This document shows, piece by piece, positions 1 through 39,286 of a stretch of DNA of 39,286 nt. The translations under genes and the position numbers were made by a program. Location: assembly GCA_937873375.1 (NCBI GenBank), contig CALMWK010000068.1:1-39286 (forward strand), given 5' to 3'. This stretch comes from Candidatus Bathyarchaeota archaeon (GTDB taxonomy: Archaea; Thermoproteota; Bathyarchaeia; Bathyarchaeales; Bathycorpusculaceae). The stretch's first letter is position 1; each line of letters opens with the position of its first letter. The notes under the pieces are model-generated. The model had not been told where the DNA came from and made no database searches. It saw nothing but the letters and a program-made list of their open reading frames with translations.

Positions 1-1990
1 GCCTGTCTTTTACTGCTTCGACGTAGGAGTCGCAGAAAACGTGCCAAGTAAAGTTGCGGATTTCCTCGACCGCGATGTTGAATTGGCATTTCTCGAAAGC
101 ATCTGTTACTTTTTTGGTTAGGTTTTCGGTTTTGCTTATGACCCATTTGTCTAGTGGTTGAAGCTCAAGTGTTTTGTTTGCGTTTGGTTGGTAGTCGGCT
201 AAGAGTTTGCTGGCGAAACCTGAAACGTTCCACAATTTAACTAGGAAGCGTCTGCCGTATTCTACGTCGGGTGCGCGGTAGGGGATGTCTGAGCCTGTGG
301 CTCCGCCGCCTGCTGCCCATTGGCGTGTTGCGTCTGCGCCGTTTTTGTTGAGTACTTCGGGTGCGGCGACGTAGTTTTTGAGTGATTTGCTCATTTTTCT
401 GCCGTCAGCGCCGAGAACCATGCCGTTGATGAGGCAGCTCTTGTACGGCTTCTCTTCAAATAACGCTAAGTGTCTGACCATGAGGTAGTATGCCCACGTT
501 CTTATGATGTCTATGCCTGAGGGGTGCACATCCGCTGGGAACAAGCGTTTCCAGTCTGCTCTGTCTGGCCATCCAGCGTGCACGGCGCAGGTGATGGAGC
601 TGTCCATCCAAGTGTCAAAAACGTCGCGTTCGCCGATGAATTCTGTGGCTCCGCATTTGGGGCACTTGTCTGTGCGTGGACCTTCTAGCTTGGGGTCTAT
701 TGGTACCCAGTCTGCTTCGGCGAGGATGAGTTCTCCGCAGTTTTTGCAGTACCACACAGGAATAGGCGTGGCGAATAGGCGTTGGCGGCTGATGACCCAG
801 TCCCAGTCCAGTGACTTCGCCCAGTCAATGAGGCGCAGCTTCATGTAGTCAGGATACCACACCACTTCGTCAGCTGTTTTTACCACGGCGTCAGTTAAGC
901 TGCGGGTTTTCATGAACCACTGTTTGCGCTCCAGAATCTCAACGTGTGCTTTGCAGCGGTCGCACCTGCCGACTTCTTGGGTTATTTTTTCGGTTTTCTC
1001 CAGCAACCCAGCCGCGGTCAGGTCTTCGACAATGGCTGCACGTGCTTGGTTTACGGTTAAGCCTGCATATTTGCCGCCGCTCTCAGTAATCCTGCCGTTC
1101 TCGGTCAGGAGCATGATGACTGGGAGTTTGTGTTTCATTACGGTTTTTACGTCTTCTTTGTCGCCGTAGGTGCAAATCTGAACCACACCCGTGCCGAAAG
1201 CGGGGTCAACGGATTCTTCGGCAATTATGGGTACGGTTCGGTTGACGATGGGGACAACGATGTTTTTGCCTATGTACTTGTTGAAGCGTTCATCCTGCGG
1301 GTTAACCTCAACCGCAACGCATGCGGGAATGAATTCTGGGCGTGAAGTTGCAATCAGCAGGTATTCGCTGCTGCCTTCCAGCGGATATTTGATGTAGTGC
1401 AGCACACCATCGCGCTTATCATAATCTACTTCTGCGTCGGCGATGGCTGTTTCGCATCTGGGGCACCAGTTCACGGGGTGCTTGCCCTGATACATGAAGC
1501 CTTTCTGGTGCAGTAAAATGAAGCTTAGTTGGGTGCGGCGCCAGTAGTCGGGGTCCATGGTGCGGTACTCGGTTGTCCAGTCGATGCTGCAACCAAGTTT
1601 TAGGATGCCTTCCTTCATCATGCCGATGTACTTTTCTACGAGTTCGCTGCAGAGTTTGCGGAACTGGTCTGGTGGCACATCGCGTTTGCGGATGTTGTGC
1701 ATTTTTTCTACTTGGATTTCTATGCCTAAGCCGTGGCAGTCCCATCCCTGCGGAAACAGCACGTTGAAACCTCGCATACGCTTGTACCGTGCAACCATGT
1801 CAAAGTAAGTCCAGTTCAGCACGTTGCCCATGTGTAACTCGCCAGAGGGGTAAGGCGGGGGAGTGTCTATGCTGTAGGGCGTGCGGGCGGTGTCGTTCCA
1901 GTCGTAACGGTGAATACCCATCTCTTCCCATTTCTGCTGCCACTTACGCTCAATCTCAACAAAGTTGTACTCTTTCGGCAAAGACTGCAT
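1..1990 (-). CDS. valS: Valyl-tRNA synthetase, C-terminal end missing
   Basis: Class I aminoacyl-tRNA synthetase that charges tRNA-Val in the cytoplasm. I translated the minus strand from position 1990 to the window edge: about 663 codons of a family usually near 800 or more, so the anticodon-binding C-terminus is lost at the edge. The HIGH motif appears as HMGN at residues 53-56 after a PPPYPSG segment, and the KMSKS motif is intact as RKMSKS at about nt 382-405. Between them lie a CP1 editing domain and two Cys-pair knuckles (CPRC, CKNC...CPKC), typical of archaeal ValRS. The ATG at 1990 is preceded by GAGG about nine bases upstream and by no better in-frame start. Codon use matches neighbouring genes. 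The function is secure; only the C-terminus is unseen. Confidence 0.96.
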   Translation of the reverse strand, partial: MQSLPKEYNFVEIERKWQQKWEEMGIHRYDWNDTARTPYSIDTPPPYPSGELHMGNVLNWTYFDMVARYKRMRGFNVLFPQGWDCHGLGIEIQVEKMHNIRKRDVPPDQFRKLCSELVEKYIGMMKEGILKLGCSIDWTTEYRTMDPDYWRRTQLSFILLHQKGFMYQGKHPVNWCPRCETAIADAEVDYDKRDGVLHYIKYPLEGSSEYLLIATSRPEFIPACVAVEVNPQDERFNKYIGKNIVVPIVNRTVPIIAEESVDPAFGTGVVQICTYGDKEDVKTVMKHKLPVIMLLTENGRITESGGKYAGLTVNQARAAIVEDLTAAGLLEKTEKITQEVGRCDRCKAHVEILERKQWFMKTRSLTDAVVKTADEVVWYPDYMKLRLIDWAKSLDWDWVISRQRLFATPIPVWYCKNCGELILAEADWVPIDPKLEGPRTDKCPKCGATEFIGERDVFDTWMDSSITCAVHAGWPDRADWKRLFPADVHPSGIDIIRTWAYYLMVRHLALFEEKPYKSCLINGMVLGADGRKMSKSLKNYVAAPEVLNKNGADATRQWAAGGGATGSDIPYRAPDVEYGRRFLVKLWNVSGFASKLLADYQPNANKTLELQPLDKWVISKTENLTKKVTDAFEKCQFNIAVEEIRNFTWHVFCDSYVEAVKDR

Positions 1991-2346
1991 GCACTTGTTC
2001 CTCGTTAATGTGATGGCTGTAGAAACTGGAAAACCACCTAAAAACATTATCCCCACCTAAAGGCAATCTACAACAGAACCTACGCCACAACAAACCAAAC
2101 CCCGACAACAAAACACAACAAACAAAACAACCAAAAAGAAGTTGATGAAACTAAGCAACCACCCATCAACAACAACCAAACAAAAAAAAAAACAAACCCA
2201 ACCTCCAAAATTAAAAACTATACACAAAGAGCATACACACTCCGTCAAGCCAGAACAAACACAAATCTAAACCTGATTTTCCGAGTTTACACTAAACCAG
2301 AACCATTTTTGCGCTGAAAAAGTCAGAAAAGCCTATAGGTGTAAAA
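1991..2346. other. Gene-free divergent region with an A/C-rich tract
   Basis: This 356-base gap lies between valS (minus) and the P-type ATPase (plus). From about 2075 to 2140 the plus strand has no T and few G, and A/C richness continues to about 2260. The ORF that crosses it on the minus strand reads as a G/T-rich low-complexity protein and I do not believe it. I see no tRNA, hairpin or clear terminator. An AGGTG ribosome-binding site (about 2336-2340) sits at the right end, just before the ATG at 2347. The tract would form an unstructured A/C-rich leader if transcribed toward the ATPase. Confidence 0.6.
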
Positions 2347-5155
2347 ATGTAAGTTTAGCAAGAATCGGAGTGGGAACGATACGTCAAAATCATGGCACGC
2401 CCTAAACACCCAAGAAGCTCTAGACGAGCTTAAAGTCGGTGAACAAGGCTTAAACTCGAACGAAGCACAGCAACGCTTCACCACATATGGACCTAACGAG
2501 TTAAAAAAAGAAAAAGGCAGATCCCCCATCAAACTATTCCTGTCCCAATTCACCGACGTACTCATGATTATACTACTCATAGCCATGTCTCTCTCACTTG
2601 GACTTGGTATCTACGAAAATTCCATGGACGAAATTTACGGCGCAATAATTATCTTAGCCATTATTATTGCCAGCGCAGCCCTAGGCTTCACACAAGAATA
2701 CCGCAGCGAAAAAGCTGTAGAAGCCCTCAAAAAAATGGCTGCACCAACCGCTATGGTTCTGAGAGATGGCAAAGAAACCAAAGTTCCTGCTATCCAGCTC
2801 GTGCCAGGTGACATAATCCTTCTTTACACTGGTGATAAAGTTCCTGCGGACGCACGACTTCTTGAAGCTCATAACCTCAAAGTTGATGAAGCAGCATTAA
2901 CAGGAGAATCCGCTCCAGTAGAAAAGCACGCAGATACTTTACCTAAAGAAACCGCGCTTAACGACATGCGCAACATGGTTTTCACAGGCACCGCAGTCGC
3001 ATATGGAAGAGCAAAAGCACTTGTCTCCACAACTGGCATGTCCACAGAATTCGGAAAAATCGCCAAAATGGTTCAAACAACCCAACAAGAGCAAACCCCA
3101 CTGGAGAGACGCATGGCATCCGTGGGCAAATGGATAGGCATACTTGCCGTAGTAATATGCGCAGGCGTAGCCTCATACGGCATAATTATCGAACAACGTC
3201 CAATACTAGACATGTTACTCTGGGCAATCAGCCTTGCAGTTGCCGCCGTCCCCGAAGCACTCCCAGCAATTGTCACAGGTGCCCTTGCCATAGGTATGTA
3301 CCGCATGGCAAAAGTCAACACCATCGTCAAACGGCTTCCCGCCGTCGAAACCCTGGGAAGCACAAGCGTCATCTGCAGCGACAAGACCGGCACCATGACG
3401 AAAGGCGAAATGACCGTACAGCGCATATACACCAACGACGCCGCCATCAAAGTAACAGGAATCGGCTACGCACCCGAAGGCGAGTTCCACTTAGACGACA
3501 AAAAAATAACCCCGGACGAACAACTAAAAACGCTTCTAAAGATTGCTTCACTCTGCAACGACTCCAACCTTGAGAAAGATACGAAAACAGAAAAGTGGCT
3601 TGTCAAAGGTGACCCAACAGAAGGCGCATTAATCGTAACCGCCGCCAAAGCCGACCTGTGGAAAGACGACCTTGACAAACAAGAACCACGCATAGCCGAG
3701 ATTCCCTTCTCTTCGGAACGCAAACGCATGACCACCATACACGTTGTAGGCAACAAAAAAATGGCTTACATGAAAGGCGCACCTGAAATAGTTCTACACA
3801 AGTGCACCCATATTCTCCAGAACGGCAAAGTGCAAAAACTAACTAAAGAAAACCAAACTAAACTTCTCAAAGTCACAGAAGCCATGGCACTGCAGGCACT
3901 GCGAAACTTGGGCTTTGCTTACAAAGAACTCCCAGCAACCGCTGAAGACTTCGGCGAGAAAATGGAGGAAGGCTTTGTTTTCGTAGGTGCCATCGGCATG
4001 ATTGACCCCCCACGCAACGAGGTCAAAGACGCCATAACCCTGTGCAGAGACGCAGGAATACGCGTCGTGATGATAACAGGCGACCACAAACTCACCGCAA
4101 CCGCAGTGGCAAAAGGACTGAACCTGATTGGCGAAAACGAAGAAGAAGGTAAAGTTCTCACAGGCGCAGAACTCGAAGCAATGAGCGACGAACAACTTGC
4201 TGCGGTAGTTGAAAACATTGTAATTTACGCGCGAGTTTCACCCGAACACAAAATGCGCATCGTCAAAGCATGGAAAGCCAAAGACCAAGTTGTCGCCATG
4301 ACAGGCGACGGAGTAAACGATGCCCCCGCTCTCAAAAGAGCTGACATAGGCATATCCATGGGCATAACCGGAACTGAGGTGACCAAAGAAGCCTCCGACA
4401 TGGTACTTGCAGACGACAACTTTGCGTCCATAGTGAAAGCGGTAAAAGAAGGACGCGAAATCTATGATAACATCAAAAAATACCTGACGTATTTGTTACG
4501 TTGCAACATTATGGAAATCTTGGTTATTTTCATTGCTGTGCTCTCTGTGCCAATCTTAGCTAACATAATCTCGCCAGGCTCGGAACTTGGAGCCATAAGC
4601 GAGGCAACAATTGCACTAACCGCAGTGCAGATTCTTTGGATAAATCTCGTAACAGATGGGTTACCCGCAATTGCTTTAGGCGTTGATCCAGGTGACCCAG
4701 ACTTGATGCAGCGTAAACCCCGAAAACTCTTCGAGAGCATCTTTACACGAGATGTCAAAATCTACCTTACCGTCGTGCCAGTATTGATGACAGTTCTGCT
4801 GCTGTTCGGTTACTTCTACCATAGACCTTGGGAAGGCCCTGCTCAATTGATGGCGTCTAGAACACAACTGTTTACAGCAATGATTCTTATGGAGTTGGCT
4901 AATGCTGTTTCGGCTCGTTCGCTGAAGTATACTGTGTTTAAGGTTGGTGTGTTCAAGAACAAGTTCCTGTGGTACGCCATAATTTCGTCTATGTTGCTAC
5001 AGTTGTTTGTGCTCTACACACCTGGGGTTCAGGGTATTTTCGGTGTGAATTCACCTGAACTTTTAGACTGGGGTCTTGCGATACTGTTTGCCGCTATTGT
5101 GTTTAGCTCTTTGGAGATAGGTAAATACGTTGCATGTAAACGGAGAAAAACCTGA
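2347..5155 (+). CDS. P-type Ca2+-transporting ATPase; apparent +1 disruption at second codon
   Basis: P2A-type cation pump of the membrane, most like PacL/SERCA calcium ATPases. From the internal ATG at 2564 the frame encodes 863 residues with TGES (113-116 in that numbering), the M4 motif PEALP (230-234), the phosphorylated Asp in DKTGT (Asp273), KGAPE, TGDH and GDGVNDAP. The M5 Asn/Glu (RCNIMEI) and M6 N-x-x-T-D (WINLVTDG) cation ligands match calcium pumps. The same frame stays open upstream to 2345 and encodes a normal cation-ATPase N-terminal domain (SWHAL...YGPNEL), but it has no ATG, GTG or TTG. An ATG at 2347 with AGGTG upstream is followed by one extra T and then the correct frame (AAGTTTAGC...). 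Without that T the product would be 935 aa. Using 2564 as the start would remove the N-domain and part of the first membrane helix. Confidence 0.9.
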
Positions 5156-5167
5156 CCAAACCAGAAA

Positions 5168-5177
5168 GGTTATATGC
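5168..5177 (+). promoter_or_regulatory. TATA-like promoter for the acetate transporter gene
   Basis: GGTTATATGC lies in the 69-bp gap after the ATPase stop codon. A start site about 25 bases downstream would leave a leader of roughly 25-30 nt before the ATG at 5225, suggesting the transporter has its own promoter. This rests on position and base composition only. Confidence 0.4.
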
Positions 5178-5224
5178 AAAAACACCGAACAACGTCTAAA
5201 ACACTACAAATACGATGTGAAACA

Positions 5225-5797
5225 ATGAGTGAAAAATTGGCGAATCCCGCACCGCTTGGACTATTAGGCTTCGGCTTAACAACTGTGCTGCTGAATCTGC
5301 ATAACGCTGGCTTCTTCCCGCTCGACACAATGATTCTGGCAATGGGCTTAGCTTACGGTGGACTCGCACAAGTCATAGTTGGCATAATGGAGTTCAAAAA
5401 AGGCAACACCTTCGGAACCGTAGCATTCACCTCTTACGGGCTCTTCTGGTGGTCACTTGTACTGCTCCTAGTCTTACCAAAAACAACGTTCTTCCCTGGA
5501 CTCAACGCACCAACGGAAACAGCAATGGCCGCTTACTTCTTCATGTGGGGGCTGTTCACCTTCGCAATGTTCTTTGGCACTTTGAAAGCGAACCGTGCAG
5601 TACAATTCGTATTCGCTAGCTTAGCAGTTCTGTTCTTCCTGCTGGTGACAAAAGAATTGACGGGAAATGCAACAATCGCGACGATAACAGGCTACGAAGG
5701 CGTCATCTGCGGCTTAAGCGCGGTCTACTTGGCTCTCGCAGAAGTGCTAAACGAAGCGCACGGAAAAACTATACTGCCTATCTGTCCCGTAAAGTAA
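5225..5797 (+). CDS. Acetate/succinate transporter, GPR1/FUN34/YaaH (AceTr, SatP) family
   Basis: Six-helix membrane protein of about 190 residues, the usual SatP/YaaH length. The family signature [11 protein letters not shown] lies at residues 7-17, followed by regularly spaced hydrophobic helices, the FTSYGLFWW segment in the middle and the family-like C-terminal GYEGVICG...AEVLNE. Family members move acetate (and succinate in some) with protons. I chose the ATG at 5225 because the signature normally begins within ten residues of the start; an in-frame ATG at 5174 would add 17 polar residues and overlap the likely promoter. The next gene downstream is acetyl-CoA synthetase, which supports acetate as the substrate: uptake followed by activation. 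Direction of transport in vivo cannot be read from sequence. Confidence 0.9.
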
Positions 5798-5810
5798 AAA
5801 ACACCTATCT

Positions 5811-5822
5811 CCTTTTTTTATT
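5811..5822 (+). terminator. T-run terminator after the acetate transporter
   Basis: CC followed by seven T lies 14 bases past the transporter stop codon and before the next TATA-like element. Archaeal termination commonly uses such T-runs without a hairpin. Position-based call. Confidence 0.4.
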
Positions 5823-5844
5823 ATTTCCATAAAAACGCACAAAG

Positions 5845-5853
5845 CTTTAATAT
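5845..5853 (+). promoter_or_regulatory. TATA-like promoter for acetyl-CoA synthetase
   Basis: CTTTAATAT lies 48-56 bases upstream of the ATG at 5901. A transcript starting about 25 bases later would have a short leader. No strong Shine-Dalgarno precedes the ATG. Confidence 0.4.
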
Positions 5854-5900
5854 TCTGCGGCTGTATGAGTTTCCCCAAACCTATCTGTAGATGATAAGAA

Positions 5901-7865
5901 ATGTCTGAATCTAGCTTACCGTTCAACGAGAAATATAGTCCAAGTAGCGAAAAAGTTTCTTCAGGTGAGAAGCGGAAACAAGAATGGGAAAAATCCATCA
6001 AGAATCCGCAAGAGTTCTGGGCTGAAAAAGCCAAAGCCATCGACTGGTTCAAACCCTTTGACAAAGTGCTGGATGACTCAAATCCTCCATTTTACAAGTG
6101 GTTCGCTGGCGGAGAACTCAACATCTCCTACAACGCCTTAGACAGGCACGTGAAGACTTACCGCAAGAACAAACTTGCGTATATTTGGGAAGGCGAGATG
6201 GGTGAAGTTAAAACTTACACCTACTATCAGCTTTACCGAGAAGTAAACAAACTCGCAAAAATCTTCAAAGAGTTTGGTCTCAAAAAAGGCGACCGCGTTG
6301 CGGTTTATCTGCCTGTGATTCCTGAGTTGCCCATAACTTTGCTTGCAACAGCAAGAATCGGCGGAATTCACACTGTAGTCTTTTCAGGTTTCAGCGCTGA
6401 AGCCTTAGCCGACAGAATAAACGACTGCGGCGCAAAAATCTTGGTCACAGCAGACGGCTCTTTCAGGCGAGGAAAACCAGTAGCAATCAAAGACAATGCA
6501 GACCGCGCATTGATGACTACATCATGCGTGGAGAAAGTCATAGTTGTGAAACGCACTGGTCAACCAATCCAGATGAAAGAAGGCCGTGACTTCTGGTATG
6601 ACGATGTCTTGACCCAAGCAGGTGCAAACGCTTACGTTGAACCAGAACACATGCAAGCAACTGACCCCTTGTTCATTCTTTACACTTCAGGCACAACAGG
6701 CAAGCCAAAAGGTGTGCAGCATGGCACAGGCGGATACTTAGTCTGGGCTTACTGGACGCTCAAATGGGCATTTAACCCCTCTGACGAGGACATCTACTGG
6801 TGCGTTGCTGACATCGGCTGGATTACCGGTCACACATACAACGTCTATGCTCCATTAAGCTTAGGTGTTACCGCGCTTCTGTTCGAAGGCACACCTGACT
6901 ACCCAGCACAAGACCGCTGGTGGAGCATCATCGAAAGACACGGCGTCACCATACTCTACGGTACACCTACAGCAGTTAGGATGTTCATGAAGTTCGGTGA
7001 GGAATGGGTACTCAAACACGACCTCAGCTCTCTTAGAATACTCGGCACAGTCGGTGAACCCATAAACCCTGAAGCATGGAAATGGTACTACCGCATCATA
7101 GGCAAAGAGAAACTTGCCATAATTGACACATGGTGGCAGACAGAAACCGGTGGATTCATGATTTCTCCACTCTCAGGAATAGAGCTTACCCCATTGAAGC
7201 CTGGCTCAGCAACCCTGCCTTTACCAGCAATCAACGCCGACATCTACGACGAAAAAGGCCAACCAGTAGTTGCAGGCAACAAAGGCTTCCTCGTAGTAAA
7301 ATCACCTTGGCCAGGTATGCTGCAAACACTATGGAAAGACCCTGACCGCTTCAAACAGACATACTTCGGAAAATGGGCTAACACGTACTACACAGGCGAC
7401 TACGCAGTCAAAGACCCCGATGGGTACTACTGGCTTTTGGGCAGAGCTGACGAAGTCCTCAAAGTTGCAGGCCACCGCATCGGCACCGTCGAGTTAGAAA
7501 GCGCACTGGTTTCTCACCCCGCAGTCTCCGAAGCAGCCGTTATGGGCAAAGAAGACGCAGTAAAAGGCGAAGTACCTGTAGCATTCGTCACGCTAAGAAG
7601 CGGTTTCCAACCAAGCGACGAACTTCGCGCTGAACTTGTAAAACACATCCGAACAACCATCGGTCCAATTGCCACACCCGACGCCATCGTCATGGTTAAC
7701 AAGCTGCCAAAGACACGCAGCGGCAAAATCATGCGCAGAATCCTCAAAGCAGTGCTGGTTGGAGCGCCCATAGGCGACGTTTCAACTCTGGAAGACGACG
7801 CTTCCATTGACGACATAAAGTCCACATACGAAGAACTGCGCAGGCAGTTAAACAACAAGAAGTAA
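5901..7865 (+). CDS. acs: Acetyl-CoA synthetase, AMP-forming
   Basis: Converts acetate, ATP and CoA to acetyl-CoA, AMP and pyrophosphate in the cytoplasm. The 654-aa length is standard. Visible motifs in order: the N-terminal ACS segment (about 35-90), the P-loop YTSGTTGKPKG (261-271), the A5 motif DTWWQTETGG (409-418) whose tandem Trp shapes the small acetyl pocket, the hinge GRADEVLKVAGHRIG (514-528), and the C-terminal PKTRSGKIMRR with catalytic Lys609, the residue regulated by acetylation in bacterial homologues. All expected catalytic residues are present. Together with the transporter 103 bases upstream it forms an acetate-assimilation pair. Many archaea use ADP-forming synthetases for acetate production, so this enzyme points to uptake or re-use of acetate, although the reaction is reversible in principle. 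Confidence 0.97.
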   Translation: MSESSLPFNEKYSPSSEKVSSGEKRKQEWEKSIKNPQEFWAEKAKAIDWFKPFDKVLDDSNPPFYKWFAGGELNISYNALDRHVKTYRKNKLAYIWEGEMGEVKTYTYYQLYREVNKLAKIFKEFGLKKGDRVAVYLPVIPELPITLLATARIGGIHTVVFSGFSAEALADRINDCGAKILVTADGSFRRGKPVAIKDNADRALMTTSCVEKVIVVKRTGQPIQMKEGRDFWYDDVLTQAGANAYVEPEHMQATDPLFILYTSGTTGKPKGVQHGTGGYLVWAYWTLKWAFNPSDEDIYWCVADIGWITGHTYNVYAPLSLGVTALLFEGTPDYPAQDRWWSIIERHGVTILYGTPTAVRMFMKFGEEWVLKHDLSSLRILGTVGEPINPEAWKWYYRIIGKEKLAIIDTWWQTETGGFMISPLSGIELTPLKPGSATLPLPAINADIYDEKGQPVVAGNKGFLVVKSPWPGMLQTLWKDPDRFKQTYFGKWANTYYTGDYAVKDPDGYYWLLGRADEVLKVAGHRIGTVELESALVSHPAVSEAAVMGKEDAVKGEVPVAFVTLRSGFQPSDELRAELVKHIRTTIGPIATPDAIVMVNKLPKTRSGKIMRRILKAVLVGAPIGDVSTLEDDASIDDIKSTYEELRRQLNNKK

Positions 7866-7868
7866 ACC

Positions 7869-7899
7869 TTCTTTTTTCTTTTCTTTTGTTTCTTTTTTG
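7869..7899 (+). terminator. T-rich terminator after acs
   Basis: A pyrimidine tract with several runs of four to six T begins four bases after the acs stop codon. The rest of the 207-base gap to the next gene is AT-rich, and I see no gene or stable hairpin in it. Confidence 0.5.
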
Positions 7900-8072
7900 C
7901 GCTAATTTTCATTATTTATAGTGCGTTTTTGACTGTACTCTCTTCTTGAGTTGTTTGAATCGAAAACCTTTTTGCATTTTCGTTTTCTTTTTAAATCATA
8001 AAAAGCCAAAAAAGACGCTGTTTTTGCTAAAGTCTTTTATGTCCTTCACCATATACTACATTTGGGGCTGAA

Positions 8073-8336
8073 ATGTTGCTTGAGGAAGACATAATTGAAA
8101 TTGGGTCTGTAACACATTTTTTCTCCAAAATTAACGTTGCAATAATCGACCTTACCGCGCCACTATCCGTAGGAGACCGCATACTCATCAAAGGACCAAC
8201 AACAGATTTTGAGCAAGTTGTTGAATCCATTCAAATCGAGCACACAAACATCCAAAGAGCTGAAGGCGGACAAAGCGTAGGCTTAAAACTGGCACAGCCA
8301 GCCAAAGAACGAGACGTAGTCTACAAGAAACTATAA
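8073..8336 (+). CDS. Small beta-barrel protein resembling EF-Tu domain 2
   Basis: An 87-residue protein with alternating hydrophobic strands and no membrane segment. The central run (INVAIIDLTAPLSVGDRILI) and the closing GGQSVGLKL resemble domain 2 of translational GTPases, where GQSV/GL and VGDxI loops recur. There is no GTPase domain, so this is a stand-alone barrel of the kind annotated as translation elongation factor-like protein in archaea and near U32 peptidases in bacteria. Its partner is not visible. It ends 34 bases from the stop of the convergent sufB-like gene. The role is unknown; the fold assignment is inference from motif spacing. Confidence 0.6.
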   Translation: MLLEEDIIEIGSVTHFFSKINVAIIDLTAPLSVGDRILIKGPTTDFEQVVESIQIEHTNIQRAEGGQSVGLKLAQPAKERDVVYKKL

Positions 8337-8370
8337 ACCGTCTCGCTTGTTTCCTTGCCTAGATTACCGG

Positions 8371-9501
8371 CTAGTCCGCCTGCGTCGAAGCATCCACTAT
8401 ACTCTTTATCTCCACGTTCAAAGCATCAGGCAAACCAAGAATGCCCACATCCATAAAACCACGTATAATCAACGAAACCGCTTGGTCACGCGACAACTTG
8501 CGTGTCATCAAGTAAGTTATTTCTTTCTCGCTGATTTTGCCCACCGCTGCTTCATGCGTAATCTCCACGCCCTTCTTTTTCGCAATTAACTCAGGAATGG
8601 ACTGCATAAACGACTTGTCATCCATAAGCAAACCACGGCACTCCAAATGCCCCTTGCAGTCAGAGCTGTCGCCTTCAATCATGCCTCTGATTATCATTTT
8701 TGAGCCTTCGCGGGCTATGGCGCGGCTTACCATCTCTGCTTTGCTGCCTTTGCCGCTGAGGACCGCTTTTGAGCCTATGTCCAGTTGGCTGTCTTTGTGC
8801 CCGTACAGGATGCTGTTGAAACTTACCCGTGAATTCACGCCTCTGCAGTAGGCCGCAGGGTACATCTGTACATCCCTAACAGGGCGCATGCACACATAAT
8901 TCGACACAAACGTAGCCCCATCACCTATCTCGACCGCACTTCGTGGGCGCACCAGCGTGTTTTCACTCCACTGATGAATCATCGTAAAATTCAACACAGC
9001 ACCCTTTTTAACGTAAATTTCTGAAATCCCCAAATGCGCCGCACTCGGAACATTTGAATGCTGAAGGCAACTTGTGATGATGTGTGCTTTTGAGCCTTCC
9101 TCAGCGATTATTATGTTGTGCACTCGCTGTTCCAAGTTTTTCTGCGTAATCATAAGGCACGACTGCAACGGGAACGTTAATTCCGCGCCAGGCAGAATCC
9201 GCATGAAGTAGCCACCGCTGTAGTCTTCAGCGACTTTCTTTGTGAATTCGTCCTTGTTCTTGTCCACCAGTTTCCACATGTAATCTTTAAGCCACGAATA
9301 CTTCTGCAAAGCATCTTTGACATCCATAAGCTCCAGCTTGCCCTCAAAAAGCTCGTTAACTTTAGAGTGCACCGTCGTTTGGTCAACATGGAAAAAGGTG
9401 CCTGCTCGTTTTTCTTCTTGGGCTTCGATGCCTGCTTTCTGGGCTTCTTCCAGAATCTGGTGCGGAACGTTAACAAGGTCATTCTTTTTGTTACTGCTCA
9501 C
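8371..9501 (-). CDS. sufB: SufB/SufD-family Fe-S cluster assembly scaffold (minimal SufBC type)
   Basis: Forms the beta-helix scaffold on which iron-sulfur clusters are built, working with the ATPase SufC encoded just upstream. The 376-aa protein is shorter than bacterial SufB (about 490) and matches the short archaeal SufB-like proteins, called SmsB when paired with a SufC homologue as SmsC. The C-terminal core is clear: LECRGLLMDDKS with Cys288 in the place of the essential scaffold cysteine, and ITHEAAVGKIS with His316-Glu317 matching the conserved HEA motif of SufB. The start is GTG at 9501, overlapping the end of sufC by 11 bases with GGATGG just upstream, so the two are translationally coupled. 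No separate SufD, SufS or SufU is in the window, which suggests a scaffold homodimer with SufC. Confidence 0.92.
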   Translation of the reverse strand: MSSNKKNDLVNVPHQILEEAQKAGIEAQEEKRAGTFFHVDQTTVHSKVNELFEGKLELMDVKDALQKYSWLKDYMWKLVDKNKDEFTKKVAEDYSGGYFMRILPGAELTFPLQSCLMITQKNLEQRVHNIIIAEEGSKAHIITSCLQHSNVPSAAHLGISEIYVKKGAVLNFTMIHQWSENTLVRPRSAVEIGDGATFVSNYVCMRPVRDVQMYPAAYCRGVNSRVSFNSILYGHKDSQLDIGSKAVLSGKGSKAEMVSRAIAREGSKMIIRGMIEGDSSDCKGHLECRGLLMDDKSFMQSIPELIAKKKGVEITHEAAVGKISEKEITYLMTRKLSRDQAVSLIIRGFMDVGILGLPDALNVEIKSIVDASTQAD

Positions 9502-10261
9502 TTTGCCATCCCTCGCGTGTTCGCATCCTGCAAGCTACGCATCCCTCGTAGCCAAGTTTCTTAATGTCTTCATAAATTCCCATAGGCTCCGTGAAGCAGT
9601 GGAACTGTCCCTGAAGCAGTATGCAGCCGTACCCCGCCTTCACATGTTCCATGATGTCGCCTTTATGCGTTATAATCAACGCGCTGCTGCCCGTGGCTTC
9701 CACGTAATGCTGGATTTCGCTGGCAATTAACCTGAGGCTTTCCACGTCTACGCCGCTGTCTGGCTCATCTAACAGCATAAGTTTGGGTTTCAAGAAAATT
9801 AGCTGCAGAATCTCACTACGCTTTCTCTCTCCGCCTGAAAAACCCACATTAGTTTCCCTGTTCAAAAAGCTTGTAAGTTTGAACGCTTCAATCTGTTTCT
9901 GCTCTTCTTCTGTGAACTCGTCCGTGGAAGCTTTTCCCAGACATAACTTCAACAAGTCGCCCAGTCGTACGCCTGTAATCTCAGGAGGATTCTGGAAGCT
10001 GACCACCAAACCAAGTTTTGCTCTTTCATCTACGCCTTTCTGGGTTATGTCTTCGCCCATGAAAAAAATTTTGCCTGAAACCACCTCGTACCCTGGAAGA
10101 CCCATAAGGGTGCTTATGAGGGTGGTTTTCCCTGAACCGTTCGGACCAAAAAGAATGTGGCTGACGCCTTCTTTCAGGCTGAAGGTGATGTTCTTGAGGA
10201 TAAGCTTGTCTTCGACGTTAACTGACAAGTCTCTGACTTCAAGTATGTCCATGTTAATCAT
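9491..10261 (-). CDS. sufC: SufC-type ABC ATPase for Fe-S cluster assembly
   Basis: Soluble ABC-family ATPase that drives conformational change of the SufB scaffold. The 256 residues carry Walker A GPNGSGKT (39-46), Q-loop SFQNPPE, signature FSGGERKR (141-148), Walker B LMLLDEPDSGVD (161-172) and an H-loop in ITHKGD. The FSGGERKR signature and DSGVD after Walker B are hallmarks of SufC rather than transporters. The C-terminal tail carries a CVAC pair (Cys241, Cys244) found in archaeal SufC-like proteins; a metal or cluster role is possible but unproven. An alternative ATG three codons in (10252) is equally plausible as start. It lies between the MazG-like gene (40 bases upstream) and sufB (overlapping) on one strand. 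Confidence 0.95.
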   Translation of the reverse strand: MINMDILEVRDLSVNVEDKLILKNITFSLKEGVSHILFGPNGSGKTTLISTLMGLPGYEVVSGKIFFMGEDITQKGVDERAKLGLVVSFQNPPEITGVRLGDLLKLCLGKASTDEFTEEEQKQIEAFKLTSFLNRETNVGFSGGERKRSEILQLIFLKPKLMLLDEPDSGVDVESLRLIASEIQHYVEATGSSALIITHKGDIMEHVKAGYGCILLQGQFHCFTEPMGIYEDIKKLGYEGCVACRMRTREGWQSEQ

Positions 10262-10301
10262 GTAGCATTGTTTTAAGGGAAAACATAAACTTTTGCGGTT
10301 G

Positions 10302-10607
10302 TTAACTCACAAATACAAGGATGTACTCGTCAATGGTCTGCATGAATGAGTCCTCTAAAGTTACGCCGTAACTCTCCGCCAAAACAAACGCCACATAAAG
10401 CATCTCCGAGAGATGTTTTCCAAGAGTCTCTTTTTCTGCAGCGTCGCCTGAGCCTTCTTTGCGCGGTATTTTTTCTGCTAAGGCGCCAGCTTTCTTCACC
10501 AAGTCCGCAACCATTTCGGACTCTGTTAACTGTTTTTTGTTTTTCGCTTCAAGTTTCTTGAATGTTTTCCAACACAAATGCTGAGCATCACGCAACGTCA
10601 AAGACAA
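10302..10607 (-). CDS. MazG-like all-alpha NTP pyrophosphohydrolase family protein
   Basis: A 101-residue helical protein. The spacing of acidic residues, with E..M..DLVKKAGALAEKI followed by LGKHLSEMLYVAFVLAESYGV, resembles the MazG/iMazG fold, in which EExxE and ExxD motifs bind Mg2+ and hydrolyse NTPs. Some canonical acidic positions are conservatively replaced or absent, so activity is uncertain. It is the first gene of a same-strand set with sufC and sufB, 40 bases before sufC, and could share their transcript. Whether it acts in nucleotide housekeeping or is tied to Fe-S assembly cannot be told from sequence. Confidence 0.6.
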   Translation of the reverse strand: MSLTLRDAQHLCWKTFKKLEAKNKKQLTESEMVADLVKKAGALAEKIPRKEGSGDAAEKETLGKHLSEMLYVAFVLAESYGVTLEDSFMQTIDEYILVFVS

Positions 10608-10776
10608 AGCTTAGTCACCACTGCAACACTCTAATTAATCAAAAATATAACTCTTGACCGTTTCTGCTTCAGAATCTGCGGATAGCGTTGAATTTGGCGT
10701 GTGGATTACTGATTCACAGACTTTATTTAATGTTCTCAAGTTCTATTCTTAATAGAGCCGTTAGCCGCGAAAAAAA

Positions 10777-10793
10777 CGTTTTCCCTGAAAACG
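10777..10793 (+). promoter_or_regulatory. Hairpin abutting the histidine kinase ribosome-binding site
   Basis: CGTTTTC and GAAAACG form a perfect seven-base stem with a three-base loop. The stem ends where the GAGGA Shine-Dalgarno begins, about ten bases before the ATG at 10804. Folding or protein binding here could modulate initiation. A TATA-like CTTTATTTAATG lies near 10718-10732. Confidence 0.35.
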
Positions 10794-10803
10794 AGGAAAA
10801 GCC

Positions 10804-13581
10804 ATGCAAGAAGCCGCAGAGGAGATTACCGAACAGAACTTCAACGCGATATTTATAGACGTAATTGAGGAAACATTCTCTGCTTTGGGCGAAAACGCAA
10901 AATCAGCGATATACTATCATTTAGAGCATAAGCATGACCTTAAAAGACATGAAATTCCCCATCGTCTTGACAGTTTTGCTAAGGCCCTTAGCGGAATTTT
11001 TGGATCAGGCAGTAAACCTTTAGAAGCAATGTTAATGAAAAAACTCCATGAGAAAGTTAACGGAACTTGCCGAGCCGCCGAGGTAGAAGATTTCACTTTA
11101 CCAAAGTATGTTGGTATGGTTAAACAGAGCTTACCCTCTTCAAAAAGCAACGCAGTAAAGGCTGTTCAAGTTATTGATGAGCCGCAATTTGGGCGAACAG
11201 GTGAAGAGACCAATTTCATATCGCTTCTGAACCTCATAGTTGACCCCGCTGTTGTTGTCAACGAAAAAGGGCTTTTACTAGTTGTAAACACTGCTTTTGA
11301 GACTTACACGAGTTTAAGCAGCGAAGAAGTAATTGGGACATCATTTTTGAAACAGACAATTATATCGGAAAAAAGCAAAGCCCTTCTGTTAGAAAATCTG
11401 AGCAAAAGACACCGCGGGTTACCCGTTGAGCCTTATGAATTAACTTTTGTCCACCCCAAAACTGGAGAGGTTGTGTACTGCGAGGTAAACGCCAAAAAAA
11501 TTACCTATGCAGAGCAGCCTGCTGACCTTGTTATTTTCCGCGACATCACTCAGCGAAAGAAAAACGAGATGCAACTCAAGGAGTACGCTGAGAAACTAGA
11601 ATGGCTTGTCGAAAAGAAAGCAGGTGAGATTATCGAAAGTGAGGAAAAATACAGTTCTTTGTTTTCCTCAATGAGTGAAGGTTTTTGTCTCCATGAAGTG
11701 GTCTATGATGGGTCAAGCAAAGCTGTGGACTATATAATATTGGATGCTAATCCCGCATATGAACTGATTACGGGAATAAAAAGAGCCGACGCTATAGGTA
11801 AAAAAGCTTCTGCACTTTACGGGACAAACGAACCCCCATACCTGGAAACCTATGCAAAAGTCGCGGAATCAAGAAGATCTGTTTCATTCGAGACATATTT
11901 TCCACCCCTAAAAAAGCATTTCAGCATCTCTGTTTTTTCTCCAATTAAAGGAAAATTTGCCACGATATTCACAGACATAACCAACCGCAGTGAACTTGAA
12001 GAAGACCTGAAGGCGAGCGAAGAGAGATTCCATGCAATAAGCAATTCTGCGATGGCTGCAATCATCTTAATGGATGAGTTGGGTAAAATTGTTTATTGGA
12101 ACCCTTCAGCAGAAAGAATTTTTGGCTACACCGAAGAAGAGGCAATTGGAAAAGAAATGGAGAAATTAATTCTCCCACCAATACATCACGGTATCCATTC
12201 AAACCTCGTCAAAAGAATGAACCCTAACAAGCGATTCTCTGGAACTCCAATAGAGTTCAACGCACTACGAAAAAACGGCGAAAAATTTCCATTAGAACTT
12301 TCAGCTTCTGTTTTGAAGTTAAAGGGAAAAATGTGCTTCATGGGAATTATGCGAGACATTTCTGAACGCAAAAAAATGGAAGACGCCCTCAAACAAGAAC
12401 GCGACATGCTTGATGACATCACACAGAACATCGGGGCAGGACTCACAATAATAAGCAAAGACTACCGCATACTTTGGGCAAACAATCTCTTAAAACAGGT
12501 TAACGGAAACGTGGACGGCAAACTATGTTACTCTACATATGAAAAACGACAAACACCCTGCCCCGATTGTGGAGTAACCAAAATTTTCAACTCAAAAATT
12601 AAATTCGATGCCCACGAATGGTCATTCAAAGACGACAAGGGCCAACAACATACTTTCCAACTTATTGTCACTCCAATAAAGGCCAAACATGGAAAAGTCA
12701 TAGCCGCATTGGAGCTTTCAGTAGACATAACTGAGAAGAAACAGTTGCAGAATAAACTCGCAGAATACTCTCAAAAACTAGAACAACTAGTGGCTGAAAG
12801 AACCCAGCAATTAAAGCAAACCCAAGCAAAACTTGTTAAGTCTGAGCGGTTGGCTGCCATCGGCGAACTCGCAGGCATGGTAGGACACGACCTACGCAAC
12901 CCCCTAACAAGCATCAAAGGCGCAGCGTACCTCCTAAGAAACAAACACTTCGGCACAATGGACGCCAAATGCAAAGATGTGCTCTCAACAATAGACAAAA
13001 GTATCGACTACTCCAACAAAATCATCAACGACCTACTAGACTACTCCAGAGACATAAAGCTAGAACTCTCAGAAACTACGCCGAAGATGCTACTCAAAAA
13101 TGCCTTGTACCTCATCGAGGTTCCAGAAAAAATTAAAATCAAAGATTCCTCGGAAGATACGCCTATAATTCAAGTTGACACTGGAAAAGTGAGCCGCGTC
13201 TTCGTGAACCTGATCAAAAACGCCATCGACGCCATGCCCGAGGGGGGAATATTAACCATAACAAGCAGAGCTAGAAAAGGCAGTTTGGAAATAGTTTTCG
13301 AGGATACTGGCGTAGGAATGGATGAGGAAACGTTGAGTAAGCTGTGGGTTCCGCTTTTCACAACTAAGGCAAAGGGTATGGGTTTTGGCTTATCCATATG
13401 CAAACGCATAGTGAAGGCGCATGGCGGAAAAATCTCGGTTGAGAGCACCGCTGGGAAAGGCACAAAATTTACTGTGACCCTCCCAATTGACCCAAACCCA
13501 TCAGTGGCAACAGAAGAACCATGGATATTCACTAATCAACCAGTGCAGGTTGCAGCTCAAAACACACCGCACACGTCATGA
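10804..13581 (+). CDS. Multi-PAS sensor histidine kinase
   Basis: A 925-aa cytosolic sensor kinase with no membrane segment. Residues 5-90 form a helical N-terminal domain that resembles the archaeal NitrOD5-type module (tentative). Four PAS-like domains follow at about 138-250, 280-395, 405-522 and 530-645, each ending in a typical D-I-T or D-I-S linker. The fourth contains C575 and a CPDC pair (586, 589), a cysteine arrangement suited to redox or metal sensing. A coiled coil leads to the phospho-acceptor His695 (GHDLRNPL), the N-box Asn806, G1 DTGVGMD (834-840) and G2 GMGFGLS (858-864). No receiver domain or response regulator gene is nearby, so the output partner is elsewhere. The ATG at 10804 has GAGGA upstream. 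The stop lies 8 bases from the convergent radical SAM gene. Confidence 0.93.
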   Translation: MQEAAEEITEQNFNAIFIDVIEETFSALGENAKSAIYYHLEHKHDLKRHEIPHRLDSFAKALSGIFGSGSKPLEAMLMKKLHEKVNGTCRAAEVEDFTLPKYVGMVKQSLPSSKSNAVKAVQVIDEPQFGRTGEETNFISLLNLIVDPAVVVNEKGLLLVVNTAFETYTSLSSEEVIGTSFLKQTIISEKSKALLLENLSKRHRGLPVEPYELTFVHPKTGEVVYCEVNAKKITYAEQPADLVIFRDITQRKKNEMQLKEYAEKLEWLVEKKAGEIIESEEKYSSLFSSMSEGFCLHEVVYDGSSKAVDYIILDANPAYELITGIKRADAIGKKASALYGTNEPPYLETYAKVAESRRSVSFETYFPPLKKHFSISVFSPIKGKFATIFTDITNRSELEEDLKASEERFHAISNSAMAAIILMDELGKIVYWNPSAERIFGYTEEEAIGKEMEKLILPPIHHGIHSNLVKRMNPNKRFSGTPIEFNALRKNGEKFPLELSASVLKLKGKMCFMGIMRDISERKKMEDALKQERDMLDDITQNIGAGLTIISKDYRILWANNLLKQVNGNVDGKLCYSTYEKRQTPCPDCGVTKIFNSKIKFDAHEWSFKDDKGQQHTFQLIVTPIKAKHGKVIAALELSVDITEKKQLQNKLAEYSQKLEQLVAERTQQLKQTQAKLVKSERLAAIGELAGMVGHDLRNPLTSIKGAAYLLRNKHFGTMDAKCKDVLSTIDKSIDYSNKIINDLLDYSRDIKLELSETTPKMLLKNALYLIEVPEKIKIKDSSEDTPIIQVDTGKVSRVFVNLIKNAIDAMPEGGILTITSRARKGSLEIVFEDTGVGMDEETLSKLWVPLFTTKAKGMGFGLSICKRIVKAHGGKISVESTAGKGTKFTVTLPIDPNPSVATEEPWIFTNQPVQVAAQNTPHTS

Positions 13582-13589
13582 TTTAAAGG

Positions 13590-14717
13590 TCAAGGAATAA
13601 TTTCGCAGCCATTATACCTCAGATACTCAAAGTCGCTTAGACTTACTTTTCCATCGCGAATAAGCCGTTTAATTCTAGGCAACTCCATCTCCACCGTCGT
13701 CACTAACCCCTTCACTGTGTTGCAAACCTCTGCGTAGGCTTCGTTGCTCCACCTCTTCGTGATATTCGCGTAGAGGCAGCGCCCGCCACACACTCCTAGA
13801 ATGTCGCATTCAGTGCATGGCGCGTCGTTAACAAAGACTTTTCCAAGACTTACTGGATTCGTTTCTGCGATGTGGCCTAAGTAGTATTTTTTCATGCCCC
13901 ACATGGTCGGGCACGGTATGATGTAGCCGTCTGTTTGGATGGCGTAATTTATCCAGCCACCCCCACAACGTAGCAGACTTGGTTCCTTGTCAAGCAACAG
14001 CGAACTGGCAATGCCCAAAAGCGGGTAAAGCCTCAGCACCGTACTTTGCGTTTCCATTTGGTCCACCCAGAACCGCGCCAGCTTCTCCACTCCTGGAATG
14101 TAGTTTTCTTCGCTCCATTTTTTGAAGTCTCGCCTCGCGTAGTCGTTTCCCCAGAAACCAGCATTCAGCTGCCAATGTACGCTGGTGAACTTGAATTCAT
14201 CATTGTCCAAGAGCCATCGGATTTGTTTGTAGATGTCAGTTTGCTCCATAACCGTCACACGGGCGATTAATTCGCCTCCAAAACCGTTTCGCTTGATTAA
14301 CTTCAGGTTGTCTACGACTTTGCGGAAGGTGCCTTTGCCACGGTAATAGTCCGTTAATGCTTCTTCCCCATCAATGGAAACTAGAATTGTGTGGAAGCGG
14401 TTAACGTACTCTGGCTCCAACTGGTCCAGCAGCAAGCCGTTGGTTTGAATCATGAAGTGCTTGGGCTTTACGGTGTCCATGACTTGTTTCATTGTGTCTG
14501 CGGCAAGGAGCGGTTCGCCGCCGTAAAACGTCACCACACAATCCGCATCTTTCCCGCAGAACTCAGCCAACATCTCCACAGGGTACTCTGCTTTTCTGGG
14601 CAGGGAATAGTCCAGTTCGAACTCGCCGAAGTCCTCGTCAAAATCATCCATCGTTTCGCCAAAGCAGTACCTGCACTGGAGGTTGCAGTCGGTTGTGAGT
14701 ATCACGTGGAAGAACAT
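13590..14717 (-). CDS. Radical SAM/SPASM protein, peptide-modifying type
   Basis: A 375-aa radical SAM enzyme. The 4Fe-4S site is C11xxxC15xxC18 near the N-terminus (TTDCNLQCRYCFG), followed by the SAM-binding FYGGEPLL and later barrel strands such as ILVSIDGEE. The C-terminal third has a SPASM-like set of cysteines: RCGGGW, IPCPTMWG, then CTECDILGVCGGRC, which bind auxiliary clusters in enzymes that modify ribosomal peptides or proteins. Size and motif layout resemble the archaeal AF1577-type family predicted to modify peptides (family recall, not searched). It starts 24 bases after the MFS gene on the same strand, so the two are probably cotranscribed. The substrate is unknown; a 14-codon ORF sits just upstream and divergent. 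Confidence 0.85.
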   Translation of the reverse strand: MFFHVILTTDCNLQCRYCFGETMDDFDEDFGEFELDYSLPRKAEYPVEMLAEFCGKDADCVVTFYGGEPLLAADTMKQVMDTVKPKHFMIQTNGLLLDQLEPEYVNRFHTILVSIDGEEALTDYYRGKGTFRKVVDNLKLIKRNGFGGELIARVTVMEQTDIYKQIRWLLDNDEFKFTSVHWQLNAGFWGNDYARRDFKKWSEENYIPGVEKLARFWVDQMETQSTVLRLYPLLGIASSLLLDKEPSLLRCGGGWINYAIQTDGYIIPCPTMWGMKKYYLGHIAETNPVSLGKVFVNDAPCTECDILGVCGGRCLYANITKRWSNEAYAEVCNTVKGLVTTVEMELPRIKRLIRDGKVSLSDFEYLRYNGCEIIP

Positions 14718-14741
14718 GCCATACAGTTGAACAGCGCTGGC

Positions 14742-16091
14742 TTAATAGTATTTTTCCGCTAACTTCCGCGCTTCCTCATACCCCTCTTGGTTATCCTCAG
14801 CTTCGCCCTCAGGGTCATCAGACGCTTTTTTGTTGTTGCCTTTTTTCTGGCTTTTCTCCGCTTCTTTCTGTGCTTGTTTGAGGGCTTTTTCGGTGTAGCT
14901 TTTGAGGTCGCGGTCTTTGAGGGTTTTCTCAGGCAACGTCTCAGGCGCGTAAATTAAGGGCAGAACAGCCAAAAACAGGAAGAATGCGGTAAAAGAGAAA
15001 AGAGCATAGGGCTGAACGTTAATCGCAATGTACTTGCCTACCGTTAATCCTAGAAATTGTGAGACAAAAAAAGGTGTTACGCCAAGAGCATAGTACTTAT
15101 CACTTGGTGCACTGTGACTCATATCTCCCCAAATTGTTAAAATAAACAGTACAAACACAAAACCCCAAGCTATACCGCCTAATATAGCGCTAAGATACCA
15201 GCTGAATACGCTTTCAGGATACGCACCTAAAAAGGAGAAGCTAAGACCAATCATGACAAATCCAGCAATGGCTATACGTTTGCGTCCGATGTAATCTAAA
15301 AGGAGACCACCAACAACTGCAAATATTCCTATAAACCCATTTTGAATCACTAAAAGAAACGCATTTTGTTCTCCCACAAAACTGGCCTGTAACGCTGCAG
15401 GCAAATAATTCACTAAAGAGAACATAACCCATGGGATAAAATACAGAATAAACGTTTGTTGGCTAATTATTTGTTTATAGGATGTAGCCCCCGTTTTCTG
15501 TTTCAGCTCTTTGAATGGAGCTACTGCTGAAATTTTTGACCAAAGAAAAGTCAGCAGGCTTGACAACCGCCAAACTGCAAGGATAACTCCTATAAAAATT
15601 GCGTCAACCGAAACAATAGTTAACATTAACATTGCGATAACAAAAGTAAACATGATGATTCCGCTAATTCGCCCCCGTTTTTCGATAGGTATGCAGTCTG
15701 TGTAAAACCGCATACACGTAGGCATTCCTACTCCTAAGGACACCCCCAACAAAAGTGCGAGAAAACTTACAATTAGAATATTTGAAACATAAATTGCACC
15801 CAGAGTCAGCGAGGATATTATTCCCAACGTCATCCAAAATATCAAAAAGCGTCTTTGCCCAATTTTTTGGGTCAACAAATTTCCCAGCAAAGCAGCAGAT
15901 ATAAGCCCAGAAAAATGAATACCCCAAACCAAAAGTGCCATAGACGTATCCAACGACATTTTTCCGATAACGTCTTGTAAAACAGAAATTACAGCATAAT
16001 ACCACACAAGCGGATTCACAACTATCATAACGTTTGTGAATACAGTTTTTGCTTCAATTCCAAGCCTTTGATGTGATGGTGCTGATAGCAT
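14742..16091 (-). CDS. Major facilitator superfamily transporter
   Basis: A 449-aa polytopic membrane protein with about 12 hydrophobic helices in two halves and MFS-like basic loops between helices 2 and 3 (QKIGQRR), after helix 4 (PIEKRGR) and in the second half (YIGRKR). After the last helix a charged, Lys/Glu-rich tail of about 70 residues ends in AEKYY. The substrate cannot be inferred from sequence. Placement directly before a radical SAM/SPASM gene, 24 bases apart, suggests a linked function such as export of a modified product or uptake of a precursor. The ATG at 16091 lacks a strong Shine-Dalgarno. The upstream region is shared with a palindrome and a divergent mini-ORF. Confidence 0.88.
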   Translation of the reverse strand: MLSAPSHQRLGIEAKTVFTNVMIVVNPLVWYYAVISVLQDVIGKMSLDTSMALLVWGIHFSGLISAALLGNLLTQKIGQRRFLIFWMTLGIISSLTLGAIYVSNILIVSFLALLLGVSLGVGMPTCMRFYTDCIPIEKRGRISGIIMFTFVIAMLMLTIVSVDAIFIGVILAVWRLSSLLTFLWSKISAVAPFKELKQKTGATSYKQIISQQTFILYFIPWVMFSLVNYLPAALQASFVGEQNAFLLVIQNGFIGIFAVVGGLLLDYIGRKRIAIAGFVMIGLSFSFLGAYPESVFSWYLSAILGGIAWGFVFVLFILTIWGDMSHSAPSDKYYALGVTPFFVSQFLGLTVGKYIAINVQPYALFSFTAFFLFLAVLPLIYAPETLPEKTLKDRDLKSYTEKALKQAQKEAEKSQKKGNNKKASDDPEGEAEDNQEGYEEARKLAEKYY

Positions 16092-16194
16092 TCACTTTCA
16101 TGCCATTTGTTCTATTATGTGATTGTGGAGAAATAAGGATTTAGAACCTGAAAACCTGATTTTAGGTACAGACAGATTACCACAAAATTTTTAA

Positions 16195-16217
16195 GTAGTT
16201 CTGTTCAACAGAACTAC
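16195..16217. promoter_or_regulatory. Perfect 23-bp palindrome, likely operator
   Basis: Arms GTAGTTCTGTT and AACAGAACTAC are exact reverse complements around a single central base. An AT-rich TATA-like stretch (AAAATTTTTAAG) immediately precedes it on the plus strand, so a bound protein would overlap the promoter of the 14-codon ORF and could also affect the MFS gene about 100 bp away on the other strand. Typical size for a dimeric helix-turn-helix regulator site. No regulator gene is adjacent. Confidence 0.65.
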
Positions 16218-16236
16218 AGAAAGGAGAAGGCTTCAA

Positions 16237-16281
16237 ATGAAGAACAATAAACCAATAAGACTCGCAGGCTCTTGGATTTAA
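16237..16281 (+). CDS. Fourteen-residue ORF with strong RBS; candidate precursor or leader peptide
   Basis: Encodes MKNNKPIRLAGSWI and stops. It is far below usual gene size, but it is preceded by AAGGAGAAGG (16221-16230) about 7-10 bases before the ATG, one of the clearest Shine-Dalgarno sequences in the window, and by a TATA-like element and a 23-bp palindrome. A T-rich tract follows the stop at once. It is divergent from an MFS gene and a radical SAM/SPASM gene, and the enzyme type is associated with modifying short ribosomal peptides. Trp13 and Arg8 are plausible modified residues, but that is speculation. Alternatives: a chance ORF, or a short regulatory RNA whose purine-rich stretch only looks like an RBS. 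Confidence 0.4.
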   Translation: MKNNKPIRLAGSWI

Positions 16282-16282
16282 T

Positions 16283-16300
16283 TTCCTTCTTTTTTATTGT
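16283..16300 (+). terminator. T-rich terminator after the mini-ORF
   Basis: Pyrimidine tract with a run of six T begins two bases after the 14-codon ORF stop. It lies 18 bases from the convergent stop of the polyprenyl synthase gene, consistent with a very short independent transcript on the plus strand. Confidence 0.45.
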
Positions 16301-16317
16301 TGAGCCATTCGTATCTG

Positions 16318-17298
16318 TTATAGGTTCTCCAGTGTTGACTCTAACGAAGATATCAATGTTTCTTTACAATTTCCAACTGCTGTTATGTTGTGCTTTTCTT
16401 CTTTTATTAGTCGTTTCATCTCGTCTTTCAAATCAAAAGCTTCCTTCGAAGCCAACACTACATCCACTATTTTATCAACAGTGTCCTCTGTTAATTCCTC
16501 TTTAAGCAACTGCAGAATTTCCGCCTTTTTTACCTCATCTTTAAATGTGAGCAGAATGGGCAGCGGCAGGCATTCTCGTTCAGCCCTGTTCTTAAGCTCT
16601 TCAGGCTCAAACATGTCTATGACCTCGTCTCGTATAGTCATCAGCACCCCAAACGTTCTACCGTAGTGACCCAGCGCCTCCACCTCCGCCGCTGTTCCGC
16701 CACCAACAATGGCGCCTATCCTCGTAGAGGCTTCTCCAGCAGCCACTTTACCCCGTATAATCTCCAGATACTCAGGTCCTGACAAGTCTAGTCTCCCCCT
16801 GAAGCCTGCTTCCTCTGCTTCTGCCCCGCTAACCTCAAAAAAAGCTTGCTTGATTATCTTCAAAATTTCCTGCCTCTTGCTTTTCGGCAACACCTCACAG
16901 GCTTCATGCAACACATATGTGCCCTGTAGCAGAAGCGCGTCGCCTGCAAGTACGGCCATGTCTTTGCCGAATTTCCCAAAAACCGTTGGCTTAGAACCTT
17001 TAGTTACTGACTGGTCTATGATGTCGTCGTGCACGTCTGCGCCGCCCGCAAGCAACACAATGGCGGCACTCAGCTGAGTTGTGGAATCAGGGTTTCCACC
17101 TACGGCTTCGCATGCAAGCGAAACCAAAGCTGGATGCAAAACATCCTCCCAACTGTCCATAAAATAGTGTAGCGCTTCTCGAAGAGGCGTAAACGCTACT
17201 TCTTCTTGCTTGACTGTTTGCCTTGCAAACTCCAACGCTGCCTGTCCTCTTTGGCGGAAAATCGCTATAACTTTGGTCATCTGTTTCTCTTCAGCCAT
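16318..17298 (-). CDS. Polyprenyl diphosphate synthase family protein
   Basis: An all-helical trans-prenyltransferase homologue of about 326 aa that would condense isopentenyl diphosphate with an allylic diphosphate to make chains for archaeal lipids or quinones. The first Asp-rich motif is intact (DVHDDIID, Asp94, Asp95 and Asp98 counting from an upstream GTG at 17307). The second, usually GDDxxD, reads IRDEVID, so its second Asp is Glu and the preceding Gly is replaced. That pattern occurs in divergent archaeal paralogues, and activity or chain length cannot be fixed. The ATG at 17298 is preferred to the GTG three codons earlier. It is divergent from leuS, with a gap of about 110 bases. Confidence 0.85.
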   Translation of the reverse strand: MAEEKQMTKVIAIFRQRGQAALEFARQTVKQEEVAFTPLREALHYFMDSWEDVLHPALVSLACEAVGGNPDSTTQLSAAIVLLAGGADVHDDIIDQSVTKGSKPTVFGKFGKDMAVLAGDALLLQGTYVLHEACEVLPKSKRQEILKIIKQAFFEVSGAEAEEAGFRGRLDLSGPEYLEIIRGKVAAGEASTRIGAIVGGGTAAEVEALGHYGRTFGVLMTIRDEVIDMFEPEELKNRAERECLPLPILLTFKDEVKKAEILQLLKEELTEDTVDKIVDVVLASKEAFDLKDEMKRLIKEEKHNITAVGNCKETLISSLESTLENL

Positions 17299-17379
17299 CG
17301 TAACCACTGCACGCTGTTTATGGCATGTTTCTGTATTTGTCGTTTTAGGTTAAATCCTCTTTCAGAGGGAAGCAAAACT

Positions 17380-17387
17380 CTTAATAG
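17380..17387 (+). promoter_or_regulatory. TATA-like promoter for leuS, short or absent leader
   Basis: CTTAATAG is centred about 27 bases before the leuS ATG at 17411, so transcription would begin almost at the start codon. The absence of a Shine-Dalgarno before leuS fits a leaderless transcript. Confidence 0.4.
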
Positions 17388-17410
17388 CTGACGGGCGAAT
17401 CAACAGTTCC

Positions 17411-20293
17411 ATGAGCCGCCCAAAGCAAATTGAGGACAAATGGCGCAGCCGATGGGAAACCAGCCGCGTTTTCGAAGCTGACCCTGACCCGAAACGAAAG
17501 AAGATGTTTGTAACTTTTCCTTACCCCTACATGAACGGTCCGCTACATGTGGGTCACGCGTTCACCGCCAGCCGCGTCGACGCTTACGCGCGGTTCAAGC
17601 GGATGCAAGGCTTCAATGTGCTTTGGCCGTGGGCTTGGCACTGGACAGGACAACCCCTTCTAGGTGCTAGTCAGCGTGTGGCGAAGGGTGACGAGGCGTA
17701 CATTCGGGTGCTTCGGGAGATGGACGGCGTACCCGAAGCGGAACTGCAAAAATTCGTTGACCCCCTGTACATGGCTCAGTATTACACAAATGAGGGCCGC
17801 ATGGCTGCCAAAGGCATAGGCTTTAGCGTCGACTGGCGCCGTGAATTCACCACGGTTTGGCCGACTTACCAGAAGTTCATCGAGTGGCAGTACGCGAACC
17901 TGCGCGAGAAAGGCTACGTGACGAAGGGTACGCATCCTGTGGTTTGGTGCCCCAAGGACAAGAGCCCCACAGGTGACCATGACAGGCAAATTGGCGAGGG
18001 CGTCACGCCTGAAGAGTATACCCTAATCAAGTACAAGCTGGACGAGGAGACGTTTTTGCCTGCGGCTACTTTCCGCCCTGAAACGATTTACGGCGTTACT
18101 AACATGTGGATTAACCCCGAAGCGGATTACGTCGAAGCCACGGTTAACGGCGAAAAATGGGTAATCAGCCAAGAAGCCGCCGAGAAACTCAAAGAGCAAG
18201 AACGTACCGTCCAAGTTAACCGTTCATTCAAAGGTAGAGAACTTATCGGGAAAACCTTCGAAAACCCACTTACGCATGCACGTTTTCCGATTTTGCCTGG
18301 TTGGTTTGTAGATGCGAAACATGCCACAGGTGTTGTTTACAGTGTGCCTGCGCATGCTCCGTATGATTGGCTGGCGTTGAGGGATTTGCAGGAAAAACCC
18401 GAAGTTTTGAAGGATTTTGGGGTGGATGCGGAAATGGTTAAGGCGATTAAGCCTATTTCGCTGATTAAAGTTGAAGGCTACGGCGATTTCCCTGCGGTGG
18501 AGATTGTGGCCCAGATGGGCATCAAAGACCAGCATGACCCCAAAGCGGACGAAGCCACCAAGGCTTTGTACAAGAAAGAGTTTCACGGTGGTGTGCTCAA
18601 AGAAAACTGTGGGATTTACGCTGGAAAAACCGTCAGGGAAGCAAAAGATGTGCTCATCGGCGACTTCAAGAAGGCAGGTGTGGCGGACAGTATGTATGAT
18701 TTGCCTGAGTCTGTTGTGTGCCGCTGCATGACGCCGTGTGTTGTGAAGATTCTTAGTGAACAGTGGTTTTTGAATTACTCGGATGCTGAGTGGAAAGCCA
18801 AAGCGAAAGCGGTTGTGGAGCAGATGCGGATTTACCCTGACAATGCCAAGCTGTCGTTCTTCACGGTTATTGATTGGCTGAGAGAGTGGGCATGTGCCCG
18901 AACCACAGGGTTTGGGACGCCGCTGCCGTGGGGTAAAGGCTGGATAATCGAAACCCTCAGTGACAGCACCGTTTACATGGCATTCTACACGGTCAACAAG
19001 CATATTCAACAGCACAAAATCAAGCCTGAATCGTTGACTCGCGAGGTTTTCGATTACATTTTCCTCGGCAAAGGCGAACCTGCTGAACTTAGCAAGAACG
19101 TCAACTTAGATATCGAACTGCTGAAGTCTATGCGAGAAGAATTCCTTTACTGGTACCCGCTGGACCTGCGCAACTCCGCCAAAGAGCTTGTGCCTAACCA
19201 TTTGTCGTTCTGCATTTTCCACCATGCCGCCCTGTTTCCGCCTGAACACTGGCCCCGCGCCATAGGTGTAAACGGTATGCTCATGGTTGAAGGCAAACAG
19301 ATGCACAAGTCCAAAGGCAACTTCATCACCATGAAAGGCGCAGTTGAAAAGTACGGCGCCGACGCCACACGTTGTGGGTTGCTGTTGGGGGCTGAGGGTA
19401 TGGATGACCCTGACTGGAGGGCTGACAACGTTGGTGATGTTCAGGGAAAACTTGAAGGGTTGCTTGGTTTTGCAGGCGAAGTTCTGTCAAAAGCGAAAAA
19501 CGATGAGGCCACTGCGCTGGAACGATGGTTGATGAGTAAAATGCAGCAGCGCATCAGAGAAGTTACGTCTGCTCTTGACGAACTAAAGACCCGAACGGCT
19601 CTGCAGACAGCGTTGTTTGAAACGTGGAATGATTTGCGCTGGTATATCCAACGGAAAGGCAAAGCAGACACGACGGCGTTAGGTGAGGCGGTTAGGGTTT
19701 GGGTTAAGCTTTTGGCGCCTTTTGCACCTTACACTTGTGAGGAGCTTTGGAGCCAAACAGGTGAAACGGGCTTTGTTAGTGTATCTGAGTGGCCAAGATT
19801 CGAGGAAGCAAAAGTGGATGTGGCTGCTTTGGAGCAGGAAAACCTCGTAACGGACATAATTGCGGACACGTTCAACATCCTGAAAGCCACAAAAATAGCG
19901 CCTAAACGCGTGTGCTACTATACGGCGGCATCGTGGAAGTGGCAGGTTTACCTGAAAGTCCTCGAGAAGGCGGTAGTGGGCGAAGCCAAAATCAACGAGA
20001 TTATGAAGGAAATCGCTGCTGACCCAGCGTTAAAGCCGTACCTGAAAGAGGTTGCAGGACTTGTTCCACGAGTGCTTAAGGCTATGACAAAGCTATCCAG
20101 CGAACGAAAAGCTAACATGCTAAAAATCAAAGCGGTAGACGAGAAAGAAATAGTCGCAAGCGCGGCGGGCTTCTTGAAGGAGCGGTTCAACGCAGAAGTC
20201 TCAGTTTACAGCGAAGACGACAAGGAACGCTACGACCCCAAACAGCGTGCAGCCATGGCGATGCCCTACCAGCCAGCCATATTCATAGAATAA
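17411..20293 (+). CDS. leuS: Leucyl-tRNA synthetase, archaeal type
   Basis: Class I synthetase that charges tRNA-Leu. The 960-aa length matches archaeal/eukaryotic LeuRS. The HIGH motif is HVGH (46-49) in PLHVGHAFT, followed by the archaeal-style WPWAWHWTGQP. The CP1 editing domain begins near the ATFRPETIYGVTNMW segment (about 220). The KMSKS motif is altered to QMHKSKGN (Met631-His632-Lys633-Ser634), keeping the second lysine. The catalytic segment GADATRCGLLLGAEGMDDPDW follows, then the anticodon-binding and C-terminal domains. The gene is complete and ends in a T-rich stretch. The His in place of Ser in KMSKS is unusual but lies at a variable position of the loop. Confidence 0.97.
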   Translation: MSRPKQIEDKWRSRWETSRVFEADPDPKRKKMFVTFPYPYMNGPLHVGHAFTASRVDAYARFKRMQGFNVLWPWAWHWTGQPLLGASQRVAKGDEAYIRVLREMDGVPEAELQKFVDPLYMAQYYTNEGRMAAKGIGFSVDWRREFTTVWPTYQKFIEWQYANLREKGYVTKGTHPVVWCPKDKSPTGDHDRQIGEGVTPEEYTLIKYKLDEETFLPAATFRPETIYGVTNMWINPEADYVEATVNGEKWVISQEAAEKLKEQERTVQVNRSFKGRELIGKTFENPLTHARFPILPGWFVDAKHATGVVYSVPAHAPYDWLALRDLQEKPEVLKDFGVDAEMVKAIKPISLIKVEGYGDFPAVEIVAQMGIKDQHDPKADEATKALYKKEFHGGVLKENCGIYAGKTVREAKDVLIGDFKKAGVADSMYDLPESVVCRCMTPCVVKILSEQWFLNYSDAEWKAKAKAVVEQMRIYPDNAKLSFFTVIDWLREWACARTTGFGTPLPWGKGWIIETLSDSTVYMAFYTVNKHIQQHKIKPESLTREVFDYIFLGKGEPAELSKNVNLDIELLKSMREEFLYWYPLDLRNSAKELVPNHLSFCIFHHAALFPPEHWPRAIGVNGMLMVEGKQMHKSKGNFITMKGAVEKYGADATRCGLLLGAEGMDDPDWRADNVGDVQGKLEGLLGFAGEVLSKAKNDEATALERWLMSKMQQRIREVTSALDELKTRTALQTALFETWNDLRWYIQRKGKADTTALGEAVRVWVKLLAPFAPYTCEELWSQTGETGFVSVSEWPRFEEAKVDVAALEQENLVTDIIADTFNILKATKIAPKRVCYYTAASWKWQVYLKVLEKAVVGEAKINEIMKEIAADPALKPYLKEVAGLVPRVLKAMTKLSSERKANMLKIKAVDEKEIVASAAGFLKERFNAEVSVYSEDDKERYDPKQRAAMAMPYQPAIFIE

Positions 20294-20773
20294 ACCTTCC
20301 TTTTTTTGCTTGATTATCCCGTCAACAAACGATAGCTCTCTGAATAATAATTGACGTTTGGCTTGAATGCGCAACCCGTGGTCATATTTGGTGCCTATTA
20401 GAGATTCGATGCAGAAACCTATAGGGGGTCTATCTGTATTGGCTTTTTTCAAGTCAATAGTATGTTGGAAATTTGAAAAAGGGTAGGGGAAGGGGTAGGT
20501 CAAAACTATAGGTACCTATCAGAGGTAAAGAAAACCTGTTGTATTCAGAAATGGGCAAACCACGCTTTTCAGCAACAAACCGCAACCAAAAAGACCCAAA
20601 TTACAAAACAAACCACAAAACAACAAACCCAAACGAACCTCGCAAACCAAAAAAGCCTTTCTCCATCAATTCATTCTCTAAACAACAATTTTCCACCAGA
20701 ACATACGCAGTTGGCTAACGTTTAAACTGTGGCTTGACAATAGCTACAGGCACTCAAAGAGGGAACCAAAAGG
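20294..20773. other. 480-bp gap: T-run, 72-bp repeat, A/C-rich tract
   Basis: After the leuS stop there is a T-run (about 20299-20307, likely terminator), then about 140 bases with no recognised feature, the 72-bp repeat (20455-20526), and a plus-strand A/C-rich tract (about 20565-20665). A 55-codon open frame at 20551-20718 is explained by T depletion and is dominated by Lys, Asn, Thr and Pro; I do not call it a gene. A TATA-like CGTTTAAACT lies near 20720, about 50 bases before the NrdD-like gene, and GAGGG (20759-20763) is its probable RBS. Confidence 0.6.
20455..20526 (+). repeat. 72-bp repeat, copy A
   Basis: Exact reverse complement of 35895-35966. It contains a G-rich core GGGTAGGGGAAGGGGTAGG and a 12-bp palindrome ATAGGTACCTAT at 20508-20519. 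Identity starts at CAATAG and ends at AGAGGT, with unrelated flanks. The G-rich strand points toward the NrdD-like gene 248 bases downstream. Confidence 0.97.
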
Positions 20774-22996
20774 ATGGCGCTTCCACATCGCACACGCGGC
20801 GTAAAAGTCTTAAAAGCTGTTTCGTCACCGCTCAGGCTGCAAATCCTAAATCTACTCTTCGACAAAGGAGCCCTCTCATACACCGAACTTATGAACGCCT
20901 TGAAAATGAACCCAAGCCGCGACGCAGGAAGATTTGCATATCACCTAAAATTTTTGTTGAAAGCAGGTTTGGTGGAAGCTGATGTGGACGCAAAAAAATA
21001 TTTCTTAACCGACTTAGGCAAGATGGTTATAGACGTTGCCGACAGAGTAGAAAAAAAAGCCGTCAAGCCCAAAGGCATGCTTGTTCGCACTTCGCATTTC
21101 ACGTTTGAAGAGTTTGATGCAAACAAAATCGCCAACTCCCTCATAAGAGAAGCAAAAATGCCTGCTGATGTGGCGCAGAAAGCCGCCAAAGAGGCAGAAA
21201 AACTCATCCTCAAATCTAAAACAAAATATCTAACTGCACCATTAATCAGGGAAATCGTCAACGCGCTTCTAATTGAAAAGGGTCTGGAAGATTACCGCCA
21301 CAAACTCACAAGACTAGGGTTACCTGTCCACGAGGTTACTGCTTTAATTGAAGCTAAAGATAAAGACCACACAGAAGACTCTGATTCCATGTTGGTAACA
21401 GCGGGAGAAACCGTTTTGCGAGAATACACGTTGCTAAACGTTTTTCCCCGAGACATTGCAGATGCTCACTTGTCGGGTGCATTACACATCAACGGCTTAG
21501 GCACATGGATTCTAAAACCCAACGAAGTGATGCATGACCTCAGATTCTTTCTTCAAAATGGCTTAAAACTAGACAACTATAATGCACTGCAGCATTCTGA
21601 GAAACCACCAGAAAGCTTCGAAGCAGCTTTAATCCTGACACTCAACGTTATCCTGCATGCACGCCCAGAAGTGAACCAGACCCAAACCATCGACTACTTC
21701 AATCTGTTTCTTGCACCATACGCAAAAGGTATTGATGCCGCCAGAGTAAAGGAGACTCTGCGTTTATTCATTTTAAACGTGAACCAACACGCAGATGTCA
21801 CGTTATCGCTTGAGCTATCGATTCCAAAGTATCTTGCTGCTAAACAAGCCATTGGGGTACAGGGAAAAATAGCGGGCAAATATGGCGACTTTGCTGAAGA
21901 AAGCAAACTATTAGCCACGCTTGTGCTTGAAATTTTCTTGGAAGAGAGTACACCAAAGCCCCTTCTTAACCCGAAGCTAATAATCAAAGTTAACAGCGAA
22001 GCCCTCAAAGACGAAAAAGCCCAAGCGCTTCTCCTGAAAGCTCACAGCGTAGCCGCAGACAAGGGAACTGTGTACTTCGCTAGCACCATGCAAAAAGGAG
22101 AGAAAACCACTGCTTTCTCCGTTTCAGGAATCAAACTTGAAACTAACTTGACCGAGGACTGGGAAACTGACACGCTACGGACAGGCTGCTTGGGATACGT
22201 AACAATAAATCTGCCAAGAATTGTTCATGAAAGCGAAAAAGACAGAACCAAATTCTTCAACAGCCTCAAAGAAAGATGCGAACTCTCGGCACGTGCACTG
22301 GGCATTAAACATAGAGCACTTAAGCAACATGGGAAAACCGTTTTGCCTTTCATGATGCAAAACACCAACGGTGACATGTACTTTAGGCTGGAAAACTGCT
22401 CCAGCATCATCAACTTTGCAGGCTTCAAAGAAGCCGTTGAGGGTTTCACGGAGAAAAACTTTAGCCACGAAGAAAGCCTCAAATTTGCTGAAGAAATTGT
22501 GCAAACTACTCTGGCGTTTGTTCACAAAATGGGGCGAAAACATGGAAAACGCATGTTTCCAGCTATCCTGCACAGTCCCGAAGCTTCGGCGAGGCTTGCT
22601 CATTTGGACATTGAGAAATACGGCGTTGCGAAAGTCAAGTTTTCTGGAACCAGAGAGAAACCTTTCTACTCCACCACGCGAAGACTGCAGCTTCAAGCAG
22701 GCGACTTTTTGTCCGTACCATCTGAACAGTTGGAAGTGGAGCGAAAGCTGAAGGGTTTGAATCAAGGCGGAAACCTGACCATTATAGAGGCAAATGGTGC
22801 TGAGAACAAGCCGGAAGAGCTCATGAAGTTAACGTTGTATTTGATGGATAAGCAGGATGTGGAGTTTTTAACTTACAACCGCAAAGTCACTTACTGCCAT
22901 AACTGTAAAAAGAGTTGGTTTGGCGATTTGCACAAATGTCCCTCGTGTGGTGCCATCAGTACAGTAATGACGTTTGACAGGTTTAACATGACCTAA
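20774..22996 (+). CDS. HTH + ATP-cone + NrdD-like protein without a glycyl-radical loop
   Basis: A 740-aa protein with an ArsR-like winged helix at about 8-90, an ATP-cone at about 105-195 (LVRTSHFTFEEFDANKIANS), and a long domain related to anaerobic class III ribonucleotide reductase (GYVTINLPRI, and a C-terminal zinc site C708xxC711...C722xxC725). In catalytic NrdD a glycyl-radical loop (consensus RVxGY) follows the zinc site. Here the chain ends 15 residues after the last zinc Cys (FDRFNMT) and the convergent pyrB stop is 10 bases away, so no missing exon or frameshifted tail fits. The usual HxHD motif also reads HING. No activase NrdG gene is adjacent. A catalytically dead, nucleotide-sensing regulator is the favoured reading; the function is unproven. 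ATG with GAGGG upstream. Confidence 0.82.
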   Translation: MALPHRTRGVKVLKAVSSPLRLQILNLLFDKGALSYTELMNALKMNPSRDAGRFAYHLKFLLKAGLVEADVDAKKYFLTDLGKMVIDVADRVEKKAVKPKGMLVRTSHFTFEEFDANKIANSLIREAKMPADVAQKAAKEAEKLILKSKTKYLTAPLIREIVNALLIEKGLEDYRHKLTRLGLPVHEVTALIEAKDKDHTEDSDSMLVTAGETVLREYTLLNVFPRDIADAHLSGALHINGLGTWILKPNEVMHDLRFFLQNGLKLDNYNALQHSEKPPESFEAALILTLNVILHARPEVNQTQTIDYFNLFLAPYAKGIDAARVKETLRLFILNVNQHADVTLSLELSIPKYLAAKQAIGVQGKIAGKYGDFAEESKLLATLVLEIFLEESTPKPLLNPKLIIKVNSEALKDEKAQALLLKAHSVAADKGTVYFASTMQKGEKTTAFSVSGIKLETNLTEDWETDTLRTGCLGYVTINLPRIVHESEKDRTKFFNSLKERCELSARALGIKHRALKQHGKTVLPFMMQNTNGDMYFRLENCSSIINFAGFKEAVEGFTEKNFSHEESLKFAEEIVQTTLAFVHKMGRKHGKRMFPAILHSPEASARLAHLDIEKYGVAKVKFSGTREKPFYSTTRRLQLQAGDFLSVPSEQLEVERKLKGLNQGGNLTIIEANGAENKPEELMKLTLYLMDKQDVEFLTYNRKVTYCHNCKKSWFGDLHKCPSCGAISTVMTFDRFNMT

Positions 22997-23006
22997 ACAG
23001 GCTTTT

Positions 23007-23960
<954 letters not shown>

Positions 23961-23966
23961 CTAAAT

Positions 23967-23999
23967 AACACTTTTGTGTTCAGCGGAGCTTAGGCGCTG
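23967..23999 (-). promoter_or_regulatory. Two tandem hairpins in the pyrB leader
   Basis: AACAC/GTGTT (23967-23980, four-base loop) and CAGCG/CGCTG (23981-23999, nine-base loop) lie side by side between the likely TATA box and the pyrB start. On the pyrB transcript they would fall at or near the 5' end. They could stabilise the leader or serve regulation; no known pyrimidine riboswitch is recognised. Confidence 0.4.
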
Positions 24000-24020
24000 T
24001 TTTTTGTCTATACCCCCCTC

Positions 24021-24028
24021 TTATATAG
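24021..24028 (-). promoter_or_regulatory. TATA box for pyrB
   Basis: Reads CTATATAA on the minus strand with a purine-rich GAGGGGGG just downstream. A start site about 25 bases on falls near 23998, at the edge of the first leader hairpin. The same sequence is nearly symmetric, so plus-strand use is also possible. Confidence 0.45.
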
Positions 24029-24205
24029 ATTCTACTTTCAAGTAAACCAAAAATTTACTGCGAGCATAATGTTAACGGCTCTCAGTGGCTATCCTTCTAT
24101 GATGCTTTAGTTAGTTAACTTTTAAGGGCTGCTGCCTTCGGGTTTATGAGCCGCATTTTGCTTTACTCTTTTTTTGAGAAGTATCAAATATGTTAGTGAT
24201 GAAAA

Positions 24206-24355
24206 ATGAGTGATGCAAACCCAGTAAGATGCCAAAGGTGTGGGAAACCCATAGGTTACGTGACTGTGCTCGCTAAGGGTTTACTGCACATGCAGCAGCG
24301 TCTTGAAAACGTGAAAGTAGTGGCCATCTGCATGGACTGCCATCAGAAAAAGTGA
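24206..24355 (+). CDS. 49-residue zinc-ribbon protein
   Basis: A short protein with two CxxC pairs: CQRC at residues 9-12 and CMDC at 42-45, separated by about 30 residues rich in Val, Leu and Gln. This spacing fits a single treble-clef or rubredoxin-like zinc knuckle. The N-terminal CQRCGKPIGY resembles small archaeal zinc ribbons of unknown role. Nothing suggests a catalytic function; nucleic-acid or protein binding is the usual role of such proteins. It stands alone on the plus strand, converging on the PUA gene with a 19-base gap. The two well-placed Cys pairs make a chance ORF unlikely. Confidence 0.7.
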   Translation: MSDANPVRCQRCGKPIGYVTVLAKGLLHMQQRLENVKVVAICMDCHQKK

Positions 24356-24374
24356 AACCGCTACTTGGACGCGT

Positions 24375-24878
24375 TTACTCAGCTATTGTCTTTGCAAAAT
24401 TCCAGACTTTGTCGCTTACATAATGGATGTTTTTGACAACAGCGCCCTGCCTTGTGCCCTTCGCTTCTTCTGTGTTGTAAAGTATCTCACCTAATGCTAA
24501 GGGTTTACCATGTTTCTCATCAACCACAAGCACAACGTCGCCCTTGCTGAATTCGCCTTCATAGCGAACTATCCCGGGAGCCATAACGTCTGCTCCGTTA
24601 CACACAAAACGAACCGCGCCCATGTCAACCACCACTTTAGGCGCTTGCGTCAGAATTTCGTTAGCCAGTAATGTTGGCCAGACAGCGTCTCCATCCTTGA
24701 ACAGCAGAGGCTTTCCGCCAATGAGCAGTAACTGGGTAGAATCTGCTTCGGCAACTTCAACGTTTGCCTTTGAACCAAAAATGTCTTCCAAGTTCACCTT
24801 TAGTTTTTCGGAAGCTTGCGTGAGTATTTGTTTTGCTTCTTTGGATTTCAACGAGTATTGACGATGCTTCTGGGACAT
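24375..24878 (-). CDS. PUA-domain RNA-binding protein, MCT-1-like
   Basis: A 167-aa archaeal protein with an N-terminal alpha/beta domain (about 1-80) and a C-terminal PUA domain (about 82-160) recognised by VVVDMGAVRFVCNGADVMAP, GIVRYEGEFSKGD and LALGEIL. Domain order and length match archaeal homologues of eukaryotic MCTS1, which binds the small ribosomal subunit during initiation and recycling; an archaeal role in translation or RNA modification is inferred. It lies 73 bases downstream of the VTT-domain membrane protein on the same strand and may share its transcript. ATG at 24878 is the natural start. Confidence 0.85.
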   Translation of the reverse strand: MSQKHRQYSLKSKEAKQILTQASEKLKVNLEDIFGSKANVEVAEADSTQLLLIGGKPLLFKDGDAVWPTLLANEILTQAPKVVVDMGAVRFVCNGADVMAPGIVRYEGEFSKGDVVLVVDEKHGKPLALGEILYNTEEAKGTRQGAVVKNIHYVSDKVWNFAKTIAE

Positions 24879-24951
24879 AATGGTTCTCTCTGTGGCGAAT
24901 TTTCTTCAGTATCCGTGATTAACACGGCTAATAATTAACTTTCCCTTACCC

Positions 24952-25584
24952 TCAAGCGTTGTTGGTTGTGGGCGAATCCGTGTCCTGCTTGGGGGACTTG
25001 CCTTTTCTTTTAAAGATTTTTTCGGCAAGCTTGCCCAAATCCACTTTCAACATAACATAGGTTATTACTATTGTCAAGACTATTGATAGCACAATCATGA
25101 TTTCTGGGCTTAACCATTCTGAAAACGTAGCAGTAGTCCAGCTTCCAAGGAATGCACCTGGCACAGTAATCACAAGCTTACCTAGGAAAAAGGCAGTGAA
25201 AAATTTTGCAGGGCTGTACTTCATTAATCCGAGAGGGATGACTACTGGCTCGTCAGGAATTGGTGTGGACGCCGCCGCGAATAGGAGCAGAAAAGCCCAG
25301 CGGTTAACTTTTACTGCTTCAGCATCAAGGCGTCGTCGCTGCTTTTCATTCAAGTGTTTGCTGACGAAAAAAGTAATGATGTAGTGTACACTTTTAGCCA
25401 AAGATACGCCTAAAGCAACAAGAAATCCTATAGTAAACAAAGTTGGTGGACTTAAATTTGTACTCAGAGAATCAATACCTGAGGCTCCAGCGGCTATAAG
25501 GAGACTTGAAGGTCCTACAAAAGGTATTAGACCTATTCCGAAAGAGCTCAACAAAATGACTAGTAGATCAATAATCGACGTCAT
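24952..25584 (-). CDS. VTT/DedA-like small membrane protein
   Basis: A 210-aa polytopic protein with about five hydrophobic helices and a reentrant-like segment STPIPDEPVVIPLGLMKYSPAKFF (about 107-129), which matches the conserved VTT/SNARE-associated region of DedA-family proteins. Family members are linked to lipid flipping and membrane homeostasis. The final 25 residues are polar and charged (RKGKSPKQD), probably a cytoplasmic tail. Some DedA residues needed for proton coupling in E. coli cannot be placed confidently. It is divergent from LSm and 73 bases upstream of the PUA gene. Confidence 0.78.
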   Translation of the reverse strand: MTSIIDLLVILLSSFGIGLIPFVGPSSLLIAAGASGIDSLSTNLSPPTLFTIGFLVALGVSLAKSVHYIITFFVSKHLNEKQRRRLDAEAVKVNRWAFLLLFAAASTPIPDEPVVIPLGLMKYSPAKFFTAFFLGKLVITVPGAFLGSWTTATFSEWLSPEIMIVLSIVLTIVITYVMLKVDLGKLAEKIFKRKGKSPKQDTDSPTTNNA

Positions 25585-25745
25585 TCCGTGGTCCCTCGTT
25601 TTCCAAATTTAAGATGAGTGACCAGTTTATAAGCCTAAGCACCCAATTCCTCCACTGTTCCCTCCTGCAGGGGTTACGGCTTAAAAGTCTCTCCATAAGT
25701 TATACAACAAGTATTCAACGTGCCGCGCTCTTTCATGCTTAGATA

Positions 25746-25755
25746 GGTTTAAATG
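25746..25755 (+). promoter_or_regulatory. TATA-like promoter of the LSm-L37e operon
   Basis: GGTTTAAATG lies about 50 bases before the LSm ATG at 25800. An AAGGG ribosome-binding element lies about 8 bases before the ATG. The same TTTAAA core recurs upstream of several genes here. Confidence 0.4.
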
Positions 25756-25799
25756 TTAAGACTTTAAGTATAGAAGCTAATAATACGAAGGGTCTTTAA

Positions 25800-26027
25800 A
25801 TGAGCGAAATGACCACTGAAATCCTGGAGCAAAACATTAGCAAAATAGTGCTTGTACGATTAAAAGGCGGCAAAAGTCTACGAGGGAGACTCAAGGGCTT
25901 TGACCAACACCTAAATCTTGTCCTAGAAGAAACAGAAGACACCACCAACGTTGAAAACCAACGCAAACTAGGCTTAATAATCGTCCGCGGAGACAACGTA
26001 GTTCTCATATCCCCCCCTCCTAGGTGA
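25800..26027 (+). CDS. LSm/Sm-like archaeal RNA-binding protein
   Basis: A 75-residue Sm-fold protein that forms heptameric rings binding U-rich RNA. Sm1 is seen in [26 protein letters not shown], with the Asp-x-x-x-Asn RNA-contact pattern (FDQHLN), and Sm2 in [10 protein letters not shown]. Length and motifs match archaeal SmAP1. It overlaps the L37e gene by four bases (GTGA), the classical archaeal LSm-L37e pair, so both are made from one transcript with coupled translation. Confidence 0.97.
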
Positions 26028-26221
26028 CAACATTGGGTAAAGGTACACCATCACAAGGCAAACGCCAAGGTAAAACTGTCCACATAAAATGCAGACGCTG
26101 CGGCAGACGCGCATACCACGTGCGACACAAGCGGTGTGCAGCATGCGGCTACGGAGAAACAACTACTATCCGAAGCTACAAGTGGCAGACTAAAACGCTG
26201 GCGAGACAGAGAATAGCCTAA
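26024..26221 (+). CDS. rpl37e: Large-subunit ribosomal protein L37e
   Basis: A 65-residue zinc-binding protein of the large ribosomal subunit. The zinc site is C23xxC26...C38xxC41 (CRRC, CAAC) with the family pattern [14 protein letters not shown]; the N-terminus has the typical [10 protein letters not shown]. The start is GTG at 26024 inside the LSm stop codon; a TTG three codons later (26033) would give GKGTPS directly and is a fair alternative. The C-terminus (KTLARQRIA) is slightly longer than some homologues. Confidence 0.96.
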
Positions 26222-26323
26222 CTATTCGTCTAAACTTTTAACTGTATAAACTAATTTTCTTTTCGTTTACTGCAAGTTTTACTGCGTTGGCTTTGTCTGC
26301 GCTGGAATAAATTAAAAGTGAAA

Positions 26324-26340
26324 AGCCAAAAATTTTGGCT
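26324..26340. terminator. Perfect 17-nt inverted repeat between convergent genes
   Basis: AGCCAAAA and TTTTGGCT flank one central base, followed on the plus strand by CTTATGTTTTTT. It lies between the L37e stop and the stop of the minus-strand orphan at 26354, where it could end either transcript. Nothing else is seen in the 132-base gap. Confidence 0.5.
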
Positions 26341-26353
26341 CTTATGTTTTTTG

Positions 26354-26998
26354 CTAGTTGACTGCGTTGTAGTAGCCTTTGTCGATTTTAACAAAAATCA
26401 ACGGGCCTCTGCTCTGAGCCATATCCCGAGCCTTGCGTAGCGTGTTGTTTAGGACCGTTAAAATCTGCTCTTTCTCATTAAGCATTACCTGGTTAACCTT
26501 CTCTCCAAGTTCCAGTTTCAAAAGATTCTCTGAAAGAATCTCCGTTCCGCAGATTTCGCCGTTTTTAATTAGAGTAGTAACTATAACTTCCATGATTTCC
26601 TGTTTGTGATCCAGTTTTTTCCACAAAGGTTCAGCGTTAGCAAGAGTATTGGAGACTTTGTTCCATTTGTTCGCGCTTTGGTTGCCGATGAGCAGTTTTA
26701 CGCGTTCCTTCCACTTCTTAAGCCAGATGCCAATCCAAATCGCAAGGTAAGTTTCAAACTCTACAGGGTTCTCCTTGAAGAAATTCTCCATCTTCTCCAC
26801 AAGTTCGCAGTTATTTGCCTCTTTCCCAATAAGGTCCCAGTGGTACTTGAGATAGTTCGTGAAGTCTTGGCACGCTACTTGCAAAACTTTCCGGTCAGAA
26901 CCCAAAACGTCAAGGGCTGGGTCTGCGTCTTTCAACTTCTCCGTTAGGATTATTTCTACAAAGTTCATAATGAAATCCGACTCTGAAGCCTTCTCCAT
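26354..26998 (-). CDS. Hypothetical 214-aa helical protein
   Basis: Not recognised. The protein is predicted largely helical, rich in Lys, Glu, Leu and Trp, without membrane segments, signal peptide or clear catalytic motif. A central tryptophan-rich stretch (IWIGIWLKKWKERVK) is distinctive, as is the C-terminal RGPLIFVKIDKGYYNAVN, which looks like a final beta strand. Only two cysteines occur in isolated places. It stands alone on the minus strand, with an inverted repeat at its 3' side. An internal Met (26965) could also be the start. Codon use resembles neighbours, and the long unbroken frame supports a real gene. Confidence 0.6.
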   Translation of the reverse strand: MEKASESDFIMNFVEIILTEKLKDADPALDVLGSDRKVLQVACQDFTNYLKYHWDLIGKEANNCELVEKMENFFKENPVEFETYLAIWIGIWLKKWKERVKLLIGNQSANKWNKVSNTLANAEPLWKKLDHKQEIMEVIVTTLIKNGEICGTEILSENLLKLELGEKVNQVMLNEKEQILTVLNNTLRKARDMAQSRGPLIFVKIDKGYYNAVN

Positions 26999-27105
26999 AT
27001 TCCATATGCGCTTTGGGCTTTTATTAAGTTATTTCCACCTGCAGATATAATTGGTTTAGGCGGTTTTCAGCAATATTCCGAGCTTAGCAATATGATAAAA
27101 TGCGG

Positions 27106-27762
27106 TTATTCTATGAATTGGGGCAGCTCTGCGACATTGTTTATGATTAAGTTTGGGTCTGTTTGGGCGAGTTCTTCACGGGAATAAAGCCCTGAAAGCA
27201 CTGCGACCGTTTTTGTTCCTGCTGCCTTTCCTGCTTGCACATCAATGACTGAGTCGCCTACAATGACGCATTCACTTATCTGCACATCTAAAGCTTTAAC
27301 AGCTTTTATGAGCGCCTCCGGCGAAGGCTTAGGCTTATGTGTATCCAGCGCCGTGACAACATGCGTGAAGTATCTGTCCAGGTGAAACTGCTGTAGTTCT
27401 TTGATGATTACTTCTTTGGGAACAAATCGCATTGTTATTATGGCAAGTTTCGCTTTTCCTGACAGCTTTTCAAGGGCACTTTTAACCTGAGGCAACGGTT
27501 TGGTTTTGCCCCCTGATATGTTATAGAAGGCTTTGAGGTACGCATCTAGGAATTTCTGCGGCTCAACATTCACGAGGTCAGTGAACGGCAACTTCTGCTC
27601 TATCCTCTTGGGAATCTCCAACGCAACCCCGTTATCAGGCAAATTCTGTCCCAAGGCTGAAAACGCGTTTTTGGCAGCTTCGATGTAAGCATCTCTTGTA
27701 TCTAGTATGGTTCCGTCCAAATCCAAGAGAATGCCTCTAACTTTTAGTCGCGCGTTACTCAT
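27106..27762 (-). CDS. HAD-superfamily phosphatase, phosphoglycolate phosphatase-like
   Basis: A 218-aa phosphohydrolase. Motif I is LLDLDGTILDT with the nucleophile and acid/base Asp, motif II is the Thr in AIITMR, motif III is Lys in HKPKPSPEAL and motif IV is VGDSVIDVQAGKAAG. An alpha-helical cap (about 30-90) places it among class I HADs such as phosphoglycolate phosphatase or pyrophosphatase PpaX; the substrate is not determined. The open frame continues upstream to 28092, but those 110 residues lack homology, contain a stray hydrophobic stretch and overlap a zinc-finger gene on the other strand, so I use the ATG at 27762, directly before motif I. Confidence 0.87.
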   Translation of the reverse strand: MSNARLKVRGILLDLDGTILDTRDAYIEAAKNAFSALGQNLPDNGVALEIPKRIEQKLPFTDLVNVEPQKFLDAYLKAFYNISGGKTKPLPQVKSALEKLSGKAKLAIITMRFVPKEVIIKELQQFHLDRYFTHVVTALDTHKPKPSPEALIKAVKALDVQISECVIVGDSVIDVQAGKAAGTKTVAVLSGLYSREELAQTDPNLIINNVAELPQFIE

Positions 27763-27936
27763 TTTTTGCTGCCTGCAATTTGCTTTTTCTTTTGATACTG
27801 TTGCCTTCATAAGTGTCTTTTGTTTACCTTCTGTCAAATACCACCACCTAACGGTGCAGTTGGCTTTTTTCATCAAACTTATTAGGCAACAAACGATATC
27901 AAAACTCACATAAACCGCGAAAAAGAGCGTATAGTA

Positions 27937-28131
27937 ATGGATGAGAAAAACCCCCAAGAAGGCAACAATAATACTCTCAGCAAATGCCCGTTTTGCCCCT
28001 GCTGTTTCTGTACGGAAGCGGACCTGCAGCGGCACATGAAAATTTACGGCACCTCCAAAGTAGAGCACTTTGATTATTTCAGAAAAGTTCATGGACGTTT
28101 AGAGCATGGCTCATTTAGCGGTTCCGAGTAG
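27937..28131 (+). CDS. 64-residue C2H2-like zinc-finger protein
   Basis: A short protein with a CPFCPCCFC cluster at about residues 17-25 followed by TEADLQRHMKIYG and KVEHFDYFRKVHG. The Cys-x2-Cys, conserved Phe/Leu and paired His spacing fit a C2H2-like finger, with extra cysteines that may give alternative ligation. Small single-finger proteins of this kind are common in archaea; DNA, RNA or protein binding is likely but unknown. It overlaps only the doubtful 5' extension of the HAD frame, so both genes can be real. It stands alone on the plus strand, 83 bases before the next gene. Confidence 0.65.
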   Translation: MDEKNPQEGNNNTLSKCPFCPCCFCTEADLQRHMKIYGTSKVEHFDYFRKVHGRLEHGSFSGSE

Positions 28132-28214
28132 GTTTAAACATGTTTTCTTCGTGAATGTTAATGTAAAAGCTATAAAGAAGTTTGCTACTCTTTCTTAGCG
28201 TTGCAGAAGATTGA

Positions 28215-28556
28215 ATGAACATGACCGAACCAGCACCTAACAATCAAGAACCAACACCTGAAAAACTGCTCATTGACGAACCCGAGAACTTTCCATTCCA
28301 CGCCGCATTTGTCGTGTACTCAGAAGTTTTCGACAGCGCAGGCGGCGATGACGCCAAGCGTGAATTAAACAGGAACCTCGAAGACCTCAAGAATAACGTC
28401 ATCGACCCGGAAACATTCTACAGAAACATTTCCCGTTTCCGCAGAGATGCCGCTCCCAATCAGCGGTATGACCGATTCACAGTGCAGACACAGCGGAAAA
28501 GAGACTGGCGCGTGAAATCGCAAAGGCAAGAAAGAATCCGACGACACAAAAAATAA
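28215..28556 (+). CDS. Hypothetical 113-aa protein with a basic C-terminus
   Basis: Not recognised. The first 20 residues are polar and Pro-rich; residues 25-70 form an acidic, probably helical region (PFHAAFVVYSEVFD, then KRELNRNLEDLKN); the last 45 residues are strongly basic (QTQRKRDWRVKSQRQERIRRHKK), suggesting binding to RNA or another polyanion. No membrane segment or cysteine pair occurs. A second Met at 28221 is an equally good start. A GTTTAAACATGTTT sequence about 70 bases upstream probably includes its TATA box. A T-run follows the stop (about 28587). Confidence 0.62.
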   Translation: MNMTEPAPNNQEPTPEKLLIDEPENFPFHAAFVVYSEVFDSAGGDDAKRELNRNLEDLKNNVIDPETFYRNISRFRRDAAPNQRYDRFTVQTQRKRDWRVKSQRQERIRRHKK

Positions 28557-28616
28557 ACCTGCCCTTCATTTTGTAACATACACCCTTTTTTGTTAATTGT
28601 CCTACGTTTTGCGGGT

Positions 28617-29102
28617 TTACTCTTTTAACTGCACCCACAAATCAAAAATCCATTCTGTCGGCGGTTTCTGCTCTTGCCAGTTAACTTGTTCCTCAAAACC
28701 ATTAACCCAACCATGATTCCCCTTATACCAGCCTGCTTGTTCATACACGCTTTTTTCAATCCACAACCACAGCTTCTCCCAAGCAAGGTTAATGTTGCGC
28801 AGGTCTCTGAACCTGAGAACCGCGTATAGTCCAGCAGGTACTTCACTTGTTTCGGTATCTGCGTTAGTTTTTAGATTCTCATCAATTGTTAGGTGAAGCT
28901 CGTAGCCCCGAGGTTCAGGTTTGTCCGTTGGAAAAGTGTTTCTGCCAAACAAACGGGCTCCACCTTTATCCAGCAAACGTTTGTTTTTTGCCCACTCCAT
29001 CAAAGTTTTTGTCGCGTCTTCCTCTGGAGTTGCGCTAAGTGAATAAGAGCATGCCGTGCACATTGCGTTGAGTCGTTCAATTCGAACTTCCATTTCTTTC
29101 AA
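28617..29102 (-). CDS. GyrI-like effector-binding domain protein
   Basis: A 161-aa protein resembling the GyrI-like/AraC effector-binding fold, a two-repeat alpha/beta small-molecule pocket. Supporting segments are RGYELHLTID (strand), VPAGLYAVLRFRDLRNINLAWEKLWLWIE (the family strand-helix pattern with conserved Gly-x-Tyr) and the closing strand EWIFDLWVQLK. There is no DNA-binding domain, so it would act as a stand-alone ligand binder. An N-terminal CTAC pair (residues 15-18) is a local oddity. It is divergent from the ECF/CoA operon across a region with two dyads, so a link to cofactor sensing is possible but speculative. Confidence 0.7.
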   Translation of the reverse strand: MKEMEVRIERLNAMCTACSYSLSATPEEDATKTLMEWAKNKRLLDKGGARLFGRNTFPTDKPEPRGYELHLTIDENLKTNADTETSEVPAGLYAVLRFRDLRNINLAWEKLWLWIEKSVYEQAGWYKGNHGWVNGFEEQVNWQEQKPPTEWIFDLWVQLKE

Positions 29103-29165
29103 AGCTTAGTGCCCCATTCTTGACAAGCAATTATTCGTAATCGTATAATTATTTTGCGTTAGCTC

Positions 29166-29207
29166 ACGCTTTTGAAGCGTAAATAGTTTAAACATGTTTA
29201 AACTATT
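29166..29207. promoter_or_regulatory. Two adjacent dyads in a divergent promoter region
   Basis: ACGCTT/AAGCGT with a three-base spacer (29166-29180) is followed one base later by a perfect 26-bp palindrome (29182-29207) with arm AATAGTTTAAACA. The palindrome contains TTTAAA cores able to serve as TATA box, so a bound regulator would block transcription of the CoA operon. It lies 67 bases before the TTG start at 29275 and 79 bases from the divergent GyrI-like gene. Confidence 0.65.
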
Positions 29208-29274
29208 GTTACATAAAGCTTAATTGGAACAGGACTTCCAGTTTTTTAGCCTAACCATTAAAAGAGGTTAAAAA

Positions 29275-29982
29275 TTGAACACTCTCAAGATAGCAGCTTT
29301 CGCGTTAAACGCAGCCCTATACGTAGCAGCAGGAATCCTGTTTTACTCAGTTCTACCTTTAAGTTTTGGACCCGTACGATTCTGGCCACAAGCAGTAATT
29401 CCGGCGATTTTTGCCGTGGTTTTTGGACCATGGGTTGGCGGTTTAGGTGCAGCCTTAGGAATATTCGTAAACGACATCATGCTCAATGGTAATCCGTTAC
29501 TAAGCTTAATGGCTGGAGTAACCGCTAACTTTGCAGGTTTCTGGCTTATTGGCTACATCGCAAACAAGAAAACGCGTTGGCTAACTTCAGTGAAAGGGTA
29601 CGGAATAAGCACTGTTTTGTTCGCCTTACTCTTGGGAATCGCATATTTCTATACCGACTTAGCTTACGTGGGTATAGTGGCTGCAAGCTATGCAATGTTT
29701 CTGGCTCTGGTCTTCTTTGCTCGGAAATGGCGAAGCTACGAAGTAGGCTCCGTAATTGGCTTGCTAGTTGGCAGTTCCATAATTGGTCTCATGGTGCCCG
29801 TTTATTTCCAGTATTTTGCTCCTAGTGCAACCTCCATAACTTTAGCCAGTGGGCTTGCTTACTTAATTTGGACTTTCGCAACCGAGATTTCCTTCCTGAT
29901 TGTTCTTGGACCACCTATCATTGAGGCTATATATCGTGCCTTTCCCAACCTCAAGATGAAAAACAAGTCTGGGGACCAGTAG
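29275..29982 (+). CDS. ECF transporter S component-like membrane protein
   Basis: A 235-aa polytopic protein of six or more helices. The segment FWPQAVIPAIFAVVFGPWVGGLGAALG and the NDIMLNG...NFAGFWLIGYI region are typical of substrate-binding (S) components of energy-coupling factor vitamin transporters. No ATPase or T subunit gene is adjacent, so shared EcfA/EcfT subunits would be encoded elsewhere. The gene overlaps pantoate kinase by one base and lies in an operon with PPAT, which suggests pantothenate, pantoate or another CoA precursor as substrate. The TTG start at 29275 has AGAGG about eight bases upstream. The substrate is inferred from context only. Confidence 0.75.
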   Translation: MNTLKIAAFALNAALYVAAGILFYSVLPLSFGPVRFWPQAVIPAIFAVVFGPWVGGLGAALGIFVNDIMLNGNPLLSLMAGVTANFAGFWLIGYIANKKTRWLTSVKGYGISTVLFALLLGIAYFYTDLAYVGIVAASYAMFLALVFFARKWRSYEVGSVIGLLVGSSIIGLMVPVYFQYFAPSATSITLASGLAYLIWTFATEISFLIVLGPPIIEAIYRAFPNLKMKNKSGDQ

Positions 29983-30929
29983 TGAAGACTACGGCTAAGG
30001 CTTTTTCTCCTGCTGGACTTTCCAGTTTTTTTGAAATCTGCGATACAACAAGCGACGGCACACCCATCGTAGACCCCGAGCAGGTAGGCGCCCGAGGCGG
30101 CGGATTCGGACTTGAAAAAGGCGTTTTAACCAAAGTTTCCACTCAAAAAGCTAAAGCAAACAGCATCCACGTTTTCTTGAACGGAAAATCTGCACCCGAA
30201 GCCGAAACCACAAAAACCGTAATCAAAAAGCTTCTTACAAAAGCTGAAGGCGCATACGACGTAACTGTTCGCCATCAAATCGAAGTTCCAATTGGCGCAG
30301 GCTTTGGCACCAGTGCAGGCGGTGCTCTAACCGCGGGGTTAGCGCTTAAAGAGGCCTTAGATTTACCGTTAACCTACAACCAAATTGGCAGAGTAGCCCA
30401 TGTTGCTGAAGTCCAATGCAAAACAGGTTTGGGCACAGTTGGCCCCTTAATGATTAGCGGCTGCATACTCACAATTGAGCCTGGAGCCCCCGGCAGAAGC
30501 ATAATTGACCGTATCCCGTTGAGTTCCGACTATGTTGTGGTTGTGGGCATTTTTGGTCCCACTCCAACGCGACAAGTGTTATCGTCTGCTGAAAAACGGC
30601 GTGAGATTAACAGGTACGGGCGGAAAACCTTAGAAGATATTCTTGATGAACCAAGTTTAGAGAATTTTCTGATGTGCTGCTGGGACTTCGCTGACAAGGC
30701 GGGTTTCGCAACTGACCGCGTTAAACAACTGGCAAAGCTGGCGCAGAACGCTGGAGCAGTTGGCGCCGCCCAGAACATGGTTGGCGAGGCAGTTCACGCA
30801 GTAACACTTGAGGAAAACGCCGCTGGCGTTGCGGAAGCTTTTAAACAAGTACTGCCCAAAGAGAGCATCCTTGTAAGCAAAATTGATTTCCAAGGCGCCC
30901 GACTGGTGAGCACTCATGAAACAGTTTAA
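29982..30929 (+). CDS. Pantoate kinase
   Basis: GHMP-family kinase that phosphorylates pantoate in the archaeal route to coenzyme A; the product is joined to beta-alanine by phosphopantothenate synthetase. The 315-aa length and early FSPAGLSSFFEI with GARGGGFGLEKG, the ATP-binding VPIGAGFGTSAGGALTAGLAL (about 104-124) and TGLGTVGPLMISGC fit archaeal pantoate kinase rather than other GHMP enzymes. The GTG start at 29982 shares a base with the ECF gene stop, and the 3' end overlaps the PPAT gene by 14 bases, so the three genes are tightly coupled. Phosphopantothenate synthetase is not in the window. Confidence 0.9.
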   Translation: MKTTAKAFSPAGLSSFFEICDTTSDGTPIVDPEQVGARGGGFGLEKGVLTKVSTQKAKANSIHVFLNGKSAPEAETTKTVIKKLLTKAEGAYDVTVRHQIEVPIGAGFGTSAGGALTAGLALKEALDLPLTYNQIGRVAHVAEVQCKTGLGTVGPLMISGCILTIEPGAPGRSIIDRIPLSSDYVVVVGIFGPTPTRQVLSSAEKRREINRYGRKTLEDILDEPSLENFLMCCWDFADKAGFATDRVKQLAKLAQNAGAVGAAQNMVGEAVHAVTLEENAAGVAEAFKQVLPKESILVSKIDFQGARLVSTHETV

Positions 30930-31389
30930 AAAAGTGGCTGTTGGCGGAACATTTGATGAACTGCATCGAGGACACAAAACCCTGCTTGTGAAGGCGTTTG
31001 AAATCGGCGACCACGTCGTGATTGGATTAAGCTCTGATGCGTTGGCAAAAAAGATGAGTAAACCCCATGTAACTGCCTCTTACGAGGAGCGGCTAAAGGG
31101 TCTTGAGGTTTTTTTGGCGAATTTGGGTTTATGGAGCAGAGCTGAGGTTGTGGCGTTGGATGACTCGTACGGGTCCGCAGTCAAGGACCCTTGTATACAA
31201 GCGCTTGTTGTAAGTGAGGAGACTAAGCCGACAGCGCTAAAAATTAATGAACTCCGCGCTAAATCAGGTTTGCCTCTGCTTGAAATATTTGCAGTTACCA
31301 TGGTTCCGTCGCAGAACTGTACTCCCATCTCTACAACTCGTATACGGAAAGGCGAAATGGACACTGAAGGGCGTTTGTTAAAAGCGTGA
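30916..31389 (+). CDS. coaD: Phosphopantetheine adenylyltransferase, archaeal type
   Basis: Transfers AMP to 4'-phosphopantetheine to form dephospho-CoA. The 157-aa nucleotidyltransferase has GGTFDELHRGHK (residues 10-21) with HRGH as the HxGH signature and STTRIRKGE near the C-terminus as the second nucleotide-binding motif, which separates archaeal and eukaryotic PPAT from bacterial CoaD. It follows pantoate kinase with a 14-base overlap, placing two CoA-pathway enzymes and a putative transporter in one operon. A T-rich stretch after the stop (31393-31409) probably ends the transcript. Confidence 0.94.
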   Translation: MKQFKKVAVGGTFDELHRGHKTLLVKAFEIGDHVVIGLSSDALAKKMSKPHVTASYEERLKGLEVFLANLGLWSRAEVVALDDSYGSAVKDPCIQALVVSEETKPTALKINELRAKSGLPLLEIFAVTMVPSQNCTPISTTRIRKGEMDTEGRLLKA

Positions 31390-31392
31390 GTT

Positions 31393-31409
31393 TCGCTTTT
31401 TTTCTTTTC
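31393..31409 (+). terminator. T-rich terminator after the CoA operon
   Basis: A pyrimidine tract with a run of seven T follows the PPAT stop codon directly. A TATA-like CTTAAAAACATG near 31420 then precedes the antiporter gene, consistent with separate transcripts. Confidence 0.45.
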
Positions 31410-31456
31410 TTCGGAAAATCTTAAAAACATGTTGAAATAATTGTCTTTGATGCCCC

Positions 31457-32725
31457 TTGGCTGACCTTGTTCCGATTGCTCTAGCAGTTACTGCATTCAT
31501 AATCGTCATAGGCTTCTTGGCTAACTATCTCTTCGTCCGCAAAGGCGTGCCGGACATGTTGATTTTGATATTCTTAGGCGTGATATTTGGTCCCGTGCTT
31601 GGCGTATTTGATCCATCCGCAGTTCAAGGTTTTGCGCCCTATTTTGCCGCTTTGGCTGTAGTGTTTATTCTGTTTGACGGCGGCATAGGCTTGAGTATCC
31701 GCCGAGTTTTATCCCATAGCCCAAGAGCTATATTACTGGCTATACTGGGCTTTGTTCTCAATGTTCTCTTCGTTAGCGTATTCATGGTGTTCGTGTTTGA
31801 TGTGCCTCTTGTTTACGGTTTACTTTTCGGAAGCATATTTGGCGGAAGCAGTTCTATAGTTGTGATATCGCTTGCTTCTCGAATTAAAATAAGTGAAAAA
31901 GCATCTACAACTCTAATTTTGGAATCTGCAATAACTGACATTCTCTGCATTGTAATTAGCCTCGCTATAATTGGAATAATAGCTACTGGAGAAACGGACC
32001 TTGCTGTTATAGGCATAACAATAGCGGACAAATTTTTAATTGGTGCAGCAATCGGAATATTCTTGGGCGTTGCATGGCTGTTTACGCTCAGAAAAGTATC
32101 GTCTTTGCCTTTTTCGTACATTCTCAATTTGGGAGTTATACTGTTTGCATATGCAGCCTCTGAAGTTCTAGGTGGCAGTGGTGCCTTGAGCTCCTTGCTT
32201 TTTGGGCTGATTCTGGGCAACGAAAAAGAAATCGCGGCAGTCTTCACTCTAAAAGATAAACCGAGCAAAAATCAAAATGAAAAGACACCTTTGGCAGTAA
32301 GTAAGGGCTTAAAGCGTTTTGAAGCTGAAATAGCCTTCTTAATAAGGACGTTCTTTTTCGTTTTCCTAGGCATAATTGCGACAATATCAAGCCTAAGCTT
32401 CTTGCTGTTTGGGGTTCTGTTATCACTTATTCTTTTAGCGGTAAGATACGGCGCAGTATGGTTGTCAACAGTTAAATGTGAGATACGAAAAGAACAAAAA
32501 ATCATGACTGTAGTGCTGACTAGAGGCTTGGCGGCGGCAGTTTTGGCTACGTTGCCTGCACAATATGGACTTTTATATGCCGATTTATTCGTAAACCTTG
32601 CAGTTGTGATTGTTGTCTCAACCGCAATAATTGCGACAGTTGGAGTACTGGTACTCTCGCGTAAAAACGGCAAAAATCCGGTTTCAAAGCAACGGCCATC
32701 AGCTGTTGCACCTGAACCCAAATAG
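31457..32725 (+). CDS. Cation/proton antiporter, CPA family
   Basis: A 422-aa membrane protein with about 12 helices that exchanges Na+ or K+ for protons. The helix-4-like LFDGGIGLSIRRVL, the inverted GSIFGGSSSIVVISL and the ion-site motif ESAITDILCIVI (about 156-167, with Thr-Asp where CPA1 has Asn-Asp) are typical of the NhaP/CPA superfamily. The final 25 residues form a polar Lys/Pro-rich tail. There is no TrkA-N domain, so it is not a full KefB-type protein. The start is TTG at 31457; an ATG at 31449 is out of frame and meets a stop. Ion choice cannot be settled by sequence. Confidence 0.85.
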   Translation: MADLVPIALAVTAFIIVIGFLANYLFVRKGVPDMLILIFLGVIFGPVLGVFDPSAVQGFAPYFAALAVVFILFDGGIGLSIRRVLSHSPRAILLAILGFVLNVLFVSVFMVFVFDVPLVYGLLFGSIFGGSSSIVVISLASRIKISEKASTTLILESAITDILCIVISLAIIGIIATGETDLAVIGITIADKFLIGAAIGIFLGVAWLFTLRKVSSLPFSYILNLGVILFAYAASEVLGGSGALSSLLFGLILGNEKEIAAVFTLKDKPSKNQNEKTPLAVSKGLKRFEAEIAFLIRTFFFVFLGIIATISSLSFLLFGVLLSLILLAVRYGAVWLSTVKCEIRKEQKIMTVVLTRGLAAAVLATLPAQYGLLYADLFVNLAVVIVVSTAIIATVGVLVLSRKNGKNPVSKQRPSAVAPEPK

Positions 32726-32808
32726 GCATCAGACCTTGTTTTCGTTTTGTTTAAATATCAACTCTTTGACTATTACTAACATCTTCAACGCCTAAACTGT
32801 GGATTAAA

Positions 32809-33498
32809 ATGACTGATGCTCAAGAATGGCGGCACCTCTTCGCACTTCTAAAAATAGCTGAGATGGGTGCTTACAAGCGGACTGCCAAAATCTCAACGGA
32901 GTACTTAGCTGAGAAGCTGGGAGCCAGTCAGCAAACCGCCAGTCGCTACCTAATAGAACTGGAGCATACAGGGTGGATTAAACGCACTATAACCCACGAA
33001 GGGTGCCTCATAAAAATTGACTCCGCAGGCATTGCAGAACTCCAAAAACTGTATTCAAACCTGAAGATTCTTATGGAAGCCGCATACCCACCCAGCGTGA
33101 CGCTTGAAGGCACAGTTTTTACAGGTTTAGGCGAAGGCGCATACTACATAGCAAAAGACCACTACCGAAAACAGTTCATGGAAAAACTCGGCTTCGACCC
33201 TTATCCAGGCACGTTGAACCTGAAACTCACATCCGACTACGACATCAAAACGCGCACTGAGTTGGAAGCGTATCCCGCCGTTGAAGTGGAGGGGTTCAGA
33301 AACGAAGACCGCACTTTCGGTTTGGTTAAATGTTACCCTGTTATGATTGGAAACAAAATCAGAGGCGCCTTAATTTCTGCTTTGCGTAGTCACTACGATG
33401 TTTCAGTGCTGGAAATAATCGCGCCTGTTTGCCTGCGAAAACACCTCAGCCTAAAAGATGGTAATAAAGTGAAAATCGAAGTTTTAACTTTGCCATAG
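32809..33498 (+). CDS. ribK: CTP-dependent riboflavin kinase with HTH domain (RbkR-type)
   Basis: Phosphorylates riboflavin to FMN using CTP, and may also be a transcription factor. Residues 1-85 form a winged helix (KISTEYLAEKLGASQQTASRYLIELEH), and residues 97-229 form the archaeal riboflavin kinase barrel with GTVFTGLGEGAYYI and DPYPGTLNLKL. The fusion matches the archaeal bifunctional regulator-kinase RbkR, which controls riboflavin genes in response to flavins or CTP (family knowledge). RibL, the next flavin enzyme, is about 620 bases away on the other strand. The stop lies one base from the convergent rhomboid gene. Confidence 0.92.
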   Translation: MTDAQEWRHLFALLKIAEMGAYKRTAKISTEYLAEKLGASQQTASRYLIELEHTGWIKRTITHEGCLIKIDSAGIAELQKLYSNLKILMEAAYPPSVTLEGTVFTGLGEGAYYIAKDHYRKQFMEKLGFDPYPGTLNLKLTSDYDIKTRTELEAYPAVEVEGFRNEDRTFGLVKCYPVMIGNKIRGALISALRSHYDVSVLEIIAPVCLRKHLSLKDGNKVKIEVLTLP

Positions 33499-33499
33499 C

Positions 33500-34120
33500 C
33501 TAAAACGGCGTTGTGTACGAGTAATTGTGACTATACACTGTTTCTGGTTTGCGTCTTGACGCCAAAACGTAGCCAATCAGCAGACCCGCTACCAATCCGC
33601 CTATGTGTGCTAAGTTGTTTACTTCTGGTCCTGAACTGATTAGTAGGAGGAAAAACGCGAACATTAGCGCACCCATTATGGATTGACCGACTGTGCGGCG
33701 GATGTAGATGGTGCAGGCTCCGAACATGCCAAAGATTGCGCCTGATGCTCCTGCTGATGGTACCCAAAGCGGCAGAAAAACCAGCGATAATAAGTTGCCT
33801 ACTAATCCTCCTACAAAGTAGAGGAACAGGTATTCGGGTAGTGAAAACATTTCTTCTGCTCTTAACCCGAAAATCAGCAGGAACATCATGTTTCCCGCTA
33901 GGTGCACGATGGTAACGTGTATGAACAGGGATGTGAAAAGCTGGTAGTACCATCCGTAGCCAAGAACTAAACCGTTCACTTGACCATACTGAACTATAAG
34001 GTTAAAATTGGTGTTAAGCCAGTCGCCGCCAACAACTGAAGTGTAAATGTAAACGGCAATGTTTATTGCCATTAGGATGAATGTTATGCGGTACTTCTGG
34101 CTGTTTTTCATGCTGTTCAT
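33500..34120 (-). CDS. Rhomboid-family intramembrane serine protease
   Basis: A 206-aa membrane protease with six helices that cleaves substrates within the bilayer. The catalytic dyad is present: Ser126 in GASGAIFG and His172 in NNLAHIGG, together with the conserved HxxxxHxxxN pattern (His68, His73, Asn77) of the second helix and loop L1 (YYQLFTSLFIH). All active-site residues are in place, so it should be active. It overlaps the preceding ribL gene by four bases (ATGA), implying a shared transcript; that pairing is probably incidental. The soluble C-terminal tail is short and Tyr/Ser-rich. Confidence 0.93.
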   Translation of the reverse strand: MNSMKNSQKYRITFILMAINIAVYIYTSVVGGDWLNTNFNLIVQYGQVNGLVLGYGWYYQLFTSLFIHVTIVHLAGNMMFLLIFGLRAEEMFSLPEYLFLYFVGGLVGNLLSLVFLPLWVPSAGASGAIFGMFGACTIYIRRTVGQSIMGALMFAFFLLLISSGPEVNNLAHIGGLVAGLLIGYVLASRRKPETVYSHNYSYTTPF

Positions 34121-34578
34121 CTGGAGAATTTCTCAACGATTTTCTTTCGGATTTTCGAGGAACTGTCCAGTTCGTCTTCTTCGAACTTGCCGACGCGGAC
34201 AACTTTAATGTTTAGCTTGTTTTTATCAATGTATTCTTTCACGTGCTTTTCCATGCTTGTTTGGTCGTAACCTAACGCAACCACATCAGGTTTGACTTTT
34301 TCAATTACGTCCCCGATGCCGAAGTGCTCCAACCCTAAAACTGCTTCATCCACTACTTTTAGCGATTCCACCAAAGCTCGACGCTGATTCTCCGACATAA
34401 TGGGCTTTGCGCCCTTCATTTTCTCCACGTTACTATCCCGTGCGATGATAACAACCAGCTCTGCGTTTTCACCGCCAGATTTCTTTGCTTCTTCCAAAAA
34501 CTTCACGTGCCCCAAATGGAGCAGGTCGAATACTCCTGAAGCCAAAACGATTTTTTTCGTTCGGTTTTCGGTAGGCAT
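34117..34578 (-). CDS. ribL: FAD synthase, archaeal cytidylyltransferase-like RibL
   Basis: Adenylates FMN to FAD. The 153-aa protein has the nucleotidyltransferase motif VFDLLHLGHVKFL (HLGH at 21-24), the central ALGYDQTSMEKHV and the closing SSSKIRKKIVE with the second ATP-contact motif. This layout matches archaeal RibL; glycerol-3-phosphate cytidylyltransferase is a related alternative, but the nearby riboflavin kinase favours RibL. A GAGGAG sequence lies about 16 bases before the ATG, a long spacing. A 10-bp-stem hairpin lies 70 bases upstream. Confidence 0.9.
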   Translation of the reverse strand: MPTENRTKKIVLASGVFDLLHLGHVKFLEEAKKSGGENAELVVIIARDSNVEKMKGAKPIMSENQRRALVESLKVVDEAVLGLEHFGIGDVIEKVKPDVVALGYDQTSMEKHVKEYIDKNKLNIKVVRVGKFEEDELDSSSKIRKKIVEKFSR

Positions 34579-34648
34579 TTGGGTTTCGTGTACTCCTCTT
34601 TCTTTTTGATTTTTATGATGTTTATTGATGACTGAGTCTGGTTTTAGT

Positions 34649-34675
34649 CCTTTTATGTTGTTCGGACATAAAAGG
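34649..34675. promoter_or_regulatory. Hairpin with a perfect 10-bp stem upstream of ribL
   Basis: CCTTTTATGT and ACATAAAAGG flank a seven-base loop. On the minus strand it lies between the DUF357 stop (34727) and ribL (34578). It is not followed by a T-run on that strand, so it may be an operator or leader element for ribL rather than a terminator. I see no gene in the 148-base gap. Confidence 0.45.
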
Positions 34676-34726
34676 TTGGTTATACTAAGTCCAGTTTGCC
34701 GATTCTTGTTTACAGAAACGACGGTT

Positions 34727-34990
34727 TTATGGGGTGGTTGGGATTTTAATTGCGCCTATCAGTTTTAGGGCGTCTATGAGTCCTTCGCAGTAGGCAATTG
34801 AAGTTAGGCTTGTCTCAAGTTCTTTTTGGTCTTTGTAGTATTTTGCGTCTTCCAGGTAAGCTTTGGCGTAGGCTACGATTTCGTTTATGGCTTTTTCATC
34901 CAATTTCAGGATGTCTTTGGTTTGTTCCATGTCTTTGAGGGCTTTCTCTGTTGAAGCTATATACTTGTCCACTAAGGCGTCGATGCTCAT
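34727..34990 (-). CDS. DUF357 family protein
   Basis: An 87-residue helical archaeal protein. Two long helices (residues 3-25 and 30-55) and the C-terminal AYCEGLIDALKLIGAI, a hallmark of DUF357, support the call. The function is unknown. It overlaps the 3' end of dphB by four bases (ATGA), so the two are translated together. The close linkage of DUF357 to diphthamide or other small-gene partners is context only. Confidence 0.85.
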   Translation of the reverse strand: MSIDALVDKYIASTEKALKDMEQTKDILKLDEKAINEIVAYAKAYLEDAKYYKDQKELETSLTSIAYCEGLIDALKLIGAIKIPTTP

Positions 34991-35784
34991 TTGACAGTGC
35001 TCCGAAGTTTGGGTGGTGCTCCAGCGAAGGCTATCAGTGCATCTGCTTCCATGAAGTGAAGTTGCCCTGTGAAAATCAGGCTTTGCGGTGGCGCTCCAAA
35101 ATCATATGTTACCAGTTCGTTTAGGTAGTCGGCTTTGAGTGTGGGTGTGTTACTGCCTGCTCTTGCCACGCCAACTGCAAATGTGTCCGAAGTGGCGATG
35201 TTCAGTTTCTTTTTCTGCTCAATTTCCATAAGCATTGTTAAGGCTTCTTTTATGGTTAAGAATCGGTTCTCATCAACTTTTATATCCAGCAGGCAGAGCG
35301 TGTGGAGCCCAAGTTGCTTGTTTTGGGCAATGACCTTGTAGGGGGTTTCGCTAAAGTTTTCGGGGAAGGGAACAGTGACGGTTTTGCCGAACTTGTAGTT
35401 ATGCAAGCCAGACAAACCTATAATAGCGGAGATTATGCTTGCGCCGTGAACTATGCGCGTTTTCACACCGCGTTTGGCGGCTTCCATGCGCAAAGTCACA
35501 TGTGTAGTAGCTATGAAGGGGTCGCCTGGAACAAAAAAAACTGTTTTGCCCTTTTCTGCTGAGTCCAAGACGAGTTTTCCATTTTCCTCCTCAAGGTCAA
35601 ACCTTTGGAGAACACGAACTTTCTTGCCCACCAAAGCTTCGAGCCGTTTCATGGAGAAGTCAGGGAGCAGACTAGTGTAGAGTTCGATGAAAACGTGGTC
35701 TGCCGTTTTTGCTTCTTCTAAACCGCTAAGGCTTATGCCTTGTTCATCGTTTAATCCTAAGCCTACGAAGACGAGCTCCTTCAA
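34987..35784 (-). CDS. dphB: Diphthine synthase (Dph5-type methyltransferase)
   Basis: SAM-dependent methyltransferase that modifies the target histidine of translation elongation factor 2 during diphthamide synthesis. Core motifs are LVFVGLGLNDEQGISLSGLE at the N-terminus, FVPGDPFIATTH (SAM-binding P-loop), HGASIISAIIGLSGLHNYKFG and TVPFPENF. The open frame extends to a TTG at 35811, but the TTG at 35784 is preferred because it has GAGGA about nine bases upstream and places the first strand at residue 4, as in homologues, giving 265 aa. The second 72-bp repeat lies about 110 bases upstream. Confidence 0.93.
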   Translation of the reverse strand: MKELVFVGLGLNDEQGISLSGLEEAKTADHVFIELYTSLLPDFSMKRLEALVGKKVRVLQRFDLEEENGKLVLDSAEKGKTVFFVPGDPFIATTHVTLRMEAAKRGVKTRIVHGASIISAIIGLSGLHNYKFGKTVTVPFPENFSETPYKVIAQNKQLGLHTLCLLDIKVDENRFLTIKEALTMLMEIEQKKKLNIATSDTFAVGVARAGSNTPTLKADYLNELVTYDFGAPPQSLIFTGQLHFMEADALIAFAGAPPKLRSTVK

Positions 35785-35894
35785 CGTGGTTATCCTCGAA
35801 GTAACATTCAAGGATGCCTAACTTAAAATTGTTCGTTTGATATTGTGCCGCTATTCTCGGAGACGACTACCCTTCTTTTTAGAATTAAGTGTTG

Positions 35895-35966
35895 ACCTCT
35901 GATAGGTACCTATAGTTTTGACCTACCCCTTCCCCTACCCTTTTTCAAATTTCCAACATACTATTG
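35895..35966 (-). repeat. 72-bp repeat, copy B (inverted relative to copy A)
   Basis: Exact reverse complement of 20455-20526. It sits between dphB (minus) and the 34-aa zinc protein gene (plus). On the minus strand it reads as copy A does, with the G-rich strand pointing toward dphB. The flanks share no further identity. The only other features in the surrounding 246-base gap are AT-rich sequence and a possible TATA region near 35978-35990 for the next gene. Confidence 0.97.
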
Positions 35967-36030
35967 GTTGAGGCGAAAGGTTTTAGCTCATACCTGCACT
36001 ATATGGTGCTTAACAGGATATGTGATTGAA

Positions 36031-36135
36031 ATGGAGAAGAAATGTCCAATTTGCAAAAAAGTCTACATGACATTCGATAACAAGAAAAAGTATTGCAGTG
36101 ATGCTTGCGCTAAACAGGCGAATAAGAAAAAATAA
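36031..36135 (+). CDS. 34-residue zinc-finger protein
   Basis: A very short Lys-rich protein with CPIC (residues 5-8) and CSDAC (residues 22-26), giving a CxxC...CxxxC pattern with the aromatic MTFDNKKKYCSDAC spacing of small archaeal zinc proteins resembling DUF2116 or MYND-like fragments. Lysines at both ends suggest nucleic-acid contact. The four spaced cysteines are unlikely by chance. A GTG in frame three codons earlier (36022) is an alternative start. A short hairpin TGCCT/AGGCA lies after the stop (36139-36155). Confidence 0.6.
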   Translation: MEKKCPICKKVYMTFDNKKKYCSDACAKQANKKK

Positions 36136-36255
36136 AGGTGCCTCAAAAAAAGGCATACATCGAAACTGAAAGAAGCCCCGCATATATTTGCCTAAACCCT
36201 GAATATACGCATCCCTGATTAGCAGTTATTTTTTTTAATTAATTATAATATCACT

Positions 36256-36795
36256 TTATTTGTTCTTGATGGCTTGTTGCTTTTGGCTCTTTTTGAATTT
36301 TTTGTGTTTGTATTGGTAATAGCCATAAGCTATTAGGCTGCCGTAATAGCTGGCTAGGACAATAAAACCGTAGGTTAACGATACTAAGAATGCGTAGCCA
36401 TTCAACATTATACCCCCAATTAAGTACAGCAGCAAATATATGTAGAGACCAAGAGGCCACTGTGTAGGGTGATGTTGCGGCTTTTTTTTGGTTGCGGTTC
36501 GATACCAGAGGTCATAAGCTAAGAACATAATTGTTGGAAAGACTGTAATCAAACGACCCAAATCGCTGTTATTTAGTAGGTTCAGCAACCAAAGCAAAAC
36601 AAAAGGAATTATCAATAAATTAAAGACAAAACCGAGCTTTTCTTCAGCTCGCGTGCGCCTTTGACCACGCAAAACAAAAACGAGTATTAAACCAATATTG
36701 AAAACAAGCGAAAAGAGCACCGTCAAAACGTCGACTTGGTTTGCCTCTATCACGATTTTGCACTTACCTTCTGCAGATTTATTCTTGTTCTTCAC
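36256..36795 (-). CDS. Hypothetical membrane protein with five helices
   Basis: A 179-aa protein not recognised. Hydrophobic segments lie at about 22-43, 53-73, 78-96, 113-132 and 134-160, with positive loops (RGQRRTRAEEK, TATKKKPQHHP) and a Lys/Gln-rich cytoplasmic tail. The motif MFLAYDLWYR is the only notable polar intramembrane sequence. The GTG start lies four bases after the PHP stop, so it ends a metG-PHP-membrane operon. No signal peptide or catalytic motif is evident. A T-run with AT-rich sequence follows (36226-36250). Confidence 0.65.
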   Translation of the reverse strand: MKNKNKSAEGKCKIVIEANQVDVLTVLFSLVFNIGLILVFVLRGQRRTRAEEKLGFVFNLLIIPFVLLWLLNLLNNSDLGRLITVFPTIMFLAYDLWYRTATKKKPQHHPTQWPLGLYIYLLLYLIGGIMLNGYAFLVSLTYGFIVLASYYGSLIAYGYYQYKHKKFKKSQKQQAIKNK

Positions 36796-36799
36796 TACT

Positions 36800-37441
36800 T
36801 TAGAGATACTTCTTTAAAAATCGAAGCTGATTCTGGATTCTCACGGAGACAGGCAATGCTCTTCCAAAAGGCTGACAGCGTCCTTGGGTTATTGCCTTGG
36901 TTATGGTTTCAGTGTTCAACTCTGAGTCTATAACTGTGTACGCAAAACCTATTACTGGAGCATAATGAGCATCAGTTCCAGCCACCTTAGGCAGTTTGAA
37001 GTTTTCTGCGAGTTCGTGGGCTTTCCGTGAAGCCCGCCTGAAGGGAAAAGACGAAGAGTTTATTGTTTCAACAGCGTCAAATTTTGCGGTAACGTGTTTT
37101 CCTATACTGCCCTTGAATAAAGCGAACGGGTGGCAAGCAATGGCTATGCCGCCTGCTTGGTGGATTCGCTCCACGGTCTCGTCTGCGCTTAACCCTCTCG
37201 GAATAGCCTCATGTATGTTTAGCCCAACGATGTGTCCGTCTCGGCTAGAAACCTCAATACCCGGAATAACAAGGAAATCGGTTTCTTTGGCGATTTTCAG
37301 GGCACCTTCCACTTTGTTGTGGTCAGTGACAGCCACCGCGTTTAATCCACGTTTTTTAGCGTAGAAGACCAGCTCTTTAGGGGTAATTATGGAATCGGCT
37401 GAGTAAACGGTGTGAACGTGGAGGTCAGCTTTCACCTGCAT
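36800..37441 (-). CDS. PHP-domain metal-dependent phosphoesterase
   Basis: A 213-aa hydrolase of the polymerase-and-histidinol-phosphatase fold. Metal-binding motifs are complete: DLHVHTVYSADS (7-18), VTDHNKVEG, PGIEVSSRDGHIVGL, ACHPF and GTDAHYAP. Family members hydrolyse phosphoesters such as 3',5'-bisphosphonucleosides or small phosphates; the exact substrate is not evident. It starts two bases after the metG stop and ends four bases before the next gene, so it is in a tight operon. The start ATG places motif I seven residues from the N-terminus, as usual. Confidence 0.9.
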   Translation of the reverse strand: MQVKADLHVHTVYSADSIITPKELVFYAKKRGLNAVAVTDHNKVEGALKIAKETDFLVIPGIEVSSRDGHIVGLNIHEAIPRGLSADETVERIHQAGGIAIACHPFALFKGSIGKHVTAKFDAVETINSSSFPFRRASRKAHELAENFKLPKVAGTDAHYAPVIGFAYTVIDSELNTETITKAITQGRCQPFGRALPVSVRIQNQLRFLKKYL

Positions 37442-37443
37442 TG

Positions 37444-39150
37444 TTAGGGCGCGCTCTTTTTCTCTCTAATTGCCCTCAGCACCTCGTCGAGTTTTTTTTC
37501 GTCAGCGTCAATTTTGTTGAACAGAGGTTTCGGGGTGCCTATCTTATGTGCGGCTTCCAGAGGCGTAACAGCGTCTGCCCAACGTGCTTTGTGGACACTA
37601 CTCTGTAACCCAAGCGTCTGCCACAACTGCTCAGAAGTGGTTGGTATGAAAGGTGCTGAAGCAACTGCGAGGGCTTTCACAATCTGCGCAGCAACGTAGA
37701 AGATGGTTCCCGCTTTCTCAGGGTCGGTTTTGAGGAGCTTCCACGGTTCTTTTTCGTTGAGGTACTGGTTGCCCACGCGGCTTAGGCTGATGAGGGTGTT
37801 GGCGGCTGACTGCAACTTGGATGCTTCAATTTCTTTAGCTATGGTTTCCACTTTTTCCCGTATGGTGTTGAGGACCACTTCGTTGTCTGCGTCCAGTTTC
37901 GTTGGCTGCGGGATTTCTCCGTTGAACTTCGAATTAATGAACGTTAAAGTGCGGTGGATAAAGTTGCCGTAGGTGTCGTTGAGGTCAGCGTTAATTTTTC
38001 CCACAAAAAACTCCCATGAGAAATCAGTATCCTTCACTTCGGGTCTTGTTGCGGTTAGGAAGAAGCGCCAGTAATCCACAGGGAACATTTCTAACGCTTC
38101 GTCTATCCAGATGCCTATTTTGCGGCTTTTGCTGGCTTTTTCGCCTTTAAACTGTAAAAACTCGGTTGCTGAAACATCCCACGGCAAATTGTAGTCTTCG
38201 CCTGAAGCCAACAGCAACGCAGGCAAAATTATCGTGTGGAACGGTATGTTGTCTTTGCCCACAAAATACAGTGTTTTGGCGTTTTTGTTGAACCAGAATT
38301 CCCGCCACTTCTCTGGCTTACCTAACCGTTGGCACTGCTCGATGGTTGCTGACACGTAGCCGAGGACGGCGTCAACCCACACGTAGATGGTTTTGCCTTC
38401 TGCTCCTGGAAACGGTGCAGGAATCCCCCATTCTACGTCGCGGGTGACGGCTCGGGGTTTTAAGCCTTCTTTTATCCAGTTTAGGCTGAAGTTTTTGGCG
38501 TTGCTGGGCATCTGTTTGTTATCTTTGAGGTACGTGGTGAGTTGGTCTGAGAACCGTGACAGGTCAATATACCAGTGTTTGGTGGTTTTGAATGTGGGTG
38601 TGCTTCCGCATATTATGCAGTGAGGCTCAACCAGTGTGCCCTCTAAGAGTCTGCCGCATTTGTCGCATTGATCTCCACGGGCGTGTTCGTAGCCGCAGTA
38701 GGGACATTTGCCTTCCACGAACCTGTCAGGCAAGAAGCGCTGGTCGTGTTCGCAGTAGAGCATCTGCGTTTCCTGCGCGAAGATGTAGCCGTTCTTGTAA
38801 ATCTTCATGAGGTGCTCTTGGACGAACTGCTTGTGCACGGCGCTTTCGGTGCTGGTGTAATTGTCAAAGGACGCGTTCCACTTCTGGAAAAGCGTTGCTA
38901 CTTTGGCGTGGTTGCGGTCTGTGAGGGCTTTGGGCGTTATGCCTTCTTTTATGGCTTCCACTTCGATGGGTGTGCCGTGTGTGTCGGAGCCACTGACCAT
39001 GAGGACGTCGTCGCCTTTGAGGCGGTAGTATCGGGCGGCAACATCCGCGGACAGGACGGAGCCCACCAAGTTGCCGAGGTGAGGTGTTACGTTGATGTAG
39101 GGCCATGCTGAGGTTACTAGAATTTTTTCTGGCGTAAGCTGCACCACCAA
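37444..39150 (-). CDS. metG: Methionyl-tRNA synthetase
   Basis: Class I synthetase for tRNA-Met. The 568-aa protein has HLGN (about 24-27) as HIGH motif in YINVTPHLGNLVG, a double zinc-knuckle insert (CPYCG, CDKCG, CIICG) and KASKSRKIGIW as KMSKS variant. The anticodon-binding helices follow (ESAIEASKLQ-like region, then NQYLNEKEPWK). It ends without the C-terminal tRNA-binding (Trbp111) domain, which in many archaea is a separate gene. The start is TTG at 39150 with AGGA nearby; GTG at 39147 or 39144 is equally possible. Confidence 0.96.
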   Translation of the reverse strand: MVVQLTPEKILVTSAWPYINVTPHLGNLVGSVLSADVAARYYRLKGDDVLMVSGSDTHGTPIEVEAIKEGITPKALTDRNHAKVATLFQKWNASFDNYTSTESAVHKQFVQEHLMKIYKNGYIFAQETQMLYCEHDQRFLPDRFVEGKCPYCGYEHARGDQCDKCGRLLEGTLVEPHCIICGSTPTFKTTKHWYIDLSRFSDQLTTYLKDNKQMPSNAKNFSLNWIKEGLKPRAVTRDVEWGIPAPFPGAEGKTIYVWVDAVLGYVSATIEQCQRLGKPEKWREFWFNKNAKTLYFVGKDNIPFHTIILPALLLASGEDYNLPWDVSATEFLQFKGEKASKSRKIGIWIDEALEMFPVDYWRFFLTATRPEVKDTDFSWEFFVGKINADLNDTYGNFIHRTLTFINSKFNGEIPQPTKLDADNEVVLNTIREKVETIAKEIEASKLQSAANTLISLSRVGNQYLNEKEPWKLLKTDPEKAGTIFYVAAQIVKALAVASAPFIPTTSEQLWQTLGLQSSVHKARWADAVTPLEAAHKIGTPKPLFNKIDADEKKLDEVLRAIREKKSAP

Positions 39151-39286
39151 TGTTTCCTGTTTGATATGTTTGGAACATGTAAGTTCTATTACTTAACAAT
39201 GGCGCTGAAGGTTTTGTGGATTCTTTTGCGGGGTTTGTTTTTTGTTTTGTTTGTGGTTGTTGTTTGGTTGCTAGGCACATCTACTT
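39151..39286 (-). other. Upstream region of metG with A/C-rich sense strand
   Basis: No gene is seen in the last 136 bases. On the minus strand, which is the sense strand for metG, about 39210-39265 is rich in A and C and poor in T, like the tracts before the P-type ATPase and the NrdD-like gene. The right end of the window cuts the region. Confidence 0.5.

Follow-up and report, generated by a model that had tools for sequence, protein, structure and literature searches.

A family of tiny peptide genes lies between a prenyl-synthase-like enzyme gene and an MFS transporter gene in Bathyarchaeia

Comparison with described peptide systems

In ComQXPA quorum sensing of Bacillus, ComQ has a trans-prenyl-synthase fold with the first Asp motif and attaches an isoprenoid to ComX, a small precursor with a Trp near its C-terminus. 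Enzyme and precursor of ComQXP diversify fast between relatives. The streptococcal ComS/XIP and SHP pheromones also come from tiny precursors, whose C-terminal tails are hydrophobic and often contain Trp; these systems have no prenyl-synthase homologue. Radical SAM/SPASM maturases include PapB and enzymes of the nif11 type, and the wider groups of these maturases usually act on longer precursors. PalQ from Paenibacillus alvei prenylates a C-terminal Trp (PMC10853753), and the characterized trans-IDS-like prenyltransferases all act on Trp, with the second Asp motif (SARM) repurposed for this residue (PMC13290415). A survey of archaeal RiPPs mentions neither prenylation nor Bathyarchaeia in its main text (PMC12144867). 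Our literature searches found no genetically encoded archaeal peptide pheromone or prenylated peptide, and nothing relevant on TIGR04084/AF0577, Bathyarchaeia RiPPs, archaeal peptide pheromones or ComQXPA in archaea.

Here, we analyzed a locus on a 39,286-nucleotide stretch (the window) from a Candidatus Bathyarchaeota archaeon (contig CALMWK010000068.1). The radical SAM/SPASM enzyme (rSAM), MFS transporter, TATA-like stretch, palindrome, ribosome-binding site (RBS) and 14-residue ORF of the original prediction are all present in the sequence, with small corrections to their coordinates (Table 1). The MFS transporter was rightly named as a partner, while the ORF's second neighbor, a polyprenyl-synthetase-like gene (PPS), had been missed. 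The ORF lies inside a PPS-MFS gap, antisense to both genes, and the MFS gene lies 24 nt upstream of the rSAM gene.

Table 1 Positions of the locus features within the window.
Feature	Position	Strand	Basis
Peptide gene, 14 codons, MKNNKPIRLAGSWI	16237..16281, ATG..TAA	+	Sequence, homologues and pN/pS
Archaeal TATA box TTTTTAAGTA, preceded by A-rich CCACAAAA	16188..16197	+	Sequence; same position in relatives
Palindrome GTAGTTCTGTTCAACAGAACTAC, putative operator	16195..16217	.	Two perfect 11-nt arms, central C
Conserved palindrome core TGTTCAACA (TGTWSWACA)	16202-16210	.	Promoter alignment
RBS AAGGAGAAGG	16221..16230	+	Sequence; RBS in most relatives
PPS, proposed peptide prenyltransferase	16318..17307	-	PF00348
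MFS transporter, proposed exporter	14742..16091	-	PF07690; adjoins PPS in nearly all loci
rSAM (radical SAM/SPASM), accessory	13590..14717	-	TIGR04084 rSAM_AF0577
PAS histidine kinase	10804-13581		Domain match

The plan of the locus is like that of ComQX and PalQX, yet by the features tested it is not a member of either. As in ComQ-ComX, a small precursor, in many cases with a Trp near its C-terminus, is encoded beside an enzyme of the trans-IDS fold in which the first Asp motif (FARM) is kept and SARM altered, and enzyme and precursor diversify fast. The repurposed trans-IDS fold and the C-terminal Trp of many precursors also recall PalQ-PalX and Ord1. In contrast to ComQ-ComX, the present locus is archaeal, its precursors of 10-22 residues are encoded antisense between the enzyme and an MFS transporter that is nearly always there, and Trp is not universal in them. 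Nor is a ComP/ComA pair consistently found at the locus, PAS histidine kinase homologues occurring near some loci only. The ComX family PF05952 had no match in this genome, a weak test given that control genomes were equally matchless. The PalX system differs by its NHLP leader and kinase partner. An encoded precursor with leader/core organization beside modifying and export genes nevertheless corresponds to the layout of a RiPP locus, as the original prediction of a modified, exported peptide had it.

The peptide family and its promoter

A DNA search with the intergenic region returned its own locus and two weak matches only, and an Rfam search gave no match; conservation was therefore sought via the flanking proteins. 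Protein searches of relatives, with contexts of up to 20 kb, showed that the gene order PPS-gap-MFS-rSAM recurs in many genera. Those relatives that bear a name belong to Candidatus Bathyarchaeota, Bathycorpusculum among them. Gaps of the same genus encode MKNRPVPVRIGGWA, MKSQRPMPIRLGTWA, MNTKKPVAPIRMGWA, MKKANKLVRVAPWV and MKKNNKIIRSAGWM at the equivalent place.

Using profiles of the three proteins we examined 111 PPS-MFS gaps, some genomes being present as two records. A first filter (8-30 residues, at least three Lys/Arg, Trp within the last five) was positive for 78 gaps on the peptide strand versus 6 on the other strand. Read by eye, almost all failures turned out to encode a peptide of this kind that lacks Trp (MKKKDVPVRVGP, MKKATVKRAKKRDVPVRILG, MEKKKKEKKLKPMRLYGI, MKATKKREIPVRVTG), and a universal Trp was rejected on these grounds. 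A stricter rule combined an RBS, a Lys/Arg-rich start, [PVIA][VIMA]R and a tail of 2-9 residues. It was devised after examples had been seen, and its controls apply the identical rule: 57 of 80 gaps were positive, compared with none on the opposite strand and a mean of 0.44 (maximum 3) in 100 dinucleotide shuffles.

In total, peptide homologues were found on the same strand in 80 distinct PPS-MFS gaps of Bathyarchaeia relatives, and a peptide is present in essentially all gaps of the main clade. The peptides are 10-22 residues long and run from a Lys/Arg-rich start through P[VIM]R to a variable, hydrophobic tail of 2-9 residues, which is LAGSWI in the window; Lys and Arg make up 50% of the leaders. 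The "GSW-like" ending expected at first gives way to this motif; Trp lies within the last six residues in about three quarters of the gap peptides (59/80, the window's included). The other 21 have tails such as VGP, AGP, ILG, LYGI and FD. Trp is also near the end of all five type II peptides (see below) and of those from f30 loci.

Purifying selection acts on the codons of the peptide. With nearest pairs taken on the basis of PPS identity, pN/pS was 0.45 in frame versus 0.78 and 0.97 in the shifted frames, and 0.45 is an upper-side estimate because synonymous sites are near saturation. A lower value of 0.25 was discarded, as its pairs had been picked by peptide similarity and were biased. Within the peptide, pN/pS was 0.38 for the leader and 0.55 for the last six codons. 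The comparisons that could have spoken against the ORF, namely codons, operator core and selection in relatives, were thus carried out, and none of the adverse outcomes appeared.

The window contains a single copy of the 23-bp palindrome, and a search of the 2.0-Mb genome with the inner 17 bp gave one site with up to two mismatches allowed. By our estimate, a palindrome with 11-nt arms is, by chance alone, a few-percent event in 39 kb. Its conserved part is the 9-bp core TGTWSWACA beside the TATA box. When 80 upstream regions were aligned on the start codon, nearly all displayed the succession TATA, TGTWSWACA, ATACA and RBS, and many contained a second TGTWSWACA upstream of TATA. Searching 101 genomes for TATA, core and TACA gave 33 matches, nearly all at homologous loci, while the reversed control gave 0.

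Two promoter matches lie away from a PPS-MFS locus, and each precedes an orphan peptide gene. The product of one, MEKKKKEKKLKPMRLYGI (tail PMRLYGI), is identical to the peptide from the main locus of its genome. The other, RRPKPIRTFI, has a diverged leader and the same tail, PIRTFI, as its main locus. In one genus the gap peptide is apparently lost and an operator-bearing orphan is present (MKKKRLPVRVGP, MEKKKVPVRIAP). Two genomes of another class (L325, L330) carry two tandem peptide copies whose sense codons are identical and whose flanks are unrelated; recent duplication could also explain their identity. Concerning the protein that binds the operator, 51 of 118 loci have a PadR gene upstream of PPS, and a 63%-identical PadR relative is encoded elsewhere in this genome. 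This assignment is unproven, as three peptide-bearing genomes of the same genus give weak PadR matches only.

Taken together, the 14-residue ORF is almost certainly a real gene of an unannotated family, and the comparative data, that is, the homologues in relatives and the promoter-pattern hits, are decisive for this. The gap homologues and operator core likewise bear out the earlier view that the gene is conserved, has a regulated promoter of its own and belongs with the MFS transporter.

The PPS-like enzyme and its co-variation with peptide and transporter

PPS belongs to a subfamily scoring about 160-480 bits, mostly above 300, with the next group at no more than about 153 bits. Members were found in roughly 90 of the 251 sampled genomes of the class and also in another class of the phylum (254-303 bits), where the gaps encode MKKYNPTPIRIWVPPLP and relatives. 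The AF2 model of PPS (pLDDT 94.7) has the GGPP synthase 1wy0 as its best fold in the PDB, and the Trp prenyltransferase Ord1 (9v4g/h/i) ranks with the best matches by profile and by fold.

We compared the active sites of 32 PPS-like sequences. The FARM Asp and the last SARM Asp are kept in all 32, and the first two SARM positions vary. By contrast, the IPP-site Lys of GGKxxRP and the second Arg of RRG are each lost in 30 of the 32, and the Lys of the GK motif after SARM in all. Both canonical isoprenyl diphosphate synthases of this genome keep the IPP-site residues that PPS lacks, which sets PPS apart from such synthases. A kept first Asp motif with a lost IPP site is what one would expect if a prenyltransferase had been repurposed. 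PalQ and Ord1 hold the indole with a Gln directly before SARM. This Gln is absent in 32/32; T, I, N, L, V, A, S or F stands there instead. Its absence, together with the quarter of peptides without Trp, indicates that the acceptor may not, or not always, be Trp, and the Trp-free peptides mean that a Trp-only reaction cannot be universal.

The genes of the locus evolve at very different rates. Over the same pairs, mean identity is 75% for the locus neighbor LeuS and 71% for rSAM versus 38-39% for PPS and MFS; one example pair has 94% for LeuS, 89% for rSAM, 55% for PPS and 56% for MFS. Partial Mantel correlations given rSAM are 0.45 for peptide-PPS, 0.34 for peptide-MFS and 0.55 for PPS-MFS (p=0.0005 each), whereas peptide-rSAM given PPS is 0.11. 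Fast and co-varying, peptide, PPS and MFS display the pattern of a specificity-determining set like that of ComQX, with rSAM outside it.

Among related ARRANGEMENTS, type II and type III arrangements occur in addition to type I, the arrangement of the window. In the five paralogous type II clusters, one of them in this genome (contig 135, L055), PPS is divergent from an operon encoding a trypsin-like protease whose start resembles a signal peptide, a Lys/Arg-rich peptide ending in WW and an MFS transporter. Type III comprises more distant PPS-MFS pairs with precursors of 73-87 residues, again in the gap and antisense. Several of these are clearly homologous and most have a Trp near the C-terminus; no Pfam or NCBIfam family, ComX included, matched them. 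At type I loci no linked receptor or dedicated protease was found.

Possible roles of the peptide

We consider it fairly probable that the peptide is a ribosomal precursor on which the PPS-like enzyme acts and which is exported, probably in prenylated form; for prenylation itself the chances appear about even. The ORF, transcribed from a strong TATA box adjoining its dedicated palindromic operator TGTWSWACA, would yield a precursor whose leader is rich in Lys/Arg and closes with P-[V/I/M]-R, and whose hydrophobic core is short and varies between lineages. PPS, its aspartates for the allylic diphosphate and Mg kept and its IPP site lost, would most likely attach an isoprenoid to this peptide in the manner of ComQ and PalQ, with Trp as the acceptor in peptides that have it. 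Export would fall to the MFS transporter, and the tail would be freed by a cut at the conserved basic residue. The specificity of the trypsin-like type II protease would fit cleavage at such residues. In most of the window's family, rSAM may add a further modification.

Alternatively, the peptide might stay inside the cell as a structural or regulatory partner that binds MFS, PPS or both. A peptide with a basic start and a hydrophobic end could plausibly bind a membrane protein, co-variation links it to both proteins, and the Trp-free tails share no common acceptor residue. We judge this unlikely, as tails vary more than leaders (see pN/pS above), orphan and tandem copies exist, and the related clusters include a secreted trypsin-like protease (type II) and long-leader precursors (type III).

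For an exported product, three observations suggest a secreted, pheromone-like signal or an antagonist: the tails are variable, peptide, PPS and MFS diversify fast and together, and the orphan copies conserve their tails. That it is a signal rather than an antagonist is our guess. An antimicrobial lipopeptide would draw on the identical gene evidence, and export by MFS could also confer self-protection. No immunity gene was recognized, and we regard this alternative as improbable, while the present evidence does not separate it from a signal.

The original prediction cast rSAM as the key enzyme; in that model rSAM is the essential maturase and PPS an incidental neighbor. The window's rSAM scores 307.4 bits against a cut-off of 225 for TIGR04084, which is close to the peptide-modifying families PapB and nif11, and an rSAM gene follows MFS in most loci of the window's family; the distance is below 400 bp for 73 of the 103 PPS-MFS pairs checked (duplicate records included). 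However, PPS, peptide and MFS are kept without rSAM at the f6, f7 and f30 loci, in lineages that comprise further families of the order as well as a second class of the phylum. Conversely, rSAM of the TIGR04084 family is encoded with no PPS-MFS pair nearby in Bathyarchaeum, in Nanoarchaeota and in Methanofastidiosum (methanogens). The conserved rSAM does not belong to the set of genes that is retained most widely, and with PPS taken into account it shows hardly any co-variation with the peptide. These data make the model very unlikely, and we read rSAM as an accessory modifier or a co-transcribed neighbor.

Finally, a leader peptide/attenuator or an antisense RNA acting on the PPS/MFS transcripts, with an incidental ORF, would suit the shortness of the ORF, the T-rich stretch after its stop and its antisense position, yet it is highly improbable given that no downstream gene is encoded on the ORF's strand up to the convergent end of PPS, that conservation is at the amino-acid level with frame-specific constraint, that orphan copies lie distant from PPS/MFS and that the transcript lacks excess fold stability (z -0.04).

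The locus provides a concrete gene set, an operator and a precursor family with over 80 members in a large, mostly uncultured archaeal group of soil and sediment, and demonstrates that strongly conserved genes for 10-22 residues escape annotation. Tentatively, and with some doubt, it may represent an archaeal peptide-communication system, found order-wide in Bathyarchaeia and in another class of the phylum, in which tiny, lineage-specific prenylated peptides would be paired with PPS and MFS co-evolving as pherotype determinants. The finding suggests that prenyl-synthase-fold enzymes beside short, mostly Trp-bearing peptides are not limited to bacteria.

Precursor genes beyond the short-peptide loci

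Sequence-diverged pairs of the polyprenyl-synthetase-like (PPS) and MFS transporter genes carry longer, unannotated precursors of 73-87 aa in relatives. Several are clearly homologous to each other, their Trp region lies at the C-terminal end, and comparison with Pfam and NCBIfam gave no match. The genome of the window itself holds a second, paralogous cluster (L055, G000:C135) that includes a trypsin-like protease (PF00089) and the peptide MAKRAVRAKGGVQPTVVSVWW; similar clusters are present in L246, L247, L257 and L258. Two orphan peptide genes (L303, L304), located through the operator pattern alone, are both distant from PPS/MFS, the former divergent from an acyl-CoA:6-APA acyltransferase-like gene (PF03417). 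Two bathyarchaeal-type loci have discordant record titles, L107 (DPLR01000647.1, Cytophagales) and L155 (Hadesarchaea), and are possibly mis-binned contigs.

Features at the window and other loci
Feature	Locus	Position	Context
Unannotated precursor, 73-87 aa class	L301	2676-2897	antisense, PPS-MFS gap
Unannotated precursor, 73-87 aa class	L302	5982-6203	antisense, PPS-MFS gap
Unannotated precursors, 73-87 aa class	L223, L250, L254, L256		antisense, PPS-MFS gap
Second PPS/MFS cluster	L055	2632-6060	same genome as window
Orphan peptide gene	L303	8322-8378	operator pattern alone
Orphan peptide gene	L304	7993-8064	operator pattern alone
Large PAS/HisKA sensor kinase	window	10804-13581	adjoins radical SAM (rSAM) gene
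FAD-dependent oxidoreductase	L084	8093-9184	between MFS and rSAM

Neighboring candidate regulators and oxidoreductase

Of 118 loci, 51 have a PadR-family gene upstream of PPS, and another PadR gene, divergent from it, lies close by; PadR is a candidate for binding the palindromic operator. Homologs of the sensor kinase occur close to the clusters of some relatives only. The L084 oxidoreductase is weakly similar to geranylgeranyl-reductase, and wider MFS-rSAM gaps suggest the same insertion at L110, L111 and L118. This enzyme would fit a role in reducing a prenyl chain.
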